From contig JASBVF010000020.1 in the NCBI GenBank assembly GCA_030147525.1, positions 124,001 through 188,000 of the forward strand: 64,000 nucleotides of DNA, written 5' to 3'. The DNA is from Bacteroidota bacterium (lineage in GTDB: Bacteria; Bacteroidota; Bacteroidia; Chitinophagales; Saprospiraceae). This document shows positions 1 through 64,000 of this stretch, one piece after another (within the stretch, counting starts at the first letter, position 1; each line of letters opens with the position of its first letter). The notes beneath the pieces were generated by a model. That model was not told the DNA's origin. It ran no database searches and saw nothing but the letters and a program-made list of their open reading frames with translations. The position numbers and the translations under genes are program-made.

Positions 1-247
1 CTGAAACTTCTGTTTGAGTGAAGACCAGAATACGAAACCAGTTTGGAGGTACAATTTTCTGATTGTATCGCCTGCCGGTGGGTAGATACCCGAGATAAAA
101 TAAAGGGGGAGAATACTAAGGGCTACAAAAATACGAGAAAAATTGCTGGGGCACAACCGCTTTGCCTTAGTTTTACGAATTCTTTTGTGACACCCTTTGC
201 TCACACGCTATGGCCTGATTGTTGAAATTTAACAAATCAAACCGCCA
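1..247. other. Upstream flank without a recognisable gene
   Basis: This stretch holds no reading frame with convincing protein character on either strand. The 60-codon open frame at 43-225 on the plus strand has no family-like motif and an unusual composition. The region probably contains the promoter and 5' leader of the TolC-like gene that follows. Confidence 0.4.
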
Positions 248-295
248 ATGACTCTGCTGAATACAAAATCAGACGAGTCTACAACTATCTTCCAG

Positions 296-1051
296 ATGAT
301 ACTTTATCGGAAAATACTGATAATCAAGCCCATAGTTATTTTCTTCATTTTGTTCGGTGAAGCTGTCACTACCTTCGGCCAAACGATTGATTTCAATCAG
401 GTCGTAACGCCTGAGGGCCAGCGACCTATCAGTTTTGAAGACTACCTCGTTCAGCTTGCGTGGCTTAACAATCCGCAAACGCAAATCCTGGCTTTTGAAA
501 AAATGAAGGCACAAAAAGAAGTCGATCTGCAAAGAATGGACTGGATGAATGATGTGAAATTTAACTTCAACATCAACGAAGTAAGCCTTGCCAATGTCCT
601 GCAGCCAAACCAGGATAACCTGGTGCTGTACCCGCTTTACCAGTTTTCCACCGGTGTGAGCCTGGGTAGTTTTACGACCAACAAAAAGAAACGGGAAATT
701 GAGGAGATGGATGTGAAAATTTCAGAAATGGAAGGTAACCAGCACAAGCTGAGAATCAGGGCAGAGACGCTGGCCCGGTACAGAAAACTGCTGCTCTCCA
801 TCGAAACGCTCAAGGTACGAGCTAAGGCAGAAGAGGACTCCCGCAACATTTACAACCTGTCTCAGCAACGATTTAAAAATGCCGAACTCGACCTTGAGGA
901 TCTCCTGCGGGCTTCCGAGGCTTACAACAATGCACAGGAAAAACGCTTGGCAGCCGAGACCGATATCGAGCTTTCCAAATTGTCGCTGGAAGAAATCATC
1001 GGGGTGAAATGGGAGGTGGCGAAGCGGTACGAGGAGCGGCTGAAGAAATAA
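296..1051 (+). CDS. Half-length TolC-like outer membrane protein
   Basis: A 251-residue secreted protein with a hydrophobic signal segment (about residues 4-28, ending VTTFGQ) followed by a charged alpha-helical region. Its pattern is that of the TolC/OEP family: an early segment resembling 'EDYLVQLAWLNNPQ', then long heptad-like helices rich in E, K, A and R, ending near 'SLEEIIGVKWE'. TolC family proteins form outer membrane channel-tunnels of tripartite efflux or type I secretion systems and normally have two such repeats in 400-480 residues; only one is present here. An upstream ATG at 248 would bury the signal peptide, so the ATG at 296 is preferred. No pump or adaptor genes are adjacent. 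Family membership is moderately sure; a complete channel role is not. Confidence 0.6.
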   Translation: MILYRKILIIKPIVIFFILFGEAVTTFGQTIDFNQVVTPEGQRPISFEDYLVQLAWLNNPQTQILAFEKMKAQKEVDLQRMDWMNDVKFNFNINEVSLANVLQPNQDNLVLYPLYQFSTGVSLGSFTTNKKKREIEEMDVKISEMEGNQHKLRIRAETLARYRKLLLSIETLKVRAKAEEDSRNIYNLSQQRFKNAELDLEDLLRASEAYNNAQEKRLAAETDIELSKLSLEEIIGVKWEVAKRYEERLKK

Positions 1052-1052
1052 A

Positions 1053-1949
1053 CTACCGACTGCTAAGATCTTCTGGCAATTCCAGGATACCGTCCTTCAT
1101 CAACCTGTCCAGGTATTCCTTCGCACCTGTTTTATTTAAATGCTGGTAATCGCCAAAGCCGTCGACACCGGAAATAGAGTTGGAATAGTCGTGTACCGGT
1201 AGCCCGGTTGATTTTTCGATCGCCATTTTCAGCGCCGGCAGGTTGCCGATTTTTTGCGCAAAGGGTGGAAAATAAGGATTCACCACCAGTTCCACCCGCA
1301 CGCCTTTTTGCCGGGCAAATTCTACTACTGCTGCCAGACTTTCCAGCATTTCAGGGGTGAAATCGTAATCAAAAACGCCTTGATTTTCCACGTCTTTCTG
1401 AAGGCTGGGTGAAATGACCCGGTCGAGCAGCCAATCCTCATCTGATTTTTTCAGATAATAGAAAGCCCGTTGAAATACCTCGCTGTTGTAGCGGTAAAGA
1501 TGAGTGACTTTTCCCGCGTAATAATCGTTGGGGAAACTGTCCCGCATTAAATCCGATAGTCGCTCAGAGTAGGGTGTGTAACAGTTGAAGCCGGTCAGCA
1601 GGCGACGGTCCATGCGCTGGTCGAGCAGAGTAACGTCCAGTACGAGTACTTTTGGCGGTTCGTGGCGGTCAAGATGGTCTTTGATCAACGCTGCTGCCAA
1701 GTCCATGGGCATGCCGTTGTAGCTGAGATTGAAGGTGGAAACGCCCGTCTTTTCCTCAATGTAAGGCTGGTAAAAAATCAAGCCCCTTGAATTGCCGGCG
1801 AACAGCAGGTCGCAGTCAGCATTATTGCGGTATAGCCGGGAGTAGCGGAACTCGCTGTTTTCAACAACACTGCCCAGCACCCAACCGCCCAAACGGTCGC
1901 CTAAAAAGACTAAAACAAGAACAGCAATGACCCAGATGATATTTTTCAT
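1053..1949 (-). CDS. Membrane-anchored SGNH-fold protein paired with MBOAT
   Basis: A 298-residue protein with one N-terminal membrane anchor (residues about 3-26) and an extracytoplasmic domain with SGNH/GDSL-like blocks: 'FAGNSRG' (50-56) in the nucleophile block position and, near the C terminus, 'DYQHLNKTGAKEYL', which matches the family's late Asp-His block. Such proteins sit beside MBOAT acyltransferases in alginate/acetan-type systems and complete transfer of acyl groups to extracellular polysaccharide. The MBOAT gene lies immediately upstream in the same direction (95 bp). The ATG at 1949 begins the anchor; a longer frame from 1997 runs into intergenic repeat sequence and was not used. 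The exact acceptor is unknown. Confidence 0.65.
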   Translation of the reverse strand: MKNIIWVIAVLVLVFLGDRLGGWVLGSVVENSEFRYSRLYRNNADCDLLFAGNSRGLIFYQPYIEEKTGVSTFNLSYNGMPMDLAAALIKDHLDRHEPPKVLVLDVTLLDQRMDRRLLTGFNCYTPYSERLSDLMRDSFPNDYYAGKVTHLYRYNSEVFQRAFYYLKKSDEDWLLDRVISPSLQKDVENQGVFDYDFTPEMLESLAAVVEFARQKGVRVELVVNPYFPPFAQKIGNLPALKMAIEKSTGLPVHDYSNSISGVDGFGDYQHLNKTGAKEYLDRLMKDGILELPEDLSSR

Positions 1950-1970
1950 TTTATAAAATTGCTCAATACC

Positions 1971-2039
1971 CGGATGGTTGGATTGCTGGTTTGTCATTTA
2001 AGATGTAATTATTTAACCATTCAGCCATTTAACCATCCG
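1971..2039. repeat. Gene-boundary inverted repeat with word repeats
   Basis: CGGATGGTT (1971-1979) is repeated inverted as AACCATCCG (2031-2039). Between them the word ATTTAACCAT occurs twice. The element lies in the leader of the SGNH-like gene and resembles the other gene-boundary hairpins in this window in design but not in sequence. Confidence 0.5.
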
Positions 2040-2043
2040 TTTC

Positions 2044-3471
2044 TCAAAACTGAAAATAAATAAACGCATTGCTGCCGAACGTGCCAAAAAACGAGATCAG
2101 CCACAGCAATACTGCAAAAGAGGCGACCCGGAAAACAGGGCTGCGCTGCACCACCCCACCCCACTGAATTTTCAAATCCGTCACCTCTACTGCCAACAAC
2201 ATGGCAATTAACAAAACGCCTTTCATCACCATGAATTTATTCATCACGCTTACGAAATTAAAACCTTCAAAGCTGAGCATATTCGTAAGCACATCTGTAG
2301 CGATACTGAAATCAGGGCTGCGGAAAAACACCCATGCCAGACAGGTAAAAGCATACACCAACGCAATATTGACACCTGTTTTCAACGCTTTCGGGAAATG
2401 AAGCAGGTCCATTATTTTACCAAAAGTTTTACCCCAAAGCCGCTGCACCACCAGGTACATTCCATGTAAAAAACCCCAGAACACAAAGGTCCAGTTAGCG
2501 CCGTGCCACAGGCCGCCGAGCAGCATGGTGAGCATGAGATTGCGATAGGTTTTAACCACACCATCCCGATTGCCTCCAAGCGGTATGTAGAGGTAATCCC
2601 GCAACCAGCTTGACAAGGAAATATGCCAACGGGTCCAAAATTCGCTGAAATTTTGAGAGAAATACGGTGTCCGGAAATTTTCCGGAAACCTGAAACCGAG
2701 AATCCTTGCCGAACCAATCGCAATATCGGAGTAGCCGCTGAAGTCGCAGTAAATTTGAAAAGAGTAGAAAACGACTGCAATCCAGAGGTTGATGGACGTG
2801 AAGGCCATAGGCTCCGCCCAGCACTGGTCAACAAAGGGCGCAAGCGAATCCGCTATGGCTACTTTTTTAAAAAAGCCCCAAAGGACCTGCGCCATGCCTG
2901 AACTGAACCGATCCCAATCCCATGAGCGGTCATTTTTAAATTGGGGTAAAAAATCGCTGGCCCGCACGATCGGCCCGGCCACAAGCTGCGGCCAGAACGC
3001 CACAAAGGTTGCGAAGCGCCAGAAATCCGGCTCTGGCTCCAGCTGCCTGCGATAAATGTCAATGGTGTACGACATACTCTGGAAGGTGTAAAACGAGATG
3101 CCGACGGGAAGTATAATATTCAGTGTGTGCACCGAGGGATCAAGGCCAAAACCCTGCAACATGGTCACGAACGAGTCGGTAAAAAAGTTGAAATATTTGA
3201 AAAAACCTAGAAAGCCTAGGTTTAGGATCATGCTAAGCACGATCAGGCGCTTGCGTTTCGGCTCCTCATCTTCCTGCGCCATTTTTTGCCCCAGGATGAA
3301 ATCCACCATCGTCGAAATGGCAATGAGCGAGAGGAAGCGCCAGTCCCACCAACCATAAAACAGGTAGCTGCCGGCCAGCGACCAGAACAGGCGTGCCCTG
3401 CCTTTCAGGGAAAAATAGACCGGCAGGAATATGGCCGCAAAAATGAGAAATGTGAGACTGTTGAAAATCAT
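2044..3471 (-). CDS. MBOAT family O-acyltransferase (AlgI-like)
   Basis: A 475-residue polytopic inner membrane protein of the membrane-bound O-acyltransferase family, AlgI/DltB branch. It starts with the typical 'MIFNSLTFLIF' and carries the two family blocks: 'RWHISLSSWLRDYLYIPLGG' (281-300) and 'GGLWHGANW' (319-327), whose His323 corresponds to the invariant active-site histidine. These enzymes pass acyl groups, usually acetyl, across the membrane for O-acylation of exported polysaccharide. Length is normal for the family. SGNH-fold genes lie on both sides in the same direction, with two glycosyltransferases and a sugar transferase upstream, so a role in exopolysaccharide O-acetylation is likely; teichoic-acid-type D-alanylation is unlikely in a Gram-negative. 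Confidence 0.93.
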   Translation of the reverse strand: MIFNSLTFLIFAAIFLPVYFSLKGRARLFWSLAGSYLFYGWWDWRFLSLIAISTMVDFILGQKMAQEDEEPKRKRLIVLSMILNLGFLGFFKYFNFFTDSFVTMLQGFGLDPSVHTLNIILPVGISFYTFQSMSYTIDIYRRQLEPEPDFWRFATFVAFWPQLVAGPIVRASDFLPQFKNDRSWDWDRFSSGMAQVLWGFFKKVAIADSLAPFVDQCWAEPMAFTSINLWIAVVFYSFQIYCDFSGYSDIAIGSARILGFRFPENFRTPYFSQNFSEFWTRWHISLSSWLRDYLYIPLGGNRDGVVKTYRNLMLTMLLGGLWHGANWTFVFWGFLHGMYLVVQRLWGKTFGKIMDLLHFPKALKTGVNIALVYAFTCLAWVFFRSPDFSIATDVLTNMLSFEGFNFVSVMNKFMVMKGVLLIAMLLAVEVTDLKIQWGGVVQRSPVFRVASFAVLLWLISFFGTFGSNAFIYFQF

Positions 3472-3477
3472 TTTTCA

Positions 3478-3558
3478 AGTAGGCGAGTAAGCCTGCAGGC
3501 GAGTAGGCGAGTAAGCACGAAATTGCGCCTACTGGCCTACTGGCCTACCGGCCTACTT
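3478..3558. repeat. Intergenic hairpin built of repeated AGGCGAGTA words
   Basis: The left half reiterates the word GGCGAGTA (three copies); the right half reiterates CTACTGGC/CTACCGGC. The outer bases AAGTAGGC (3478-3485) and GCCTACTT (3551-3558) pair, giving an imperfect long hairpin in the 73-bp gap between the MBOAT gene and the upstream hydrolase gene. It may slow or stop transcription between them. Confidence 0.6.
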
Positions 3559-4249
3559 CATTTTTAATCGCTTCTGTCCACTTCAAATACGCCGCTCCGT
3601 TCAGATGGATGCCGTCGGAGGTGTAAGCAGCATCCAAATTTCCGTCCAAATCGAGCAGCAGGGGGTATAAATCAATAAATATCAAGCCTTTTTTTGCGGC
3701 CAGTTTACGGATATCCTCGTTGAGGGTGCGAATATCGTCATTGTCCACCGGAGTAGGGCTGACGATGTTGTTGACGGGGAGTATGCTCTGGAGGTAGAGT
3801 TTTGTCTGTGGGGATTTTGCCAAAATAGCCTCGACGAGGCGTTCGTACTTGGGAAAAACCTTAGAAGGGGGGTAAAATGCCAGGTCATTCACGCCAGCCA
3901 TCAAAAAGATTTTTGAAGGCCGGTTTTTCAAAACCTCATCCAGCCTGGCACTTATACCGTCACAGTGGTCACCGGGTATGCCCCGGTTGAGGATGTTGGG
4001 GTTGTTCAGCATTTCCGCCCATTCATTGCCGGCAGTCAGGCTGTTCCCCAGGAACACAATGGCTCCCTCTTTGGGTGTTAACATTTCAAACAGGTTTTTG
4101 CGATGAAAATAGGATTTCTCGATGCCCCGGTTATTGATTTTTGACCAAAGGTTGCGCCAGCCACCGTAACGGTGAAGTGCAAAAAGACCGGCCAAAATAA
4201 ACAGTAGATTCAAAACCAGGGAGGCATATAACAAGGACGATTTCGTCAT
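3545..4249 (-). CDS. SGNH/GDSL-family hydrolase, membrane anchored
   Basis: A 234-residue lipase/esterase-like protein with an N-terminal membrane helix (residues 5-27) and a complete SGNH set: 'FLGNSLTAG' with nucleophile Ser70, a Gly in 'RGIPGD' (89-94), 'GVND' with Asn121, and 'DGIHLNGAAY' with Asp212 and His215. The family hydrolyses or transfers O-acyl groups; next to an MBOAT gene it may trim or complete acetylation of the exported glycan. The ATG at 4249 starts the anchor directly; the extra 19 codons up to 4306 look non-coding. Unlike the SGNH-like protein downstream of the MBOAT, this one keeps a canonical active site. Confidence 0.85.
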   Translation of the reverse strand: MTKSSLLYASLVLNLLFILAGLFALHRYGGWRNLWSKINNRGIEKSYFHRKNLFEMLTPKEGAIVFLGNSLTAGNEWAEMLNNPNILNRGIPGDHCDGISARLDEVLKNRPSKIFLMAGVNDLAFYPPSKVFPKYERLVEAILAKSPQTKLYLQSILPVNNIVSPTPVDNDDIRTLNEDIRKLAAKKGLIFIDLYPLLLDLDGNLDAAYTSDGIHLNGAAYLKWTEAIKNEVGR

Positions 4250-4341
4250 ATTTGAAAGCAGTTTCTCTAAGTTCGGTTTTTGATGCCAATAACGGTTCGA
4301 TTGCACATAGATGCTTAAATCACTTTTTCATATTCAAACGA

Positions 4342-5547
4342 CTACTTCAGCACCTCATCGATGCTCACACTCCTCGAATGCTCCGTGTGCTTGAAATTCT
4401 TGTTTGGGTTTCCCATTTTCATCAAACCTTTCAACTGCCGAAGGATGAAAGACGGCATGGCCAACACAGCGCTCCATACAGCTTTCGGCGCCCGACTGAG
4501 GTACAGCGTCCAGAAAATGGTTCCCACAAAAAGCAGGATGGAAATAGCCAAAGCCAGCGAAACCCAGGGTTGAAAAAACAAGCCCAAACCGGCCAGCGCC
4601 GCCGCCGTGAACAACATGATAAACATCGGCGGTGCAATGGTGACGAGGCCAAACAACCACTGGTTCCAGCTAAAATTCAACAGGCCCCGGCGCAGGATGC
4701 CCAGCGAATTGGGGATATTTTGAAAATAAGAAAACAGCCAGCGGCTCCGCTGCGTCTCGACCGCACCGGCTGAAGTCACTTTTTCGTCATAACAAATGGC
4801 ATCCCAGGCATAAGCGATTATAGTGTTTTTTCGAAGCAAAAAATTCTGTAAAATTTTATCCTCCTGGAGCATCTTTTTCCATTGGTGCTTGCCCTGTTCA
4901 ATCTCCGGGCTGGCAAGGTAAGCCTTGTAAAGCTCCGCCTCCACGGCCATACCGCTGCCGGAAATCACCGCCGAGGAACCGTTCCGATACGGCGCCACCC
5001 GGTCGATGTAATTTTTGTAAAACTCTCCCAGGGCATCGGCGCAGGCCATGACGGTATCCAGATTTTTTGCCGTCCGCTGTCCCTGGATGGCTGAGAAACC
5101 GGCGTTTGCGTATCGGTTTATTTCAGTTAAAAAATCGGGATGCGCCAGGTTGTCCGCATCAAAAACGGTAATGTACTCATGGGGCCTGACAAAGTTTTCG
5201 ATACCGTGGATGATAGATTTGGCTTTCAGATTCAGGGGTTCTTCCGGACGAAGGAGGGTCAGTTTTTCATGTTCGATATCCCAGGATGAAACATCGCAGG
5301 CATCGGCAACGAGGTAAATATGATGATTTGAATGACGCTGACGCAGGAGTGAATGGACGAGGCCTTTGGCAATGTCCACGTTTTTATAGGCAGTGATGAT
5401 GTTGCCAAAGTCGAAACTCCTTGACTCGGCCGGCGCTTTTAGTTTTTCTTTTGAAAAAAGTGAGAAGAAAACGTTGAGCGTTGGCAAAACCAAAAAGAAA
5501 ATCAGAATGCCCGATACCGTGATGTAGAGGTAACTCAGAATTTCCAT
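4342..5547 (-). CDS. Family 2 glycosyltransferase, processive membrane type
   Basis: A 401-residue GT2 enzyme with an N-terminal membrane helix (about 5-30), a cytoplasmic GT-A domain and a C-terminal cluster of membrane helices (about 290-355). Motifs of cellulose/hyaluronan-synthase-like enzymes are visible: 'FDADN' (129-133) for metal and nucleotide-sugar binding, 'QED' (228-230) for the catalytic base and 'QRSRW' (266-270), the QxxRW motif of processive transferases. It probably polymerises or extends the backbone of the polysaccharide made by this cluster. It is followed 92 bp downstream by the SGNH hydrolase gene. The sugar donor cannot be read from the sequence. Confidence 0.88.
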   Translation of the reverse strand: MEILSYLYITVSGILIFFLVLPTLNVFFSLFSKEKLKAPAESRSFDFGNIITAYKNVDIAKGLVHSLLRQRHSNHHIYLVADACDVSSWDIEHEKLTLLRPEEPLNLKAKSIIHGIENFVRPHEYITVFDADNLAHPDFLTEINRYANAGFSAIQGQRTAKNLDTVMACADALGEFYKNYIDRVAPYRNGSSAVISGSGMAVEAELYKAYLASPEIEQGKHQWKKMLQEDKILQNFLLRKNTIIAYAWDAICYDEKVTSAGAVETQRSRWLFSYFQNIPNSLGILRRGLLNFSWNQWLFGLVTIAPPMFIMLFTAAALAGLGLFFQPWVSLALAISILLFVGTIFWTLYLSRAPKAVWSAVLAMPSFILRQLKGLMKMGNPNKNFKHTEHSRSVSIDEVLK

Positions 5548-5567
5548 TGTGTTTGTTCAGTGTTTGG

Positions 5568-5575
5568 CAAAGGTA
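5568..5575 (-). promoter_or_regulatory. Bacteroidota -7 promoter element for the GT2 gene
   Basis: Read on the minus strand this is TACCTTTG, matching the Bacteroidota sigma-70 -7 consensus TAnnTTTG, 20 bases before the ATG of the glycosyltransferase gene. No convincing -33 TTG was found at the usual distance. Confidence 0.55.
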
Positions 5576-5641
5576 TGAATTGTGTTGTTGTTGAGATTTT
5601 ACAAAGTTTCCAAATATTGTAAAACCTGACAGCAAAGAAAA

Positions 5642-6235
5642 AGTAAGGGGGGTAGAGCCTGGAATTATATCTTATCGCCTGACAAGCAGGCAAGTTTGAT
5701 TAAAAGTAGGGGGGGTAGAGCAAGGTCTTTTCTTTGTTCTTCAGGGTTTTCGGCATAGACTTCCCGGCTTTGCAGCACGGGAAAGTCCAGCGAAAAAAGT
5801 AAGGGGGGTAGAGTCTGGTCATATCTTGTGGCTATTCGGGGTCAAAAAATCTAACATCTTATTTCGTCAATCTGTAATCAGGTAGCCTTTTAGGATGTAA
5901 GATTTCTGATTGACGAATTTTGATCTTTGATTTTAAAAGTAAGGGGGGTAGAGTCTGGTCATATCTTTGGCTATTCAGGGTCAATAAAATCAAAAATCTT
6001 ACTTCGTCAATCTTCAATCAGGTAGCCTTTTAGGACGAAAGATTACTGATTGACGGGTTTTGACCTTTGATTTTAAAAGTAAGGGGGGTAGAGTCTGGTC
6101 ATATCTTTGGCTATTCAGGGTCAATAAAAAATCAAAAATCTTACTTCGTTAATCTTCAATCAGGTAGTCAAAGCAGATTTTTGATGCTTGATTAACGAGT
6201 TTTGATCTTTGATTTTTAAAGTAAGGGGGGTAGAG
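5642..6235. repeat. Modular array: six G-rich tags alternating with hairpins
   Basis: A 16-base tag AGTAAGGGGGGTAGAG occurs at 5642, 5798, 5938, 6078 and 6220, with a one-base variant at 5705. Intervals are 63, 93, 140, 140 and 142 bases. Each interval contains an inverted repeat: GCCTG/CAGGC in the first, GACTTCCCG/CGGGAAAGTC in the second, and in the last three a longer hairpin with base stem AAAATCAAA/TTTGATTTT (clear in the fourth) and upper stem CGTCAATC/GATTGACG. The last three intervals are homologous over their whole length. The array fills the gap between two glycosyltransferase genes and enters the 3' end of the upstream one. It has no CRISPR-like spacer variation or adjacent cas genes. 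Function unknown. Confidence 0.85.
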
Positions 6236-7131
6236 TCTGGTCGTATCTTTTTGCTGGAAAAATTCCAGTGTATTGATTTGAAAAATGCTTTGAAATTCGC
6301 CCACTCACCTTTTAGCAGGTACATCAGCGAATTTTTCGGGATGGTGAATAAAAACAGGAACACACAAAACATTCTCCACTGTATCACCGACCGGTTGCGC
6401 CGCATGAACAACAAGCGATTCCGGTTAAGATAGTAGGTTTTCAATGTGCTGATTTTACCTACGGTGTAACTTTCTTTGTGGTACACTTTAGCCTGGGGTT
6501 CTACCCAGATTTCATAGCCCGCCCGCCGGATTTGCTCGCACCAGTCAAGCTCCTCGTAGTAGAGGAAGAAATCTTCGGGCATCAAACCCACTTTTTCTAT
6601 TACTTCTCTGGTGACCATCATTGCTGCGCCATGGGCGTAGGCTGTTGGTTTTGCTGTTTGAAACTGTCCGTTGTCAATCTCTCTCTCACCGAGAGTGCGG
6701 TTCCGGGCAGTCAGCGGATGGACATGAGTCGTACCGAGGTACTGAATCATATCCGGCTCACTGCCCGGTCTTGCGTTATGGTAACAAATTTTCGGACTTG
6801 CGATGCCGATTCCGGAATTAGTGCTGAACAGCTTCAGGAGTGATTCTATCGCTCCATTCGTAAGCTCAGCGTCGTTGTTGAGGAAGAACAAGAAGCCGCC
6901 TTTACTTGCCTTGATGCCAAGGTTATTGCCACCGGCGAAGCCAAGGTTTTTTTCGCTTCGAATAAATACGCATTCCGGGTAGTGTTTTCTCAGGTAGCTT
7001 TCCGGGTTCTCAGACGAAGCGTTATCCACAACAATCACCTCAATGTCTTTGTAATCCACCTTGCGGATGGATTCCAGCAATTCACAGGTTACATCCAGCG
7101 AATTGTAATTGATCGTGATGATAGAAACCAT
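6160..7131 (-). CDS. Family 2 glycosyltransferase (rhamnosyltransferase-like)
   Basis: A 323-residue GT2 enzyme with a classical N terminus 'MVSIITINYNSLD', the donor-binding 'VVDNASS' (35-40), 'NLGFAGGNN' (62-70) and the DXD-equivalent 'NNDAE' (85-89), then 'YYEELDWCEQIRRAGY' near the acceptor site. This set is typical of single-addition rhamnosyl- or other glycosyltransferases of O-antigen and exopolysaccharide synthesis. The ATG at 7131 begins the family-conserved sequence; a start at 7179 would add unmatched residues. About the last 28 codons (after 'NFSSKK') are encoded inside the G-rich repeat array and stop within a repeat hairpin, so the natural C terminus has probably been replaced. 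Confidence 0.88.
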   Translation of the reverse strand: MVSIITINYNSLDVTCELLESIRKVDYKDIEVIVVDNASSENPESYLRKHYPECVFIRSEKNLGFAGGNNLGIKASKGGFLFFLNNDAELTNGAIESLLKLFSTNSGIGIASPKICYHNARPGSEPDMIQYLGTTHVHPLTARNRTLGEREIDNGQFQTAKPTAYAHGAAMMVTREVIEKVGLMPEDFFLYYEELDWCEQIRRAGYEIWVEPQAKVYHKESYTVGKISTLKTYYLNRNRLLFMRRNRSVIQWRMFCVFLFLFTIPKNSLMYLLKGEWANFKAFFKSIHWNFSSKKIRPDSTPLTLKIKDQNSLIKHQKSALTT

Positions 7132-7197
7132 AAATTGTAGTTGGAACAGCGTTTCAGATTCAGGCATGCAGTGTTGCATTCATCCTCCAAAATCCAT

Positions 7198-8295
7198 TTA
7201 TACGTTTTCGTCTTGAATAATTGCAAATGGTGTTTTAAGTATAATTTTCATGTCGTACCAGAAGGAGTGTTTATCTGCATAAGTTACGTCAAGACCAATA
7301 CGCTCCTCGCTGGACATATCGTTTTTGCCTCTTTTGGTCACTTGCCAAAGTCCGGTCAGGCCAGCCGGTGCAAGGAAGCGTTTTGCCCAAATATCTCTTG
7401 TCAACAACTCCGCTTCATATACAGGGAGTGGCCTGTTACCTACGATTGACATGTCACCTTTCAAAATATTAAATAACTGAGGAAGTTCATCGATGCTTGT
7501 TTTCCTGATGATTCTTCCGACTTTGGTTACCCGCGGGTCATTGTTGAATTTTTTGAAAAGACCTCCGCCGGGGCTGTTGTTGTATTGATTCAAGTGATTG
7601 AGGTCTTTGAGTCTGTTATCGGCGTCACGATACATAGATCGGAACTTAAGGAAATCAAAAACCCTGTAGCCTGTACCTACCCGCTTTGACCGATAGATGA
7701 CAGGACCGGGGGATTCCAGTTTTATCAAAAGAGCAACCAGCAAAAGAAGCGGGCTGATCATGATTAAAACAAAGGATGCAAACAGCATGTCGAAGGCCCG
7801 CTTGGTAGGAGAGAAAAATGTTGGGAACTTCTCAATTTCATTGTTATGACTTGCCTCTATCTCCTGTTTGAAAGCTGTGAGGAATTCGATGCGTTGATGT
7901 AAAACTTCCCATTGAACAGGTACATCGTAATAGTCGTCGAAACCAAGGTGCAGGGCCTGAAGCTTATGGTTGAGCCCATCCCGGTTCATGGCGATCAAAG
8001 GAAGGTATTTGAGTTGCGGGTGATTTTTCAGGTTACTGAGCAGCAGAAACTTTTCCTCCTCCAAAAAAGCAAATTCACAAATTATTGCTGAGGGAAGGCT
8101 TGAGATATCTTGTTTTTCAATCGCTGCCTCCAACCATCGGAAAGCGACGAAGGAGTTTTCAAATTCCTTAATTCTAAATCCTTGCTCAATCCCTGAGTAG
8201 TTGATGAGGCATTCACTGAATGAGCCGTCAAAGCCCAAAACAATGATCTCATCACGTTCCATTGATCCCGAAAATAAAGGTAAAGCTGGGTTCAT
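7198..8295 (-). CDS. Pseudo-receiver / polyprenyl-phosphate sugar transferase fusion
   Basis: A 365-residue two-domain protein. Residues about 165-365 are a bacterial sugar transferase (WbaP/PssY-like), which moves a sugar-1-phosphate onto undecaprenyl phosphate and so starts polysaccharide repeat synthesis: 'KRAFD' (165-169), membrane helix (170-192), 'KFRSM' (217-221), 'DELPQL' (269-274), 'VGNRPLP' and 'GLTGLWQV'. Residues about 16-145 look like a response-regulator receiver fold, but the phosphoacceptor Asp appears to be Glu74 ('IICEF') and the conserved Lys after 'GFDDYYD' is Val. It therefore probably senses by protein contact rather than phosphorylation. A receiver-only regulator is encoded just upstream. 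A second possible start lies at 8262. Confidence 0.88.
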   Translation of the reverse strand: MNPALPLFSGSMERDEIIVLGFDGSFSECLINYSGIEQGFRIKEFENSFVAFRWLEAAIEKQDISSLPSAIICEFAFLEEEKFLLLSNLKNHPQLKYLPLIAMNRDGLNHKLQALHLGFDDYYDVPVQWEVLHQRIEFLTAFKQEIEASHNNEIEKFPTFFSPTKRAFDMLFASFVLIMISPLLLLVALLIKLESPGPVIYRSKRVGTGYRVFDFLKFRSMYRDADNRLKDLNHLNQYNNSPGGGLFKKFNNDPRVTKVGRIIRKTSIDELPQLFNILKGDMSIVGNRPLPVYEAELLTRDIWAKRFLAPAGLTGLWQVTKRGKNDMSSEERIGLDVTYADKHSFWYDMKIILKTPFAIIQDENV

Positions 8296-8377
8296 AGTGC
8301 CGTTTTTTTGTTACCGTGTTTGTAGATTTCTGTTTCCAGTCCGTATAATATGGTTTGATGAAAGGGGGTTGCACCTT

Positions 8378-8779
8378 TTAATTTAGTACTGCCCGAGCAT
8401 TGTATTGGAGCAGAGCAGTTTCAATTTTCTCTCTAAGTTTTATAGGATTAAATGGTTTGGTGAGGTAATCGTAAATACCCCAACGAAGACAATTTTTGAT
8501 ATCCTCCTCACCATCATTGCCAGAAACAACAATGACAGGAATGTCTCTGAAAAAACCACTTTGCCGAATGTTTTTAAGGAAATCAGTTCCGCTCAGGCGG
8601 GGCATACTCATATCGAGCAGAATCAGGTCGGGGAGGTTGCCGTGTACCAGCCAGGCCATGCCTTCCATCCCATCTTTTTTTGTAACTACCTCGTAGCTTT
8701 TACTAAGCATTGTTCCCAGGAGAAATCGAATACTGTCGTGATCTTCAATGATTAATATTTTCTTTTTAGAAATATTCAT
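8378..8779 (-). CDS. Receiver-only response regulator
   Basis: A 133-residue single receiver domain: acidic pair 'IEDHD' (11-15), phosphoacceptor Asp56 in 'LILLDMSMP', a Ser in 'VIVVSGND' and the Lys of 'YLTKPFNP'. It has no output domain, so it must act by protein interaction or phosphotransfer. It lies 82 bp upstream of the sugar transferase that carries a degenerate receiver domain, in the same direction, which suggests it controls the start of exopolysaccharide synthesis. A cognate kinase is not adjacent. Family assignment is certain; the partner is inferred from context only. Confidence 0.92.
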   Translation of the reverse strand: MNISKKKILIIEDHDSIRFLLGTMLSKSYEVVTKKDGMEGMAWLVHGNLPDLILLDMSMPRLSGTDFLKNIRQSGFFRDIPVIVVSGNDGEEDIKNCLRWGIYDYLTKPFNPIKLREKIETALLQYNARAVLN

Positions 8780-9342
8780 TGTAGTGTTTGTTTTGGTAAA
8801 TTGTCAAAAAGTGTTTGTCAAAATCCTTTGATAAAAGAATACACAGCAGGGTGAAGTTATGACCGAGGGAGAAACTAACTGGAGACGTACTAAATGCTGT
8901 TGTTATAAAACAACGAACTCAGATGTCATTTAATGAAGTGGGAGAGTTTTTCAAAAATACAACCTGCCGGTTAAGGGATAATGTAATTACGGGGAGTAAC
9001 TGTCAACTTTTAAGATGTCTGAATTAACGACGGGACAAATTTAAACCAGTTTATTGGGAAATGAAACTATCGGTCAAAACGAAAACTTGTCACAAATTTA
9101 GTAAAAAATTTAAAAAATAAAAAGCTATTGGTTGTGAATTTTATATAGTTTTCAACTTTTTAAAAACTTTTTGTATATTAATTATAGCTAAATCCAACCC
9201 TTTTTTCCAGTCACATAAAATTACATTTTGGGTAAAAATTTATGCCCTAACACTGCATTTACTGCCCGACCTCCCGGTTTTCTCCGAATAATATGATTTA
9301 GACGGGAGGGCAGTTAGCAGGTAACAACTATCTGAAGTTTCT
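8780..9342. other. AT-rich intergenic region
   Basis: About 560 bases with no plausible gene on either strand. The part next to 8780 must carry the promoter of the polysaccharide cluster; the word TGTTTGT occurs twice there. The far end holds the hairpin listed at 9261-9314. Confidence 0.6.
9261..9314 (-). terminator. Possible terminator-type hairpin after the EVE gene
   Basis: ACTGCC and CTCCCG (9261-9266 and 9271-9276) pair with CGGGAG and GGCAGT (9303-9314), a 12-bp stem with one four-base bulge, about 30 bases past the stop of the EVE-domain gene. There is no T-tract, so termination is only a guess. Confidence 0.35.
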
Positions 9343-9756
9343 TTAAAGTTTAGTTTGACCTAATTCGAGAATTTTTTTAAATTCTAATGGTTCTAGTGAC
9401 ATGACAGAAAGCCTTCCTATTCGGACAAGTGCAATATTTTGAAGTGAATCCTCTGCTTTCACTTCCTGAAGGCTCACTGGTTTTGAGAGTGGCTTTACCG
9501 GCACTAATTCTACTACCGACCAATCGCCTTTTTCGGCTGTCGGGTCAGGATAATGCTCTTTGTCAACCTTACTGATGCCTACAACTTCTTTGTCGTTGAC
9601 GCTGTGATAAAAAAGTACGAGATCACCTTTTTTCATCAGTCTCAGGTTGTTACGGGCTGCATAGTTGCGAACACCGTCCCACATTGTACGACCCTCTTTT
9701 TGCAAGTCCTGAAAACTGTACTCGCCGGGTTCTGATTTTACAAGCCAATAATTCAT
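9343..9756 (-). CDS. EVE domain-containing protein
   Basis: A 137-residue protein that is a single EVE domain (PUA-like fold; thymocyte nuclear protein 1/YTH-related). It starts with the family's 'MNYWLVKSEPGEYSF' and has 'WDGVRNYAARNNL' (26-38), 'KGDLVLFYHS' and 'VGISKVDKEHYPDPTA'. EVE domains bind modified bases in DNA or RNA through an aromatic cage, and stand-alone bacterial members often sit beside RNA-modification or translation genes. Here the upstream gene, 35 bp away in the same direction, is a SpoU-type RNA methyltransferase. The ligand cannot be told from the sequence. Confidence 0.93.
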   Translation of the reverse strand: MNYWLVKSEPGEYSFQDLQKEGRTMWDGVRNYAARNNLRLMKKGDLVLFYHSVNDKEVVGISKVDKEHYPDPTAEKGDWSVVELVPVKPLSKPVSLQEVKAEDSLQNIALVRIGRLSVMSLEPLEFKKILELGQTKL

Positions 9757-9791
9757 AAAGGTAAAGTGTTTGATTAAAGCGGTTTAAGGTT

Positions 9792-10322
9792 TTAAAACCT
9801 GATTTTTTTAAATAAATCCCATACAACAACACCGATGGAAACGGCGATATTCAGTGAATGTTTAGTTCCAAACTGAGGAATTTCCAAACAACCATCCACA
9901 ACCTCCATCGCCTCATCGCTGACGCCTCCTACTTCGTTACCGAAGATCAGCGCATATTTTTCCCCTGGTTCAAATTGAAAGTTTTGCAACTCCACTGCTC
10001 CTTCAGCCTGCTCAACCGCCAGCACCGTCCAGCCCTCTTTTTTCAATTTTTCAATGGCCTCCAGCGGTGTGGAAAAATGGGCCCAGGAAATGGTATCGGT
10101 AGCTCCCAGTGCTGTTTTTAAAATTTCACGGTGTGGGGGTGTAGCTGTGATGCCACAGAGATAAATTTGCGTGATGGCAAAAGCGTCGGCAGTCCGGAAA
10201 GCGGAACCTACATTGAGTGCCGAACGCACGTTGTCCATCACCAGTGTTAGTGGCGTCTTTTCTTTTGATTCAAAATCCGCCGGCGACAGTCTGCCCAATT
10301 CTTCCATGCTTAATTTTCGCAT
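9792..10322 (-). CDS. SpoU/TrmH family RNA 2'-O-methyltransferase
   Basis: A 176-residue SPOUT-class methyltransferase that transfers a methyl group from S-adenosylmethionine to a ribose 2'-OH in tRNA or rRNA. All three knot motifs are visible: motif 1 'NVGSAFRTADAF' (about 37-48), motif 2 'ALIFGNEVGGVSDE' (about 123-136) and motif 3 'IPQFGTKHSLNIAVSIGV'. It lacks the extra RNA-binding domains of rRNA enzymes, which favours a tRNA substrate, but this is not decisive. Its start overlaps the end of the upstream membrane glycosyltransferase gene by 13 bases, suggesting translational coupling. Confidence 0.92.
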   Translation of the reverse strand: MRKLSMEELGRLSPADFESKEKTPLTLVMDNVRSALNVGSAFRTADAFAITQIYLCGITATPPHREILKTALGATDTISWAHFSTPLEAIEKLKKEGWTVLAVEQAEGAVELQNFQFEPGEKYALIFGNEVGGVSDEAMEVVDGCLEIPQFGTKHSLNIAVSIGVVVWDLFKKIRF

Positions 10323-11751
10323 TCTTTGTCAGGATTTTTATATAAAATGATGCTAACACCTCTTCGCTCCTGCCTGAAAACCTCCGGCCAGCGCCTTTCC
10401 AGTTCATCGATTTCCTCATCTGCAAAATCGTTCATAATATTCGAATAAAGAATGTAGCAATTCGCAGCAAGGTCTTTTGGAATAAAGCCCTCTCCCACCC
10501 CATTCAGTTCCACATTCTCACGTGGGCCGATATTGGGAAATGCCGTTCCCACCTTATTATAAGGAATAGCAGCATTTTGAATAAAATCCTGCGCTTGCTG
10601 TTGCAGGCTGTACCATGGCAAGTGCGCCAGCGTACTATCCCAGCCTTGCGATATTTTTTTTGGGTAAACCCAAAGGTTGCCGGTCAGCAAACCGGCCACA
10701 GCAAGCAGGTAAAAAAACTTCGGGAACGCAGCCGGGGATTCATGTTGCTCTTTTGGAAAAGAAATCGAAAGCAGGTAAAAGGTCAGAAAATTTAACGATA
10801 AAAAAACCGGCAAAAGATAACGATGGGCAAGCAGTCCTTTGTGCAAAAGCTGTGATGGGACCAGCGCAATGAAGAGGACAAAAAATAACATCACAAGTTG
10901 CCACCCGATATGATGGCAATTGAACCGGGGAAGCTTCCAACGTTTGTTTTTTAAAAGAATAAAAGCAACCCCTGCCAACGCAACCCAGACAAACACCCGC
11001 CCAAAATCAAGCATCCTCCAGCCAAGTACAGCGACATTTTTGATAAAACCCTGCAAATCGACTCGTTCGAAGCTGGGCGCCCAGACAGAGTTTTCATGGT
11101 AGCCGATCCAGCCGGTTTGCTGCCAGTGATAAAAGAGGAACCCGGCGCTTACAATCCCACCCGGCAGGAAAGGTAAGACTTTTTGAATGGCGTTTTTAAA
11201 ATCCAATTTTTCACTCATCAGCCAGGAAAACAGGTACAGCGCAACCCCGATCATCATCCCACGCATACTGATAAGTCCAAGTCCAATGACTGCCAGGACA
11301 AGCCATCCCTTTTTTTGTTCCCACACGGCCCACAGCCCCATCAGAAAAAAGCAGGCCAGCGGCACGTCAGGGCTGACCAGGACGCTCTGCCCTGCCAGTA
11401 CCGGATCGGAGAAACACAGCAGGACCAACCAGGGAGCCTGGCGTTTGCCTGCAATTTTTTCGCCTGTTTTAAATAGAAAAAAGACAAGCCCCAAAAGAAA
11501 CGGAAACATGGCGAAGTGGCTCACTGTCAGCGTTTTACCGAACAGCTTCCACATTGCGGCAAGATACATGCCGAAGGCAGGCGGATGCCCACTGTCGATG
11601 ACTTCCGGCAGGAGTAGTGACTGAAAGTTGGTGTCATAGTAAAAGTGAGCATGCTTGGACGCAAGCTGCACCGTATCCCAGAAAAAGGGGTGGTTGCGCA
11701 CCAAAAAGGTGCCTGCCAAAACCGCCAAATAAAATGGTATTTGCCTCAACA

Positions 11752-11752
<1 letters not shown>
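10310..11752 (-). CDS. GT39-like membrane glycosyltransferase (GT-C fold)
   Basis: A 480-residue polytopic inner membrane protein of the ArnT/dolichyl-phosphate-mannosyltransferase superfamily. It shows an early luminal loop with an acidic residue ('FFWDTVQLA'), 'SGHPPAFGMYLAAMW' typical of the second conserved loop, and about ten membrane segments, then a soluble C-terminal tail. Such enzymes transfer sugars from polyprenyl-phosphate donors to lipids or proteins on the outer face of the membrane. Its ATG overlaps the stop codon of pyrG in a TAATG arrangement (11750-11754), and its end overlaps the methyltransferase gene. The substrate is unknown and the link to pyrG is probably only co-transcription. 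Confidence 0.82.
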
Positions 11753-13407
<1,655 letters not shown>

Positions 13408-13425
13408 TCATTTTGTTACGGGGCG

Positions 13426-13433
13426 CAAAGGTA
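13426..13433 (-). promoter_or_regulatory. Bacteroidota -7 element for pyrG
   Basis: On the minus strand this reads TACCTTTG followed by CGCC, a textbook Bacteroidota -7 box, about 70 bases before the pyrG start. The -33 element is not obvious. Confidence 0.6.
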
Positions 13434-13487
13434 GGAAAAAGGCCAACGGCGGACGGTGGCCAGCGGACGATTTTTTCCACAAAGTTT

Positions 13488-14036
13488 TTAACGGGGCTTC
13501 CAGATCACTTCTTCCGCCCCTGCATCATGACCGATTTTTCTGGATAAAACAAACAGGTAGTCGGAAAGGCGGTTGAGGTATTGCAGCACCATTGGCTCCA
13601 CCTTTTCATCGTGATTCAATGCAACGACCAACCGCTCAGCACGGCGGCAAACGCAGCGGGCTACGTGGCAAAAAGAGACCGAGGGATGCCCACCGGGCAG
13701 AATGAAATTTTTTAATGCCGGCAACTGTGCCTCCATGCTGTCTATTTCACTTTCAAGCACCTGAATGTCAGCCTGGGTGATATCTGGCGGTGTTAAATTT
13801 TTAGCAGGATCGCTGGCAAGGTTGGCGCCTACGGCAAAAAGACGGTCCTGAACATCCTTCAAAATCTGGCGGAGATGTTCATCTTTTAGAGAATCCCGCA
13901 CCACACCGATGTAGGAATTCAACTCATCGACCGTACCGTATGACTCAATACGAAGATGGCTTTTGGACAAGCGGCGGCCTCCGAAGAGACCCGTTTCACC
14001 GGCGTCGCCGGTTTTTGTGTATATTTTAAAGGCCAT
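13488..14036 (-). CDS. Cob(I)alamin adenosyltransferase, PduO type
   Basis: A 182-residue ATP:corrinoid adenosyltransferase of the PduO/MMAB family, which makes adenosylcobalamin from cob(I)alamin and ATP. The N-terminal ATP-binding signature 'IYTKTGDAGETGLFGG' (5-20), the arginine-rich 'RCVCRRAERLVVALN' and the C-terminal 'YLNRLSDYLFVLSR' are all present. Adenosylcobalamin is the cofactor of methylmalonyl-CoA mutase, encoded far off in this window (50233-52365). The gene is followed by pyrG and preceded by a LolD-type ATPase gene. Assignment is certain; corrinoid source (synthesis or uptake) is not shown. Confidence 0.95.
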   Translation of the reverse strand: MAFKIYTKTGDAGETGLFGGRRLSKSHLRIESYGTVDELNSYIGVVRDSLKDEHLRQILKDVQDRLFAVGANLASDPAKNLTPPDITQADIQVLESEIDSMEAQLPALKNFILPGGHPSVSFCHVARCVCRRAERLVVALNHDEKVEPMVLQYLNRLSDYLFVLSRKIGHDAGAEEVIWKPR

Positions 14037-14106
14037 GTTTTTGGAAATTGGGATTGGCGATCGGGAAAATATTCAATTACTGATACCCAACAACCAATAC
14101 CATGTG

Positions 14107-14820
14107 TTACGCCGAGACTAACACTTTTGCAGGATTTGGGTTCACCTCATCGGAAGAAACCAGTCCGTCGATGAGCCGGACAACCCGATGGGCGTACTCA
14201 GCAATATCGGGTTCGTGTGTGACAAGCACGATAGTGTTACCGGCATCGTGAATTTGCTCAAAAAGTCCAATGATCTCGTAAGAAGTTTTGGAGTCAAGGT
14301 TTCCCGTGGGCTCATCTGCCAGAATGATACTCGGATCATTTACGAGCGCTCGGGCCACCGCAACACGCTGCCGTTGTCCACCGGAAAGCTCATTGGGTTT
14401 GTGATCCATCCGGTCAGCCAACCCCACGGCTTCCAGCACGTGGCGGGCTTTGTCCTGGCGCTCAGCTTTGCTCATGCCGGCGTAAACGAGCGGCAAAGCC
14501 ACATTGTCGAGTGCCGACAGACGGGGCAGCAGGTTAAAAGTTTGAAAGACAAACCCGATCTCCTTGTTCCGAACTTCTGCCAGTTCTCCATCGTCCATTG
14601 TACTGACGTTTATCCCGTTTAAAATGTAATCGCCGGAAGTGGGTGTGTCCAGGCAGCCGATAAGGTTCATCAGCGTGGATTTTCCTGAACCGGATGGCCC
14701 CATCAGCGCCACATATTCGTTTTTTGAAATATCCAGGTCAACGCCCTGGAGGGCGTTCACTACGTTGGCGCCCATGTAGTAGATTTTCTTGAGATTACGA
14801 ACGGAAATAATGGATTGCAT
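14107..14820 (-). CDS. ABC transporter ATP-binding protein, LolD/MacB type
   Basis: A 237-residue ATPase subunit with Walker A 'GPSGSGKST' (41-49), Q-loop '[14 protein letters not shown]', signature '[10 protein letters not shown]' (145-154), Walker B '[12 protein letters not shown]' (165-176) and H-loop 'LVTHEPD'. The 'TGNLDS' sequence and small size place it in the LolD/MacB/FtsE group, which drives lipoprotein release, macrolide export or envelope mechanotransmission rather than import. No FtsX/MacB-type permease gene is next to it, so its partner must be elsewhere. Neighbours are gatC upstream and the cobalamin adenosyltransferase downstream. Confidence 0.93.
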
Positions 14821-14885
14821 AATTGATGGTTGCTGGCTGAAGGTCAGTTGCTAACCATGTCATTCTCAACTGTCCAGCCATAAAT

Positions 14886-15170
14886 TTACATGACTTTCGG
14901 AACCTTGAAATAGCGCTCGTCTTTATCGGGCGCATTGGCAAGTGCCGCTTCCTGGCTCACCTGGTATTTGATTTCATCCTCCCGAAGCGTATTTTCCACA
15001 TCGTTGATGTAAACAAGCGGCTCAACGTTAGAGGTATCAAGCTGCTCCAGCTTTTCCACCATGGCGAGGATTTTATTCAAATCACCGGTAAGTTGTGATC
15101 TTTCATCTTCTGAAAGTTCCAGGCGAGCTAAAGTTTCAAGTTTTAAAATTAGTGATCTATCTACCTGCAT
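14886..15170 (-). CDS. gatC: Asp-tRNA(Asn)/Glu-tRNA(Gln) amidotransferase subunit C
   Basis: A 94-residue GatC, the small stabilising subunit of the GatCAB complex that amidates misacylated Glu-tRNA(Gln) and Asp-tRNA(Asn). Typical features: 'LILKLETLARLELSEDE' at the N terminus, 'LNKILAMVEKLEQLDTSNVEPL' in the middle, and the short acidic 'LREDE' followed by 'NAPDKDERYFKVPKVM' at the C terminus. gatA and gatB are not in the window, which is usual in Bacteroidota, where gatC often stands apart. Confidence 0.95.
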   Translation of the reverse strand: MQVDRSLILKLETLARLELSEDERSQLTGDLNKILAMVEKLEQLDTSNVEPLVYINDVENTLREDEIKYQVSQEAALANAPDKDERYFKVPKVM

Positions 15171-15337
15171 AATGACTTTTTAGATGACTGGTTACGTTTT
15201 TTAGAGGTAAAAGTTTTTTGACGGCTCCTTGCTGCCAGCTGTTTTTGTGAAACAACAAAATGAACATTCCGGCTTTTCGGCCATTAATCAAGCTCGTTTT
15301 TTCTATTTTCGTGCCCGAAAATGTAAACCTAGCCTTG

Positions 15338-15970
15338 ATGGATATTTCAAAAATCAAACATATTGCAATTGCCGGAAACATCGGCGCAGGCAAAACTACG
15401 CTTTGTGAAAAACTTTCCCGCCATTTTGGATGGGAATCACATTTCGAAAGCACGGACGACAACCCCTACCTCGCTGATTTCTACCACGACATGCAGCGCT
15501 GGTCGTTTAATCTTCAAATCTATTTTTTAAACAATCGATACCAGCAAGTACTCAACATCCTGCAAGGTGACCGGACAGTCATTCAGGATCGCACTATCTA
15601 TGAAGATGCCTACATATTTGCGCCTAACCTTCATGACATGGGCCTGATGACAACCCGTGATTTTGAAAATTACTTTAGCCTTTTCAAAACCATGTCCTCA
15701 CAAATCCAGTCACCTGACCTGCTCATTTACCTGAGGGCCAGCGTTTCCACGCTTGTCTCTCACATCCAGGCAAGGGGCAGAGACTACGAAGGCACCATGA
15801 GCCTCGACTACCTGAAGCGACTCAACCAGCGCTACGAGCAATTCATTGCCGACTACACGGAAGGCAAGCTACTTATTATCAATTCTGATGAAGTGGATTT
15901 TCAGAACAATCCGGAAGATCTCGGCAAGGTCGTGAACCTGGTACAAGCCGAGTTGCACGGGTTGTTTTAA
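15338..15970 (+). CDS. Deoxynucleoside kinase
   Basis: A 210-residue kinase of the deoxyadenosine/deoxyguanosine/thymidine-kinase-2-like family, which phosphorylates deoxynucleosides for nucleotide salvage. The P-loop is 'GNIGAGKT' (13-20); the substrate-site motif 'DRTIYEDAYIFA', the 'LIYLRAS' strand and the LID arginines in 'QARGRDYEGTMSLDYL' follow. The ATG at 15338 is chosen because the P-loop should lie within about 15 residues of the N terminus; an upstream ATG at 15260 would add a hydrophobic stretch not found in the family. It is divergent from gatC. The preferred base cannot be told. Confidence 0.93.
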   Translation: MDISKIKHIAIAGNIGAGKTTLCEKLSRHFGWESHFESTDDNPYLADFYHDMQRWSFNLQIYFLNNRYQQVLNILQGDRTVIQDRTIYEDAYIFAPNLHDMGLMTTRDFENYFSLFKTMSSQIQSPDLLIYLRASVSTLVSHIQARGRDYEGTMSLDYLKRLNQRYEQFIADYTEGKLLIINSDEVDFQNNPEDLGKVVNLVQAELHGLF

Positions 15971-16002
15971 AGGCATAAAATGCTTACCTTTTCATGGCGT
16001 TT

Positions 16003-16194
16003 TTACGGTACAACAGGCGGAGGAGCATCAGATTCGCCAGAGAAAAACTCCTGAATGAAACCCGGGAAATAATTTCCCAAATCAGAACCGTAAACTACGG
16101 CTGCAGCAACGGCAAGATGCAGCGTTACCGCTACCCAAAAGGCAAATGCCCGCCGGCTGCGGGCTGCTTTTTCAAATTTCCTGTTAGTCATCAT
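16003..16194 (-). CDS. Small single-helix membrane protein, unknown
   Basis: A 63-residue frame with a basic N terminus ('NRKFEKAARSRRAF'), one clear membrane helix (about residues 17-36, 'AFWVAVTLHLAVAAAVVYG') and a proline-rich acidic tail ending 'DAPPPVVP'. Positive-inside charges predict the N terminus in the cytoplasm. It lies tail-to-tail with the deoxynucleoside kinase gene and head-to-head with the DinB-like gene. The protein-like composition argues that it is real, but no family was recognised. Two adjacent ATG codons (16194 and 16191) could serve as start. Confidence 0.55.
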   Translation of the reverse strand: MMTNRKFEKAARSRRAFAFWVAVTLHLAVAAAVVYGSDLGNYFPGFIQEFFSGESDAPPPVVP

Positions 16195-16322
16195 GTCGTC
16201 TGAGTTTTGGTTATTTTGAAAAACGAAGACGACCAATTCTTATTTTCCACAGCTGCCTATTAGCGTATTTTTTAATATTTCTTTCTTAATTTTTAAAATT
16301 ACTGAAACAAACTCCCCCTGCC

Positions 16323-16793
16323 ATGACAACAATAGAACAACTTTCCGGCTCTTTTCAGGACTTTTTCAACGGCGACCCATGGTTCGGCGATAATTACACC
16401 AAAATTATTTCAGACATCACGCCAGAAGAAGCCCTTTCCCTCCCCGGCAACCAGCACTCCATCGCCCGCATACTCTGGCACATGGTCAAATGGCGGAAAG
16501 CACTTGCCGAAAGGCTGCTCGGCAACCTCGACTTTCGGGCAGATGTTGCTGATGAGGATAATTGGCGGGATATTTCATCACTCAACCACTCCAGTTGGGA
16601 TGAAGCAAAAAAACAATTCGAAGCACTTCAGAGAGTGATCGTTTCTGAAATGCGAAAACGCAATGATGTTTTCCTCGACAAGGAGTTTTTACCCGGAAAA
16701 ACCTTTCGCTGGCTGAGTATGGGCGTCATCCAGCACGATATTTATCATCTTGGTCAAATCGCATTTTTAAAATCCCTGCTACGGAAAAGCTGA
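16323..16793 (+). CDS. DinB/YfiT-like four-helix metalloenzyme fold protein
   Basis: A 156-residue protein of the DinB-like superfamily: a four-helix bundle that usually binds one divalent metal by three histidines. Visible here are 'QHSIARILWHMVKWRKAL' in the second helix region and 'GVIQHDIYHLGQIAFLKSLL' at the C terminus, which gives the HxxxH pair. Family members include bacillithiol- or mycothiol-dependent thiol transferases and many of unknown role. It stands alone; the rhodopsin gene converges on it from the right with two hairpins between. Substrate unknown. Confidence 0.88.
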   Translation: MTTIEQLSGSFQDFFNGDPWFGDNYTKIISDITPEEALSLPGNQHSIARILWHMVKWRKALAERLLGNLDFRADVADEDNWRDISSLNHSSWDEAKKQFEALQRVIVSEMRKRNDVFLDKEFLPGKTFRWLSMGVIQHDIYHLGQIAFLKSLLRKS

Positions 16794-16910
16794 AATTAGA
16801 ACCGGGAAATTACCCGGCACCTGGCAAGTCAATTTCCTGGCTTGTAGCCTGTTTTGCATCAGCTGTTATAGTGAATCTCGCTCAAACAAATCCCGCATTT
16901 GACCCAAACT

Positions 16911-16942
16911 GAAAAGCTCCTGCCGACAAGCCGGCAGGAGCT
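16911..16942 (-). terminator. Intrinsic terminator of the rhodopsin gene
   Basis: The 11-bp stem AGCTCCTGCCG (16915-16925) and CGGCAGGAGCT (16932-16942) is perfect, with a six-base loop, and on the minus strand is followed by TTTTC. It lies 48 bases past the rhodopsin stop. Confidence 0.75.
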
Positions 16943-16989
16943 CTAATAAAAGGAATCTGAAATTCACTTAATAATTTGGCGCAAAGCAG

Positions 16990-17730
16990 TTATGCGACTG
17001 ATTTCCCTTTGCTGACGGCCAACGAGTATATGACTAAGCCAAAGCCAATTTTGTTGATAGCATCGCCGATGTTGTAGATGATATCCAGGCTCTTTGGATT
17101 CAATACTCCGCTCAACCAACCGGAACCTTCAATTGACATGTACCCGATCGGGTAGATCGCCCAGCCTACCAACACGAACCATCCCAATGCACTGAATGCA
17201 GATTGCAGCGCAGGATCGTTGGAGTTGTTGGCCAGCTTTTTGGCGCTTCCCAACCAGATTTCATAAAGGATACCTACGTAACCGATTGTAGAGATGAAAC
17301 CCCACAGTGGCGAGGAATCACGGAAAACCGTTTCGCCCAGATAACCTGCCACGAGCATCCAGACAGAATAAAAGATCATCTTCCAAAGCAGGCTCTGCTT
17401 GGCGCCAAAAGCTTTGAGAATCAGATAAAACTCAACACACATGAGCGGCACTGTCAAAATCCAGTCGATGTAACGAAACTCCGTTGGCGAGGTGCCGTTG
17501 ACGATCCAAAAGTCCCTCATGTAGAAATAGTGTACCGCTGCAATAAAAGTAATAAGGCCGGAAACCAACAGGGATGTGCGCCATTTGCCATCCTGGTTCC
17601 ACATTTCAATAAAGAAAAATACAGATGCGGCCATCATCGCCATTGAGCCGATGAAAAAGGTGAAACCTACGTAATCACCTGGTTGTAACACCGCAAGTAA
17701 CATAGTTTGGAAGTTGGTTAGAAACTCCAT
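16990..17730 (-). CDS. Light-driven proton-pump rhodopsin, proteorhodopsin/xanthorhodopsin type
   Basis: A 246-residue seven-helix retinal protein that pumps protons outward when lit. Helix C reads 'RYIDWILTVPLMCVE': proton acceptor Asp89, Thr93 and donor Glu100 (DTE motif of proton pumps, not the NDQ of sodium pumps). His67 corresponds to proteorhodopsin His75, which pairs with the acceptor. Met97 lies at the position 105 tuning site, associated with green absorption. The retinal Schiff-base Lys227 is in 'DAINKIGFG'. Gly144 in 'LWGFIST' aligns with bacteriorhodopsin Trp138 and xanthorhodopsin Gly156, the opening for a carotenoid antenna. The retinal-making blh gene lies 91 bp upstream in the same direction. 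No signal peptide is evident. Confidence 0.96.
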   Translation of the reverse strand: MEFLTNFQTMLLAVLQPGDYVGFTFFIGSMAMMAASVFFFIEMWNQDGKWRTSLLVSGLITFIAAVHYFYMRDFWIVNGTSPTEFRYIDWILTVPLMCVEFYLILKAFGAKQSLLWKMIFYSVWMLVAGYLGETVFRDSSPLWGFISTIGYVGILYEIWLGSAKKLANNSNDPALQSAFSALGWFVLVGWAIYPIGYMSIEGSGWLSGVLNPKSLDIIYNIGDAINKIGFGLVIYSLAVSKGKSVA

Positions 17731-17821
17731 GTTTAAATTGTTTTTTTTAGTTAGAAATAAGTGTTTAATAAAATCAATCTATCGTTTCAATTAATTGATT
17801 TTCAATTTTTTACATACAAAG

Positions 17822-18781
17822 TCAAAGTGCCTCACGCTCCTGTTCCAATACCGGGCTCCCGACTTTGTAAAGCCACTCCATCAGGAATGCGTGCGGAACC
17901 GTAATCACTGAGACGAACAGAAACAAGACTCCCAGATTTTGCCCTTCGTCGAAGTAGTCACCAAGAAAAAAGTAGAGCAGACCCAACCCTGCGAATGCAA
18001 CGATTGAAAGCGGAATGGCGGCAAGCAGGTAATTTTTGATTCCAAAACCCGGACGAATACTCCGCAAAACTGATATCTGATCCAGCATGGAACCCAAAGA
18101 ATGCCACAAAACGAAATAGACTCCAAACCCCACCAGCAAAGGCGTGGTGAAAAACAGCAGCATGAGCAGTAGAAAATTTCGCATTTCTCGAACAAAAACC
18201 TGCTTGCTGATAACTCCCTGATGATGCAAGTGAAGCATGTTGGCTGTACAACCAAACAGTAGCAAGAATATGAGCGCCGCCCTGAATGTATCGTTAATGA
18301 AAGGACGCATACCTGTCATTTCAAGCACGATAGTAGATGCCTGATCAAAATGCAGCAGAACGGGTATTCCAATCACGGCTGCCCCCCAGAGGAACATGGT
18401 TAACCTCTCAGAAAATTTATCGGAGAAATGAATATGAGGCCAATTTGACTGGCCAAAATGATAAGCTGACAAAATGAGAAAAAGCAAAAATGCCACGATT
18501 GGCATCAACCACCAGAGCATCAGGTAAGCCACAATCAATACTAGGTAACTGGTGAAAAAACGCCAGACTTGAAAAGCACCACCCCTGATGGATGAAAGCT
18601 GTCGGAAAAGCAGGTAATCGGAAGCTCCGTGCGGCACTCCGGCCAGTATCAAAACGACTCCGAACAGTACCAAATACATTTCTGTCCATTGTTTCGGAAT
18701 CGCAAGGCCGCTTAAAATTGCCAATACTGTCAATCCAATAGCCAACTTGTGTACTGTAAAATGACGTATTTGAGCTTCCAT
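17822..18781 (-). CDS. blh: Beta-carotene 15,15'-dioxygenase, Brp/Blh family
   Basis: A 319-residue polytopic membrane protein that cleaves beta-carotene into two retinal molecules. The iron-ligand-type histidines of the family are visible: 'GVPHGASDYLLF' (His51), 'SAYHFGQSNW' (His108), 'LWHSLGSMLDQ' and 'TVPHAFLMEW'. About eight membrane helices are evident. It is directly upstream of the rhodopsin gene and supplies its chromophore; no carotenoid synthesis (crt) genes are in the window. 'AAGGAG' abuts the chosen ATG, so a start a few codons downstream is conceivable, though the first residues look coherent. Confidence 0.95.
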   Translation of the reverse strand: MEAQIRHFTVHKLAIGLTVLAILSGLAIPKQWTEMYLVLFGVVLILAGVPHGASDYLLFRQLSSIRGGAFQVWRFFTSYLVLIVAYLMLWWLMPIVAFLLFLILSAYHFGQSNWPHIHFSDKFSERLTMFLWGAAVIGIPVLLHFDQASTIVLEMTGMRPFINDTFRAALIFLLLFGCTANMLHLHHQGVISKQVFVREMRNFLLLMLLFFTTPLLVGFGVYFVLWHSLGSMLDQISVLRSIRPGFGIKNYLLAAIPLSIVAFAGLGLLYFFLGDYFDEGQNLGVLFLFVSVITVPHAFLMEWLYKVGSPVLEQEREAL

Positions 18782-19216
18782 CTCCTTGATTCATACTTAG
18801 GAATGACAGATTGAAAATGATTGCTTTTCACTGCTGTCAGCCCGTTTTGATATTGCGTTGATGAATGTAACTAGGAGACAATCGTCAATTTTTTTTGTTT
18901 ATGTTTATATCATTTTTTATTAAACAAAATTGAATTTTTAATAAAATTGATGAATTTTAAAATAGAACAAAATTCAAAACAAGCTGCAAAAAGTCCGGAA
19001 ATGACTAATAAAACTTGTTTCTAACTGATAAAATCATAAATAAAGTAGAATTTTATTCTGATTTCTACAAAATTATTCAATCATCTAAACATAAAGTATT
19101 TTCAATAATTACTGAATAATCAATTTTAAATACTACCCCTACTGAATGAGCTCTTGCGCAGGCAGAAGTAGCAACGAACCAGCTGCCACAGTTTTTGCCC
19201 AAAGGAACAAGAGCCA
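18782..19216. other. Very AT-rich region upstream of blh
   Basis: No gene is supported. The sequence between about 18880 and 19140 is strongly AT-rich with many TTTTAAT/ATTAAA words and lies upstream of the blh-rhodopsin pair, so it probably holds their promoter and any light- or growth-phase control. No clear TAnnTTTG box was found. Confidence 0.5.
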
Positions 19217-19256
19217 AATAAAAAAGGGCCTAACAGCTTGCACTGCCAGGCCCTTT
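19217..19256 (-). terminator. Intrinsic terminator of lepA
   Basis: On the minus strand AAAGGGCCT pairs with AGGCCCTTT, with additional internal pairs around the loop, followed by a T-rich run; it lies 24 bases past the lepA stop. Confidence 0.85.
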
Positions 19257-19279
19257 CAGGATAAAACTTACCGATTGGC

Positions 19280-21073
19280 TTAATCCAGCTTCAACACGTC
19301 CAGGAAAGCCTTTTGCGGCACTTCCACCGAGCCAATCTGGCGCATCTTTTTCTTTCCCTTCTTCTGCTTTTCGAGCAGTTTTCGCTTACGTGAAATATCA
19401 CCGCCGTAACATTTAGCCGTCACATCTTTTCGCATGGCAGAAATCGTTTCACGGGCAATGATCTTGGCGCCAATGGCAGCCTGAATGGCGATAACAAATT
19501 GCTGCTTAGGTAGTAACTCTTTCAGCTTTTCACAAATACGGCGACCGAAAGCGTACGCCTTGTCACGGTGTACGAGGGCCGACAAAGCATCCACGCTCTC
19601 AGCGTTCAGCTTGATATCTACTTTCACCAGGTCAGACTCCCGGTATCCGATCGGGTGGTAGTCGAAAGAAGCGTAACCTCTGGAGATGGATTTGAGGCGA
19701 TCGTAAAAATCGAAGACAATTTCAGCCAGCGGAAGCTCGAATGTGATCTCTACCCGGCTTGGAGTCAGGTAATTCTGATTTTTAAATATCCCACGTTTTT
19801 CAAGGCAAAGCGTCATGATCGAACCGATGTACTCTGGCTTGGTGATCATTTGCGCATTGATGTAGGGTTCCTCGACCGCTTTGAGGTGAGTCGGATCTGG
19901 GAAGTCAGCAGGAGTTCTCAGGTTCACCGTAACACCTCCCGTTGTGTGAGCGATGTATGATACGTTTGGAATCGTGGTAATAACTTCCATGTCGAACTCC
20001 CGTGAAAGCCGCTCCTGAATGATTTCAAGGTGTAGCATTCCGAGAAACCCACAACGAAAACCAAAGCCCAACGCTGCGGACGACTCAGGCTCAAAAGTAA
20101 GCGAGCTATCGTTCAATTGAAGCTTCTCGAGGCTGTCCCGAAGATCTTCAAAGTCCTCATTTTCAATAGGATAGATACCCGCAAAAACCATGGGCTTCAC
20201 GTCTTCGAAACCGTGAATCGCCTCCTCACAGGGCCGGTTTACATGCGTGATGGTATCCCCGACTTTGATTTCTTTCGATACCTTTATTCCGGTGATGATG
20301 TAACCTACATCACCCGCTTTCATCTCCTGCCGTGGCATCATTTCCATTTGAAGGATGCCAATTTCATCAGCTCCGTACTCTTTTCCGGTATAGTAAAAAC
20401 GAACATTGTCGCCCTTGCGAAGGGTACCGTTCATTATTTTATAATACGCAATGACTCCCCGGAAAGGATTAAAAACCGAGTCAAAAATCAAAGCCTGCAA
20501 TGGCGCCTCCGGATCACCTTTCGGAGCAGGAATCCGGTTGACAATCGACTCGAGAAGTTCCGGAACGCCTTCCCCTGTTTTCCCACTTGTAGTAACTACG
20601 TCTTCCAGGTTGCAGCCGATTAAATCCACGATTTGCTCCATCGTTTCATCGATCATGGCATTGGGCATGTCAATTTTATTGATGACCGGAATGATTTCAA
20701 GATCGTGCTCGATTGCCAGGTAGAGGTTGGAGATCGTCTGGGCCTGAATTCCCTGGGTTGCATCCACCAGCAGCAATGCACCTTCGCAAGCTGCAATGGA
20801 ACGGCTCACTTCGTAGGAAAAGTCAACGTGGCCGGGCGTGTCAATGAGGTTGAGCGTGTATTCCTGGCCGTCCACAGGTGACTTGTACTTCATCTGAATG
20901 GCGTGGCTCTTGATGGTAATTCCACGCTCACGCTCCAGATCCATGCTGTCTAGGGCCTGGGCTTTCATATCTCTTGCAGAAATTGTACTGGTCACCTCCA
21001 AAAGGCGATCGGAGAGGGTACTTTTCCCATGATCAATATGAGCGATAACGCAAAAATTGCGGATGTTTTTCAT
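19280..21073 (-). CDS. lepA: Elongation factor 4 (back-translocating GTPase)
   Basis: A 597-residue LepA/EF4, a ribosome-associated translational GTPase that acts under stress and in 30S biogenesis. G1 '[14 protein letters not shown]' (11-24), G2/switch '[11 protein letters not shown]', G3 'DTPGHVDF', G4 'NKIDMPNA', and the LepA-specific C-terminal domain with '[23 protein letters not shown]...KKGKKKMR' are all present. Length is canonical. It is transcribed alone with its own terminator downstream. Assignment is certain. Confidence 0.98.
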
Positions 21074-21129
21074 GAAAAATCTTTATTCGTAATTTCTTGT
21101 CCTAGTGTTCGGTCGGACTATGTTGATGA

Positions 21130-21333
21130 TTGATAGCAGGGTCGCTTTCAAAGGAACAACAAAATCATCCGGAGGTTCTCAGTTTGGGGCCGCAAATATA
21201 CGGGAAAAAAGAGTGGGTAGTTGCCATTCCTGATGATGCACGGGAATTTTACGTTGAAATGGCAAGGTTGAATGAGGCTTTGCCAGTAAACGCATTTTTA
21301 AAAATAAAAACGGATAGAGAGGTAACCTTATAA
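21130..21333 (+). CDS. Doubtful 67-codon frame
   Basis: A short frame whose second half ('KKEWVVAIPDDAREFYVEMARLNEALP') has protein-like composition, while the first half overlaps what looks like a lepA leader. It could be a small real gene, or the remnant of a longer one. No family was recognised. Confidence 0.25.
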   Translation: MIAGSLSKEQQNHPEVLSLGPQIYGKKEWVVAIPDDAREFYVEMARLNEALPVNAFLKIKTDREVTL

Positions 21334-21491
21334 AATAGGCTTATTTTTCAAGAAGTAGGACCAATGCGGGCTTTATTTCTCTTGAATCCGGGCTTTTTAA
21401 TCTCAACTCAAAAATCAGCCTACCCCAGGCAGAATTTTGTGTCCTTCCTGCCGTTTAGCATTATGTTCTGAAATATGCCAAACCTAACGAC

Positions 21492-22541
21492 ATGAAACTT
21501 AAGTTCACATTTTCAATCTTCCTGCTTGTTTTTTTCACCCAACTCTTTGCCCAGTCTGAAGCTGAAAAGCGCACCCTCCTTCAAAGCGCTGAAGTGTATT
21601 TCGATTTTGGTAAACACGACCTCAGACCCGAAGCGGATGCTACGCTTCTTTCAATTGCTCAGGCAGTAAGCGGACTTGAAAATTTTGAAATAAAAATCAC
21701 TGCCCATACCGACTCCATAGGCACGCTGAAAAATAACCTGGCACTCTCACAGCGCCGGGCTGATGCTGTAAAAAATTACCTGATCACCCAGGGCCTGCCG
21801 CCTGAAAAATTCACTGTCTCATTTTTTGGTGAAACAAAGCCTGCCGCCGAAAACACCTCAGACCAGGGTCGTCAACTCAACCGCCGGGCTAACATCGAAA
21901 TTTTACAATCTACTCCCATGGTGACCATCGAAGGAACCGTGCTGGATGAAAAAACCGGGCAACCCCTCATTGCCGATGTCGTTTTTCACACCAAAGACAG
22001 CCGTGACTCCATCCGGACTGACGCATCCGGTTATTTTAAAAAAACATACTCGCCGGAAACGGTCGTCGGACTGGATGCATTCGCAGAATGTTATTTCATG
22101 AAATCGGAAATGCTGAAAGCTGCTCCGGGCATGCAGCCGGTGAAACTGGCGCTGAAAAAAGCCGTCGCCGGGGAAAAGGTCGACATCGACAACCTGTACT
22201 ATGTAGGAGGACAGCCGGTGCTGCTGGAAAAATCGAAGCCCGAACTGCCCAAAATCCTCCGGTTTATGCAACTCAGCCCGAAGATGAAAATCGAAGTTGC
22301 CGGTCACGTCAACTTCCCAAACCGCCCTCCCGTCGTCGAGGAAAGTTTTGAGTACAAACTATCTGTGGCAAGGGCAAAAATGGTGTATGAATTCCTGTTA
22401 AAAAATGGAATTGAAGAAGATCGCATCAGCTTCAAAGGCTACGGGAACTGGGAAATGCGCTTCCCTAACGCTATTTCCGAGCAGCAACAGGCTCAGAACC
22501 GGCGGGTTGAAATCAGGGTATTGGAGAACGGTTGCAATTAA
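21492..22541 (+). CDS. Secreted protein with two OmpA-type domains
   Basis: A 349-residue envelope protein with a signal peptide ('FSIFLLVFFTQLFAQ', cleaved near residue 20). Residues about 33-135 form one OmpA C-terminal-like peptidoglycan-binding domain ('VYFDFGKHDLRPEADATL', 'ITAHTDSIGT', 'LSQRRADAVKNYLI', 'RQLNRRANIEI'). A small beta-sandwich of the carboxypeptidase-regulatory type follows ('VTIEGTVLDEKTGQPL'). A second OmpA-like domain ends the protein ('VAGHVNF', 'LSVARAKMVYEFLLKNGI', 'AQNRRVEIRVLE'). Such proteins hold the outer membrane to the cell wall. Two peptidoglycan-binding units in one chain is less usual. It converges on the HD phosphodiesterase gene with a one-base gap. Confidence 0.88.
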   Translation: MKLKFTFSIFLLVFFTQLFAQSEAEKRTLLQSAEVYFDFGKHDLRPEADATLLSIAQAVSGLENFEIKITAHTDSIGTLKNNLALSQRRADAVKNYLITQGLPPEKFTVSFFGETKPAAENTSDQGRQLNRRANIEILQSTPMVTIEGTVLDEKTGQPLIADVVFHTKDSRDSIRTDASGYFKKTYSPETVVGLDAFAECYFMKSEMLKAAPGMQPVKLALKKAVAGEKVDIDNLYYVGGQPVLLEKSKPELPKILRFMQLSPKMKIEVAGHVNFPNRPPVVEESFEYKLSVARAKMVYEFLLKNGIEEDRISFKGYGNWEMRFPNAISEQQQAQNRRVEIRVLENGCN

Positions 22542-22542
22542 T

Positions 22543-24612
22543 TTATTCCGGGTACTCCAACCTGATGTGGTGTATGCTGCGCAACATTTTTTTAAAAATA
22601 GTTCGGCACGTCTCCAGATCGCTGAAGGTGAAATTTGATTTTGAAAGCTGACCTTTTTCAATTTTCCCGTTGATGATCTTGTCCACCAGCTCATCGATGT
22701 CTTTTCCCGTCGGATCCTTTAAGGTGCGGGCTGTCGCCTCCACCGAATCTGCCAGCATGACGATGGTCTCGCATTTCGTCTGAGGCTTGGGCCCCGGGTA
22801 GGTGAATTTGGATGGATCAACCTCCACGCCGGGGTTTTCCTGCAGATAGGTTTTATAAAAATACTCCACCTTGGTGGTTCCGTGGTGAGTCGTGATGAAA
22901 CGGGTAATCACCTTCGGCAACCGGTGCTTTTTAGCCAACCTTTCGCCTTCGGTAACGTGTGAAATGATGATAGCCGCACTTTCAAGATGGCTGATATCGC
23001 TGTGCGGGCTGGCTCCGGACTGGTTTTCAACAAAATACTCCGGGTTGAGCATTTTACCGATATCGTGATACAGTGCACCGGTGCGCACGAGCAGCGGGTT
23101 GGCGCCGATTTCGTTGGCAGCAGCCTCAGCAAGGTTGCCGACCTGAAGCGAGTGCTGGAATGTGCCAGGCGCCTTCATCGCCAGTTCCCGCAGCAGCGGC
23201 CGGTTCATGTCTGCAAGCTCAACCAACGAAATGGAGGAGGTAAATCCAAAAAAGCGCTCCATCAGCGGAATGAGCGGAAAGGCCATGAGCGTAAGCGTTC
23301 CGTTGAGCACCAGCCAACCGTAGATGGACCAGTCGAGTTGCATGAAGTCACCTTCCTCGATGATGTCAAGCCCAAGCAGCGAGAGTGAATAAGACAGAAA
23401 AATAAAAAGTACGGAAGTAAAAAATTTTGACCAATACCTGGCATCAGCAATCGCCAGCACTGCCACCACGCCGGCCACTATTTGCGTGTAAATGAACTGA
23501 TACCCTTCCGCTGTGAGAAATCCGGCAATCAACACCACCACCACATGGGTAAAAAACGCCAGCCGGTAGGTAAAAAAATGCCGAACGACCACCGGCACGA
23601 TGCAAAACGGGATGACGTAAACGCTGAGTACTTCCGTTTTTTCAACAAGGTAAGTCAGGTAGCTGAAGACCACCATCCACAGCATGACAAAGGTCAGGTA
23701 ATTCCAATGCTGAAGGATTTCCTTGCGATAGGCGTTGACGTACATCATAAAAGTGCCGAGAATCAGGCCCGTTAATAAAACGTAACCAACGTAAACGACC
23801 AGCGAAGATTTCTGTGAAATGACATCCGTCTCAAATTTCTCCCGGTAACTTACCAGTTTTTCATACACGTCTTCGGTTACGACGTTGCCTTTTTTTACAA
23901 TCAATTCACCCTGGCGGACCACGCCTTTCGTGGTGGCAATATTCGAAAGCGCCTGCTCTCTGAGCTGTTCCGTTTGTTCGGCATCGTAAAGAATATTGGG
24001 AGCAATGGCATCATTCAGTGCAATGGAAAGCACTGTGGGAAAAGGCTTAGAGCGGCGGGCAATAGAATCAGCCAGCACCTGCCGGGCATTGTCGACAGTA
24101 AAAAAAGCAGGTAACGTCCGCTTCGTACTCACATTTCCCTGGAGTACATTAATCACGAAATCCTCTCCCTTGCCCTGATGCTCAGGCGCCAGTTTAATGA
24201 CTCCACGGGCATAGATATTTTTCAAAAAAGAAGTTCCAAAGTCTGTGTATTGCCTGATCGAACTCCGGACAGAATCGGGCAGGGAAAGCAGGTAGGTTTT
24301 ATTCTGTTCAATCGCAGCTTCGAAATCCTTTATTTTAGCATCGGCAAGGCCAGGGTTCAGCCGATAGTAGGGCGAGAACTCCCTGGAAAGACGGCTTCGG
24401 TCTTCCATGATTTCTTCATTCGGCTTTTTGATGGCAAAATCAAAAGGCGCCGTCAAATCTTCATACCGCCAGCTTAGCCCTTTTTGAAATTCGTACTTGA
24501 ATTTCACATTGCTGGGGTACAGCAAACTGATCAGAATAACCACACCCGCCACCATAGCATACCTGAGCAGGCGTTCGGCATTGGAAAGTGATGTATAATT
24601 TTTCTCTGGCAT
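22543..24612 (-). CDS. 7TM-receptor HD phosphohydrolase, PgpH type
   Basis: A 689-residue membrane enzyme: one N-terminal helix, a large extracytoplasmic domain (about 40-290), a block of about seven membrane helices (about 290-470) and a cytoplasmic HD domain with His516-Asp517 in 'GALYHDIGKMLNPEYF'. This is the 7TMR-HD/PgpH layout. The characterised PgpH enzymes hydrolyse cyclic di-AMP, a second messenger of osmotic and wall homeostasis, and the external domain may sense ligands. 'DSVEATARTLKDPTGKDIDELVDKII' near the C terminus is typical. Whether the Bacteroidota members use c-di-AMP is inferred from family only. Confidence 0.92.
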   Translation of the reverse strand: MPEKNYTSLSNAERLLRYAMVAGVVILISLLYPSNVKFKYEFQKGLSWRYEDLTAPFDFAIKKPNEEIMEDRSRLSREFSPYYRLNPGLADAKIKDFEAAIEQNKTYLLSLPDSVRSSIRQYTDFGTSFLKNIYARGVIKLAPEHQGKGEDFVINVLQGNVSTKRTLPAFFTVDNARQVLADSIARRSKPFPTVLSIALNDAIAPNILYDAEQTEQLREQALSNIATTKGVVRQGELIVKKGNVVTEDVYEKLVSYREKFETDVISQKSSLVVYVGYVLLTGLILGTFMMYVNAYRKEILQHWNYLTFVMLWMVVFSYLTYLVEKTEVLSVYVIPFCIVPVVVRHFFTYRLAFFTHVVVVLIAGFLTAEGYQFIYTQIVAGVVAVLAIADARYWSKFFTSVLFIFLSYSLSLLGLDIIEEGDFMQLDWSIYGWLVLNGTLTLMAFPLIPLMERFFGFTSSISLVELADMNRPLLRELAMKAPGTFQHSLQVGNLAEAAANEIGANPLLVRTGALYHDIGKMLNPEYFVENQSGASPHSDISHLESAAIIISHVTEGERLAKKHRLPKVITRFITTHHGTTKVEYFYKTYLQENPGVEVDPSKFTYPGPKPQTKCETIVMLADSVEATARTLKDPTGKDIDELVDKIINGKIEKGQLSKSNFTFSDLETCRTIFKKMLRSIHHIRLEYPE

Positions 24613-24778
24613 CGAGCTTTAAAATTTCGCAAGCGGAAATTGCCTCACTGGTTTTGAAAATACTGAGGGGTGAAGATAGCAGTTGTTAACGAAAGAGACT
24701 TTTGTAAGTTCGGCACCAATTACAATATCCAGCAAACTTTCGCTTACTTTGTTGGAAAATCTGCAGCCTCGACCGCCT

Positions 24779-25525
24779 ATGCCTTCACAATCCATTGAAG
24801 CAATCATCAGTCGGCTGGAAGCAATTGTCGCTTCAGCTGCTGAAACCGGCGACCCGCTAGGCATCTTCGCCCACGTTTATCTTGGTGTAACCCGGCTCGT
24901 AAAAATTGGTATTTCCGAAGGTCGGTTTGAAAACGGGCCCCGCATGGAGCGACTCGATGTCATCTTTGCCAACCGGTATCTTGACGCTTTCGATTGCCAC
25001 CAACAAAATTTACCCTGCACCAATGCCTGGAAAACTGCCTTCGATGCCGCACCCCGCCATGACCTCATCACGCTACAACACCTGCTCATTGGAATGAATG
25101 CACACATTAACCTGGATCTCGGAATCGCCGCCGCCGAAGCTGTAACACCGGAGGAACTCCCTGCGCTGGAAGGTGATTTTTTCATCATCAACCACCTGCT
25201 TACAGAGCAGATTGAAATGATGCAGGAAAAGCTCAACAAGGTCTCGCCGCTCCTTTTTTTACTGGATTTACTGGGCAAAAAATCAGATGAAAAATTTGCA
25301 GAGTTCAGCCTGAAAAAAGCACGTGCACACGCCTGGATCGTTGCGCAGCGACTCTCAAAACTCTCCCCTGCCGAAAAAGATGCTGTCATCGCCGAACTGG
25401 ACGAGTATGTCGCCGTTTTGAACCGGCTCATTACCGAACCGGGATTTATCACATCCGCAATAGTCAGGCTTGTGAAATGGTTTGAAACCAAAGATGTGAA
25501 AAAAATCATCGCATCGCTGAGCTAA
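24779..25525 (+). CDS. DUF5995 family protein
   Basis: A 248-residue, mostly helical cytoplasmic protein. It shows the pattern of DUF5995: 'DPLGIFAHVYLGVTRLVKIGI', 'DVIFANRYLDAFDCHQ', 'LQHLLIGMNAHINLDLGIAAAE' and 'DFFIINHLL'. The histidines in 'NAHINLD' and the two upstream could bind metal, but the activity of the family is not known. The ATG at 24779 gives a family-like start; the 32 codons upstream to 24683 overlap the divergent promoter region. It converges with a glycosyltransferase gene with a two-base gap. Confidence 0.78.
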   Translation: MPSQSIEAIISRLEAIVASAAETGDPLGIFAHVYLGVTRLVKIGISEGRFENGPRMERLDVIFANRYLDAFDCHQQNLPCTNAWKTAFDAAPRHDLITLQHLLIGMNAHINLDLGIAAAEAVTPEELPALEGDFFIINHLLTEQIEMMQEKLNKVSPLLFLLDLLGKKSDEKFAEFSLKKARAHAWIVAQRLSKLSPAEKDAVIAELDEYVAVLNRLITEPGFITSAIVRLVKWFETKDVKKIIASLS

Positions 25526-25527
25526 AC

Positions 25528-26679
25528 TCAGCCTTTCCGGCTATCCAAGATTTCATTGTAAACCTGTAAAATGCCCGCCGCCGTTTTTTCCTTCGTAAAT
25601 TTTTTCAACGAATTGAATGCGTTTTCCACCAACTCCTGGCGTAATTCGTCGTCTTTCAGCATCAACTCAACCTGGTAACCCAGTTCCCTTTCATCGCCCA
25701 CTGGTGCAACTAACCCCGTCACTTCGTCCACCACGACCTCGGTTACTCCGCCTGCAATGGTAGCTACCACCGGCACCCGGCAGGCAAAGGCTTCCAGTGT
25801 TGCCACACCAATCCCTTCGGTTCTGCTGGTGAAAAGCAGCAGGTCAGCTCCTCGTAACAGTTTTGGCACATCGGTGCGGAAACCCGTAAACACAAAATGT
25901 TCCGCCAAGCTTTTTTCTTTGATATAACGGCGGATCGCCTGCTCTTCTCCCCCATCGCCGCCGATGATGAAAAACCTGGCTTTCATGCCCCTTTCCAGTA
26001 AAAATTCAGCCGTATTGACGAAGGTGAAATAATCTTTGTGCGGAGCAATTGCCGCCACATTGACAATGACGTAGTGGTCGTCGGGAACTTTGTAATTTTT
26101 GCGAAGCAGGTTTTCAAAAGGCACAACACCAGCCGGTTGGCCTTCATCTGTCAACCCGAACCTGGCAAAATCAATCCCGCTGTGAACAACCGTGAGCTTC
26201 GAAGGGTCCTTCAGGCTGGGGGCGGTGATTTCCTCAATCCCCTGCGAGGTGCAAATGATACGCCTGACTGCCGGATGATTGTATTTCCATTTTGAAAAAA
26301 TATTCCTCCCGACCGGAAAATCTACCCGCCGGTGAACGACCAGCGGCGTGCGGTTGCCAAACAGCGCCGAGATTACAGCAAAAGTATGGGCGTGAGAATC
26401 GTGGGTGTGTAAAATGTCAACTTCCAACTTTCTGCACAAATCCTTCACCCATCTGCCTACTGTCGGGTCAACTGAGAAACGCTTGCGGTAAGTAAAAACC
26501 CCAAATCCTTCCTTCCTGCAGAACGCCTCCATCTCTGAACCTTCTACGCAGCATATCCATTGACGAACACCTGCCTTTCGCAGTTCAGCTGCCAGATAGG
26601 CGAGCTGCTGTTCACCTCCCCGCCAAGTGAGTGCTGAAGAGAGATGCAGGAGGCGTATTTCCGAAGTTTTTTTACTCAT
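25528..26679 (-). CDS. Family 4 glycosyltransferase
   Basis: A 383-residue GT-B fold, retaining glycosyltransferase. The N-terminal domain begins 'IRLLHLSSALTWRGGEQQLAYLAAEL' with the GG loop that binds acceptor or phosphate; the C-terminal donor domain has 'FVFTGFRTDVPKLLRGADLLLFTSRTEGIGVATLEAFACRVPVVAT' including the EGIGVATLEA form of the E-x7-E motif. It may act in lipopolysaccharide or capsule assembly. The ATG at 26679 starts the family sequence; 28 extra codons upstream to 26763 look non-coding. It is isolated from the other glycosyltransferase genes. Confidence 0.9.
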   Translation of the reverse strand: MSKKTSEIRLLHLSSALTWRGGEQQLAYLAAELRKAGVRQWICCVEGSEMEAFCRKEGFGVFTYRKRFSVDPTVGRWVKDLCRKLEVDILHTHDSHAHTFAVISALFGNRTPLVVHRRVDFPVGRNIFSKWKYNHPAVRRIICTSQGIEEITAPSLKDPSKLTVVHSGIDFARFGLTDEGQPAGVVPFENLLRKNYKVPDDHYVIVNVAAIAPHKDYFTFVNTAEFLLERGMKARFFIIGGDGGEEQAIRRYIKEKSLAEHFVFTGFRTDVPKLLRGADLLLFTSRTEGIGVATLEAFACRVPVVATIAGGVTEVVVDEVTGLVAPVGDERELGYQVELMLKDDELRQELVENAFNSLKKFTKEKTAAGILQVYNEILDSRKG

Positions 26680-27085
26680 GAAAAAAAAATTCAAAAACTG
26701 GTAACGCTTTTCTTTTCTGTCTGATAAATGGTCAAACACACTAAAAAATACCAACAGTTGCAAATCGCAGGCAGCTTAAGTTTCAAACTTCAAACGCCTG
26801 AAATTTTCAACCCTGTCCTGAAGGACGTCATTCCTGGCAGGAGTCATTTTCAAAACCGCTTATTCAACCCTTGGCAACCAAATGTAGGATTAACCCGCAG
26901 GAAACCAAACTTACACCACCCTGCACATTCCACCTGAAGAGTTACCCAATTTTTTTATCCAAATTTTTTAACAAAGGGAAGCATCCCTTCCCAATTTTTC
27001 AATGCCGCCGGGGTAAAGGCGGGTGGGCATGCCATGCAGATCGTGCACTCCAACCTTTGTTAAGGCGCCAAAAAACCTTTTTTTT
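26680..27085. other. Divergent intergenic region
   Basis: About 400 bases between the GT4 gene and the secreted protease gene, transcribed apart. No gene is supported. It must contain both promoters; a GGGAAG/CTTCCC inverted repeat lies at about 26978-26994. No clear TAnnTTTG box was found. Confidence 0.5.
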
Positions 27086-30000
27086 ATGAAACGTTTAAAT
27101 TTCACTTACCAAACCCGATTGTTTTTTCTGGCAATCCTCTTTTCCACGGCCTTCGCTGCCAACGCTCAGCAACGGGAGTCTCTTCAACCCCAAAAATCCA
27201 TTCAGGCTCCACTCCCAACCAACATCGTTTCGCCGTTTACGGTGAGCAGTGAGAAAAGTGAATTTAACCCGGTTGTCAAAGAAGCGACCTACCTGAAACT
27301 GGACGTGGCCAACCTGAAAGCTGCCATGAAAAAATCACCCAGGGAAATGGTTTTCCAGATCCCGCAAAAGAACGGAGACAAACTCGAACTTTTGCTGGAA
27401 AGACAGGAAATTCTATCCCACGATTTTGAAGTTACTGATCAAAAAGGTAACGTAACTCCTTTTGACCCCGGCACTTTTTACACCGGGCAAGTCCTCGAAC
27501 GGTACGCCAAGCAAACCTCCATCGCTTCGCTCAGCATCGCCGGTGACGAGATCATGGCCATGATGAACATCGGCGGTAAAAATTACGTGCTTGGAGCCGT
27601 TCGTAACAACGAAGGTAAAAAAACCACCGATTACGTTTTTTACAATGATGAAAACCTTCAGATTCCCAACACTTACGAGTGCGGCACTGAAACCAGCCTT
27701 CATCAACTCGACAACCCCATGACTGCTGGCCAGGCCAAAAGTGGCACTGCCAAAAATATCGTGCGGGTGCAGTTCGAGGCGGATTATCAGATGTACCAGG
27801 ATTTCGGCAACAGCATTTCAAACACAGCCAACTACGTAACCGGCCTTTTCAACATGGTCGCCACGATTTACCATCAGGAAGGTATCGTTACGCAGATTTC
27901 AAAAATCGTAGTCTGGAATTCGGCGGACCCCTACGGCATCAGTTCCTCCGTTGGCTCCGGCGCAGTGTTGAACAAATTCCGGGACCGGAAAAACATCACC
28001 GGCATCACCGGCGACCTCGCTCACCTGCTATCCACCAAACCGGTTGGACACGGTGGTATCGCCTGGGTGGATGTGCTGTGTTTCCCCACCATTGGTTACC
28101 GGACAGCTTACAGCAACATTTCAACTACTTACAACAATTTCCCGCTGTACTCCTGGACCATCGACGTGGTGACGCATGAAATGGGCCACAACCTTGGCTC
28201 GCCGCACACCCACGATTGTTCCTGGGGCACTGCCGGAAACCAGGCGCTCGACAATTGTGCAGCACCTTCCGGCGGTTGTGCAGCCGGTCCGGCACCAACC
28301 AACGGCGGCACCATCATGAGCTATTGCCACCTGACTTCTGCTGGTAAAAACTTCAACCTCGGCTTTGGCACACAGCCCGGTAATTTGATCAGAAACAAAG
28401 TGGCCGCTGCCACCTGTCTGCCGAAGGCATTCCTCAACTGTACGAGCGCACAACCAATTTACTGCGGCGTACCTGTAAACGGAACGACTGTCGGCGGCAC
28501 CAACAACGTGAATACTTACGGCTGCAACAGCTGGCTGCAAAGCGGCCCGGAGAAGGTTTTCTTTCTGCAAACCACCGAGCCGGGAACCATCACCGCCAGC
28601 CTCTCCAATCTCTCCGCTGACCTGGACGTCATTATTCTTGATGCCTGCAGCGAGAGCAACTGCCTTGCCGAAGGCAACAACACCGCCACTGTCGCCAATG
28701 CAAGCCCCGGACAGTATTTTATCGTTGTGGATGGCTACCAGGGCGCAGCGGGCAGTTTCACACTCACGGTCAATTGTAGCGGCGTGTGCTACACGACAGG
28801 TTTGACCAATTACGAATTTATTCAGGCTGTGAATATCGGCACGATCAGCAACAATTCCGGGAACAATTACGGCTACGCAGATTTTACCAGCCTGAGCACT
28901 CCGCTCCACCGTGGCGGCTCGGCTGACGTGGCGCTGACGCCTGGTTTTATCAGCAGCAGTTGGGGCGAGTACTGGAGAATCTGGATCGACCTGAACCATG
29001 ACGACGACTTCAACGACAACGGCGAGTTGGTTTTTGAAACCCCAACCTCTTCCAGTACAACCGTGAACAGCGTGATGAATATTCCTGCCTGGGCACAGCT
29101 GGGCCCAACGAGAATGCGTGTAGCCATGCGTTTTGGATCAAAACCTACAGCCTGCGGCACCTTCTCCGGCGAAGTGGAGGACTACACCGTTGATATTCAG
29201 GAATTCTGCCCGTCCATTGGCAATTCGAAGTACGAATTCATACGCAAAGTTGAAATCGGTACACTGGCAAATGCCTCCGGCAATAACGGCGGCTACGGTG
29301 ACTACACTGCCCTGGGTCCACTCGACCTGATCGAAGGGGATACCATTCCTGTCAAACTGACGCCGGGTTTCAGCGGTGCAGGTTACAACGAACGGTGGGT
29401 AATCTGGATTGACCTGAATCAGAACTTCCATTTTGAGGTGACGGAACTGGTCTTCAGCGGCGGCCCGTCCGACCTGCCAGTGAGCGGTAACTTCATCGTA
29501 CCCTCCTCAGGAATTCCCGGACAGACCCGCATGCGGGTGACGATGTTCTACGGTTCGGGCCCCGGCAGTTGCAGCTATGCTTTTTGGGGTGAAACGGAGG
29601 ACTACACCGTCAACATCGCACCGTTCTGCCCGTCAGCAGGTAATTCGACTTACGAGTTCATCAAAACCGTCGGGCTTGGCGACCTTCTGAACGATTCCGG
29701 CAATGACGGAGGCTACGCCGACTTCACCGACCTGACTGCCGTCCTCGACAAAAGCGAACCGGTGGCAGTAGCCCTCGTACCTGGTTTTGCGGAAGCGAAA
29801 TACAACGAAGTATGGAGAATCTGGATTGATTTCAACAAGAACAAAATATTTGAAACCGAAGAGCAGGTGTTCCAGGCCGGCCCCAGCAGCGAGATGGTAT
29901 TCGGCGCCTTCAACCTGCCAGAAAGCATTGCCGAAGGCGAATATGGTTGCCGGGTATCCATGCGCTACGGGGTTGCGCCCGAACCTTGCGGCAACTTTGC

Positions 30001-30352
30001 CTGGGGCGAGGTGGAAGATTACACCGTAAAAGTTATTGGTGGCGCAAACATGGGAGGCTTGACGACCGGACGCAGCGACAACGGCACGCCATCCGTGGCA
30101 TCGACTACCGGAGCGAACGAACTCAGCCTGTTCCCCAACCCAGTCAGGGACGTCCTGAACATCACCTGGGGCGGCGTACAGCCGGTTGCAGGGCAGGTTG
30201 TGGGATTGACAGGACAAACAGTTTTTTCTTTTGATGAAACCAGCGTTCCGTCACAGATTGACCTGAACAGCCTGCCTTCCGGCCTCTACCTTTTACACGT
30301 GATCACTACTGACCAGCAAGCCATAACAAAACGGTTTGTCAAAGCGGAGTAA
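27086..30352 (+). CDS. Secreted reprolysin-like metalloprotease with GEVED domains and T9SS signal
   Basis: A 1088-residue exported zinc protease. A signal peptide (1-28, ending 'AFAANAQQ') precedes a pro-region and a reprolysin-like catalytic domain with 'HEMGHNLGSPH' (364-374), the extended HExxHxxGxxH zinc site. A PPC-like beta domain follows ('GTITASLSNLSADLDVIILD'), then three GEVED domains, each ending in 'GEVEDYTV' or 'GETEDYTV' with a 'WIDLNHDDDF'-type calcium-like loop. The C terminus 'LSLFPNPVRDVLNI...GLYLLHV' is a type A T9SS sorting domain, directing export and surface attachment. It probably degrades extracellular protein. The ATG at 27086 starts the signal peptide. Confidence 0.95.
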   Translation: MKRLNFTYQTRLFFLAILFSTAFAANAQQRESLQPQKSIQAPLPTNIVSPFTVSSEKSEFNPVVKEATYLKLDVANLKAAMKKSPREMVFQIPQKNGDKLELLLERQEILSHDFEVTDQKGNVTPFDPGTFYTGQVLERYAKQTSIASLSIAGDEIMAMMNIGGKNYVLGAVRNNEGKKTTDYVFYNDENLQIPNTYECGTETSLHQLDNPMTAGQAKSGTAKNIVRVQFEADYQMYQDFGNSISNTANYVTGLFNMVATIYHQEGIVTQISKIVVWNSADPYGISSSVGSGAVLNKFRDRKNITGITGDLAHLLSTKPVGHGGIAWVDVLCFPTIGYRTAYSNISTTYNNFPLYSWTIDVVTHEMGHNLGSPHTHDCSWGTAGNQALDNCAAPSGGCAAGPAPTNGGTIMSYCHLTSAGKNFNLGFGTQPGNLIRNKVAAATCLPKAFLNCTSAQPIYCGVPVNGTTVGGTNNVNTYGCNSWLQSGPEKVFFLQTTEPGTITASLSNLSADLDVIILDACSESNCLAEGNNTATVANASPGQYFIVVDGYQGAAGSFTLTVNCSGVCYTTGLTNYEFIQAVNIGTISNNSGNNYGYADFTSLSTPLHRGGSADVALTPGFISSSWGEYWRIWIDLNHDDDFNDNGELVFETPTSSSTTVNSVMNIPAWAQLGPTRMRVAMRFGSKPTACGTFSGEVEDYTVDIQEFCPSIGNSKYEFIRKVEIGTLANASGNNGGYGDYTALGPLDLIEGDTIPVKLTPGFSGAGYNERWVIWIDLNQNFHFEVTELVFSGGPSDLPVSGNFIVPSSGIPGQTRMRVTMFYGSGPGSCSYAFWGETEDYTVNIAPFCPSAGNSTYEFIKTVGLGDLLNDSGNDGGYADFTDLTAVLDKSEPVAVALVPGFAEAKYNEVWRIWIDFNKNKIFETEEQVFQAGPSSEMVFGAFNLPESIAEGEYGCRVSMRYGVAPEPCGNFAWGEVEDYTVKVIGGANMGGLTTGRSDNGTPSVASTTGANELSLFPNPVRDVLNITWGGVQPVAGQVVGLTGQTVFSFDETSVPSQIDLNSLPSGLYLLHVITTDQQAITKRFVKAE

Positions 30353-30380
30353 CTCGGGGGTATACCGCATTTGAAACCGG

Positions 30381-30404
30381 CCTGCCCTTCGGGGCAGGTT
30401 TTTC
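30381..30404 (+). terminator. Intrinsic terminator of the protease gene
   Basis: CCTGCCC-TTCG-GGGCAGG followed by TTTTTC: a perfect 7-bp stem with a TTCG loop, 29 bases past the stop. Confidence 0.88.
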
Positions 30405-30613
30405 AAAAGGAAAAATTTGGTTGAATAGATATTGTTTTCATTTGGACTAGTTGGCAGCTGCATTTCTTTGAGGGAAGTGCGGCTGTTTTTAATTTTGAGC
30501 TGGAATGCTTTCTGAAAATCAATCAGTAATTTTAGACCAGTGCAATGAGGGCAGTCAGAAAAGTTGGTTACATTTTATGTGGTATTCTCTGCCTGAAGCT
30601 GGCAATTGTGACA

Positions 30614-30826
30614 TTAGCCCTCTCCAATATATTCAAAACGCACTACGTCTTTCCCGTCCACTGCTTTTTTTGAAAGAAAGTTATCAAGCGGCCGTACCCA
30701 CATTTTCCCCTCTCCGTACTGTGGAATGTAAACGACCATTTCTTCCTGCGTTTCAGAATGAAAGGCGGTGCCGATGACCTTGTACAAATTGCCTTTGAAA
30801 TGTCGGTAAAGTCCGGGCTTTAGCAT
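30614..30826 (-). CDS. DUF1653 family small protein
   Basis: A 70-residue protein matching DUF1653: 'MLKPGLYRHFKGNLYKVIGTA', 'HSETQEEMVVYIPQYGEGKMWVRPLDNFLS' and a short acidic end. The family is widespread, cytoplasmic and of unknown function. The ATG at 30826 gives the family start; the longer frame to 30985 adds residues of unrelated composition. It lies downstream of the tryptophanase gene in the same direction. Confidence 0.85.
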   Translation of the reverse strand: MLKPGLYRHFKGNLYKVIGTAFHSETQEEMVVYIPQYGEGKMWVRPLDNFLSKKAVDGKDVVRFEYIGEG

Positions 30827-31004
30827 GTTCTGTGTTGTTAATTTTTGGAGCGAAGATGGGTTATTTTTTGAAAACAGCAGGACAGGAAAGGCCAAGGTTT
30901 TAACAAAAAAGAACTGGGGAAAACGGGCATTACCTAGCATGGAAATAAAAAATGCAGACTTGCTTTTCGTCAAACAAGCCTGCATTCACAGTAATGAGAC
31001 GCTG

Positions 31005-32435
31005 TCAGGCAAAAACACCACCCTTTTCAAGTCCGGCCACCTGGGGAGAATCCTTTCCTCCCAGCGGTTCGAACCTGGCGGTGAAATGCCGCAGGAAAGG
31101 CGGCTCATAAGTGATGCGGAAGCCTTTGGCAAGGTGCCTTTCCTTTTTCAGTTCCCGGAAAGTTTCAATCACGTAATCGATGTGGCTTTGCGTGTACACC
31201 CGGCGGGGAATAGCCAGCCGGACCAGTTCCATCTCCGCAGGAATGAGTTGCCCCTGCTCGTCGTATTTTCCGAACATCACCGAGCCGATTTCGCAACTGC
31301 GAATGCCGGCCTTGAGGTAAAGTTCACAAACCAGGGATTGCCCCGGAAATTCGTGCGGCGGAATGTGCGGGTAAAACGACCGGGCGTCCACATACACCGC
31401 ATGCCCGCCAATGGGCTTGATGACCGGAATGCCCATGGCGTCGAGGTGATTGCCAAGGTAGGCCGTGCTTTTAATCCGGTAATCGAGGTAATCTTCGTCA
31501 AATACCTCCTCCAGACCCTGCGCAATAGCTTCCATGTCTCTGCCAGAAAGCCCGCCGTAAGTCGAGTACCCTTCCGTAATGATGAGCACCGTGCGGCAAC
31601 TGATGGCCAGGTCGAGGTCTTTCAGCGCCAGGAAGCCTCCCATGTTGACGAGTGCGTCTTTTTTGGCGCTCATGATGCAGCCATCGGCAAGGCCGAACAT
31701 CTCCTGCGCAATTTGACGGTAAGTTTTGTCTTCGTAACCTGCTTCGTGGTCCCGGATGTACCAGCTGTTCTCAGCGATGCGGCAGGCATCGAGGATGAAC
31801 AGGATGCTGTGTTTTTTACAAATTTCAGCAACTGCCCGGGCATTGGCCATACTCACAGGCTGGCCGCCGCCGCTGTTGTTTGTCACCGTAAGAATTACTG
31901 CTGCAACGTTTTTAGGCCCATAGTTTTCAATGGTACGAAGCAGGGCTTTGGTGTCAAGGTTACCTTTGAAAGGATGAATCACTTCCGGGTGTTTCCCTTC
32001 CTCGATAGGAAGGTCAATGGCTTTGGCCCCGGTGAATTCAATATTAGCACGGGTCGTATCAAAGTGGGTATTGCTGATGAACACCTTCCCCGCACCCCCG
32101 ATGCGGGAATACAGCAAGTGCTCAGCCGCCCGCCCCTGGTGAGTTGGCAAAATGTAAGTGTAGCCGGTAAGGTCTTTGATGGTATTTTCCATTCTCTGCC
32201 AGCTGGAAGCGCCGGCGTAGCTTTCATCGCCCCGCATGATGCCGGCCCATTGTTCGGAACTCATAGCCGAGGTACCGCTGTCGGTCAGCAGATCAATGAT
32301 GACTTCGTTGGAATGGAGCAGGAAAGGGTTGTAATTGGCGTTTTTTAAAAAAACTTGTCGTTCCTCTTCTGTGGTAAGTTTGATTTGTTCGACCACTTTG
32401 ATGCGGAAGGGCTCAATTGTGACTTTATGATGCAT
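31005..32435 (-). CDS. tnaA: Tryptophanase / tyrosine phenol-lyase family enzyme
   Basis: A 476-residue PLP-dependent beta-eliminating lyase. It contains 'PTHQGRAAEHLLYS', 'NSGGGQPVSMANARAV', 'ILDACRIAENSWYIRDHE', and 'CIMSAKKDALVNMGGF' with the PLP-binding lysine in the Lys258-Lys259 pair, then 'YGGLSGRDMEAIAQGLEE'. Tryptophanase splits tryptophan into indole, pyruvate and ammonia; tyrosine phenol-lyase is the close sister and cannot be wholly excluded. The ATG at 32435 matches the family N terminus ('KVTIEPFRIKVVEQI'). No tryptophan-rich leader peptide was found upstream, so TnaC-type control is not evident. Indole is a signalling molecule in many bacteria. Confidence 0.92.
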   Translation of the reverse strand: MHHKVTIEPFRIKVVEQIKLTTEEERQVFLKNANYNPFLLHSNEVIIDLLTDSGTSAMSSEQWAGIMRGDESYAGASSWQRMENTIKDLTGYTYILPTHQGRAAEHLLYSRIGGAGKVFISNTHFDTTRANIEFTGAKAIDLPIEEGKHPEVIHPFKGNLDTKALLRTIENYGPKNVAAVILTVTNNSGGGQPVSMANARAVAEICKKHSILFILDACRIAENSWYIRDHEAGYEDKTYRQIAQEMFGLADGCIMSAKKDALVNMGGFLALKDLDLAISCRTVLIITEGYSTYGGLSGRDMEAIAQGLEEVFDEDYLDYRIKSTAYLGNHLDAMGIPVIKPIGGHAVYVDARSFYPHIPPHEFPGQSLVCELYLKAGIRSCEIGSVMFGKYDEQGQLIPAEMELVRLAIPRRVYTQSHIDYVIETFRELKKERHLAKGFRITYEPPFLRHFTARFEPLGGKDSPQVAGLEKGGVFA

Positions 32436-32580
32436 AATGTCAGCTTTAATTTGGTTAGTAAAATCAGCCCCCTTACAAAGCAAAACTTTGACACGGGGCT
32501 GTTAACAATGTTTATACTCAAAAAATTACGCTTGTCTACATTTTCGAGTCGGCACGCCGCTGTGTTTTACGCTCTTCCGC

Positions 32581-33648
32581 TTACTTTCTGCGCTGCGCAA
32601 ATGGCGGACGAACCACCCACTCGGCTGCAGCCTGTTTTCTGAAAATAACCCACCAGTAAAAAAAGGCTGCAACGATAATTTGCAACACCCACACCGTCCA
32701 GTGCGGCACGGATGCCCTTAAGTCAAACAGCATCCCGTCGCCGGGAAACAGACCGTAACCAATCAGCGCAGGCAAACGGTACCAGTAATAACATGCTACT
32801 GCCGAAGCAGCAAAAAGGCTGTTCAGCAGGCTGTGGTACTGTTTTGCCAAAGCATAATAGCGCACAGCCAGATAAACCCCCAGCGAAACAGCAAGGCCCT
32901 GCCACGGATAGGCAAAGGAAATTGCGATTTCACTCCACCCCACGCTACTCCCATAATCAGGAACATGGAACCACCCCCAGATAAATCCAGGCAGTCCGCC
33001 GGTCAGCAGGCAGGTGGAAATCCGGTGCGACTTCCGCATGTTCGCCTTGGCGGGGCTCATGGCCGGAGTGGAGTCGGGGCAGGGGATCACGCAACTGGCG
33101 CATTGCGTGCAATGGGCGTTGGGTGTGGTAAAGAGCACATTTTCGCCGTACATTTTTTCGACCGGATGAACCGGACACAAACCCGAACACCACCCACTTT
33201 TCCAATCAAACAAACAACCCGCAACGAAAGCAGCCAAAGCAGTGGCAGCCAGTAATGCCGCTGTAGCAGGTCCGTTGGTATCAAAGATCAAATGCCGCAG
33301 AGGCACTATCAAAAACAAGAGACAAACGCCAGCCAGATGCAATCTCCCCTGCCATTTCAGGTTCAGTCTCCGGCGTTTTGAAATGCCGAGATGGCGTGGC
33401 AACAACGATACGGAGCCCAGCGGGCACACGTTTCTCCAAACTCCGGTTGCCAGCACAAACAAGGCCGGCGCAACGGGTATCAACACATTCCAGAAGGCAT
33501 GTATTCCTGTTTCAGGGAAGAAAATCAGCGCAGCGAAAATACCCGCACCGATAATAAAAACCACAACCTGAACTACTCGCCACAGGCGTAGCCACGTACC
33601 GGTCAACGCCTTACCCGTCTCATGTTCAATGTGAAAAGTTCTATTCAT
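32581..33648 (-). CDS. Polytopic membrane ferredoxin-like protein
   Basis: A 355-residue membrane protein with about eight helices and a cytoplasmic iron-sulfur region. Cysteine motifs are 'WRNVCPLG', 'WCSGLCPVHPVEK' and a ferredoxin-type 'CTQCASCVIPCP' (CxxCxxCxxxCP), enough for one [4Fe-4S] cluster plus extra ligands. The pattern of early 'CPLG' and later 'CPV' is like NapH/NosR/CcoG-type electron-transfer membrane proteins, but no known member fits exactly. It might pass electrons across the membrane to a reductase encoded elsewhere. The ATG at 33648 starts a sensible cytoplasmic N terminus; 38 more codons to 33762 look spurious. Confidence 0.75.
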   Translation of the reverse strand: MNRTFHIEHETGKALTGTWLRLWRVVQVVVFIIGAGIFAALIFFPETGIHAFWNVLIPVAPALFVLATGVWRNVCPLGSVSLLPRHLGISKRRRLNLKWQGRLHLAGVCLLFLIVPLRHLIFDTNGPATAALLAATALAAFVAGCLFDWKSGWCSGLCPVHPVEKMYGENVLFTTPNAHCTQCASCVIPCPDSTPAMSPAKANMRKSHRISTCLLTGGLPGFIWGWFHVPDYGSSVGWSEIAISFAYPWQGLAVSLGVYLAVRYYALAKQYHSLLNSLFAASAVACYYWYRLPALIGYGLFPGDGMLFDLRASVPHWTVWVLQIIVAAFFYWWVIFRKQAAAEWVVRPPFAQRRK

Positions 33649-34003
33649 GGGAGATCTTTTGATGAAAAACTGGTGAGCCTTCGAATATCGATTACTATCA
33701 AACAACAGGCCACGCATTTTCATCATCGTTCTCAAATGTTCAAACACGGAGTTCCCGTCCAACTGTTTTTTAAGTCACTCATCACCGGCTGTTGCTTCTG
33801 TGCGATGTGTCCAGCCCATTAAAACAGAGCATTTTTAAAATACAGTTATCCTGAAATTCGCACAAACTTAGGAAAGGGCATTTACCGGAAAGTTGATGGA
33901 TGTTAGCATTCTGGGGTGAGAAAAATCACCGGCAGACAGGTTAGATTATTTCATTATTTCAAATTTACCTGCCAGCTGGTACTAAAGCTTGACAGGATGG
34001 TCT

Positions 34004-34041
34004 TACCTTTGCATTGTAATTTTTACAATAAGAAATTACAA
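34004..34041 (+). promoter_or_regulatory. Promoter with overlapping inverted-repeat operator
   Basis: TACCTTTG (34004-34011) matches the Bacteroidota -7 box. Just after it, in the expected transcription-start zone, TTGTAATTT (34014-34022) is repeated inverted as AAATTACAA (34033-34041), and TTGTAA/TTACAA (34014-34028) is a second nested palindrome. This is the layout of a repressible promoter, but no short gene follows; the next frame starts at 34394. Confidence 0.6.
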
Positions 34042-34108
34042 ACATTTTTAAAGCACTCACCAACAGCGTAACCAGCCAAACTTTTCTCCAAATCTTATCT
34101 ATCTGAAC

Positions 34109-34133
34109 TTTGCACGATGCGGCATGGTGCAAA
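34109..34133. promoter_or_regulatory. 25-bp near-palindrome
   Basis: TTTGCAC, ATGC, GCAT and GTGCAAA form a symmetrical 25-base palindrome broken only at three symmetrical G positions. It is operator-like and lies about 260 bases before the HYR-protein gene. Confidence 0.5.
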
Positions 34134-34393
34134 TGAATTTTCTGCCAGGTAACCACTTGCAAAAAATTTACCAGCATCTGATTTTCTGTTTTCAGAAAAA
34201 CGCCACACGTAAAAAAGTACAGCCAACGGGCGGCTTAGAGCCCGCCTGAAATTAATTAGCCAACCAAACTTTTTTCAAAGGTTTTCACACAGCTGACGTG
34301 AAGGTGGTCTGCCTTTTCGGCCTTTCCCGGAAGTGGTGGTCCAATCCTGCAGTCAGCTATATCGGATCTTTACTTTAACCAAAAACGAGTCCC

Positions 34394-37300
34394 ATGACAC
34401 GAGTGTTACTCTGCTTTATGGTGTCCATGCTATGCGCTGCCACCAATCTTTCGGCCCAGGATACAATTCCGCCTGTCTTGAATTGCCCTGGTAACCTAAG
34501 CTACAATTTGAATCCCGGCGAATGCGAACGACAGGTTTTTTTCAATGTATTCGCAACGGACAACGACCCAAACTGCACGCCTAACATTTCACAAACGGAT
34601 GGTACAGGTTACACCTCGGGCAGCACCTACCCGATCGGAACGGTAACACTGTCTTTCCAGGCGACGGATTGTTCGGGCAACACCTCTTCCTGTGCGTTCG
34701 ACATTACGATTGTTGAATACACGCCGCCGTCACCGGGATTGGTGTGCGACGACCTGCTGGACATATCGCTGCCTGCCACCTGCGAAATGTTCCTGACGCC
34801 TCCCATGGTGTTGGAAGGCTTCTACGGCTGCTACGATGATTTCACCGTAGATGTTGAAAACACGGGCAGCAACTACATCGGCTACTACTACGTGGGCGAA
34901 ACAATTTCTTACACTGTAACAAATACCGAGACCGGCATGTCCTGCTGGGGCGAGGCGCTGATTGAAGACAAGGTTGGCCCGCTCATCACGGATTGCGATT
35001 CCGTGACATTGAATTGTTTGCAGGACGTGCGCCCGGTTTCAGAGGGCGGCGACGTGCCGGATCCTGCTTTCTCTGACTGCGTCGATTTTACCGTGGTCTA
35101 CCTGGATATGTTTACCAACGGCGACTGCAACGATCCGTACACTCAAATCATCATGCGGATGTGGACGGCGACGGACGAACTTGGCAACGTCAGTCATTGC
35201 AATCAAATCATCACCGTCGAGCGGATTTCACTGACGACTATGACGCCGGATTGCCCCGCAAGTTTTACTGTAGAATGTACCCCTGGTGAAACACCTGATT
35301 TTAGTCCTGAGGTGACGGGGTATCCGTTTGATACCATCAATGGTGAGATACTGGAAATCACCGGTAACGCCTACGCTTTCTGCGATGTGACGGCGTCTTA
35401 CACGGATCAAGTCATCGACAAATGCGGCCCCAGTTTCCGCATCATCAGAACCTGGTCGGTGATGGACTGGTGCCAGCCCTTTGTTCAGGGAACAAACCCC
35501 TGGACTTGTTCTCAGGTCATTTTTTACAATGACACCACGCCCCCCGTTATTACAGGCCCTGGCAACCTGACGGCAAGCGCCAACCTCCCGGGTTGCCGTG
35601 CCAGACCCATCATTCCGGCCTCCTCGATTGTCGATTGCTCCGGCTACACCGTGTCCATTCAGACGCCTGTCGGACCAATTCTCGGCAACGGCGGTCAGGT
35701 ACCGGCGCCCGGCCTTGCTTTCGGCCAACATACGCTGACGGTAAAAGCTACGGACGAATGTGGCAATTCATCCTCATACAGTTTTACCGTCAATGTGGTG
35801 GACAACACCAAGCCAACTCCCATCTGCGACTCCCACACCACCGTAGCCCTCAACGATCAGGGGTATGGTTTTGCGCAAGCGCAAACTTTTGACGATGGAA
35901 GTACGGATAACTGTTGTATCAGTAATTTTAAGGTGAAGCGCCTCACCGATAATTGTGGCATTCCGGAAAATCTGGTCTTCGACAACTACGTGGAATTCTG
36001 CTGCTCTGACGTAGGCGCATTGGTGCCTGTTGTGTTGCGGGTCTATGACTGCCACGGCAACTTCAACGAATGCACAGTCTCCGTGGAGGTACAGGACCAA
36101 GCGGGTCCTTCCATCACTTGTCCACCCAACGCAACATTGCTTTGCGGCCAGGATTACAACGATCCGGCGCTCGTAGGTGAAGTGGTCACTGACCCGACAG
36201 CACAAGGGCCCCTCGATGGACTTGCTTTGGACAATTGCGGCGGTTCGCTCGTCATCACCACCTCGGATGAAGGTGACGTGGCCTGTGGTTCCGGTCTGAT
36301 TTACCGCACTTGGGCAGCTACTGATGTTGCCGGACAACTGTCGTTTTGTGTGCAGGAAATTACAGTGCAAAACAACAATCCTTTCACTGGTACGAGCATT
36401 GATTTCCCGGATGATGTAATTGTGTACGGCTGTAACGCCAACACCTCGCCGGACAGTACAGGACAGCCTATCCTGCCTCCGCCCAACGGCTGCTACACGT
36501 TGGTAGTAGGCCACACGGACCTGGTGCTGACTTCTTCCCCTGACGCATGCCGGAAGATTTTACGGACATGGTCGGTTATTGACTGGTGCCAGTACGATCC
36601 GAATAATCCGACAGGTCCAGGCCGCTGGGATTCAGTGCAAACGATTAAAATCATCGACCAGTCAGCGCCCGTTTTTACTTCTTGCCTGAACCGTACGTTC
36701 TGCAATTTTAAAAACGACTGCTCTGACCTGGCACCCGACCTCTCGGTTTCAGCTTCTGACAACTGCACGGCAACTTCCCAGATTTACTACACCTGGACGG
36801 TGGACCTTTACAATGATGGGGCTGCCGATCCCGGTTATGTCACCAGCGGTAGTGGTCAAAACACGACCAACAACTACCCCATCGGTACGCACCGGATCAA
36901 CTACTCTGCTTTTGACGGTTGTGGAAATATCGGCTATTGCAACTTCCTTTTCACCATTGAAGATTGTAAAAAGCCAACCGTTTTCTGCAAAAGCATCAAT
37001 GTCGAGCTGATGCAAACAGGCATGGTGCCGGTAAATATCCTGCAACTGGAAGAAGGCTCCAGCAGCGACAACTGTACTGCCCGCCCTGATCTGAAGTTTT
37101 CCTTCTCTCCTGACACAGACGACACCGTCAGGATTTTCACCTGCGACGACATCGGCACTGTCACCGTTCAGGTCTGGGCGACTGACGAGGCGGGGAATCA
37201 GGATTTCTGCTCCGTCCCGCTGGGCATTCAGGATAACATGAACGCCTGCGGCGGAACGCCACTCATTGCCATGGCAGGAACCATTGAGAATGAAGAAAAC

Positions 37301-38506
37301 GAAGGCGTGGAAAAAGTAAAAGTGGAACTCAACGGCAACATGACCAGCCAGACTTTTACCAACCAGCATGGCAGCTATCAATTCGCTAACCTGCCGATGG
37401 GGTACGACTACACCGTTTCGCCCTACCTCGACGAGGAGCCGCTCAACGGCGTTACCACTTACGACCTGATGCTGCTGCATCGCCACGTACTTGGCATCCA
37501 ACTGCTTGACTCGCCTTTCAAAATTATTGCCGGCGACGTCAACCACAGCGAAGTGCTGACAGTCTCCGACGTTGTGGATTTGCGAAAGCTGATTCTTTTC
37601 ATGGTATTGGAATTTCCCAACAATACCTCCTGGCGGTTCGTGGATAAAAACTACAGCTTCCCGAACCCGTCAGACCCATTCGCTGAGCCATTCCCGGAAG
37701 TTTGCAGCCTGAACAATTTGACTACAGGAAGCCCGCAGCCGAATTTTACGGCGATAAAAGTTGGCGACTTGAACGGTTCTGCTTCAGTTAACCTCACGGG
37801 AACCGGCAGCGAAGATCGCAATGCCGGAGACGAATTGATTTTCACCCTTGCTGACCGTAAGTTGAAGGCCGGCGAAACCGTAACGCTTGATTTCACAGCT
37901 AACCTGGAAAGCAGGATTGCCTGGCAGTTTACGCTCAATTTTGATCAGCAGGCGCTGACATTTGAAAAGCTGGTTCCCGGGAAGAATACTTCTCTCGAAA
38001 ACTTTGGCCTGAGCCTGTTAAATGAAGGCGCCATCACCACCAGCTGGCATCAGTTGGCCGTTGCGAAGGCGGAAGGCAGCAGCCCGCAATTCAGCCTGAC
38101 TTTCACAGCCAAAACGGATGGTAACCTGAGCGAAATGATCAGCCTGAACTCCCGTTTCACCAAAGCCGAAGCTTATGAAGCGGATGGTACAAGCCAGCCG
38201 GTTTCACTTCATTTCACCGATGAAAATGGTGGAACGGTGGCTGCGGACCGGTTCGAACTCTATCAAAACGTACCGAACCCGTTCAACAGCGCTACGGTCA
38301 TAGGTTTCCAGTTACCGGAGGCATCGGCTGCTTCACTGACCATTTTTGACCTGTCGGGAAAAATGGTGAAGGAAATCAGGGGCGAGTTTTCGAAAGGTTA
38401 CCACGAGATCAGCGTTGACAAAAACAGCTTGCCAAATCGTGGCGTGTTTTACTATCGCCTCGAAACGCCGGGAAATACAGCGACGAAAAAGATGATGATG
38501 TTTTAG
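34394..38506 (+). CDS. Giant secreted HYR/dockerin/cohesin-like protein with T9SS signal
   Basis: A 1370-residue surface or secreted protein. A signal peptide (1-21, 'TNLSAQ') is followed by several HYR-type beta repeats ('DTIPPVLNCPGNLSYNLNPGEC', 'TYPIGTVTLSFQATDCSGNTSSC', 'QHTLTVKATDECGNSSSYSF') with many paired cysteines. Around residue 950-1010 is a carboxypeptidase-regulatory-like fold ('GTIENEENEGVEKVKVEL'). A dockerin-like unit follows ('TYDLMLLHRHVLGI', 'AGDVNHSEVLTVSDVVDLRKLIL'), then a cohesin-like domain ('FTLNFDQQALTFEKLVPG'). The end 'NVPNPFNSATVIGFQLPEAS...FYYRLET' is a type A T9SS sorting domain. A role in adhesion or matrix assembly is likely. The operator-like region upstream suggests regulated expression. 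Confidence 0.92.
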   Translation: MTRVLLCFMVSMLCAATNLSAQDTIPPVLNCPGNLSYNLNPGECERQVFFNVFATDNDPNCTPNISQTDGTGYTSGSTYPIGTVTLSFQATDCSGNTSSCAFDITIVEYTPPSPGLVCDDLLDISLPATCEMFLTPPMVLEGFYGCYDDFTVDVENTGSNYIGYYYVGETISYTVTNTETGMSCWGEALIEDKVGPLITDCDSVTLNCLQDVRPVSEGGDVPDPAFSDCVDFTVVYLDMFTNGDCNDPYTQIIMRMWTATDELGNVSHCNQIITVERISLTTMTPDCPASFTVECTPGETPDFSPEVTGYPFDTINGEILEITGNAYAFCDVTASYTDQVIDKCGPSFRIIRTWSVMDWCQPFVQGTNPWTCSQVIFYNDTTPPVITGPGNLTASANLPGCRARPIIPASSIVDCSGYTVSIQTPVGPILGNGGQVPAPGLAFGQHTLTVKATDECGNSSSYSFTVNVVDNTKPTPICDSHTTVALNDQGYGFAQAQTFDDGSTDNCCISNFKVKRLTDNCGIPENLVFDNYVEFCCSDVGALVPVVLRVYDCHGNFNECTVSVEVQDQAGPSITCPPNATLLCGQDYNDPALVGEVVTDPTAQGPLDGLALDNCGGSLVITTSDEGDVACGSGLIYRTWAATDVAGQLSFCVQEITVQNNNPFTGTSIDFPDDVIVYGCNANTSPDSTGQPILPPPNGCYTLVVGHTDLVLTSSPDACRKILRTWSVIDWCQYDPNNPTGPGRWDSVQTIKIIDQSAPVFTSCLNRTFCNFKNDCSDLAPDLSVSASDNCTATSQIYYTWTVDLYNDGAADPGYVTSGSGQNTTNNYPIGTHRINYSAFDGCGNIGYCNFLFTIEDCKKPTVFCKSINVELMQTGMVPVNILQLEEGSSSDNCTARPDLKFSFSPDTDDTVRIFTCDDIGTVTVQVWATDEAGNQDFCSVPLGIQDNMNACGGTPLIAMAGTIENEENEGVEKVKVELNGNMTSQTFTNQHGSYQFANLPMGYDYTVSPYLDEEPLNGVTTYDLMLLHRHVLGIQLLDSPFKIIAGDVNHSEVLTVSDVVDLRKLILFMVLEFPNNTSWRFVDKNYSFPNPSDPFAEPFPEVCSLNNLTTGSPQPNFTAIKVGDLNGSASVNLTGTGSEDRNAGDELIFTLADRKLKAGETVTLDFTANLESRIAWQFTLNFDQQALTFEKLVPGKNTSLENFGLSLLNEGAITTSWHQLAVAKAEGSSPQFSLTFTAKTDGNLSEMISLNSRFTKAEAYEADGTSQPVSLHFTDENGGTVAADRFELYQNVPNPFNSATVIGFQLPEASAASLTIFDLSGKMVKEIRGEFSKGYHEISVDKNSLPNRGVFYYRLETPGNTATKKMMMF

Positions 38507-38510
38507 AATG

Positions 38511-38559
38511 ATAAACTATGAACTGATGCCCGGTTTATCGTTCATCATTCATAGTTTAT
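38511..38559. repeat. Gene-end inverted repeat
   Basis: ATAAACTATGAACTGATG (38511-38528) is repeated inverted at 38543-38559 with one bulged base, starting four bases after the stop of the HYR-protein gene. Confidence 0.6.
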
Positions 38560-38600
38560 AGTTAGACAAAGACTTAGTAACTCGGTTTTTGGGATTGGTC

Positions 38601-38635
38601 TCCTCTCCGGTTCGCCGGGGAGGGGCTTTTTTTTT
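38601..38635 (+). terminator. Intrinsic terminator after the HYR-protein gene
   Basis: CCTCTCCGG-TTCG-CCGGGGAGG (one G.T pair) is followed by GGC and nine T residues. It stands between the HYR-protein gene and the Uma2-like gene. Confidence 0.85.
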
Positions 38636-38695
38636 CAGGGGAAGCCCAACCCTGTTTTTTCAAAATGCTTAACTTGCAGAAAAATCATTTCCGTC

Positions 38696-39340
38696 ATGAC
38701 AATGACCGCTGCAGAAATAGAAGTTTATGACCCGGTTCAGGTTGCGCTTGAAATCGGAGGGGAGGTCATTTTTAAGGATTTTCCGAAAAAAGACTTTGAG
38801 AAACTGTGTACCCTCTACCCGGAGTACCGGATCGAGCGGGACAAAAACGGCACTACAAAAATTATGGCACCGGTAAAAGGAATGGGCGGTTTCCGGGAAG
38901 GAGACCTTGTTTATCACGTAACTCATTGGAGCAAAACCCATGGAAAAGGAAAAGTGTCAAGCCCATCTGGCGGCTTCGACCTGCCCGATGGCTCCGTCAA
39001 AAGCCCCGACGTTGCCTGGGTTAGCGGTGAAAAACTTAGCTCCCTCGACCCCAAAAAAGCAGAGGAAAAATTCCTGCCCATCGTGCCCGACTTCATTGCT
39101 GAAATCCGCTCCAAAACGGACGACCTCGATAAACTGAAAGAAAAAATGCAGAACGTCTGGATCGCCAACGGCGTCCGCCTTGCCTGGCTCATCGATCCTT
39201 ACGAAGAAACCGCTTACGTTTATCGCCTCAATGGTAGCCGGGATACAGTGAAAGGATTTGACAAAAAACTGGACGGTGAGGACGTCCTGCCCGGCTTCGA
39301 GCTTGACCTTTCCGAATTTAAACTTTTTGGGAAAGACTGA
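38696..39340 (+). CDS. Uma2 family (DUF820) nuclease-fold protein
   Basis: A 214-residue protein of the Uma2/DUF820 family, which has a PD-(D/E)XK restriction-endonuclease-like fold. The core elements are visible: 'GGFDLPDGSVKSPDVAWVSGE' with the Asp of the fold, 'VPDFIAEIRSKTDDLDKLKEKMQNVWIANGVRLAWLIDP' with the E-x-K-type segment, and a closing 'VLPGFELDLSEF'. The family is abundant in cyanobacteria and Bacteroidota and its biological role is largely unknown. It stands alone after a strong terminator and converges with an M16 peptidase gene across a 30-bp perfect hairpin. Confidence 0.88.
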   Translation: MTMTAAEIEVYDPVQVALEIGGEVIFKDFPKKDFEKLCTLYPEYRIERDKNGTTKIMAPVKGMGGFREGDLVYHVTHWSKTHGKGKVSSPSGGFDLPDGSVKSPDVAWVSGEKLSSLDPKKAEEKFLPIVPDFIAEIRSKTDDLDKLKEKMQNVWIANGVRLAWLIDPYEETAYVYRLNGSRDTVKGFDKKLDGEDVLPGFELDLSEFKLFGKD

Positions 39341-39345
39341 TGAAT

Positions 39346-39450
39346 TTATTGAAATTGAGAAATTAATAGAAATTGGAAATTAAGTAACTGCTTAATAACC
39401 AATGCCGTAACTTAAATTTTCAATTTCTATTAATTTCTCAATTTCAATAA
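39346..39450. repeat. 30-bp perfect inverted repeat between convergent genes
   Basis: Arm 39346-39375 and arm 39421-39450 are exact reverse complements over 30 bases, with a 45-base loop that pairs further in part. Each arm is made of repeated AAATT/GAAATT words. It begins six bases after the Uma2 stop and ends 13 bases before the M16 peptidase stop, so it could serve as a two-way terminator. Confidence 0.88.
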
Positions 39451-39462
39451 ACGGGGGTTACC

Positions 39463-40734
39463 CTACTCCTCCTCATCAGCACCACCGCCGCTCACCGGTT
39501 CCGTCGCTTTGTAAACCAGTTTCGAGCAATTTTCTTTTGTAAAAATCTCCTGCGCCAGCCGCTGAATATCCTCGACCGTCACTTTGCGGTATTTCTCTCC
39601 CTCTTCGTTAATCATCTTCGCATCACCTATGAGCTCGAAAAAAGCAAGGTTGATGGCTTTGTTCAAAACGTTGGCCTCGGAGAACTCCAGAGCGCTTTCC
39701 GATTTGTTGATCAACTTCTCCAGCTCCCGGGGTGAAATGCATTCGTTTTTCAAAATATCCAGCTCAGCCCAGATGGCTGCCTCCGCTGCTTCCAGCGACA
39801 CATCTTCCGAGGGTTTTCCTTCGATAATCAACAGGCCCGGATCAATGCTCGCCGTGATGTAGCAGTCAATGTGCGAGAACAGTTTTTTTTCCTTCAACAA
39901 CCGGCGGTAGAGGCGGGAGGACGGGCCATTGCCCAGCACATCGGAGAGCAAATCCACGCCGTGAAAATCCTGGTCGGCACGGGCACAGGTGTGAAAAGCA
40001 ATGTAAAGCGCATCCACCGGCACCTTTCCTTCGGCCAGTTTTTCATGAACCACCGTCTGTTTCGGCTCTGCGGGAATCTGCCGTGCCGGCACGTCGCCGG
40101 CGGGGATGTCGCCGAACCATTTTTCCACCAGGGCTTGAACCTGCTCATTCTTCACATTGCCTGCCACCACGAGGATAGCATTGTTGGGACGGTAAAATTT
40201 GAAGAAAAAATTCTTGACATCATCCAGCGTGGCATCTTCCACGTGCTTGGGAATTTTGCCGATGGTCGGCCATTGGTAAGGATGAACCTGGTATGCAAGT
40301 TCGGAAATGTGATGCCAGACATCGCCGTAAGGTTCGTTCAGGCAGGTTTCTTTGAACTCTTCTACGACTACCTTGCGCTGTACTTCCAGTGATTTTTCAC
40401 TGAAATTAAGGCTGAGCATCCGGTCGCTTTCCAGCCAGAGCGCCACTTCGAGATTTTCCGCCGGGAGCACGTCGTAGAAATTGGTGATATCGTTGTTGGT
40501 GAAGGCGTTGTTTTCGCCGCCTGCCAACTGGATGGGATCGTCGAAATCGGGGATGTTGGCCGAGCCGCCAAACATCAGATGCTCAAAAAGGTGAGCGAAG
40601 CCGGTCTTTTCCGGCGATTCGTCTTTGCTGCCGACGTTGTAGAGGACATTAACGGCCACCATCGGCGTGCTGTCATCTTCATGGACGATGACTCTCAGGC
40701 CGTTATTTAAAGTAAATCTTGAAAATTTAATCAC
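39463..40734 (-). CDS. M16 family zinc peptidase
   Basis: A 423-residue peptidase of the pitrilysin/processing-peptidase family. The inverted zinc motif HxxEH is at 48-52 ('HLFEHLMF'), with a downstream glutamate provided by 'GGENNAFTNNDITNFYDVLP'. Substrate-domain features such as 'VVVEEFKETCLNEPYGDVWHHISELAY' and 'YRPNNAILVVAGNV' follow. It has no signal peptide in the chosen frame. M16 enzymes degrade peptides or process precursor proteins; members of this length act as dimers or with an inactive partner, which is not encoded next door. Confidence 0.93.
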   Translation of the reverse strand: MIKFSRFTLNNGLRVIVHEDDSTPMVAVNVLYNVGSKDESPEKTGFAHLFEHLMFGGSANIPDFDDPIQLAGGENNAFTNNDITNFYDVLPAENLEVALWLESDRMLSLNFSEKSLEVQRKVVVEEFKETCLNEPYGDVWHHISELAYQVHPYQWPTIGKIPKHVEDATLDDVKNFFFKFYRPNNAILVVAGNVKNEQVQALVEKWFGDIPAGDVPARQIPAEPKQTVVHEKLAEGKVPVDALYIAFHTCARADQDFHGVDLLSDVLGNGPSSRLYRRLLKEKKLFSHIDCYITASIDPGLLIIEGKPSEDVSLEAAEAAIWAELDILKNECISPRELEKLINKSESALEFSEANVLNKAINLAFFELIGDAKMINEEGEKYRKVTVEDIQRLAQEIFTKENCSKLVYKATEPVSGGGADEEE

Positions 40735-40754
40735 AAGCTTGCTATGGTTGAGAG

Positions 40755-40816
40755 AGGTTGAGAAGAGTTGAGAGGAGTTTATAAACTATCTAAACCCTCT
40801 CAACTCTTCTCAACCT
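40755..40816. repeat. Hairpin in the M16-TonB intergenic region
   Basis: Arms 40755-40775 and 40796-40816 are perfect 21-base inverted repeats made of GTTGAGA words; the loop contains the palindrome AGTTTATAAACT. It lies in the leader of the M16 peptidase gene, divergent from the TonB gene. Confidence 0.8.
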
Positions 40817-40910
40817 TTTCAAAAAAGGCTGCAAATATAAAAATACCCGCCGCCCTGACGCCAAAAAGTAACACCCATGCATCTTTCTGGTTGAACTAAA
40901 ATTTGAAGCT

Positions 40911-41660
40911 ATGAAAATTAATCACACTTCCAGGATGGAGCGGCTGCGCTCCATCAATCTGCGCATCGGTTACGCCGTTGCCATTTTTCTTGCCGTCGTG
41001 GCGTTCAATTGGACCACAGAGCGCCCACTACTCCCGGACTTTGAAAGCGAGTACCCACTGGACGAAGCCGAGGTGAAAATTACCCGCACGACCCAACCTA
41101 CGCCCGCCTCAAAGCCGCCGCCTTCCAGTTTCAACGTTGCCAACAAAATCGTGGAAGTGCCGGATGTCGTGTTTTCGACAGCGCCTGTTTCCATTCCGGT
41201 TGACCCGACTCTTACCGCAGAACCACCGGCCATTTTTTCTGAGCCAGTCACCGAACCACCTGTCAAGGCTGTTTTACCCAAACCAAAAGAGCCGGAGGCC
41301 GCTCCCATTTTCAAAATCGTGGAGGAAATGCCTCGGTTTCCCGGCTGCGAAGACGCTGTTTTAACCAAAAAAGAAAAACAAGATTGCGCCACCAGCCAGC
41401 TGCTCCAGTTTTTAAGTCAAAACATCCGCTACCCGTCCATTGCAAGAGAAAACGGCATAAAGGGCACCGTTGTTATTCGCTTCGTCGTGGAGCAGGACGG
41501 AAGTATTTCCAATGCAGAAGTCGTGCGGGAGATCGGCGGTGGCTGTGGCGCTGAGGCGTTGCGGGTGGTGAATTCCATGCCACAGTGGCGACCCGGCATG
41601 CAGCAAGGCCGGGCAGTGCGGGTGCAGTTCAATTTGCCGGTGAATTTCAGGTTGGATTGA
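40911..41660 (+). CDS. TonB-type energy transducer
   Basis: A 249-residue inner membrane protein with one N-terminal helix (about 18-34), a proline- and glutamate-rich periplasmic linker (about 65-140) and a C-terminal TonB domain ('LSQNIRYPSIARENGIKGTVVIRFVVEQDGSISNAEVVREIGGGCGAEALRVVNSMPQWRPGMQQGRAVRVQFNLPVNF' spans about 168-247). It transmits proton-motive force to outer membrane receptors. ExbB/ExbD genes are not adjacent. The short cysteine-containing stretch before the TonB domain ('FPGCEDAVLTKKEKQDC') is typical of Bacteroidota members. It converges with DUF4058, overlapping it by 14 bases. Confidence 0.92.
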   Translation: MKINHTSRMERLRSINLRIGYAVAIFLAVVAFNWTTERPLLPDFESEYPLDEAEVKITRTTQPTPASKPPPSSFNVANKIVEVPDVVFSTAPVSIPVDPTLTAEPPAIFSEPVTEPPVKAVLPKPKEPEAAPIFKIVEEMPRFPGCEDAVLTKKEKQDCATSQLLQFLSQNIRYPSIARENGIKGTVVIRFVVEQDGSISNAEVVREIGGGCGAEALRVVNSMPQWRPGMQQGRAVRVQFNLPVNFRLD

Positions 41661-42444
41661 GGTGGGTTTTCAGTAAAGCTTCCGTCCATACTTTTTCTTC
41701 TTTTGAAAATGCTGGTAGCGGTGGCTCGGAGCGGTAGTTCAGGTTCAGGGAATGTTGGTAAAAACTTTCTTCGTAAACCAGATTCAGTGCTCCGCCCAAA
41801 TCCAAGATAGCATCGGGATCAACAGGTTTGAGAGGAACCGGGACCACAGGCAGCGGATTTTTTACCGTCATCGTCCAATACTGCTGTTCCCGGCTGTTCC
41901 ATCTGGCCAAACGCACCACATACTGTGCATCGGCCAGACGTGGGTCGTTAAACGGCCTTTTTCCCCGCCGCAGCAGGTCGATTTCGAGCAAGTGGACTTT
42001 ATTCGAATAAAAATCGAGGCATTTCTGCCGGTAAGGTTCAAGCCCGGGTGCCCTTTTGTTGACGGGCGAAAGAATTTCAACGGCCGTCACCAACTCATTG
42101 TTTTCCACTTCCCGGATTTCAATAAAAGGAATCGGAACTTCGATCACCGGATGGCTGGTAGCGGTAAAAGCAGGAGGTGTCAATTTGGAGGAAGAGCCAT
42201 AGGCAACAGCAGGTTCTTCGACCTTGCCTGACCGGAGATTAAGCAACTCGACATCGGGATAAAATATGCCCAAATCCTCATCTGGCGCAGTGTCTTTGAC
42301 GATGTATTTGTTGACCCTGGCCGTGTATCGGGGAGAGATTTGCGGTAGCAGCAGACGTTTGATGGCATTGGCAAGGCTGCTGTGCAGGTCGGGCCATTCT
42401 GCGCCTTCGAGGTATGGGTCCATTCCGGGAAATGGTGATGGCAT
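41647..42444 (-). CDS. DUF4058 family protein
   Basis: A 265-residue protein of the DUF4058 family: the signature start 'MPSPFPGMDPYLEGAEWPDLHSSLANAI', then 'RYTARVNKYIV', 'FYPDVELL', 'YQHSLNLNYRSEPPLPAFS'. The family occurs widely in cyanobacteria, Planctomycetes and Bacteroidota, often as single genes. The conserved 'DLH' and 'PDV' motifs and the pattern of a core with 'LVTAVEILSPVNKRAPGLEPYRQK' resemble a PD-(D/E)XK-type nuclease fold, but this is inference. No function is established. Confidence 0.88.
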   Translation of the reverse strand: MPSPFPGMDPYLEGAEWPDLHSSLANAIKRLLLPQISPRYTARVNKYIVKDTAPDEDLGIFYPDVELLNLRSGKVEEPAVAYGSSSKLTPPAFTATSHPVIEVPIPFIEIREVENNELVTAVEILSPVNKRAPGLEPYRQKCLDFYSNKVHLLEIDLLRRGKRPFNDPRLADAQYVVRLARWNSREQQYWTMTVKNPLPVVPVPLKPVDPDAILDLGGALNLVYEESFYQHSLNLNYRSEPPLPAFSKEEKVWTEALLKTHLNPT

Positions 42445-42501
42445 GGTTGATTTTTTTCAAAAATAAAAAGCTACCTGCACTTTTCAAATTCCGCATTCAA
42501 G

Positions 42502-43731
42502 TCAACCAATTCCATTCCCCAAATACCGAAACGCCAGCATCGTCATATCATCATGGGTGGGAGCACCATTGACAAATGCTTCCACCCGTGCCTCCATCTC
42601 ATGCACCAGTGAGCGCATGGAAGACTGGTCGAGGCTGTTCAGGGAACTTTCTATCCGGTCGGTTCCGAAGGCCATTTGGTAGGGATCAAAGGCTTCGGGC
42701 AATCCATCAGTGTACAGGAAAATAGTGTCGCCGGGCTCCATTTTTAACAGCGCCACTTCGAATGTCGCATCGTCCACAACACCGACAATCGGCCCGTTGG
42801 GTGTGTTCAGCATTTTGAAACTTTCATCTCCCAGGGCAATAAACGGCGGGTTGTGCCCACCATTGACGTACTGCAGGATGCCGGTGTTGACGTTCAGGAT
42901 GCCTGCCCACAAACTGACGAACATCATGTCGTCGTTCTTTTTCACCAGCATATTATTCAGTGCGGGTAACACATCTTCAAATTTCGGGTAGTTGCTGACC
43001 ATGAGTCGCAGCATGGTAAAAGTTCGCATCATGAAAAGGGCGGCCGGCATTCCTTTCCCGGTAGCGTCTCCGATGGCAAAGTAAATGTGCTCCTGGTCGA
43101 GGGCCAATGCATCGAAAAAATCGCCGCCCACCTCACGGGCCTGTTTCATGTAAGCGTAAACTTCGATTTCGGGACGGCTGGGAAATAAATTGGTTCCGTC
43201 CGGGACGATATTGGCCTGTATTTTACCGGCAGTTTCAAGGTCTTTTTCCAACTGCTTGTATTTGAGTTGTTCCTCGATTTCCTTGATCAATGCCTGGTTG
43301 TTCCGATGCAGGCGTTCTGCCATCATGCTCAACAGGTTTTTGACACCCTGCCGGCTTACCGCCAGGTGGCTCCAAAACATATCTTCCGCAATGACCAAAA
43401 CCCGGCTCACGGTGTGAGCAACCGCCTTGGCCGAGGTAGGTCTTCCGATTACGAGGGACATTTCTCCGAGAAATTCGCCGGGTTGGATGGGAATGGAAAC
43501 CTGAGTGCCATCTTTCCCGATGATGACCCTGATTTCTCCATCAATCAAAAGAAACAGGCAGTGATTTTCTTTTCCGTAATGGATAAGGGTTTCGCCTGGC
43601 TGCAATTCCCTGACTTCGCTTTGATCAATGATAAAGTCTATCAGCTCTTTCGAAAATCCCCGGAAGAGTTCATGCTGAGCAATGATTTTGGCTATGGAAG
43701 AAGCTGATACCATCATGGGGTAAAAATACAT
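42502..43731 (-). CDS. Cyclic-nucleotide-gated PP2C-type phosphatase
   Basis: A 409-residue regulator with an N-terminal cyclic nucleotide-binding domain (about 20-135: 'LQPGETLIHYGKENHCLFLLIDGEIRV', 'PGEFLGEMSLVIGRPTSAKAVAHT'), a coiled-coil linker ('NNQALIKEIEEQLKYKQLEKDLETAGKIQ') and a SpoIIE/RsbU-type PP2C domain (about 195-405) with 'REVGGDFFDAL', 'FAIGDATGKGMPAALFMM', 'YVNGGHNPPF' and 'LYTDGLPEA'. It dephosphorylates Ser/Thr, probably of an anti-sigma-factor antagonist, in response to ligand or redox signals. The 'GEMSLVIGRPTSA' cassette has the usual contact Glu but Arg-Pro-Thr-Ser-Ala spacing suits cAMP-like ligands. A start at 43716 is also possible. Confidence 0.9.
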   Translation of the reverse strand: MYFYPMMVSASSIAKIIAQHELFRGFSKELIDFIIDQSEVRELQPGETLIHYGKENHCLFLLIDGEIRVIIGKDGTQVSIPIQPGEFLGEMSLVIGRPTSAKAVAHTVSRVLVIAEDMFWSHLAVSRQGVKNLLSMMAERLHRNNQALIKEIEEQLKYKQLEKDLETAGKIQANIVPDGTNLFPSRPEIEVYAYMKQAREVGGDFFDALALDQEHIYFAIGDATGKGMPAALFMMRTFTMLRLMVSNYPKFEDVLPALNNMLVKKNDDMMFVSLWAGILNVNTGILQYVNGGHNPPFIALGDESFKMLNTPNGPIVGVVDDATFEVALLKMEPGDTIFLYTDGLPEAFDPYQMAFGTDRIESSLNSLDQSSMRSLVHEMEARVEAFVNGAPTHDDMTMLAFRYLGNGIG

Positions 43732-43826
43732 TTTTCATCCATCCTTTAACCCCTTGTTCTTGCTTTTATCTCAATTCGTTTTCTGTCATTTCCCTACCTT
43801 AGCGAGCTAACGAAAAATCCTGTTTT

Positions 43827-45335
43827 ATGAAAAAGATTGCATACACTCTCACACTACTTATGTTGCTCTGCAACATCCACATTTTTTCACAAAAAGATGA
43901 TGCCGCCAAAGCGGCAACCATGGAAATCGAACCGGCGCCGTCCGTCACGAAACACTCGCTGCGGTTGGCCAGTGGTAAAACGATCAACTACACGGCCACC
44001 ACAGGCTACACTGTTTTAAAAACAGAAGACGGCGAACCCCGTGCGAAAATCTTCTCCGTCGCCTACACGCTGGACGGCGTAACCGACCCGGCCAACCGGA
44101 CGATCACCTTCGCCTTCAACGGCGGGCCCGGCTCTTCCTCCGTCTGGCTGCACATGGGCGCATTGGGGCCGAAACGCATCGTGATGACGGACGAGGGCGG
44201 CGCCACTCCCCCACCCTACAAAGTCGTGGACAATGAATACTCCTGGCTCGAATACACCGACCTGGTTTTCATCGATCCCGTGATGACGGGCTACAGCCGC
44301 CCGGCGAAGGGCGTGGATAAAAAGGAATTCACCGGTTACGAAGAAGACCTGGAGTCGGTGGGCGAATTCATCCGGCTCTACACCAGCCGCAACGGACGCT
44401 GGAATTCGCCGAAATTCCTGGCTGGTGAAAGCTACGGCACCACCCGTGCCTGCGGACTTTCGGGTCACTTGCAGGATCGCTACGGGCTGTACCTCAACGG
44501 GCTGGTGCTCATTTCACACATCACCAACTTCCAGACGGCACGGTTTCAGATTGGCAACGACCTGCCTTACCCGCTGTTTCTGCCGACCTACGCCGCCACG
44601 GCATGGTATCACAAAAAACTGTCGCCGGAGTACAGTGATTTGAAAAAACTACTGGCTGAAGTTGAGACTTTCGCCATGAGCGAATACACCCTGGCGCTGA
44701 TGAAAGGTGACCGGCTAACGGAGGATGAGCGCAAGGGCATTGCCCAAAAACTGGCTCGCTACACCGGCCTTTCCGAGGATTTTGTGCTGCGGGCAAACCT
44801 GCGCCCGGTCATCCACAATTTCACCAAAGAACTGCGCCGGGACGAGGGTCTGACGGTAGGCCGCCTGGACAGCCGCTTCACCGGCTCGGATTACAACGGG
44901 ATTGGCGACAGCTATGAGTTTGACCCCAGCTACAACAAAGCCATTTACGGACCGTACACAATGGCCATCAATGACCATCTGAAGCGTTCGCTCAATTACT
45001 CCAATGATATTCCATATGAAATCCTGACCGGGCGGGTACGGCCCTGGAACTACGACAACGTGCAGAACGAATACCTCAATGTTGCAGAAACGCTGCGGCA
45101 GGCCATGCACAAAAACCCATACCTGAAAGTGCTGGTCTGCAACGGTTACTACGACCTGGCGACGCCCTACTTTGCAACGCAATACACGTTCGACCACATG
45201 TTTCTGGATGAAAAACTGAAAGGAAATATTTCGATGAAATACTACGAGGCCGGGCACATGATGTATATCCACAAGCCTTCGCTGGAGATAATGTCAAATG
45301 ACGTGAAGGAATTTTATGGGAAAAGCCTGAAATAA
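43827..45335 (+). CDS. Serine carboxypeptidase-like peptidase, S10 family
   Basis: A 502-residue exported peptidase with a signal peptide (about 1-22). The S10 alpha/beta-hydrolase features are clear: oxyanion-region 'FAFNGGPGSSSVWLHMGALGP', nucleophile Ser202 in 'GESYG', Asp443 in 'NGYYDLATPY' and His477 in 'EAGHMMYIHKPS'. These enzymes remove C-terminal residues from peptides at low pH. It may process peptides left by the secreted metalloprotease. It is followed by an inverted repeat ACACCTGGGAAA (45341-45352) / TTTCCCAGGTGT (45412-45423). The gene stands alone. Confidence 0.93.
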   Translation: MKKIAYTLTLLMLLCNIHIFSQKDDAAKAATMEIEPAPSVTKHSLRLASGKTINYTATTGYTVLKTEDGEPRAKIFSVAYTLDGVTDPANRTITFAFNGGPGSSSVWLHMGALGPKRIVMTDEGGATPPPYKVVDNEYSWLEYTDLVFIDPVMTGYSRPAKGVDKKEFTGYEEDLESVGEFIRLYTSRNGRWNSPKFLAGESYGTTRACGLSGHLQDRYGLYLNGLVLISHITNFQTARFQIGNDLPYPLFLPTYAATAWYHKKLSPEYSDLKKLLAEVETFAMSEYTLALMKGDRLTEDERKGIAQKLARYTGLSEDFVLRANLRPVIHNFTKELRRDEGLTVGRLDSRFTGSDYNGIGDSYEFDPSYNKAIYGPYTMAINDHLKRSLNYSNDIPYEILTGRVRPWNYDNVQNEYLNVAETLRQAMHKNPYLKVLVCNGYYDLATPYFATQYTFDHMFLDEKLKGNISMKYYEAGHMMYIHKPSLEIMSNDVKEFYGKSLK

Positions 45336-45881
45336 AAAAAACACCTGGGAAACATTGGGCGAGCTTTTTCAATTGACAAAAGTGGAGAAATATGGTTTTA
45401 GGAGTTGATTATTTCCCAGGTGTATTCAAAAATTGGAGTTTCAGGGTAGTCCTGTAATGGGGTTTTGGTAAATCATTTGGCCATTCGGTTTTACAGGATA
45501 CTGAGGTAACTTACTAAACTGCTCTCATTTGGCAATTTGCATTTTTGGTTTTCCAGGGTTTCGTTTTTTGGACAATGCTGCAAGGATTAAACAAGGGGAT
45601 ATCTACTTCAAAAATTTGCAGCTGTTAAATTTTAATTTTTCAGGAATCTTTAGATGGTCACCCTCGTCAGAGTGAACTTAAAACGTCAGAGAGCGCATTT
45701 TCTGTTTTGAGGTAATAAGCTGGATAAACTGACAATGCAAAGATCGACATAGTTTTACGGCCAAACAATCCAACAAAAGTTGGATTTTTCAACTCAAAAT
45801 GGATGATCGTATCCCCCATCCGGGGGATAAACAGGGGGAAGAAAGCATAAAACAGAGAAATTTAAAAAGGAAAGCAACTTT
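45336..45881. other. 546-bp intergenic region with inverted repeats
   Basis: No gene is supported. Contents: the long-loop inverted repeat at 45341-45352/45412-45423, the palindrome AATCCAAC-AAAA-GTTGGATT at 45767-45786 and a perfect hairpin ATCCCCC-ATCC-GGGGGAT at 45811-45828 that follows the histidine kinase stop but has no T-run. Confidence 0.6.
45767..45786. promoter_or_regulatory. Operator-like palindrome AATCCAAC/GTTGGATT
   Basis: An 8-bp perfect inverted repeat with an AAAA spacer, downstream of the kinase gene. The 11-mer GTTGGATTTTT that starts in its right arm (45779-45789) recurs exactly at 49308-49318 in the promoter region of the response regulator encoded at the other end of the module. 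Confidence 0.4.
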
Positions 45882-48800
45882 TCAGAACTGTTTTTCCTGT
45901 AGGTTTAAATAAAATGAGACTTGTGTTCCTCTATTGCTCGTCTTAAATCGGGTCTCCCCCTGAATGTCAAGCATCCGGGCTTGCATATTCAAAAGCCCGT
46001 TGCCGGTTGATGCCAGCAAAAGTTGGGGGTCAAACCCTTTTCCATTGTCTTTGACAGAAATCAGCAAGACTCCTTCTTCTATGGAAAAGTCTACTGCGAC
46101 TTTTGTTGCTTCAGCATGTTTCAGCGTGTTGTTCAACGCTTCTTTGAAGGCAAGAAATAAGGTTCTCCGGTATTCACCGCTGATCATAAAATCAGGAATG
46201 TGTTCAGGGATGCTTACGTGATAATCAATTCCTGCATTGTCCAAAAGTTCGAGTGCATATTGATTCATGTAAGAAATCAGGCTGGCCAACGAGTCGTTGC
46301 TGGAGTTTACAGTCCAAATCACTTCCCGGATTTTACCGGAAAGCTCCCTTGACGCAGAGTTAATTTTTGACAAATCGGTTTTCAGCTCCTCCTTCGTATC
46401 TTTATAGCCGGCAATCTCCGTTAGTAAGCTTAGGGCAGAAAGCCCTGACCCCAGATCGTCGTGCACGTCTCTGGCTATGCGTTGCCGTTCAGATTCTAAG
46501 GCCCGGCGTTTTTCTGCCTCTCTTTGCTCAGTTTCCATCCGTTTGTTTCGCCGGTACTGAACGTATGCCATACCAAGTGCCAGAATAGCGAGACCTACCA
46601 ATACATAAAACATGGGAGTTTGGGTGAATGGCGGTTCAATAACAAGGGCTATGCTTTGAATATTGCTCCAAATCCCGTCGGAATTCGATGCCATAATACT
46701 GAAAGTGTAGCTTCCCGGAGGTATTCTGGCGTAACGGGCAAAATTATCTACGCCTGCTTCTACCCAATCCGGATCGTAGCCTTCCATTTTATACCTGAAT
46801 TTTGTAGATAAAGGCTGACTATACTCCAGAGCCGCAAAATTGAATGACAACGTATTTCTCTGAAAATCAAGTCTCAGGCTTTTTATTTCTGAAGGATTTA
46901 CAGCTCCTGTCAAATCACAAACCAGGCTTGAGTCCTCCTGGTCATTGATCAGTATTTGTGTGATAGCGGGATGTGCCGGCACGCTTATCGGCTTAATTTT
47001 GTCAGGATAAAACGCCGTGATGCCGTCAGTCGAACCGAACATCAATTGCCCGTCTTTCCGCTTTACAACGGCAAAAGCATTAAACTGCAAAGCAGAAACC
47101 CCATCCGTTATGCCGTAATTATTAAAACTTATCCTTCGGGGATCAAAGGAAGATATCCCTCTTCCGGTTCCAATCCATATCTTGCCTTCATTATCGGTCA
47201 ACAAAGAATAATTAACAGATGAGGCAAGACCATCTTTCTCATTGTAAAGCGTATAATCAAATTTGCCATTGTTCAGGGTCAGGTGTGCAAGCCCGAAACT
47301 ATTGGCAACCCAGATAGATGGATCGCCGGGCCGCTCGGCAAATGATGTAGATCTCCCCTGAAGGGGTATCTTTTGAAAAACCCTGAAATCTTGGTTAGGC
47401 TCCATAACCCACAGCTCAGTCAGTGATGCGCAGGCAAATAATCGTCCATTACTGTCTTCCCAAAGGGATACAAACGTAAATTTTCGATCAACCTGCTTTA
47501 TTTCCTCAACGTAAAATTTATTCCCGGGCAGCTCTTTTAATTCAAACAAACCACCTTTATAAGCTGAAAGAATGATCTTTCCGTTTCGCAACTGACAGCC
47601 ATCCAGATAGACTTCTGTAAGCTCTGGCACAGCGATTAGTTTTTCCTTATCGGGAAGCCAAACAGAAATTCCTGAATAGCCCAAAACCCATATCCTTTTT
47701 TTAGAATCCCTGAAAAATTTTACAATATTGGTAAGTTGCCCCTCAGGTGCCGGATTATCTGTTTTTTCAACAAATCTGTATGCTTGTTTTTCTACATTAT
47801 ATATGGTTATTCCTTTTAAATTAGTACCGCTCCATATTTGCCCGTTTTCGTCTTCTATCATCGTCCTGACATCAAAACTAAGCCGTCCTTTCAGGGTGGA
47901 ATCTCCCGGTTTAATGATTTTGAATTTTTGTTTATCAGGATGAAAAAAATCAACGCCAAGATTATCAAAACTAACCCAAACTCCCCCATCTGAATCTACA
48001 AATATTGCATCAGGATCATTGTTCGACAAACTGTTCGGATTAGTTGGAGAAGCTGAATATTGTTCGACAAATCGCTTCTCCGACACACTGAAAACCATTA
48101 ACCCCTTTCCCTTTATCGGGGCTAATATTTTATCTTTATTCAACCAGGCTATCGAAGCACATAGCTCTGACTTTACCGATTCAGAGGTATGAAAAAACTG
48201 CAACTTGTCTTGATGAGGCTGATAAAGTGCAAGCCCGGAAGTAGTTGCCAGCCATATATTATCGCCGTCAGGAAGTGCTTTTCTGATCAATGCCGGTTGT
48301 GCGGAATCTTCGCCAAGTTTGAATGCAGAACCGGTCATTTCACCATCTTCATAGTCCACCATAAATATGCCGGGAGTTCGAAATCCCAGATATAAAGCCT
48401 GTTTTATAACTCCGTTTGAATCCGTAACCGCTGTCACTCTGAGTACATCCTGCTTAAAACTATGCTTGTAAATAAACTTCTTGGTGGGAATATGAAAATG
48501 GTACAACCACTTTGAATCGACTATGACCCACAAATTCTCATTATCATCCAGGTGAAATATATAGAAGAACTGAAGATTTACGCCGTTCTCCGCTTTCGGA
48601 ACATAATGATAAAATTTATCCTGCTTACGGTCATAATAGTTCAGACCTTCAAATGTGGCAAACCATAAATTACGGTCCTTCGTTTCAACGATATCGCCCT
48701 GAACTATCTGACCGAAGACAGAGGTGGAGTCCTCGGGGTCGTACCTGTAAACCTTTACCTGCTTTCCGTCATAACGATTAAGCCCGTCTAGAGAGCTAAG

Positions 48801-48962
48801 CCAAATGAAACCCTTTGAATCTTTATAGAGAAAATGATTGGTGCCCTGCGAAAGCCCTTCTTCCGCAGTCAAATGGTGAAAATAGGGGCCTGTGTTCTGC
48901 GCAGGCAGAACAACCGCAAATAAGAAAAACAGTACAACGCAAAAGATTTTTCTTCCTGGCAT
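45882..48962 (-). CDS. Propeller sensor histidine kinase, LytS/NarX (HisKA_3) type
   Basis: A 1026-residue membrane kinase. A signal peptide (1-21) precedes about fourteen two-component-propeller repeats ('DSKGFIWLSSLDGLNRYDGK', 'DNEGKIWIGTGRGISSFDP' and relatives), a Y_Y_Y beta domain ('FAALEYSQPLSTKFRYKMEGYDPDW'), one membrane helix (about 780-800) and a cytoplasmic kinase: H-box 'ERQRIARDVHDDLGSGLSAL' with His834 and an ATPase domain with 'ALNNTLKHAEATKV' and 'DNGKGFDPQLL'. The propeller is expected in the periplasm, where it senses ligands. A small protein gene lies four bases upstream, and a NarL-type regulator is divergent, its likely partner. Confidence 0.93.
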   Translation of the reverse strand: MPGRKIFCVVLFFLFAVVLPAQNTGPYFHHLTAEEGLSQGTNHFLYKDSKGFIWLSSLDGLNRYDGKQVKVYRYDPEDSTSVFGQIVQGDIVETKDRNLWFATFEGLNYYDRKQDKFYHYVPKAENGVNLQFFYIFHLDDNENLWVIVDSKWLYHFHIPTKKFIYKHSFKQDVLRVTAVTDSNGVIKQALYLGFRTPGIFMVDYEDGEMTGSAFKLGEDSAQPALIRKALPDGDNIWLATTSGLALYQPHQDKLQFFHTSESVKSELCASIAWLNKDKILAPIKGKGLMVFSVSEKRFVEQYSASPTNPNSLSNNDPDAIFVDSDGGVWVSFDNLGVDFFHPDKQKFKIIKPGDSTLKGRLSFDVRTMIEDENGQIWSGTNLKGITIYNVEKQAYRFVEKTDNPAPEGQLTNIVKFFRDSKKRIWVLGYSGISVWLPDKEKLIAVPELTEVYLDGCQLRNGKIILSAYKGGLFELKELPGNKFYVEEIKQVDRKFTFVSLWEDSNGRLFACASLTELWVMEPNQDFRVFQKIPLQGRSTSFAERPGDPSIWVANSFGLAHLTLNNGKFDYTLYNEKDGLASSVNYSLLTDNEGKIWIGTGRGISSFDPRRISFNNYGITDGVSALQFNAFAVVKRKDGQLMFGSTDGITAFYPDKIKPISVPAHPAITQILINDQEDSSLVCDLTGAVNPSEIKSLRLDFQRNTLSFNFAALEYSQPLSTKFRYKMEGYDPDWVEAGVDNFARYARIPPGSYTFSIMASNSDGIWSNIQSIALVIEPPFTQTPMFYVLVGLAILALGMAYVQYRRNKRMETEQREAEKRRALESERQRIARDVHDDLGSGLSALSLLTEIAGYKDTKEELKTDLSKINSASRELSGKIREVIWTVNSSNDSLASLISYMNQYALELLDNAGIDYHVSIPEHIPDFMISGEYRRTLFLAFKEALNNTLKHAEATKVAVDFSIEEGVLLISVKDNGKGFDPQLLLASTGNGLLNMQARMLDIQGETRFKTSNRGTQVSFYLNLQEKQF

Positions 48963-48965
48963 AGC

Positions 48966-49241
48966 TTACTCCTGACAATAAGGTGGACAAGGCAGCGAGG
49001 CACTTTGAAATTGCTTTGAACTGCTTGGATTTCCGTCCGTACCCAATTCCGCAATCACTAACCTATTTAAAGTACCATTATCAGAACCCTCCCCTTCGAA
49101 GAAAAGAACCACCTGAGAACTTGTCACTGTATTTAAAAAATTGATCAAATCAGTTTTGTTAAGTTCTACAACAGGTAAATCCGGATCACTCAGGGTAGTT
49201 GCTGATAATCTAATGCTGTTAACCTTTTTTGGTGAGGCCAT
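48966..49241 (-). CDS. Small protein leading the kinase gene, unknown family
   Basis: A 91-residue protein with no signal peptide or membrane helix. The N terminus is basic ('MASPKKVNSIRLSATTL'), the middle resembles a small alpha/beta unit ('LNKTDLINFLNTVTSSQVVLFFEGEGSDNG'), and the end is a flexible Ser-rich tail closing in 'SLPCPPYCQE'. Its stop is only three bases before the ATG of the propeller kinase, so the two are almost surely co-translated. No family was recognised. It could be a kinase partner, or a precursor peptide with a short C-terminal CPPYC-type core; neither is shown. Confidence 0.7.
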   Translation of the reverse strand: MASPKKVNSIRLSATTLSDPDLPVVELNKTDLINFLNTVTSSQVVLFFEGEGSDNGTLNRLVIAELGTDGNPSSSKQFQSASLPCPPYCQE

Positions 49242-49405
49242 ATTACTTGAGGTTTAAGTTTTGGCCAAATGTAGCGCTAATTCCTTACAGGTTTACATCC
49301 CCCTTTTGTTGGATTTTTATCTAATTCTTCATAAAAAGATTGCGAATAGCACCCTTCTTTTCTTTATTTGTGCTGCCTTTTACAAAAATGCCAAATAAAA
49401 CTATT

Positions 49406-50044
49406 ATGAACGTTATCCAGATTTCAATTATTGAGGATGTTGATGAGTATCGAAATGCTCTTCAGATCATGTTGAATGCCACCCCGGGATTCAACTGTGA
49501 TCACACTTACCCTAACGGCGAAACTGCCATCAGGGCCATCCCCGCACATCAGCCGGACATTGTTCTGGTCGATATTAACCTGCCTGGCATAAGCGGTATT
49601 CAGGTGATGGAACGTTTGAAAAAAGATTACCCTAAGATCCAGTATATGGTACTCACCGTATTTGAAGATGACGACAAAATTTTCAATGCCCTCTCAGCCG
49701 GAGCAAGCGGTTATCTGCTCAAAAGCACACCTCCCGGAAAAATTATGGAAGCTATACGGGAACTGCACGACGGAGGCTCTCCCATGAGTGCCCAGATTGC
49801 ACGAAAAGTAGTAGCCTCTTTCCGCCAGCCCACCAAGGAAATCGCCAATCCCTATGAGCAAATGCTGACGCTGCGGGAGAAAGAAGTCCTTGAACTGCTC
49901 TCCAAAGGAAAGCTCTACAAGCAAATTGCCGTGGAACTTGCCGTCTCGCTCGAAACCGTGAAATCTCACTGCCACAATATCTACGAAAAACTGCACGTCA
50001 CTACCAAAATGGAAGCCATTAATAAGGTTTTCCCCAGAGGGTAA
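49406..50044 (+). CDS. NarL/LuxR-type response regulator
   Basis: A 212-residue regulator: receiver domain with acidic residues 'IIEDVDEYRN', phosphoacceptor Asp56 ('DIVLVDINLPG') and the late Lys in 'GYLLKSTPPG'; then a LuxR-type helix-turn-helix with 'LTLREKEVLELLSKGKLYKQIAVELAVSLETVKSHCHNIYEKL'. It is divergent from the small protein gene and the LytS/NarX-type kinase, the usual partner class of NarL regulators. The start at 49406 matches the receiver fold; ATG codons at 49388 and 49340 lie upstream in frame. The word GTTGGATTTTT upstream may be a binding half-site. Confidence 0.93.
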   Translation: MNVIQISIIEDVDEYRNALQIMLNATPGFNCDHTYPNGETAIRAIPAHQPDIVLVDINLPGISGIQVMERLKKDYPKIQYMVLTVFEDDDKIFNALSAGASGYLLKSTPPGKIMEAIRELHDGGSPMSAQIARKVVASFRQPTKEIANPYEQMLTLREKEVLELLSKGKLYKQIAVELAVSLETVKSHCHNIYEKLHVTTKMEAINKVFPRG

Positions 50045-50112
50045 TTTGCAATTGAATTGTTCATTTTTGTTGAAACCCCGTCAAACTTTCTCAAATTTGC
50101 CGGTAAATTCGA

Positions 50113-50144
50113 GTGTTTGCGTGTTTGTGTGTTTGGGTGTTTGT
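50113..50144. repeat. Four tandem copies of the octamer GTGTTTGN
   Basis: GTGTTTGC, GTGTTTGT, GTGTTTGG and GTGTTTGT follow each other without a gap, 89 bases before the mutase start. It may be a binding-site cluster or simple-sequence slippage. Confidence 0.7.
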
Positions 50145-50232
50145 GAAGATTGAATGTCAATCACTTACTGCCTGCGCAACTCGCCTGACCGCCGGACAGA
50201 AAATCTCTGTACCGGTCCGTAAAATCAACAAA

Positions 50233-52365
50233 ATGAACCGCCCTGACTTTTCTAAAATTAAATTTGATGAAAACGCTGCCAGCAGCTTGCAGCAGGCAGC
50301 CAGCAACCAACAGGATCACACACATCTCACAGCAGAAAAGATAGAAATACCTTCCCGTTTTTCACCTCAACTTTTTGAGCATCAGCAATTTGTTGCAGGC
50401 ATCCCGCCCTACCTCGGCGGCCCCTACAGCACGATGTATGCTACCCGCCCGTGGACGATCAGGCAATATGCCGGCTTTTCCACAGCCAGGGAAAGCAACG
50501 CATTTTACCGCCGAAACCTGGCGCAGGGTCAAAAAGGGCTCTCCGTCGCTTTCGACCTGGCCACGCACCGGGGCTACGACAGCGACCACCCACGGGTAAG
50601 CGGCGATGTAGGGATGGCCGGCGTTGCCATCGATTCGGTGGAGGATATGAAAATCCTTTTCGATCAGATTCCGCTGAGCGAAATGTCCGTATCCATGACC
50701 ATGAACGGGGCCGTCATTCCGGTCATGGCGTTTTACATTGTAGCTGCGGAGGAGCAGGGTGTAACGCCGGAGCAGTTGAGCGGAACCATCCAGAATGACA
50801 TTTTGAAAGAATTTATGGTGCGCAATACCTTCATCTACCCTCCACAGTCCAGCATGCGCATCGTGGGCGATATTTTCAAATACACTGCGGCGCATATGCC
50901 CAAGTTCAACTCGATCAGTGTCAGCGGCTACCACATGCACGAAGCCGGGGCGCCCGCCGATATCGAACTTGCCTATACCCTGGCTGACGGACTGGAGTAT
51001 CTCCGAACCGGCATTGCCGCCGGATTGGATGTGGATGACTTCGCTCCCCGGATTTCCTTTTTCTGGGCCATCGGCATGAATCATTTTATGGAAATCGCCA
51101 AACTGCGGGCAGGGCGTTTGTTGTGGTCAAAAATTGTGAAACAATTCAACCCGAAAAACAAAAAATCCATGGCCCTGCGCACCCACTGCCAGACCAGCGG
51201 ATGGAGCCTTACAGAACAAGACCCCTTTAACAACGTAGCCCGTACCTGCATCGAGGCCATGTCGGCTGTACTGGGAGGCACGCAGTCATTGCACACCAAT
51301 TCGCTGGACGAAGCCATCGCACTGCCCACCGATTTTTCAGCAAAAATTGCCCGTGACACGCAGCTTTTTATTCAAAAAGAAACCGGCGTCACCAAAGTCG
51401 TCGATCCCTGGGCGGGCAGCTATTATGTTGAATATTTAACCAAAAAACTGGCGGAACGGGCCTGGGCCCTCATCCAAGAAGTGGAAGAACTCGGCGGCAT
51501 GGCCAAAGCCATCGAAAAAGGCCTGCCCAAAATGCGCATCGAAGAAGCCGCCGCCCGCAAACAGGCCCGCATCGACAGCGGACAGGACAGAATCGTCGGC
51601 GTGAATATTTTTCAGGTAGATGAAGCCACAGAACTCGACATTTTAAAAGTTGAAAACTCCGTGGTGAGGGACGAGCAAATTGCCCGTTTGAAAAAAATAA
51701 AGGCCGAACGCAACGAGGCAGCCGTCCGGCAATCTCTGGAAATATTGTACCAAACAGCCCAATCGGGCAACAGCAACCTCCTCGCCGCAGCCGTGGAAGC
51801 GGCCCGCCACCGTGCTACCCTCGGCGAAATCAGCGACGCCATGGAGCGGGCTTTCGGGCGCTACACGCCCACCACACATTCCATCACGGGCGTTTATTCA
51901 AGTGAAATCAACATGGACGAAAGCTTCGAAAAAGCCCGCCGCATGGCCGACGAATTCGCAGAAGCAGAAGGCCGTCGCCCCCGCATCATGGTGGCAAAAC
52001 TCGGCCAGGACGGTCACGACCGTGGCGCCAAGATCATTGCTACCGGCTTTGCCGACCTCGGCTTCGACGTGGACATTGGCCCGCTTTTCCAAACGCCTGC
52101 TGAAGCAGCCAGACAAGCTGCCGAAAACGATGTTCACGTGCTGGGAATCAGCTCGCTGGCAGCCGGCCACCGAACGCTCGTACCTGAGACGATTGCTGAA
52201 TTGGAGCAATTGGGCAGGGGCGACATTTTCGTCGTCGTCGGAGGTGTGATTCCGGTGCAGGACTATGATTTTCTGTATAAAAAAGGCGTAACTGCGGTAT
52301 TCGGACCGGGAACGAAACTGGCAAATGCCGCCATCACTATTTTGGAAAAGTTGCAACACGCTTGA
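50233..52365 (+). CDS. Methylmalonyl-CoA mutase, large subunit
   Basis: A 710-residue adenosylcobalamin-dependent mutase interconverting methylmalonyl-CoA and succinyl-CoA. The N-terminal TIM-barrel has '[25 protein letters not shown]', '[19 protein letters not shown]', '[10 protein letters not shown]' and '[21 protein letters not shown]'; the C-terminal B12 domain has '[14 protein letters not shown]' with the cobalt-ligand His595 (DxHxxG) and 'GISSLAAGH'. This is the catalytic (large) subunit length. A small non-catalytic subunit is not adjacent, though many enzymes are homodimers. The ATG at 50233 is chosen because the 40 codons upstream cover a tandem octamer repeat. Confidence 0.96.
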
Positions 52366-52388
52366 ATATGTCCGGCAGTTGCTGCTTT

Positions 52389-53126
52389 TTATTTCAACAA
52401 TTTCAATTGTTCTAAAAATGCCTTGCGATAGCTCCTGCCGATCGGGAGCTGTTCATTACCGACTTTCAGGTTGTTATCGGAAAGTTGGAGCGCATCAATC
52501 TTTGAGAGGTTGACAAAGTAGCTGCGGTGTATGCGTACGAAACTGGAATCCGGCAATTTCTCGCTCAGGGTCGTCATGGTGATCCGCAGCATGAATTTCC
52601 TTCCCTCGGTATGTAAAATCACATAATTACGGGCAGATTCTATATAAAGAATCTTCTTGACAGGCACCTTCTCAAGATGACTGTCTTTTTTAATGAAAAA
52701 GGAGTCCTTGAGTAAGAATCCTTCATCGTTCGCATCGCCAACGGGGACTTTCTGGCCAGCCAGGCTTCGTAGCGCCAGTTCTATCGAGCTGCGCAAGGTT
52801 AATTTTTCCACGGGCTTCACCAAAAAGCCGACAGCGTGCATATCCCGTGCTTTTTCGTAATAATCCTGCCGGGCGTGGGAGGTAATGAACAACACCGGAA
52901 TTTTCAAATTCTGGATCTCGGTAATGACTTCCAGCCCGTTAAGCGAGCCCTTTATGTCGATATCCATGAGGATGATGTCGGGTTGTTCCTCCTGTATCAA
53001 TGACAAAACTTCTTCCGAGTCATCCAGTACTTTTTGCACGACATAACCTATTTCCTCCACCAGCATGGACAGCTCGATGGCAAAAGAAATATCGTCTTCT
53101 ACAATCAATACCTGAAGGTTTAGCAT
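52389..53126 (-). CDS. LytTR-family response regulator
   Basis: A 245-residue regulator with a receiver domain (acidic 'IVEDD', phosphoacceptor Asp55 in 'IILMDIDIKGSLNG', Lys in 'GFLVKPVEK') and a C-terminal LytTR DNA-binding domain ('KILYIESARNYVILHTEGRKFMLRITMTTLSEKLPDSSFVRIHRSYFVNLSKID'). This AlgR/AgrA/LytR class binds DNA through a beta fold. The propeller kinase gene lies 164 bp upstream in the same direction, so they may form a pair, though kinases of that HisKA class usually partner with other regulators. Confidence 0.95.
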   Translation of the reverse strand: MLNLQVLIVEDDISFAIELSMLVEEIGYVVQKVLDDSEEVLSLIQEEQPDIILMDIDIKGSLNGLEVITEIQNLKIPVLFITSHARQDYYEKARDMHAVGFLVKPVEKLTLRSSIELALRSLAGQKVPVGDANDEGFLLKDSFFIKKDSHLEKVPVKKILYIESARNYVILHTEGRKFMLRITMTTLSEKLPDSSFVRIHRSYFVNLSKIDALQLSDNNLKVGNEQLPIGRSYRKAFLEQLKLLK

Positions 53127-53290
53127 GCAATATTCTTTTTCTGAAAAGGGTAAGGGTTTTCAACATCTCTTCCTCCTTTGCTTTCACGATTCAATATTGA
53201 CGGCTTTTTTTTTAACAAGCAAAAAAAAGATTTCCTTCTGCGCAGTTTCATAAAAAAAATAAACTCGCAGCAGGAACAACTCCCACTCAG

Positions 53291-56200
53291 CTATGGCTCC
53301 TTTTTCTTTGCAGGAATTTTAGGAAAGATAATGGATACTGTGGTGCCCCGGCCCGGAGTACTTTCGACCATCAGTTCTCCGCCATGTTTCTCCATTAAAT
53401 CTTTTACCAGCGTCAAACCCAAACCGCTGCCGCTTTCTCCATTCGTTCCACGGGTTCCGTTCAGGCGAAGATCGAACATTCTTTCGAGGCGTTCGGGCGA
53501 AATCCCCACGCCGGTATCTTTAACCTTGATGACCAGAGAACCTGCCTTTTCCCTGGCGGACACTTCTACCCTGCCTTCTTTTTCTGTGAACTTGACAGCA
53601 TTGTCCAGCAGATTGCGCAAGCCGGTGGCAAGCGCCCGCTGATCGGCAAAGACTTCCATATCGGGAGGGATAGACTGAATCAATTGTATGCCCTTGTCCG
53701 CTGCTTTTTGTTCGAAAAAGCTACAGGCATGCTTTACCTCGAGGTTCAATGGAAGCGGGTGAGGATTAAAGACCTGAAGTTTGCCCTGGCCCAAGGACCA
53801 GTCAAGCAGGTTGTCAAGTAGATGATTAAGCGTTTGGGCGTTGGACTCGATGTTGCTGCCCAGTTTTTCCAGCAGGCCGTACTCTCCTTTTTTGATCAGG
53901 TAGTTTACTTTTTGGGCAATGCCACGGAACGACAGCGCAGGGCTGCGCAGATCGTGGGCGATGATGGCGAACAGCCGGTCTTTGGTAGCATTGAGTGATT
54001 CCAGCTCTGCTTTTTTTGCTTCGATGATGGCAGTGCGCCGGGCCACTTCGGTTTCAAGTCTTACTTTATCCCGGCGAAGATTGTAAGTGCGGAGTTTCAC
54101 CCAACCAAAAATAAGCAACGCAAGGCCGGCCGTACACAACGCAATAAACCACGTTCGCAGGTAAAAAGGAGCAACGACAAACAAAGGCAGGCTAATTTCA
54201 CTCGACGACCATTGGCCGTTACTTCCCTGTGCCCTGATGCGCAGGGAATATTTCCCGTAAGGCAGGCGGCTGATGTTGAGCAGGTTAGACTTTTGGTAGT
54301 TCCAGTCTTTGCTGAATCCCACTATTTTCCAGGCGTAATTCGTATTGTTCGGTCCGGTGTAATCCAGCAGGGCAAATCGCAATTCGGAGGAGGCATCTTC
54401 AGGCTTTAGCATGATTCGACCATTCTGCAGGAGCTGCACCGTTTGATCCTCCCACTTGCCGGTGCTACTGTTGAGCGACCTGAAATCCGTGATCAGCAGT
54501 GGCAGGTCGTAGTTTTTTTCGAAAATAAAACTATCCGGATGAAATGAAATTACCCCGCTCAAGCCGCCAAAAAAGAGCGTACCGTCTTCGGAGCGGTAAT
54601 ACGACAAAAAGTTGAACTCATCGTGTGGCAGTCCATCTCTGACATGAAGGGTATTGACAACGTATGTGCTTTTATCAAAGCGCATCAATCCATAGTCGCT
54701 CGACATCCAGAACTGGCCGTTTTGATCTTCATAAATGCAGTGGATGGTATTATTGGAAAGGCCTTGTTCTGTGGTGAACGACTGAAATTCATTTTTCTTC
54801 CGGTCCCAGCGTACCAGTCCGCTTTCCTTGGTTCCCAGCCAGAAGATCCTGTCTGCGTCTTCATAAATATAATAAATGTGAAGGTCCGGCAATCCGTCTT
54901 TTTCCGAGAACTTTTGTATGACGTCTGTCTTATCATTCATCAGAAACAGGCCCTGACTGGTGGCCATCCATAACCCTTCCCTGTTTCTGTAAAAATGCCG
55001 GAAGTAACTCGTCTCTAACTCCGGATAATCCTCGGCATTGAAGCGCTTCAGTACGTTTTCCACGGGATCCAGATAGCTCAACCCAGTGTTCATGCCTACC
55101 CAGATTCTGCCGGTAATTTTATCATGAAACGGCAGCAACATATGCTCATGGCGCTCAAAATCCGGCACTTTGTACCGGTCTGTTTTCAGGGTTAACAGGT
55201 TTGTTTTTAACAGGATACCTCCTTCCGTTCCGATCCATAAATTCCCTGCATCGTCGGTGGCAAAAGCCATATTATTGTACTCACCCGTCATCCCCCCCTC
55301 AACTTTATTCGATTGAAGATCAATCTTCCGGTCGCCAAGGTAGGTATTAACCAACAGCTGGTTTCCTATTTTCAGGATGCCTCTGCAACTATGTCCCGGC
55401 AGCCAGGTCTGAAACTCTCTTGGTCGGAGAACTATTTTAAAGATACCATTATTGGTAGTTGCCCAGATAACACGGTCGCCTTGTATGAACAAGTCGTTGA
55501 TGTTGATTATTTTCAGGGTATGATCTTCGTCTTTCAACTGGTAAACAGCTTGTATTTCACCCCCGGCATTAAAATTTACGATCAAATTACCACCATACAG
55601 CCAGCCCTCGCCGTCTCCGGTCAGAACGATATCGTATTTTTTTACTGCATTAAAAGGAACACCGTTTGAATAATGAAGCTTGACAGCCTCAGGCGGAAGT
55701 CCGGATCTTATTAAAATCGGGTAAGGTTTATGATCTTCGTCGGGTAAATATTTTTCCCAATTATTCGTCATCACACGGCTCCCGTCGTCCGAACAAGACA
55801 GACTCTTGACGGCGTAGGGCAACTTCAGCTCATCGATCCATCTTCCGTCTCTGCTGAATTGTATCAACTTATCATTGCGGGAAATAAAATAGCCGTTTTG
55901 TTTTTCACATACACGAAAAGCGACCTTGCTGGTCTCCATGCCGGAAAAGAATTTGCGGAACTTCCCGTCGTACCGGTAAATATCCCCTTCGAAGGTGACA
56001 ATCCAGACAGTCAGCTTATCCGCCAAAGGCGGCATGATCGAATAAATATCTTCTGCCTTAAAAGGAGCCTCACCCGCAAATTTTTCATCAAAAGCCTGAA
56101 TGACGCCTGTCTGCGTATCGAGTATTTTTAAGCCCTTTCCGCCGTATAGCTTGCGGGGGTAAAACCAAATATTACCTTTAACATCGGGATAGATATTGGC

Positions 56201-56461
56201 AATGTGCCCGGCTTCCAGATCCAGCATTTTCCGGGTCCATATTTTAAAATCATACCCATCGTAGCTGGCAATGGCTTCCCGTAAGCCAAACCACATCAAC
56301 CCCCTGGCATCCCGAACGATTTCATAAGCTTCTGCTCCCGGCAAACCATCCTCCTGCGTCAGGTGCGTGATTCGCACCGGATTGTCCTGTGCTTGCAGCC
56401 CGACGGTGGTCATCAAACAGATGAATATTGCGAAAAAATATTGGATGCTGATTTTATCCAT
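53291..56461 (-). CDS. Propeller sensor histidine kinase, HisKA type
   Basis: A 1056-residue kinase with a signal peptide (1-24), about twelve two-component-propeller repeats ('DARGLMWFGLREAIASYDGY', 'DDAGNLWIGTEGGILLKTN', 'EDQNGQFWMSSDYGLMRFDK'), a Y_Y_Y domain, one membrane helix (about 775-795), a coiled-coil and a cytoplasmic kinase: His836 in 'IIAHDLRSPALSFRG', N-box 'LRNLLDNAVKFTEKEG', G-boxes 'DTGVGISPERL' and 'GSGLGLTLVKDL'. It has no fused receiver or regulator. It is the second giant sensor in the region; the class of kinase differs from the first, so the two probably answer different signals. Confidence 0.94.
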   Translation of the reverse strand: MDKISIQYFFAIFICLMTTVGLQAQDNPVRITHLTQEDGLPGAEAYEIVRDARGLMWFGLREAIASYDGYDFKIWTRKMLDLEAGHIANIYPDVKGNIWFYPRKLYGGKGLKILDTQTGVIQAFDEKFAGEAPFKAEDIYSIMPPLADKLTVWIVTFEGDIYRYDGKFRKFFSGMETSKVAFRVCEKQNGYFISRNDKLIQFSRDGRWIDELKLPYAVKSLSCSDDGSRVMTNNWEKYLPDEDHKPYPILIRSGLPPEAVKLHYSNGVPFNAVKKYDIVLTGDGEGWLYGGNLIVNFNAGGEIQAVYQLKDEDHTLKIININDLFIQGDRVIWATTNNGIFKIVLRPREFQTWLPGHSCRGILKIGNQLLVNTYLGDRKIDLQSNKVEGGMTGEYNNMAFATDDAGNLWIGTEGGILLKTNLLTLKTDRYKVPDFERHEHMLLPFHDKITGRIWVGMNTGLSYLDPVENVLKRFNAEDYPELETSYFRHFYRNREGLWMATSQGLFLMNDKTDVIQKFSEKDGLPDLHIYYIYEDADRIFWLGTKESGLVRWDRKKNEFQSFTTEQGLSNNTIHCIYEDQNGQFWMSSDYGLMRFDKSTYVVNTLHVRDGLPHDEFNFLSYYRSEDGTLFFGGLSGVISFHPDSFIFEKNYDLPLLITDFRSLNSSTGKWEDQTVQLLQNGRIMLKPEDASSELRFALLDYTGPNNTNYAWKIVGFSKDWNYQKSNLLNISRLPYGKYSLRIRAQGSNGQWSSSEISLPLFVVAPFYLRTWFIALCTAGLALLIFGWVKLRTYNLRRDKVRLETEVARRTAIIEAKKAELESLNATKDRLFAIIAHDLRSPALSFRGIAQKVNYLIKKGEYGLLEKLGSNIESNAQTLNHLLDNLLDWSLGQGKLQVFNPHPLPLNLEVKHACSFFEQKAADKGIQLIQSIPPDMEVFADQRALATGLRNLLDNAVKFTEKEGRVEVSAREKAGSLVIKVKDTGVGISPERLERMFDLRLNGTRGTNGESGSGLGLTLVKDLMEKHGGELMVESTPGRGTTVSIIFPKIPAKKKEP

Positions 56462-56654
56462 GTTTCTGATAAAAAAATTGCCGGGCTAAACCGGCGACCA
56501 GGGGAATTACAGCGTTTATCAATTTTTAATGCAGCTGCCAAAGGTGACGATCCCAATTTAATTAAACAAATTTACAATTCAATGAACAACTGCCGCCTTC
56601 ACCTTGCCGTAAATTTTTAAACGGATTAATTTTTAACAGAAAAATTACGCACCG

Positions 56655-56798
56655 ATGACTAACGAAGATTTTGCCCGTCTTTTACCGGTTGATTTTCAAT
56701 TATTTAAAACGAGTAATTTTCGCAATTTCAGTTCTTTCAAGTCTTTCCCTCCTCAAAATAATCTCAGCACTCTCCTTCTAAAATACCCCACAGTTTAA
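56655..56798 (+). CDS. Doubtful 47-codon frame, possible gene remnant
   Basis: A short frame beginning 'MTNEDFARLLPVDFQLF' whose start sounds like the N terminus of some Bacteroidota transposase-type proteins; the rest is unspecific. It could be an insertion-sequence remnant or chance. No terminal inverted repeats were recognised around it. Confidence 0.2.
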   Translation: MTNEDFARLLPVDFQLFKTSNFRNFSSFKSFPPQNNLSTLLLKYPTV

Positions 56799-56833
56799 GC
56801 AAGCGTTTAGCGCAGCGGGTACAATCTGCCGGC

Positions 56834-56841
56834 TATCTTTG
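56834..56841 (+). promoter_or_regulatory. Bacteroidota -7 element before candidate RNA
   Basis: TATCTTTG matches TAnnTTTG; no strong -33 is seen. A transcript would start near 56847 and run into the structures and terminator that follow. Confidence 0.4.
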
Positions 56842-56847
56842 ATAATC

Positions 56848-57086
56848 GCTCCTACCCGCCGGCATGTCTTTTCTTTGAATAAAACTTCTGCTTTTTGTTG
56901 TATTGATTTTTTACTGAAATGCTTCTGGCGCAGGATGGTTTACGCACGTTAAAAACGTGCTGAATAGAAGGCTAAAGTTCAGAATCTTTAGCCAGCAGGC
57001 AGGGGAAAGACTTAAACCGGCGGAGAGTATATGCATACTTTTAAAATATTGGTCTGTAAGCCTGCTTGCTTGCAGACCTTTTTTTT
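56848..57086 (+). ncRNA. Candidate structured non-coding RNA
   Basis: No gene lies here, yet four structural elements follow in order on the plus strand: a long-range 7-bp helix CCGCCGG (56856-56862) with CCGGCGG (57017-57023); hairpin GCACGTT-AAA-AACGTGC (56944-56960); hairpin GGCTAAAG/CTTTAGCC (56970-56993); and an 11-bp intrinsic terminator. A -7 promoter box lies just before. No match to tmRNA, RNase P RNA, SRP RNA or a known riboswitch was recognised. Size would be about 240 nt. Confidence 0.45.
57051..57086 (+). terminator. Strong intrinsic terminator without an upstream gene
   Basis: GGTCTGTAAGC and GCTTGCAGACC (57051-57061, 57068-57078) form an 11-bp stem with one G.T pair and a six-base loop, followed directly by eight T residues. 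The nearest plus-strand protein gene upstream ends at 52365. Confidence 0.85.
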
Positions 57087-57115
57087 GGGTAAAACGGAAG
57101 ATGAAATCTGATTTG

Positions 57116-57299
57116 CGCCCCCTTTTCATCGCGTAGGGAACTGTTCCGTCAAAAACGCCCCCTTTTCATCCCGTAAGGACCCGTTCCGTCATGAGGGCCG
57201 TCCCTTTTTTCATCCTGTAAGGATCCGTTCCGTCATGAGGGCTGCCGTGCATGATTTCCCTCATGACGGAACAGTTCCCTGCGGGATGAAAAGGGGGCG
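57116..57299. repeat. REP/BIME-like cluster of four 35-45-bp units
   Basis: Three direct units (57116-57150, 57156-57197, 57198-57241) and one inverted unit (57258-57299) share the sequence CCCTTTTCATCCCGTAGGGA, then a GTTCCGTCATGAGGG end. Each unit contains the small palindrome GGAAC-TG-TTCC or a decayed form of it. The third and fourth units face each other and could fold into one long hairpin. Confidence 0.82.
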
Positions 57300-57441
57300 T
57301 ATTACATCTGTGGAAATCTGTGGGTAAATAATATTTTAGGTCTCGACTTCTTGCTTTGATTTTCAGGAGAAAAGAATAGATTTACATAGACGTTTCATTG
57401 ATTTTGAGAAATCGAAAATTAAAAAAGTAAATCAACACACG

Positions 57442-57537
57442 TCTTTGTTTCTCCTCGGAGGTCCGTCCACGGCAAGTTTGTCAGGTAAAACGGGACTTCC
57501 CTTTTGCCGTGGACGGATCTCCAAAGAGAAACAAAGA
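57442..57537. repeat. 34-bp-arm inverted repeat upstream of the RidA gene
   Basis: Arms 57442-57475 and 57504-57537 are inverted copies over 34 bases with three mismatches (all transitions) around a 28-base loop. The element ends 21 bases before the RidA ATG. No target-site duplication is obvious, so mobile-element origin is unproven. Confidence 0.85.
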
Positions 57538-57558
57538 GGCGCTACTATTATTACATCC

Positions 57559-57945
57559 ATGCCTACCATCCAACCCATCCTCACCACCAACGCTCCCGCC
57601 CCCGGCGGACACTATTCGCAAGCCATCGTCCACAACGGCACCGTGTACGTCGCCGGGCAACTGGCCATCGACAAGGACGGAAAGAAACACTCCGACGCCT
57701 CCGTCGAAGCGCAAACGGAAATGGTGTTTCAGAATATTGAAGCCATTCTGCAAGCCGCCGGCAGCGACCTCGGCCACGTGTTGTCCGTCACCATTTTCAT
57801 TTCAAAAATTGAATATTGGGGAAAAATCAACGACATATATTCCCGCATCTTCGGCGATCACAAACCGGCACGGGCTATCGTTCCGGTACCTGAGCTTCAT
57901 TTCGGGCTGGCGCTCGAAGTGCAATTGATTGCCGCTGTGAAATAA
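57559..57945 (+). CDS. ridA: RidA family enamine/imine deaminase
   Basis: A 128-residue Rid-family protein that hydrolyses reactive enamine/imine intermediates such as 2-aminoacrylate to 2-ketoacids. The substrate-binding Arg105 lies in 'HKPARAIVPV' and Glu120 in 'GLALEVQLIAAV', matching the catalytic pocket of active RidA. The start 'MPTIQPILTTNAPAPGGHYSQAI' is typical. The long hairpin just before it lies in its leader. A start upstream would translate the hairpin and is rejected. Confidence 0.95.
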   Translation: MPTIQPILTTNAPAPGGHYSQAIVHNGTVYVAGQLAIDKDGKKHSDASVEAQTEMVFQNIEAILQAAGSDLGHVLSVTIFISKIEYWGKINDIYSRIFGDHKPARAIVPVPELHFGLALEVQLIAAVK

Positions 57946-57959
57946 TCACTTCTGCGGGT

Positions 57960-59375
57960 TTAGTCAAAACGATACAATGCCCCCACATTCACGCCATATA
58001 AATTATAGCGCTGTGAAATTCCATAACTGCTTTCAGTAAAACTCTCCGGAAAATGCCGCATGAACGGCGAGATCGTGAGTTCGATATTTTCATTGATCAA
58101 ATACCCTGCTGACAGGCCGAAATAATAGCTCAAGCCTACGTTTGATTTAAAAATATCCGTGTCGGAAAGGTCTTCGAAAGCATCTTTGGCAGCCAGGAAG
58201 CGGCCGCTTGTTGTCAGGTTCAGGTTAGCGAATACCCCCGCCTGAACACCCACGGAGAAATCACGGCCTTCGTAGCGGTAATCCGCCAAAACGGGTATTT
58301 CCACCATCCGGTATTTATTGTAATACTCTTTTTTATAAGTCGTCGTACGTTCCAGCGGCACGTCGCCGTAGTATGGCACCGTGTCATTGTTGATCGTGAT
58401 GATGTAGTACTGAATGCCGTAAGTCGTGTCCACCGTGGTGACGGAAGTATTGTAACGGAAGCGCTCATTGATTTGCGTGTAATTCACCCCGGAAGTCAGC
58501 CCAAGCCCGGAGGAATGGCGCACCGTCAGCCGCAAACCTGCCTGAATGGCTTCGAGTGTTCGCTCCGATCTTTTTCTCAGGTCAAATAATTCCAGTTGCG
58601 TAGAGTCTGCATTCAATTGCCGCTCAACGAAACTGATGCTGCCCTGCACGCCGGCGGAAAAGCGGAAGGTATTGCGGCGCATGGGAGGAGCTTCGTCCAG
58701 TGATGCAGCTAACGGCAATGTTTTTAAATCAGGCAATTTCGCTGGTGTTAAGGTCAACAGGGAAATTGGCAGTTCCGGCAATTCATTCAAGCTGGAAGTT
58801 TGAATAATTTGCCCGGCGGTTGGCTCAGCCAAAGTATTCAAATCAGGATTTCTGAAATCTTTAAGATTTCGGAAATCTGATTGCCCGGCATTTTTTAAGT
58901 TTGATTCAAAGGCAACAGCAGTTTGCGATTGGTTCTGCGGTGGTAAGGACTGCGTTTTTTCATTTAAAAACGGTTGCGTCCGGGCGGCTATACCGGAAGA
59001 TTGCACAACAGCAGATGGAGCGTCGTTCTCGCCGGAAAATTCAGCGGTCGTGTTTTTATTTGCTTCTTGTTGAAATACCTGCACGGGTAACTCAACCGCT
59101 CTGTTGTACGTTTCATTTTTTGACACCGCCACCGGCGTTTCGGGGAGGATTTTCTCTGCCACGGCAGTTTCATTTTGATAAAAATACGTCAACGCACTGC
59201 CTGCCAGCACCAAGCCTGTCAGCCAAAACCAGAGAAAAAATCCCCTGCGACTTTTTCGCCGGTTGATCACATCCACCTTCGGCTCGATGGCTGCCCAGAT
59301 TTCATCGGCATCCACTTCGGAACGATGGCCCGAGAGGGCTTTTCTGATTTTATTTTCTATCGACTGCCACTTCAT
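57960..59375 (-). CDS. Membrane protein with anti-sigma-like N terminus and beta-barrel-like C terminus
   Basis: A 471-residue protein in a sigma factor operon. Residues 1-45 are cytoplasmic and charged ('SIENKIRKALSGHRSEVDADEIWAAIEPKVD'), fitting the sigma-binding end of Bacteroidota anti-sigma factors; one membrane helix follows (about 46-64), then a long Ser/Thr/Gln-rich linker and a region (about 245-471) rich in alternating beta strands with aromatic girdle residues ('KRSERTLEAIQAGLRLTVRHSSGLGLTSGVNY', ending 'GVNVGALYRFD') like a small outer membrane barrel. Its start overlaps the sigma gene by 26 bases. How a barrel can follow a membrane anchor is unclear. Regulatory role is inferred from context. 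Confidence 0.75.
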   Translation of the reverse strand: MKWQSIENKIRKALSGHRSEVDADEIWAAIEPKVDVINRRKSRRGFFLWFWLTGLVLAGSALTYFYQNETAVAEKILPETPVAVSKNETYNRAVELPVQVFQQEANKNTTAEFSGENDAPSAVVQSSGIAARTQPFLNEKTQSLPPQNQSQTAVAFESNLKNAGQSDFRNLKDFRNPDLNTLAEPTAGQIIQTSSLNELPELPISLLTLTPAKLPDLKTLPLAASLDEAPPMRRNTFRFSAGVQGSISFVERQLNADSTQLELFDLRKRSERTLEAIQAGLRLTVRHSSGLGLTSGVNYTQINERFRYNTSVTTVDTTYGIQYYIITINNDTVPYYGDVPLERTTTYKKEYYNKYRMVEIPVLADYRYEGRDFSVGVQAGVFANLNLTTSGRFLAAKDAFEDLSDTDIFKSNVGLSYYFGLSAGYLINENIELTISPFMRHFPESFTESSYGISQRYNLYGVNVGALYRFD

Positions 59376-59964
59376 AGCGACTCCTGTTTTTTAAATGAAA
59401 AAGTTTGTCCTGCAACATTTTACGTGCCCTGGCCAACTGCGAGCGGGAAGTGCTTTCGCTGATGCCCAGCAGTTCCCCAATCTCCCGGTGATCGTAACCT
59501 TCCACAGCGAAGAGATTGAAAACGGCCCGGTAGCCCGGCGGCAATTCCAGCACCAGCACCATGATTTCATCCGCCCCCATGTTTTGGTAGATTTCCGGTT
59601 CCAAAACTTCTTCGTCCGGTATTTCCTCCGGCTGCGATTCCTGGCGGAAACAACTCCGTTCCAGCCATTGCAACGAGCGGCGAACAGCAATTCTTCGCAT
59701 CCATGCTTCGAAGGAGCCCGTCGGCTCGTATTTTCCGATGTTTTCAAAAATGCGGATGAAAGTTTCCTGGAGGATATCTTTCGCCATGGCCTCGTCACGG
59801 GCATACCTCCGGCACACGGAGAGCAGCATACCTGCGTAGCGTTTCACCAGCAGATACTGGCTTGCTTTTACGCCGTTCCGGCAATCTTGTATGAGTTTTT
59901 TTTCTGTCAAGAACGGGATTTTGAAATATGGAAATTGGAAACTGCCTTTTGAGGCAATTCCCAA
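59350..59964 (-). CDS. ECF RNA polymerase sigma factor
   Basis: A 204-residue extracytoplasmic-function sigma factor. Region 2 shows 'LLVKRYAGMLLSVCRRYARDEAMAKDILQETFIRIFENIGKYEPTGSFEAWMRRIAVR' (core binding and -10 recognition); region 4 shows 'LELPPGYRAVFNLFAVEGYDHREIGELLGISESTSRSQLARARKMLQ' (-35 helix-turn-helix). It is upstream of, and overlaps, the anti-sigma-like gene and lies 25 bases after the lipoprotein gene, so the three form an operon. A shorter start further in, near 'LTEKKLIQD', is possible. Confidence 0.95.
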   Translation of the reverse strand: MGIASKGSFQFPYFKIPFLTEKKLIQDCRNGVKASQYLLVKRYAGMLLSVCRRYARDEAMAKDILQETFIRIFENIGKYEPTGSFEAWMRRIAVRRSLQWLERSCFRQESQPEEIPDEEVLEPEIYQNMGADEIMVLVLELPPGYRAVFNLFAVEGYDHREIGELLGISESTSRSQLARARKMLQDKLFHLKNRSRYEVAVDRK

Positions 59965-59989
59965 CTTCCGGTTAAGTCGGCTGATTCTA

Positions 59990-61774
59990 TTAAAAACTCC
60001 GTATGATGTTGAAGCTTCCGGTTATGGTTACGTCTGCCGGCGGTTGAACGCCGTAGTTCGTCAGGATTCCGCTAAAATTCCCGATGATGGGCTCGCCGGT
60101 ATTGCCGAATTCGGTAATTTCAAAGTTGTCAAATTGCTGACCTTCAAAAATCCAGTTGTTGGCAGGGTCGAACCAGTACAGAATATTGTGTCCGGTGCCG
60201 CTGTAATCGCCGACAGCTTGTCCGAATATTTCCAAAAAGACAGACCCTTGATTACTCGGATTGTAATAGCTGATTTCAAATCCAATGGACAAGGAGTCCG
60301 TCACAACAGCCGGTGTATAAATTGCCGTCACTCCGTTTACCGTAACTTCAATAAAGTTCTGCAACTGCACATCGCAGGCTTCAATATTGCCCACATCGAA
60401 GGTGCCGTTCGCCGGAGAAACAACCGGGTCGCTCTGCACGAGATTGTCGAAGTCGATCCCGACCACCGTCACATCCGAGGTATTGGCGCAACTGGTAAAC
60501 ATCACTTCGAAAGTATTCCCGCTAACATATTCGTACACCGTGTAGCCGTCGAAGTCGAAAGTTACCAGCCCGTTCGCCACGGGATCGCCGTTGCAATCCA
60601 CCAGCGTACCGGTGATGGTGGTTGAATTCAATACCGAAGGCGGCACGACAATTTCACCCAAATCAACCGGACCGGGCAGCGGGTATGGTCCGATGGGCGT
60701 GGAATACAATACTTCGCCACAGATGCCGATGACTTCCAGCAGCAGGTCATAATCCGCCGGAATCAAACCGCTGATAATACCCAGGTCACAGGTTTGGCCG
60801 GTGCCGTAGAGCGAAGTTCCGGGCTGGCGGATCACTACTTTATAGTTTTCCAGCGGCGTACCGTTCTCGTCCACGAAAGTGGCGGTAAATTCAACCAAAG
60901 GATCCTTGAAATCGTGGTTCCAGTAAGAAAAGTGTGTCACTTCGGCTACATAGAAGCCATTTTCCAGTTTGGAGACGCCTTCTTCAGCCCACATGCCGAA
61001 GGATTCGTTGTAAGACCAGAGCGGAATTTCAGCGGGAGCACTGCCGAGAATGCTTGCAGGCACCGGCGTTTTGATCGTGGCAGTTTCTCCTTTTAAAATA
61101 TTGAGCTTCTCGCCGCTGTCGCTTTGCAATTCAGCGACCAGCATGCCGTAGGTGCGCATCACCACTTCCTCACCTTCTAGGCTCACGCCGTGCAGGTTGC
61201 CGGGCATTTGATCCATCGTGCGCAGGTCGGTGGGGTCGAGCCATTTGGCCGCAACTCTTACGATGCCGTTGTAGGGCGTGCCGTCCGCTTTTTGGATGCT
61301 GTTGGGTGGGAAAGTAATGGTAGCGCCGCCGTTGGCGTTGACAATTCCACCGCTTCCGGCTTCGAAGGAATGTGCGAACAGGCGCTTGTTCAATTGGATT
61401 TTCACCCGGTTTTCAGCGTTTTCTGTAGCCATGAAACGGCGGCTGCCGGGAAAAAAGCCGGGCTTTTCAATTCTCACCAGGGTTCCACGGGCGTTGAGTT
61501 CCACATTTTTAAAAAAGAAATGGCCGTAGGCATCGGTAGTCGTGTTCAGGTTGCCGAGGCGGACACTGGCGCCTTCCACCGGCTCGCCTGCCTCATCGAT
61601 GACGAAGCCGGTGAGCGAGCCGTCGACCGGTTTGACGATGGGTTGCCATTGTTTTAAAATTTCCGGGACGTAGGGTGTTTCGGTCACCGACACTTCGTCG
61701 ATGTCTTTCCGGCAGGCAGTGAACGCCAGGGCGATCAGCAGGGAAAGGATTCCTAATTTTTTCATCGTATTCAA
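59990..61774 (-). CDS. Lipoprotein with carboxypeptidase-regulatory-like domain
   Basis: A 594-residue lipoprotein: signal peptide with lipobox 'LAFTAC' (acylated Cys about residue 21). A carboxypeptidase-regulatory-like beta domain follows ('GSLTGFVIDEAGEPVEGASVRLGNLNTTTDAYGHFFFKNVELNARGTLVRIEKPGFF' region, about 53-110), then a large region with further beta-sandwich segments ('TITGTLVDCNGDPVANGLVTF'). It probably acts at the cell surface. It is first in the sigma-factor operon, so the sigma factor may govern, or be governed by, this envelope component. Confidence 0.85.
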   Translation of the reverse strand: MNTMKKLGILSLLIALAFTACRKDIDEVSVTETPYVPEILKQWQPIVKPVDGSLTGFVIDEAGEPVEGASVRLGNLNTTTDAYGHFFFKNVELNARGTLVRIEKPGFFPGSRRFMATENAENRVKIQLNKRLFAHSFEAGSGGIVNANGGATITFPPNSIQKADGTPYNGIVRVAAKWLDPTDLRTMDQMPGNLHGVSLEGEEVVMRTYGMLVAELQSDSGEKLNILKGETATIKTPVPASILGSAPAEIPLWSYNESFGMWAEEGVSKLENGFYVAEVTHFSYWNHDFKDPLVEFTATFVDENGTPLENYKVVIRQPGTSLYGTGQTCDLGIISGLIPADYDLLLEVIGICGEVLYSTPIGPYPLPGPVDLGEIVVPPSVLNSTTITGTLVDCNGDPVANGLVTFDFDGYTVYEYVSGNTFEVMFTSCANTSDVTVVGIDFDNLVQSDPVVSPANGTFDVGNIEACDVQLQNFIEVTVNGVTAIYTPAVVTDSLSIGFEISYYNPSNQGSVFLEIFGQAVGDYSGTGHNILYWFDPANNWIFEGQQFDNFEITEFGNTGEPIIGNFSGILTNYGVQPPADVTITGSFNIIRSF

Positions 61775-62014
61775 GGTTTTATTTTTTCAAAATGGATGAT
61801 TTGTGCTTCGCAAACAACAGATCTGTGTTCCGCTTACGGGTATTAAATCGGAGAGAAGGGGGATTCGCTGCATGGGGGGATATTTTTTTTTAAAAAGCCT
61901 TCCAGGATGTTTCTTTCTGCAAAGAATGCAATGACAATTATCAATATTCGTCCAGCTGCCAATTTTGACGAATTATGCTTATTTTTAGCCATACCATCCA
62001 CCAATCACTAAATC

Positions 62015-62455
62015 ATGACGTTACAAGATTTAAATAAGCAGATAGCACTCGAATTGGTAGATACCATTTTCAACAGGAAGAGGCTCGATCGCATCGATCA
62101 GTTTTACGCCCAGAATCTTGTGGATCATAGTCTGCCGGAGGGCTTGCCGCCCGGTATCGAAGGAAAGAAAGCGCACATCGCCGCCTTTATCAAAGCTTTT
62201 CCGGATATCGAGGTCCACTACAGGTATCAAATTGCGGAGCACGACATTGTCGCCGGGTATTACACCATGACAGGCACACACCAGGGTTCCCTGGGCGAAA
62301 TTCCCGTCACTGGAAAGAAAATCAACATTTCCGGCGCTGATTTTCTGCGTTTTGAAAACGGCAAGGTCGCCGAACACCGCAACGTGATCAATGATCTTGA
62401 CTTAATGAAACAATTGGGCATTATTCCGGAGGATTACCTCGTGGAAAAGGTTTAG
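62015..62455 (+). CDS. Ester cyclase / SnoaL-like polyketide-cyclase fold protein
   Basis: A 146-residue protein of the NTF2-like SnoaL/ester cyclase family. Visible features are 'FYAQNLVDHSLPEGLPPGIEGKKAHIAAFIKAFPDIEVHYRYQIAEHDIVAGYYTMTGTHQG' (typical helix-beta core with an Asp-His site) and 'FLRFENGKVAEHRNVINDLDLMKQLGII'. Members catalyse ring closures or hydrolyses, or have unknown roles. The gene ends overlapping the M14 carboxypeptidase gene by four bases, tail to tail. Substrate unknown. Confidence 0.88.
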   Translation: MTLQDLNKQIALELVDTIFNRKRLDRIDQFYAQNLVDHSLPEGLPPGIEGKKAHIAAFIKAFPDIEVHYRYQIAEHDIVAGYYTMTGTHQGSLGEIPVTGKKINISGADFLRFENGKVAEHRNVINDLDLMKQLGIIPEDYLVEKV

Positions 62456-63501
62456 CCATTTTCAAGGACTGTGTCTACACCGGCACTCAGAAAGCTCCAT
62501 TGCAAACGCAGCTGATCAGCCACAGGCATGGCTGAAACACCTGCTGCTGCGGCCGCCAGCCGCACCTCCTCGTCTGTCATTTCACCTGACTCCAGCTGCC
62601 GGGTCCACCGGCTCATTGTCAAACTCCAGCGATCGAAAGCCGGATTGGGCCAGCTAAGGTCTTTTTCCTTTTGCGGTAAAATGAAAAGCGGCATTTCCGT
62701 CACCAGTGTCAGACAATCACCGCCAAGGCTGCGAACGCTTTCCATCGAACTGGGGTGAAATTTGGCGGCAGTGACCGGATCGCCGAGATCAAGGAAATGC
62801 CGTTTCATCGCTTCCGAATCAGGACGGGTGCAAAAGCCCTCGCCGATGCGGTAAAATCCCTTCTCCCCTCCCCTGTCGATGTCGAAGAGCGGGTAACCCA
62901 GTTCCGCCGTCCTTTCCCTGCACTGTTGCTGGATCGAATCCGAACGTTCCTGCCATCCCTGCTCGATCAAATACCAGGCACCGAACGACCATCCCATGCC
63001 GTGCAGCGATGCGTGCAGGTGAAACGGCGCTTCAGCCGCCTGCCAGCATTCGTAAACAAATTGATTTTCCGGGCGCAACGCCCCAGCTTTACCCTCGATG
63101 GGAAAACCGTACTCAAGATCATCGCCGGGTAGTTCACGGACCCGGTAACGGAGGTATGCGGGCAGGTCATACATTTCATCGTCATTGGAATACCAGCGCA
63201 AGTTAAGCGCTTCGCCGTCCGGATTGACGTGAGGAACAAGGTACCAGGTAAAATTTTCCAGCAAAGCGTGCCCCGGTGGAAGCGCATCAAGGAATGCGGA
63301 TAACTTGCGGAGCAATCTTGGCCCGGTGGGTTCGTCAGCGTGGCAGCCGGCAATGAGACTGACACGGAAGTCGCCCCGCCCGAAGCGGTAGGCAGGCAGT
63401 GGGCGGCCCTGGCGGGATCGTCCGAGTCGCCAGGGAGCGGGTAGAGAAGCAGGGGCGCTTAGTATTTCAGGAAGACAGGCGTCAAGAAGTTTGTAGATCA
63501 T
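62452..63501 (-). CDS. M14 family zinc carboxypeptidase-like protein
   Basis: A 349-residue peptidase of the M14 (carboxypeptidase A/succinylglutamate desuccinylase-like) group. Zinc ligands His54 and Glu57 are in 'AGCHADEPTG' (51-60); 'YLVPHVNPDGEALN' and 'FHLHASLHGMG' (160-170) give the third His; 'LVTEMPLF' supplies a catalytic Glu. There is no signal peptide, so it is probably cytoplasmic; peptide or amino-acid-conjugate hydrolysis is likely. It converges with the ester cyclase gene. Confidence 0.85.
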   Translation of the reverse strand: MIYKLLDACLPEILSAPASLPAPWRLGRSRQGRPLPAYRFGRGDFRVSLIAGCHADEPTGPRLLRKLSAFLDALPPGHALLENFTWYLVPHVNPDGEALNLRWYSNDDEMYDLPAYLRYRVRELPGDDLEYGFPIEGKAGALRPENQFVYECWQAAEAPFHLHASLHGMGWSFGAWYLIEQGWQERSDSIQQQCRERTAELGYPLFDIDRGGEKGFYRIGEGFCTRPDSEAMKRHFLDLGDPVTAAKFHPSSMESVRSLGGDCLTLVTEMPLFILPQKEKDLSWPNPAFDRWSLTMSRWTRQLESGEMTDEEVRLAAAAAGVSAMPVADQLRLQWSFLSAGVDTVLENG

Positions 63502-63617
63502 CGGTAAAAACGGATAGTAAGGTTAAATCAATTGCAGGATAAAAAACCCCGAACATTCAGTTTGTAATAAACATAGCCATAATCGACTGATCCGGAAAAC
63601 AGGGTAAAATAAAAAAT
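63502..63617. other. Intergenic leader before the repeat mini-ORF
   Basis: No gene is seen. The mini-ORF at 63618 starts a few bases on. Confidence 0.4.
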
Positions 63618-63790
63618 ATGGGTACGTCTATTTGATCAAATGCTACGCCGTATGCAACTTTTACCATGGCAGTTTTAGAAAATACCACACCGTTTCCAAC
63701 TTTTGGTATTGCAGTTTTAAAAAATAGCATGCCTCAAACAACGTTGACGATGGCGAATTTAAAAATATCCATGCCGGTAAAATTTTAGCT
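63618..63790 (+). pseudogene. 42-nt repeat mini-ORF interrupted by TGA
   Basis: Reading from ATG 63618 gives MGTSI, then TGA at 63633-63635, then about 50 more codons to a TAG that ends at 63790. After the TGA come three 42-nt units (63642-63683, 63684-63725, 63726-63767) coding for 14-residue repeats: 'NATPYATFTMAVLE'-, 'NTTPFPTFGIAVLK'- and 'NSMPQTTLTMANLK'-like, followed by 'ISMPVKF'. The units stay in frame and vary in sequence. An internal ATG at 63666 would allow a 41-residue product. It could be a decayed repeat protein, a tiny secreted or antimicrobial-type peptide gene, or chance. Nothing similar was recognised. Confidence 0.4.
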
Positions 63791-63871
63791 TCTATTTATT
63801 TTCTTTGTCCTCAACTTGACGATGGTAAACTCGCCAAACATCAAGCCTCATTTTTTACCAAAAAAACAATC

Positions 63872-64000
63872 ATGAAAAATCTGATTTGCGCCCTCCTCCT
63901 GCTTGTCATTCTGCCCGCAGCTGTTTATTCACAGGTAAGAATACCTAAAACTACTCCGGGCAATAGTACATCGGAGCCTCAGGAACCTTTTCTGTATCTC
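63872..64000 (+). CDS. Secreted protein, partial at window end
   Basis: The first 43 residues of a gene running off the window. The start 'MKNLICALLLLVILPAAVYSQ' is a signal peptide with a likely cut after YSQ, followed by 'VRIPKTTPGNSTSEPQEPFLYL'. Proline- and Ser/Thr-rich sequence suggests a surface or secreted protein; nothing more can be said. Confidence 0.75.
   Translation, partial: MKNLICALLLLVILPAAVYSQVRIPKTTPGNSTSEPQEPFLYL

Follow-up and report, generated by a model that had tools for sequence, protein, structure and literature searches.

A conserved tag alternating with variable hairpin modules at one glycosyltransferase gene junction in a genus of the Saprospiraceae

BOX and REP-type repeats are modular units with hairpins that lie between genes and are dispersed over the genome, the REP/BIME units being palindromic. 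In the R64 shufflon a repeat joins a constant coding part to variable C-terminal ends, and the system comprises inverted recombination sites and a site-specific recombinase. The dRS3 repeat of neisserial intergenic mosaic elements is described as a 20-bp inverted repeat, ATTCCC(N)8GGGAAT, with about 200 to 700 copies per genome (PMC9778887). Rho-dependent terminators, according to another report, contain a 78-nt stretch in which C exceeds G and a C occurs every 11–13 nt, with a hairpin or pause within 150 nt (PMC6407284).

The locus described here lies in a 64-kb stretch, hereafter the window, of the 7.08-Mb genome of an uncultured Saprospiraceae bacterium. The 16-mer AGTAAGGGGGGTAGAG matched six times in the window when up to three mismatches were allowed, always on the + strand, and only the copy starting at 5705 contained a mismatch (Table 1). 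The spacings between the six tags were 63, 93, 140, 140 and 142 bases, leaving intervals of 47, 77, 124, 124 and 126 bases when the tags are excluded. Shuffled sequence gave 0.23 matches on average and 2 at most, and none of 100 shuffles gave six. A hairpin was predicted on the sense (minus) strand in all five intervals, with z scores of −4.38, −3.65, −3.72, −3.98 and −2.24 from position 6219 down to 5658, the weakest fold being that of the shortest interval (5658–5704). Pattern search and folding confirmed the six tags, their spacings and the hairpin in each interval as given in the original prediction, which had been made from the sequence of this window. An ungapped comparison also bore out its claim that, in + strand order, the first two intervals are unrelated to the last three; the latter are diverged copies of each other, agreeing with the reference at 84% and 61%.

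On the sense strand the tag reads CCAG-N-CTCTACCCCCC, mostly followed by NNACTTTT. Two features had not been noted in the original prediction, the length of the conserved block and the coding nature of one copy. The block is longer than 16 bases, and CCAG stands at its 5′ side. The coding tag encodes P-D-S-T-P-L-T near the C-terminus of a glycosyltransferase, GT_B, whose frame passes from the tag into the first hairpin module and then stops. The five remaining tags occupy the gap between GT_B and the next gene, GT_A. In minus-strand order the genes are a response regulator, a sugar transferase, GT_B, the array, GT_A, a GDSL-type esterase/lipase and an MBOAT acyltransferase, a neighborhood that, judged from these annotations, looks like a cluster for an acylated polysaccharide. 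A Pfam scan of 10 neighboring proteins revealed no DNA-binding regulator, no recombinase and no cas genes; the response regulator matched a receiver domain only.

Table 1. Positions in the window of the tags, the modules and the flanking genes, listed in sense order
Feature	Position	Strand	Evidence
GT_B, family 2 glycosyltransferase	6160..7179	-	ORF; Pfam Glycos_transf_2 4.6e-23; orthologs
Tag 1, coding (...CCA GAC TCT ACC CCC CTT ACT)	6220..6240	-	tag match
Module H1, long hairpin rich in AT, with TGACCCTGAATAGCCAAAGATATGA; the GT_B frame runs into its first part	6094..6219	-	
Tag 2, noncoding	6078..6098	-	tag match
Module H2, diverged copy of H1	5954..6077	-	
Tag 3, noncoding	5938..5958	-	tag match
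Module H3, diverged copy of H2	5814..5937	-	
Tag 4, noncoding	5798..5818	-	tag match
Module X, GC hairpin GGACTTTCCCG...CGGGAAGTCT, no relation to H	5721..5797	-	sense z -3.98
Tag 5, most diverged copy of the array (CCTTGCTCTACCCCCCCTAC)	5705..5725	-	tag match
Module Y, short hairpin TTGCCTGCTTGTCAGGCGA	5658..5704	-	sense z -2.24
Tag 6, noncoding, final one before GT_A	5642..5662	-	tag match
End hairpin between the last tag and the promoter-like site of GT_A	5595..5626	-	segment z -0.89, not significant here
TAnnTTTG promoter-like box (TACCTTTG) before GT_A	5568..5575	-	alignment
GT_A, family 2 glycosyltransferase, next gene, same direction	4342..5547	-	Pfam Glyco_tranf_2_3 5e-32; orthologs

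A protein-coding repeat was rejected: the + strand stays open through tags one and two, yet the later spacings are not multiples of three. An antisense promoter was considered for the + strand sequence TATCTTTG, which adjoins two of the six tags here, but inspection by eye gave no such rule in other arrays.

With up to two mismatches allowed, the source genome contained the six tags and no match away from the array, while the reversed pattern used as a control gave four. Among 100 relatives searched with one mismatch, 13 genomes contained tag matches. Nine of these belong to this genus, and the tags fetched from them sit between the GT_B and GT_A orthologs (in G012, at two contig ends). The four genomes outside the genus had five scattered matches in total, against 13 for the reversed control pattern, and none of the five lay beside homologs of the window genes tested. 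In 14 genomes of the genus (G000 to G013), all 37 copies of the exact 15-base core CCAGNCTCTACCCCC were at the GT_B–GT_A junction, and the one-mismatch core matches away from it numbered 13, against 28 for the reversed control. A set of 298 family genomes, six of them from this genus, contained the exact 16-base core in five, all of this genus and all at this locus. No tag was seen at 26 junctions of family loci outside the genus (from the 27 loci L094–L120).

Nine of the 14 genus genomes have an array: G000, G001, G004, G007, G008, G010, G011 and G012, together with a partial array in G009. A single coding copy is all that is present in G002, G003 and G005 have a related GT_B ending with the string CCCCCTTACTTTT and no array, and the locus was not recovered from G006 and G013. 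The G009 contig ends near the array, where one degenerate tag departs from the core at both ends. In the remaining stretch of this locus (L089, end of C110) an AT-rich hairpin is found next to the degenerate tag; GT_B was not found at E 1e-60 in the genome, whose listed completeness is 100%. A tree of 17 GT_A proteins, whose root is unsure and is shown as an open fork, placed the nine array genomes in one group (91/97; 94% of bootstrap trees), so that one origin is enough.

A wider scan of contigs yielded 50 matching stretches, nine at this locus (seven species) and 41 with a single exact match. Chance would be expected, by our own arithmetic, to give single matches of that order or more. Just one of the 41 stretches (L032) had a second tag, which was degenerate, thousands of bases away and on the other strand; gene context was viewed for L042. 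A dispersed repeat was also rejected as a candidate for the spacers. The 124-base H spacer had 14 matches in its own genome at E ≤ 1, three of them in the array. The 11 outside the array were short or weak (best E 4e-4 over 32 bases) and are not dispersed copies of module H.

From these results we conclude that the tag array is not a dispersed mobile element. The mobile module suggested in the original prediction did not survive, as six of six tags in the source genome (up to two mismatches) and 37 of 37 exact cores in 14 genomes were at one junction. The check proposed there, a search of the Saprospiraceae for tags with varied hairpins at many loci, found such tags in relatives, but at one orthologous locus. 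Of the two findings named there as counting against it, absence of the tag outside the locus holds within the source genome, while the tag recurs at the orthologous locus in other species; recent copying holds for the three 140-base intervals of this genome, which are copies of one module, but does not hold for the tag when species are compared. The observation itself is confirmed, and conservation of the tag between species at a single locus gives it better support than the sequence of the window alone.

The seven complete rows contained 6, 7, 5, 4, 4, 4 and 4 tags with the coding copy included, or 3–6 noncoding tags per row, and G012 had at least six tags over two contigs. Tag-to-tag spacings across arrays ranged from 45 to 330. 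Spacer types were common to several species, and their order differed between species. The type L spacer opens with the hairpin CTCAAG-GCAA-CTTGAG, which in G008 is CTCAGG-GCGA-CTTGAG, such that the loop keeps the GNRA form (n = 3). The S spacers form a small hairpin with two stems, inner and outer. The H spacers form a long one that is rich in AT and has a recognizable tail. G007, G008 and G011 share one arrangement, in which L comes first, H or a short spacer second and S last. Units have also expanded: the source genome carries three copies of the 140-base H unit, G001 has three of a two-tag unit of about 133 bases, and in G012 an 84-base unit has multiplied. The tails of GT_B vary with the module that adjoins them. 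The constant tag with interchangeable folded modules that had been proposed for the window was found again in seven further genomes of the genus, with different spacers and order, and in part in an eighth (G009). A long fold-back spacer was seen in the third interval of G010 (L088), where 314 bases built of nested palindromes such as CCCCCGACTTCAGTCGGGGG fold back over most of their length (predicted −179 kcal/mol, z about −21).

The noncoding 16-base core was compared in tags 2, 3 and 4 of G007, G008 and G011. Two of 144 pairwise sites differed, and both differences were one lost C in G011. Fourfold-degenerate sites of GT_A differed by 0.52, 0.51 and 0.40 in the same genomes, the L and S spacers by 0.17–0.39 at aligned sites, and the middle and end spacers by 0.25–0.53 with long gaps. 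At the rate of the L and S spacers some tens of tag differences would be expected (our own arithmetic, with pairs that are not independent). Core position 5 was T in tags 2 and 3 and A in tag 4 in all three species, indicating that the copies were not simply overwritten by one another. Given the contrast of 2 differences in 144 with the fourfold (40–52%) and L and S spacer (17–39%) divergence, selection probably acts on the tag, either as DNA or as RNA, and its constancy does not merely reflect recent copying. Part of this constraint may be regional, in that the L and S spacers were also less diverged than the fourfold sites.

We then gathered 32 noncoding tags with up to three errors to the core; the first tag of each row was skipped except in G012b, and the degenerate G009 tag was excluded. 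In this set, in which copies within a genome are not independent, 12 of the 16 core columns were invariant, ten consecutive columns forming CTCTACCCCC. For the coding copy, five of six tag codons were identical in eight genomes (G010 having been removed by a start-of-frame filter), compared with 29 of 164 other invariant degenerate codons, a contrast for which we calculated about one chance in a thousand by our own arithmetic. In G007 the coding copy departs from the core that all three noncoding copies retain; in G010 the reading CCAAG occurs in the coding copy and also in one of the noncoding ones. At most, these comparisons hint at a constraint tied more to the array than to the end of the protein.

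Folding was examined on both strands in 39 spacer segments. A z score of −2 or lower was reached by 17 of the 39 in sense and by 11 of the 39 in antisense, leaving 22, including all four of G011, without a significant sense fold. Five of seven H modules had the lower energy in antisense, and five of seven had the better z in sense. The S hairpins were significant in sense only in G001 (z −2.1 to −2.5, versus 0 to −0.9 in antisense); elsewhere they were at about −2 on both strands (G008) or below −2 on neither (G004, G007 and G011). With S stems placed by hand from predicted folds, the inner stem was kept in six hairpins via G-C, G-U or A-U at one pair and U-G, U-A or C-G at another, and its G-U pairs fall on the sense strand. 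In the three H copies, two-sided changes kept two of 29 predicted pairs, whereas five of 29 were each lost from a single copy; the covariation term (+0.34) was slightly unfavorable. Spacer covariation, as judged from these alignments, is modest.

Folds of whole arrays separated the tag from the spacers. The predicted probability of being unpaired in sense was 0.68–0.81 for the tag versus 0.33–0.55 for the rest, and the tag was higher in all eight arrays. The antisense values were 0.33–0.43 for the tag versus 0.27–0.43 for the rest, the tag being higher in five of eight arrays by at most 0.09. Only on the sense strand, then, are the tags predicted to be less paired than the sequence around them. 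Composition is partly responsible, since low G alone makes a C-rich tag look unpaired.

The C/G ratio was 1.34–2.12 over the eight arrays versus 0.92–1.15 in the GT_A coding sequence of seven genomes. By our rough version of the published rut criterion (C/G > 1.5 and a C every 11–13 bases) the array was above the GT_A coding sequence in four of seven genomes and below it in three. The arrays end with a hairpin-forming segment that was significant in five of eight, and a promoter-like TAnnTTTG box precedes GT_A in eight of eight arrays (partial G009, in which no box was seen by eye, is excluded). The box is not at that place in G002, where a TAnnTTTG string is found elsewhere in the gap, at the stop codon, and it occurs nowhere in the G003 and G005 gaps. 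From the end hairpin and box of the arrays, and from the missing box at the G002 site and in G003 and G005, we read the sequences as suggesting that GT_A has its own transcription start in array genomes, with the array as a boundary in between.

GT_B and GT_A are also adjacent in 29 loci without arrays, 26 in other genera and three in this genus. The gap between them is at most 56 bases in 20 of the 29; seven gaps are at least 145 bases long, and four of these seven have a fold with z of −4.3 or lower. Each of the long gaps in the family outgroups L096, L097, L102 and L103 contains one strong fold (z −4.3 to −9.4), the L102 fold being built of repeated words such as GACTTCGGTCTTC.

A structured RNA, which was among the possibilities named in the original prediction, is our preferred reading. 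Specifically, we consider the array to be a repeated cis element that acts at the transcript level as a boundary between GT_B and GT_A, a reading to which we assign a probability of roughly 0.4. The sense RNA would display a row of single-stranded, C-rich tags, with stem-loops keeping the tags apart. A factor that recognizes C-rich single-stranded RNA would bind the tags, Rho being the obvious general candidate and a sequence-selective RNA-binding protein the more specific one. The bound factor would promote transcript ending or 3′-end processing after GT_B, and the hairpins would serve as pause or protection points. Expression of GT_A and the genes after it would be set by their own TAnnTTTG promoter, and the boundary would grow stronger with the number of tags. 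Since Rho does not depend on a fixed sequence of 16 bases, the invariance of the tag asks for something more specific. Because of this, and because the rut criterion favored the array in only four of seven genomes, a specific RNA-binding factor is as likely as Rho. RbpB, another candidate considered for the tag-binding role, is reported to prefer AU-rich sequence, which gives it no support.

The clear unit expansions in G012, G001 and the source genome are also what would be expected if the array were a by-product of recombination, in which the 3′ end of GT_B was duplicated in tandem by chance, the tag seeds unequal crossing over, and a functionless tag looks conserved because only matching tags expand. 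The contig breaks at the array (G012) or close to it (G009), the GT_B tails that differ by adjacent module and the 22 of 39 spacer segments without a significant sense fold all fit such a history. However, orthologous tags, known as such by their position-specific bases and by modules L and S, are near-identical at 40–52% fourfold divergence; moreover, each of the seven complete rows has kept 4–7 tags, and some hairpin pairs covary, which makes a functionless by-product rather unlikely. The tags could instead be bound as double-stranded DNA, upstream of the GT_A promoter, by a regulator of their own, the hairpins being incidental. Operators of this type would explain why noncoding tags are conserved as exact sequence, why several copies lie upstream of the promoter-like box and, for a local regulator, why the 14 genus genomes have no other exact site. 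We nevertheless regard them as unlikely: the spacings of 45 to 330 showed no helical phase by eye, the tag is not palindromic and all listed copies have the same direction, no DNA-binding regulator was among the 10 neighboring proteins scanned, and operators do not need the pair-preserving changes seen in some spacer hairpins.

Two further explanations start from the position of the first tag in GT_B. A tag in the 3′ end of a gene with copies that are direct repeats resembles the core of an attachment site for an integrating element, the array then being a residue of repeated insertions and losses. In the arrays as read, which are interrupted between the two G012 contigs and at the G009 break, the largest inter-tag interval is 330 bases and leaves no room for an integrase gene; several species have modules L and S in common, and viral contigs contained 18 single tag matches and none with two tags. 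Attachment sites are consequently very improbable. Hardly more than a formal alternative is shufflon-like switching, in which the tags would let GT_B swap its last residues with downstream modules. The first tag is read in the GT_B frame and is followed by residues that vary between species, as such switching would have it, but in the GT_B frame the downstream modules give irregular tails ending 8 to 97 residues from the tag, the direct orientation of all tags precludes inversion, and the 10 neighboring proteins scanned include no recombinase.

A transcript boundary remains our preferred reading, at less than even odds, with recombination and operators as serious rivals. A short coding stretch seems to have taken on a noncoding role as well and to have multiplied with variable hairpins at one place, and the sequences compared point to a control element that would act only at the GT_B–GT_A junction. 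More tentatively, and with less than even odds, the array may represent a single-locus class of modular RNA element, in which the end of a coding region turned into a site for sequence-specific RNA binding. Copied downstream together with exchangeable hairpins, it would have formed a multi-site boundary whose strength evolves by gain and loss of units. The divergent relatives, including two tagless genomes and one with a single copy, constitute a series for the origin and role of the array. If the boundary reading is true, this would be a sequence-specific signal for transcript ending or processing in Bacteroidota; to our knowledge, few such signals have been mapped in Bacteroidota outside model species.

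A scan for clustered 14-mers found no array in the window besides the tag array. The same scan of 800 kb of other sequence from this genome (40 stretches) gave 11 clusters; two were read as sequence and proved to be arrays of a different palindromic repeat, and the other nine were judged by spacing and open frame. This different modular array family is found in the source genome at L155:15395-15606 (C54), at L149:779-997 (C49) and on C59 near 92.8 kb. Its units of about 41 bases carry CGCCTGTNNGANTTNCGCACNCCNGT in alternation with a palindrome, CGGGAATATTCCCG or TTGGAATATTCCAA, whose arms differ between two loci; a pattern search gave six matches on three contigs.

Rfam 15 returned four microRNA matches over positions 5000–7200, with E values of 0.3–0.67 and all far below gathering scores, and a literature search by word co-occurrence found no Saprospiraceae paper on intergenic or tandem repeats with hairpins. 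The RfaH ops element, GGCGGTAGCGT, matches the + strand GGGGGTAGAGT at nine of 11 places, but the strand is opposite to the genes and there is one locus only. Features of membership in CRISPR or REP/BIME were lacking, in agreement with the original prediction. A CRISPR array was rejected on account of the interval lengths of 47–126, three spacers that are copies of one another, hairpins in all five and the lack of cas genes in the 10 neighbors. The array shares modular hairpin units with BOX, REP and BIME elements and differs in being at a single locus. It differs from the R64 shufflon in that all tags have one direction, the downstream frames are irregular and no recombinase is found in the 10 neighbors. 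A Rho-dependent terminator is similar in presenting a C-rich, G-poor stretch, predicted to be unpaired here, followed by hairpins after the end of a gene; unlike such a terminator, the array has a tag that is fixed in sequence, and its rut-like score is not consistently raised. The neisserial intergenic mosaic elements (dRS3 + RS) have the closest layout, with a short constant repeat and 50–150 base modules of several families, just as the constant tag alternates with different modules of 50–150 bases (spacings 45 to 330, a few outside). Membership was rejected in the absence of both the inverted repeat and dispersal over the genome. In contrast to dRS3, the tag CCAGNCTCTACCCCCC is not palindromic and is confined to a single locus in each genome, where the first of its copies is part of a gene.
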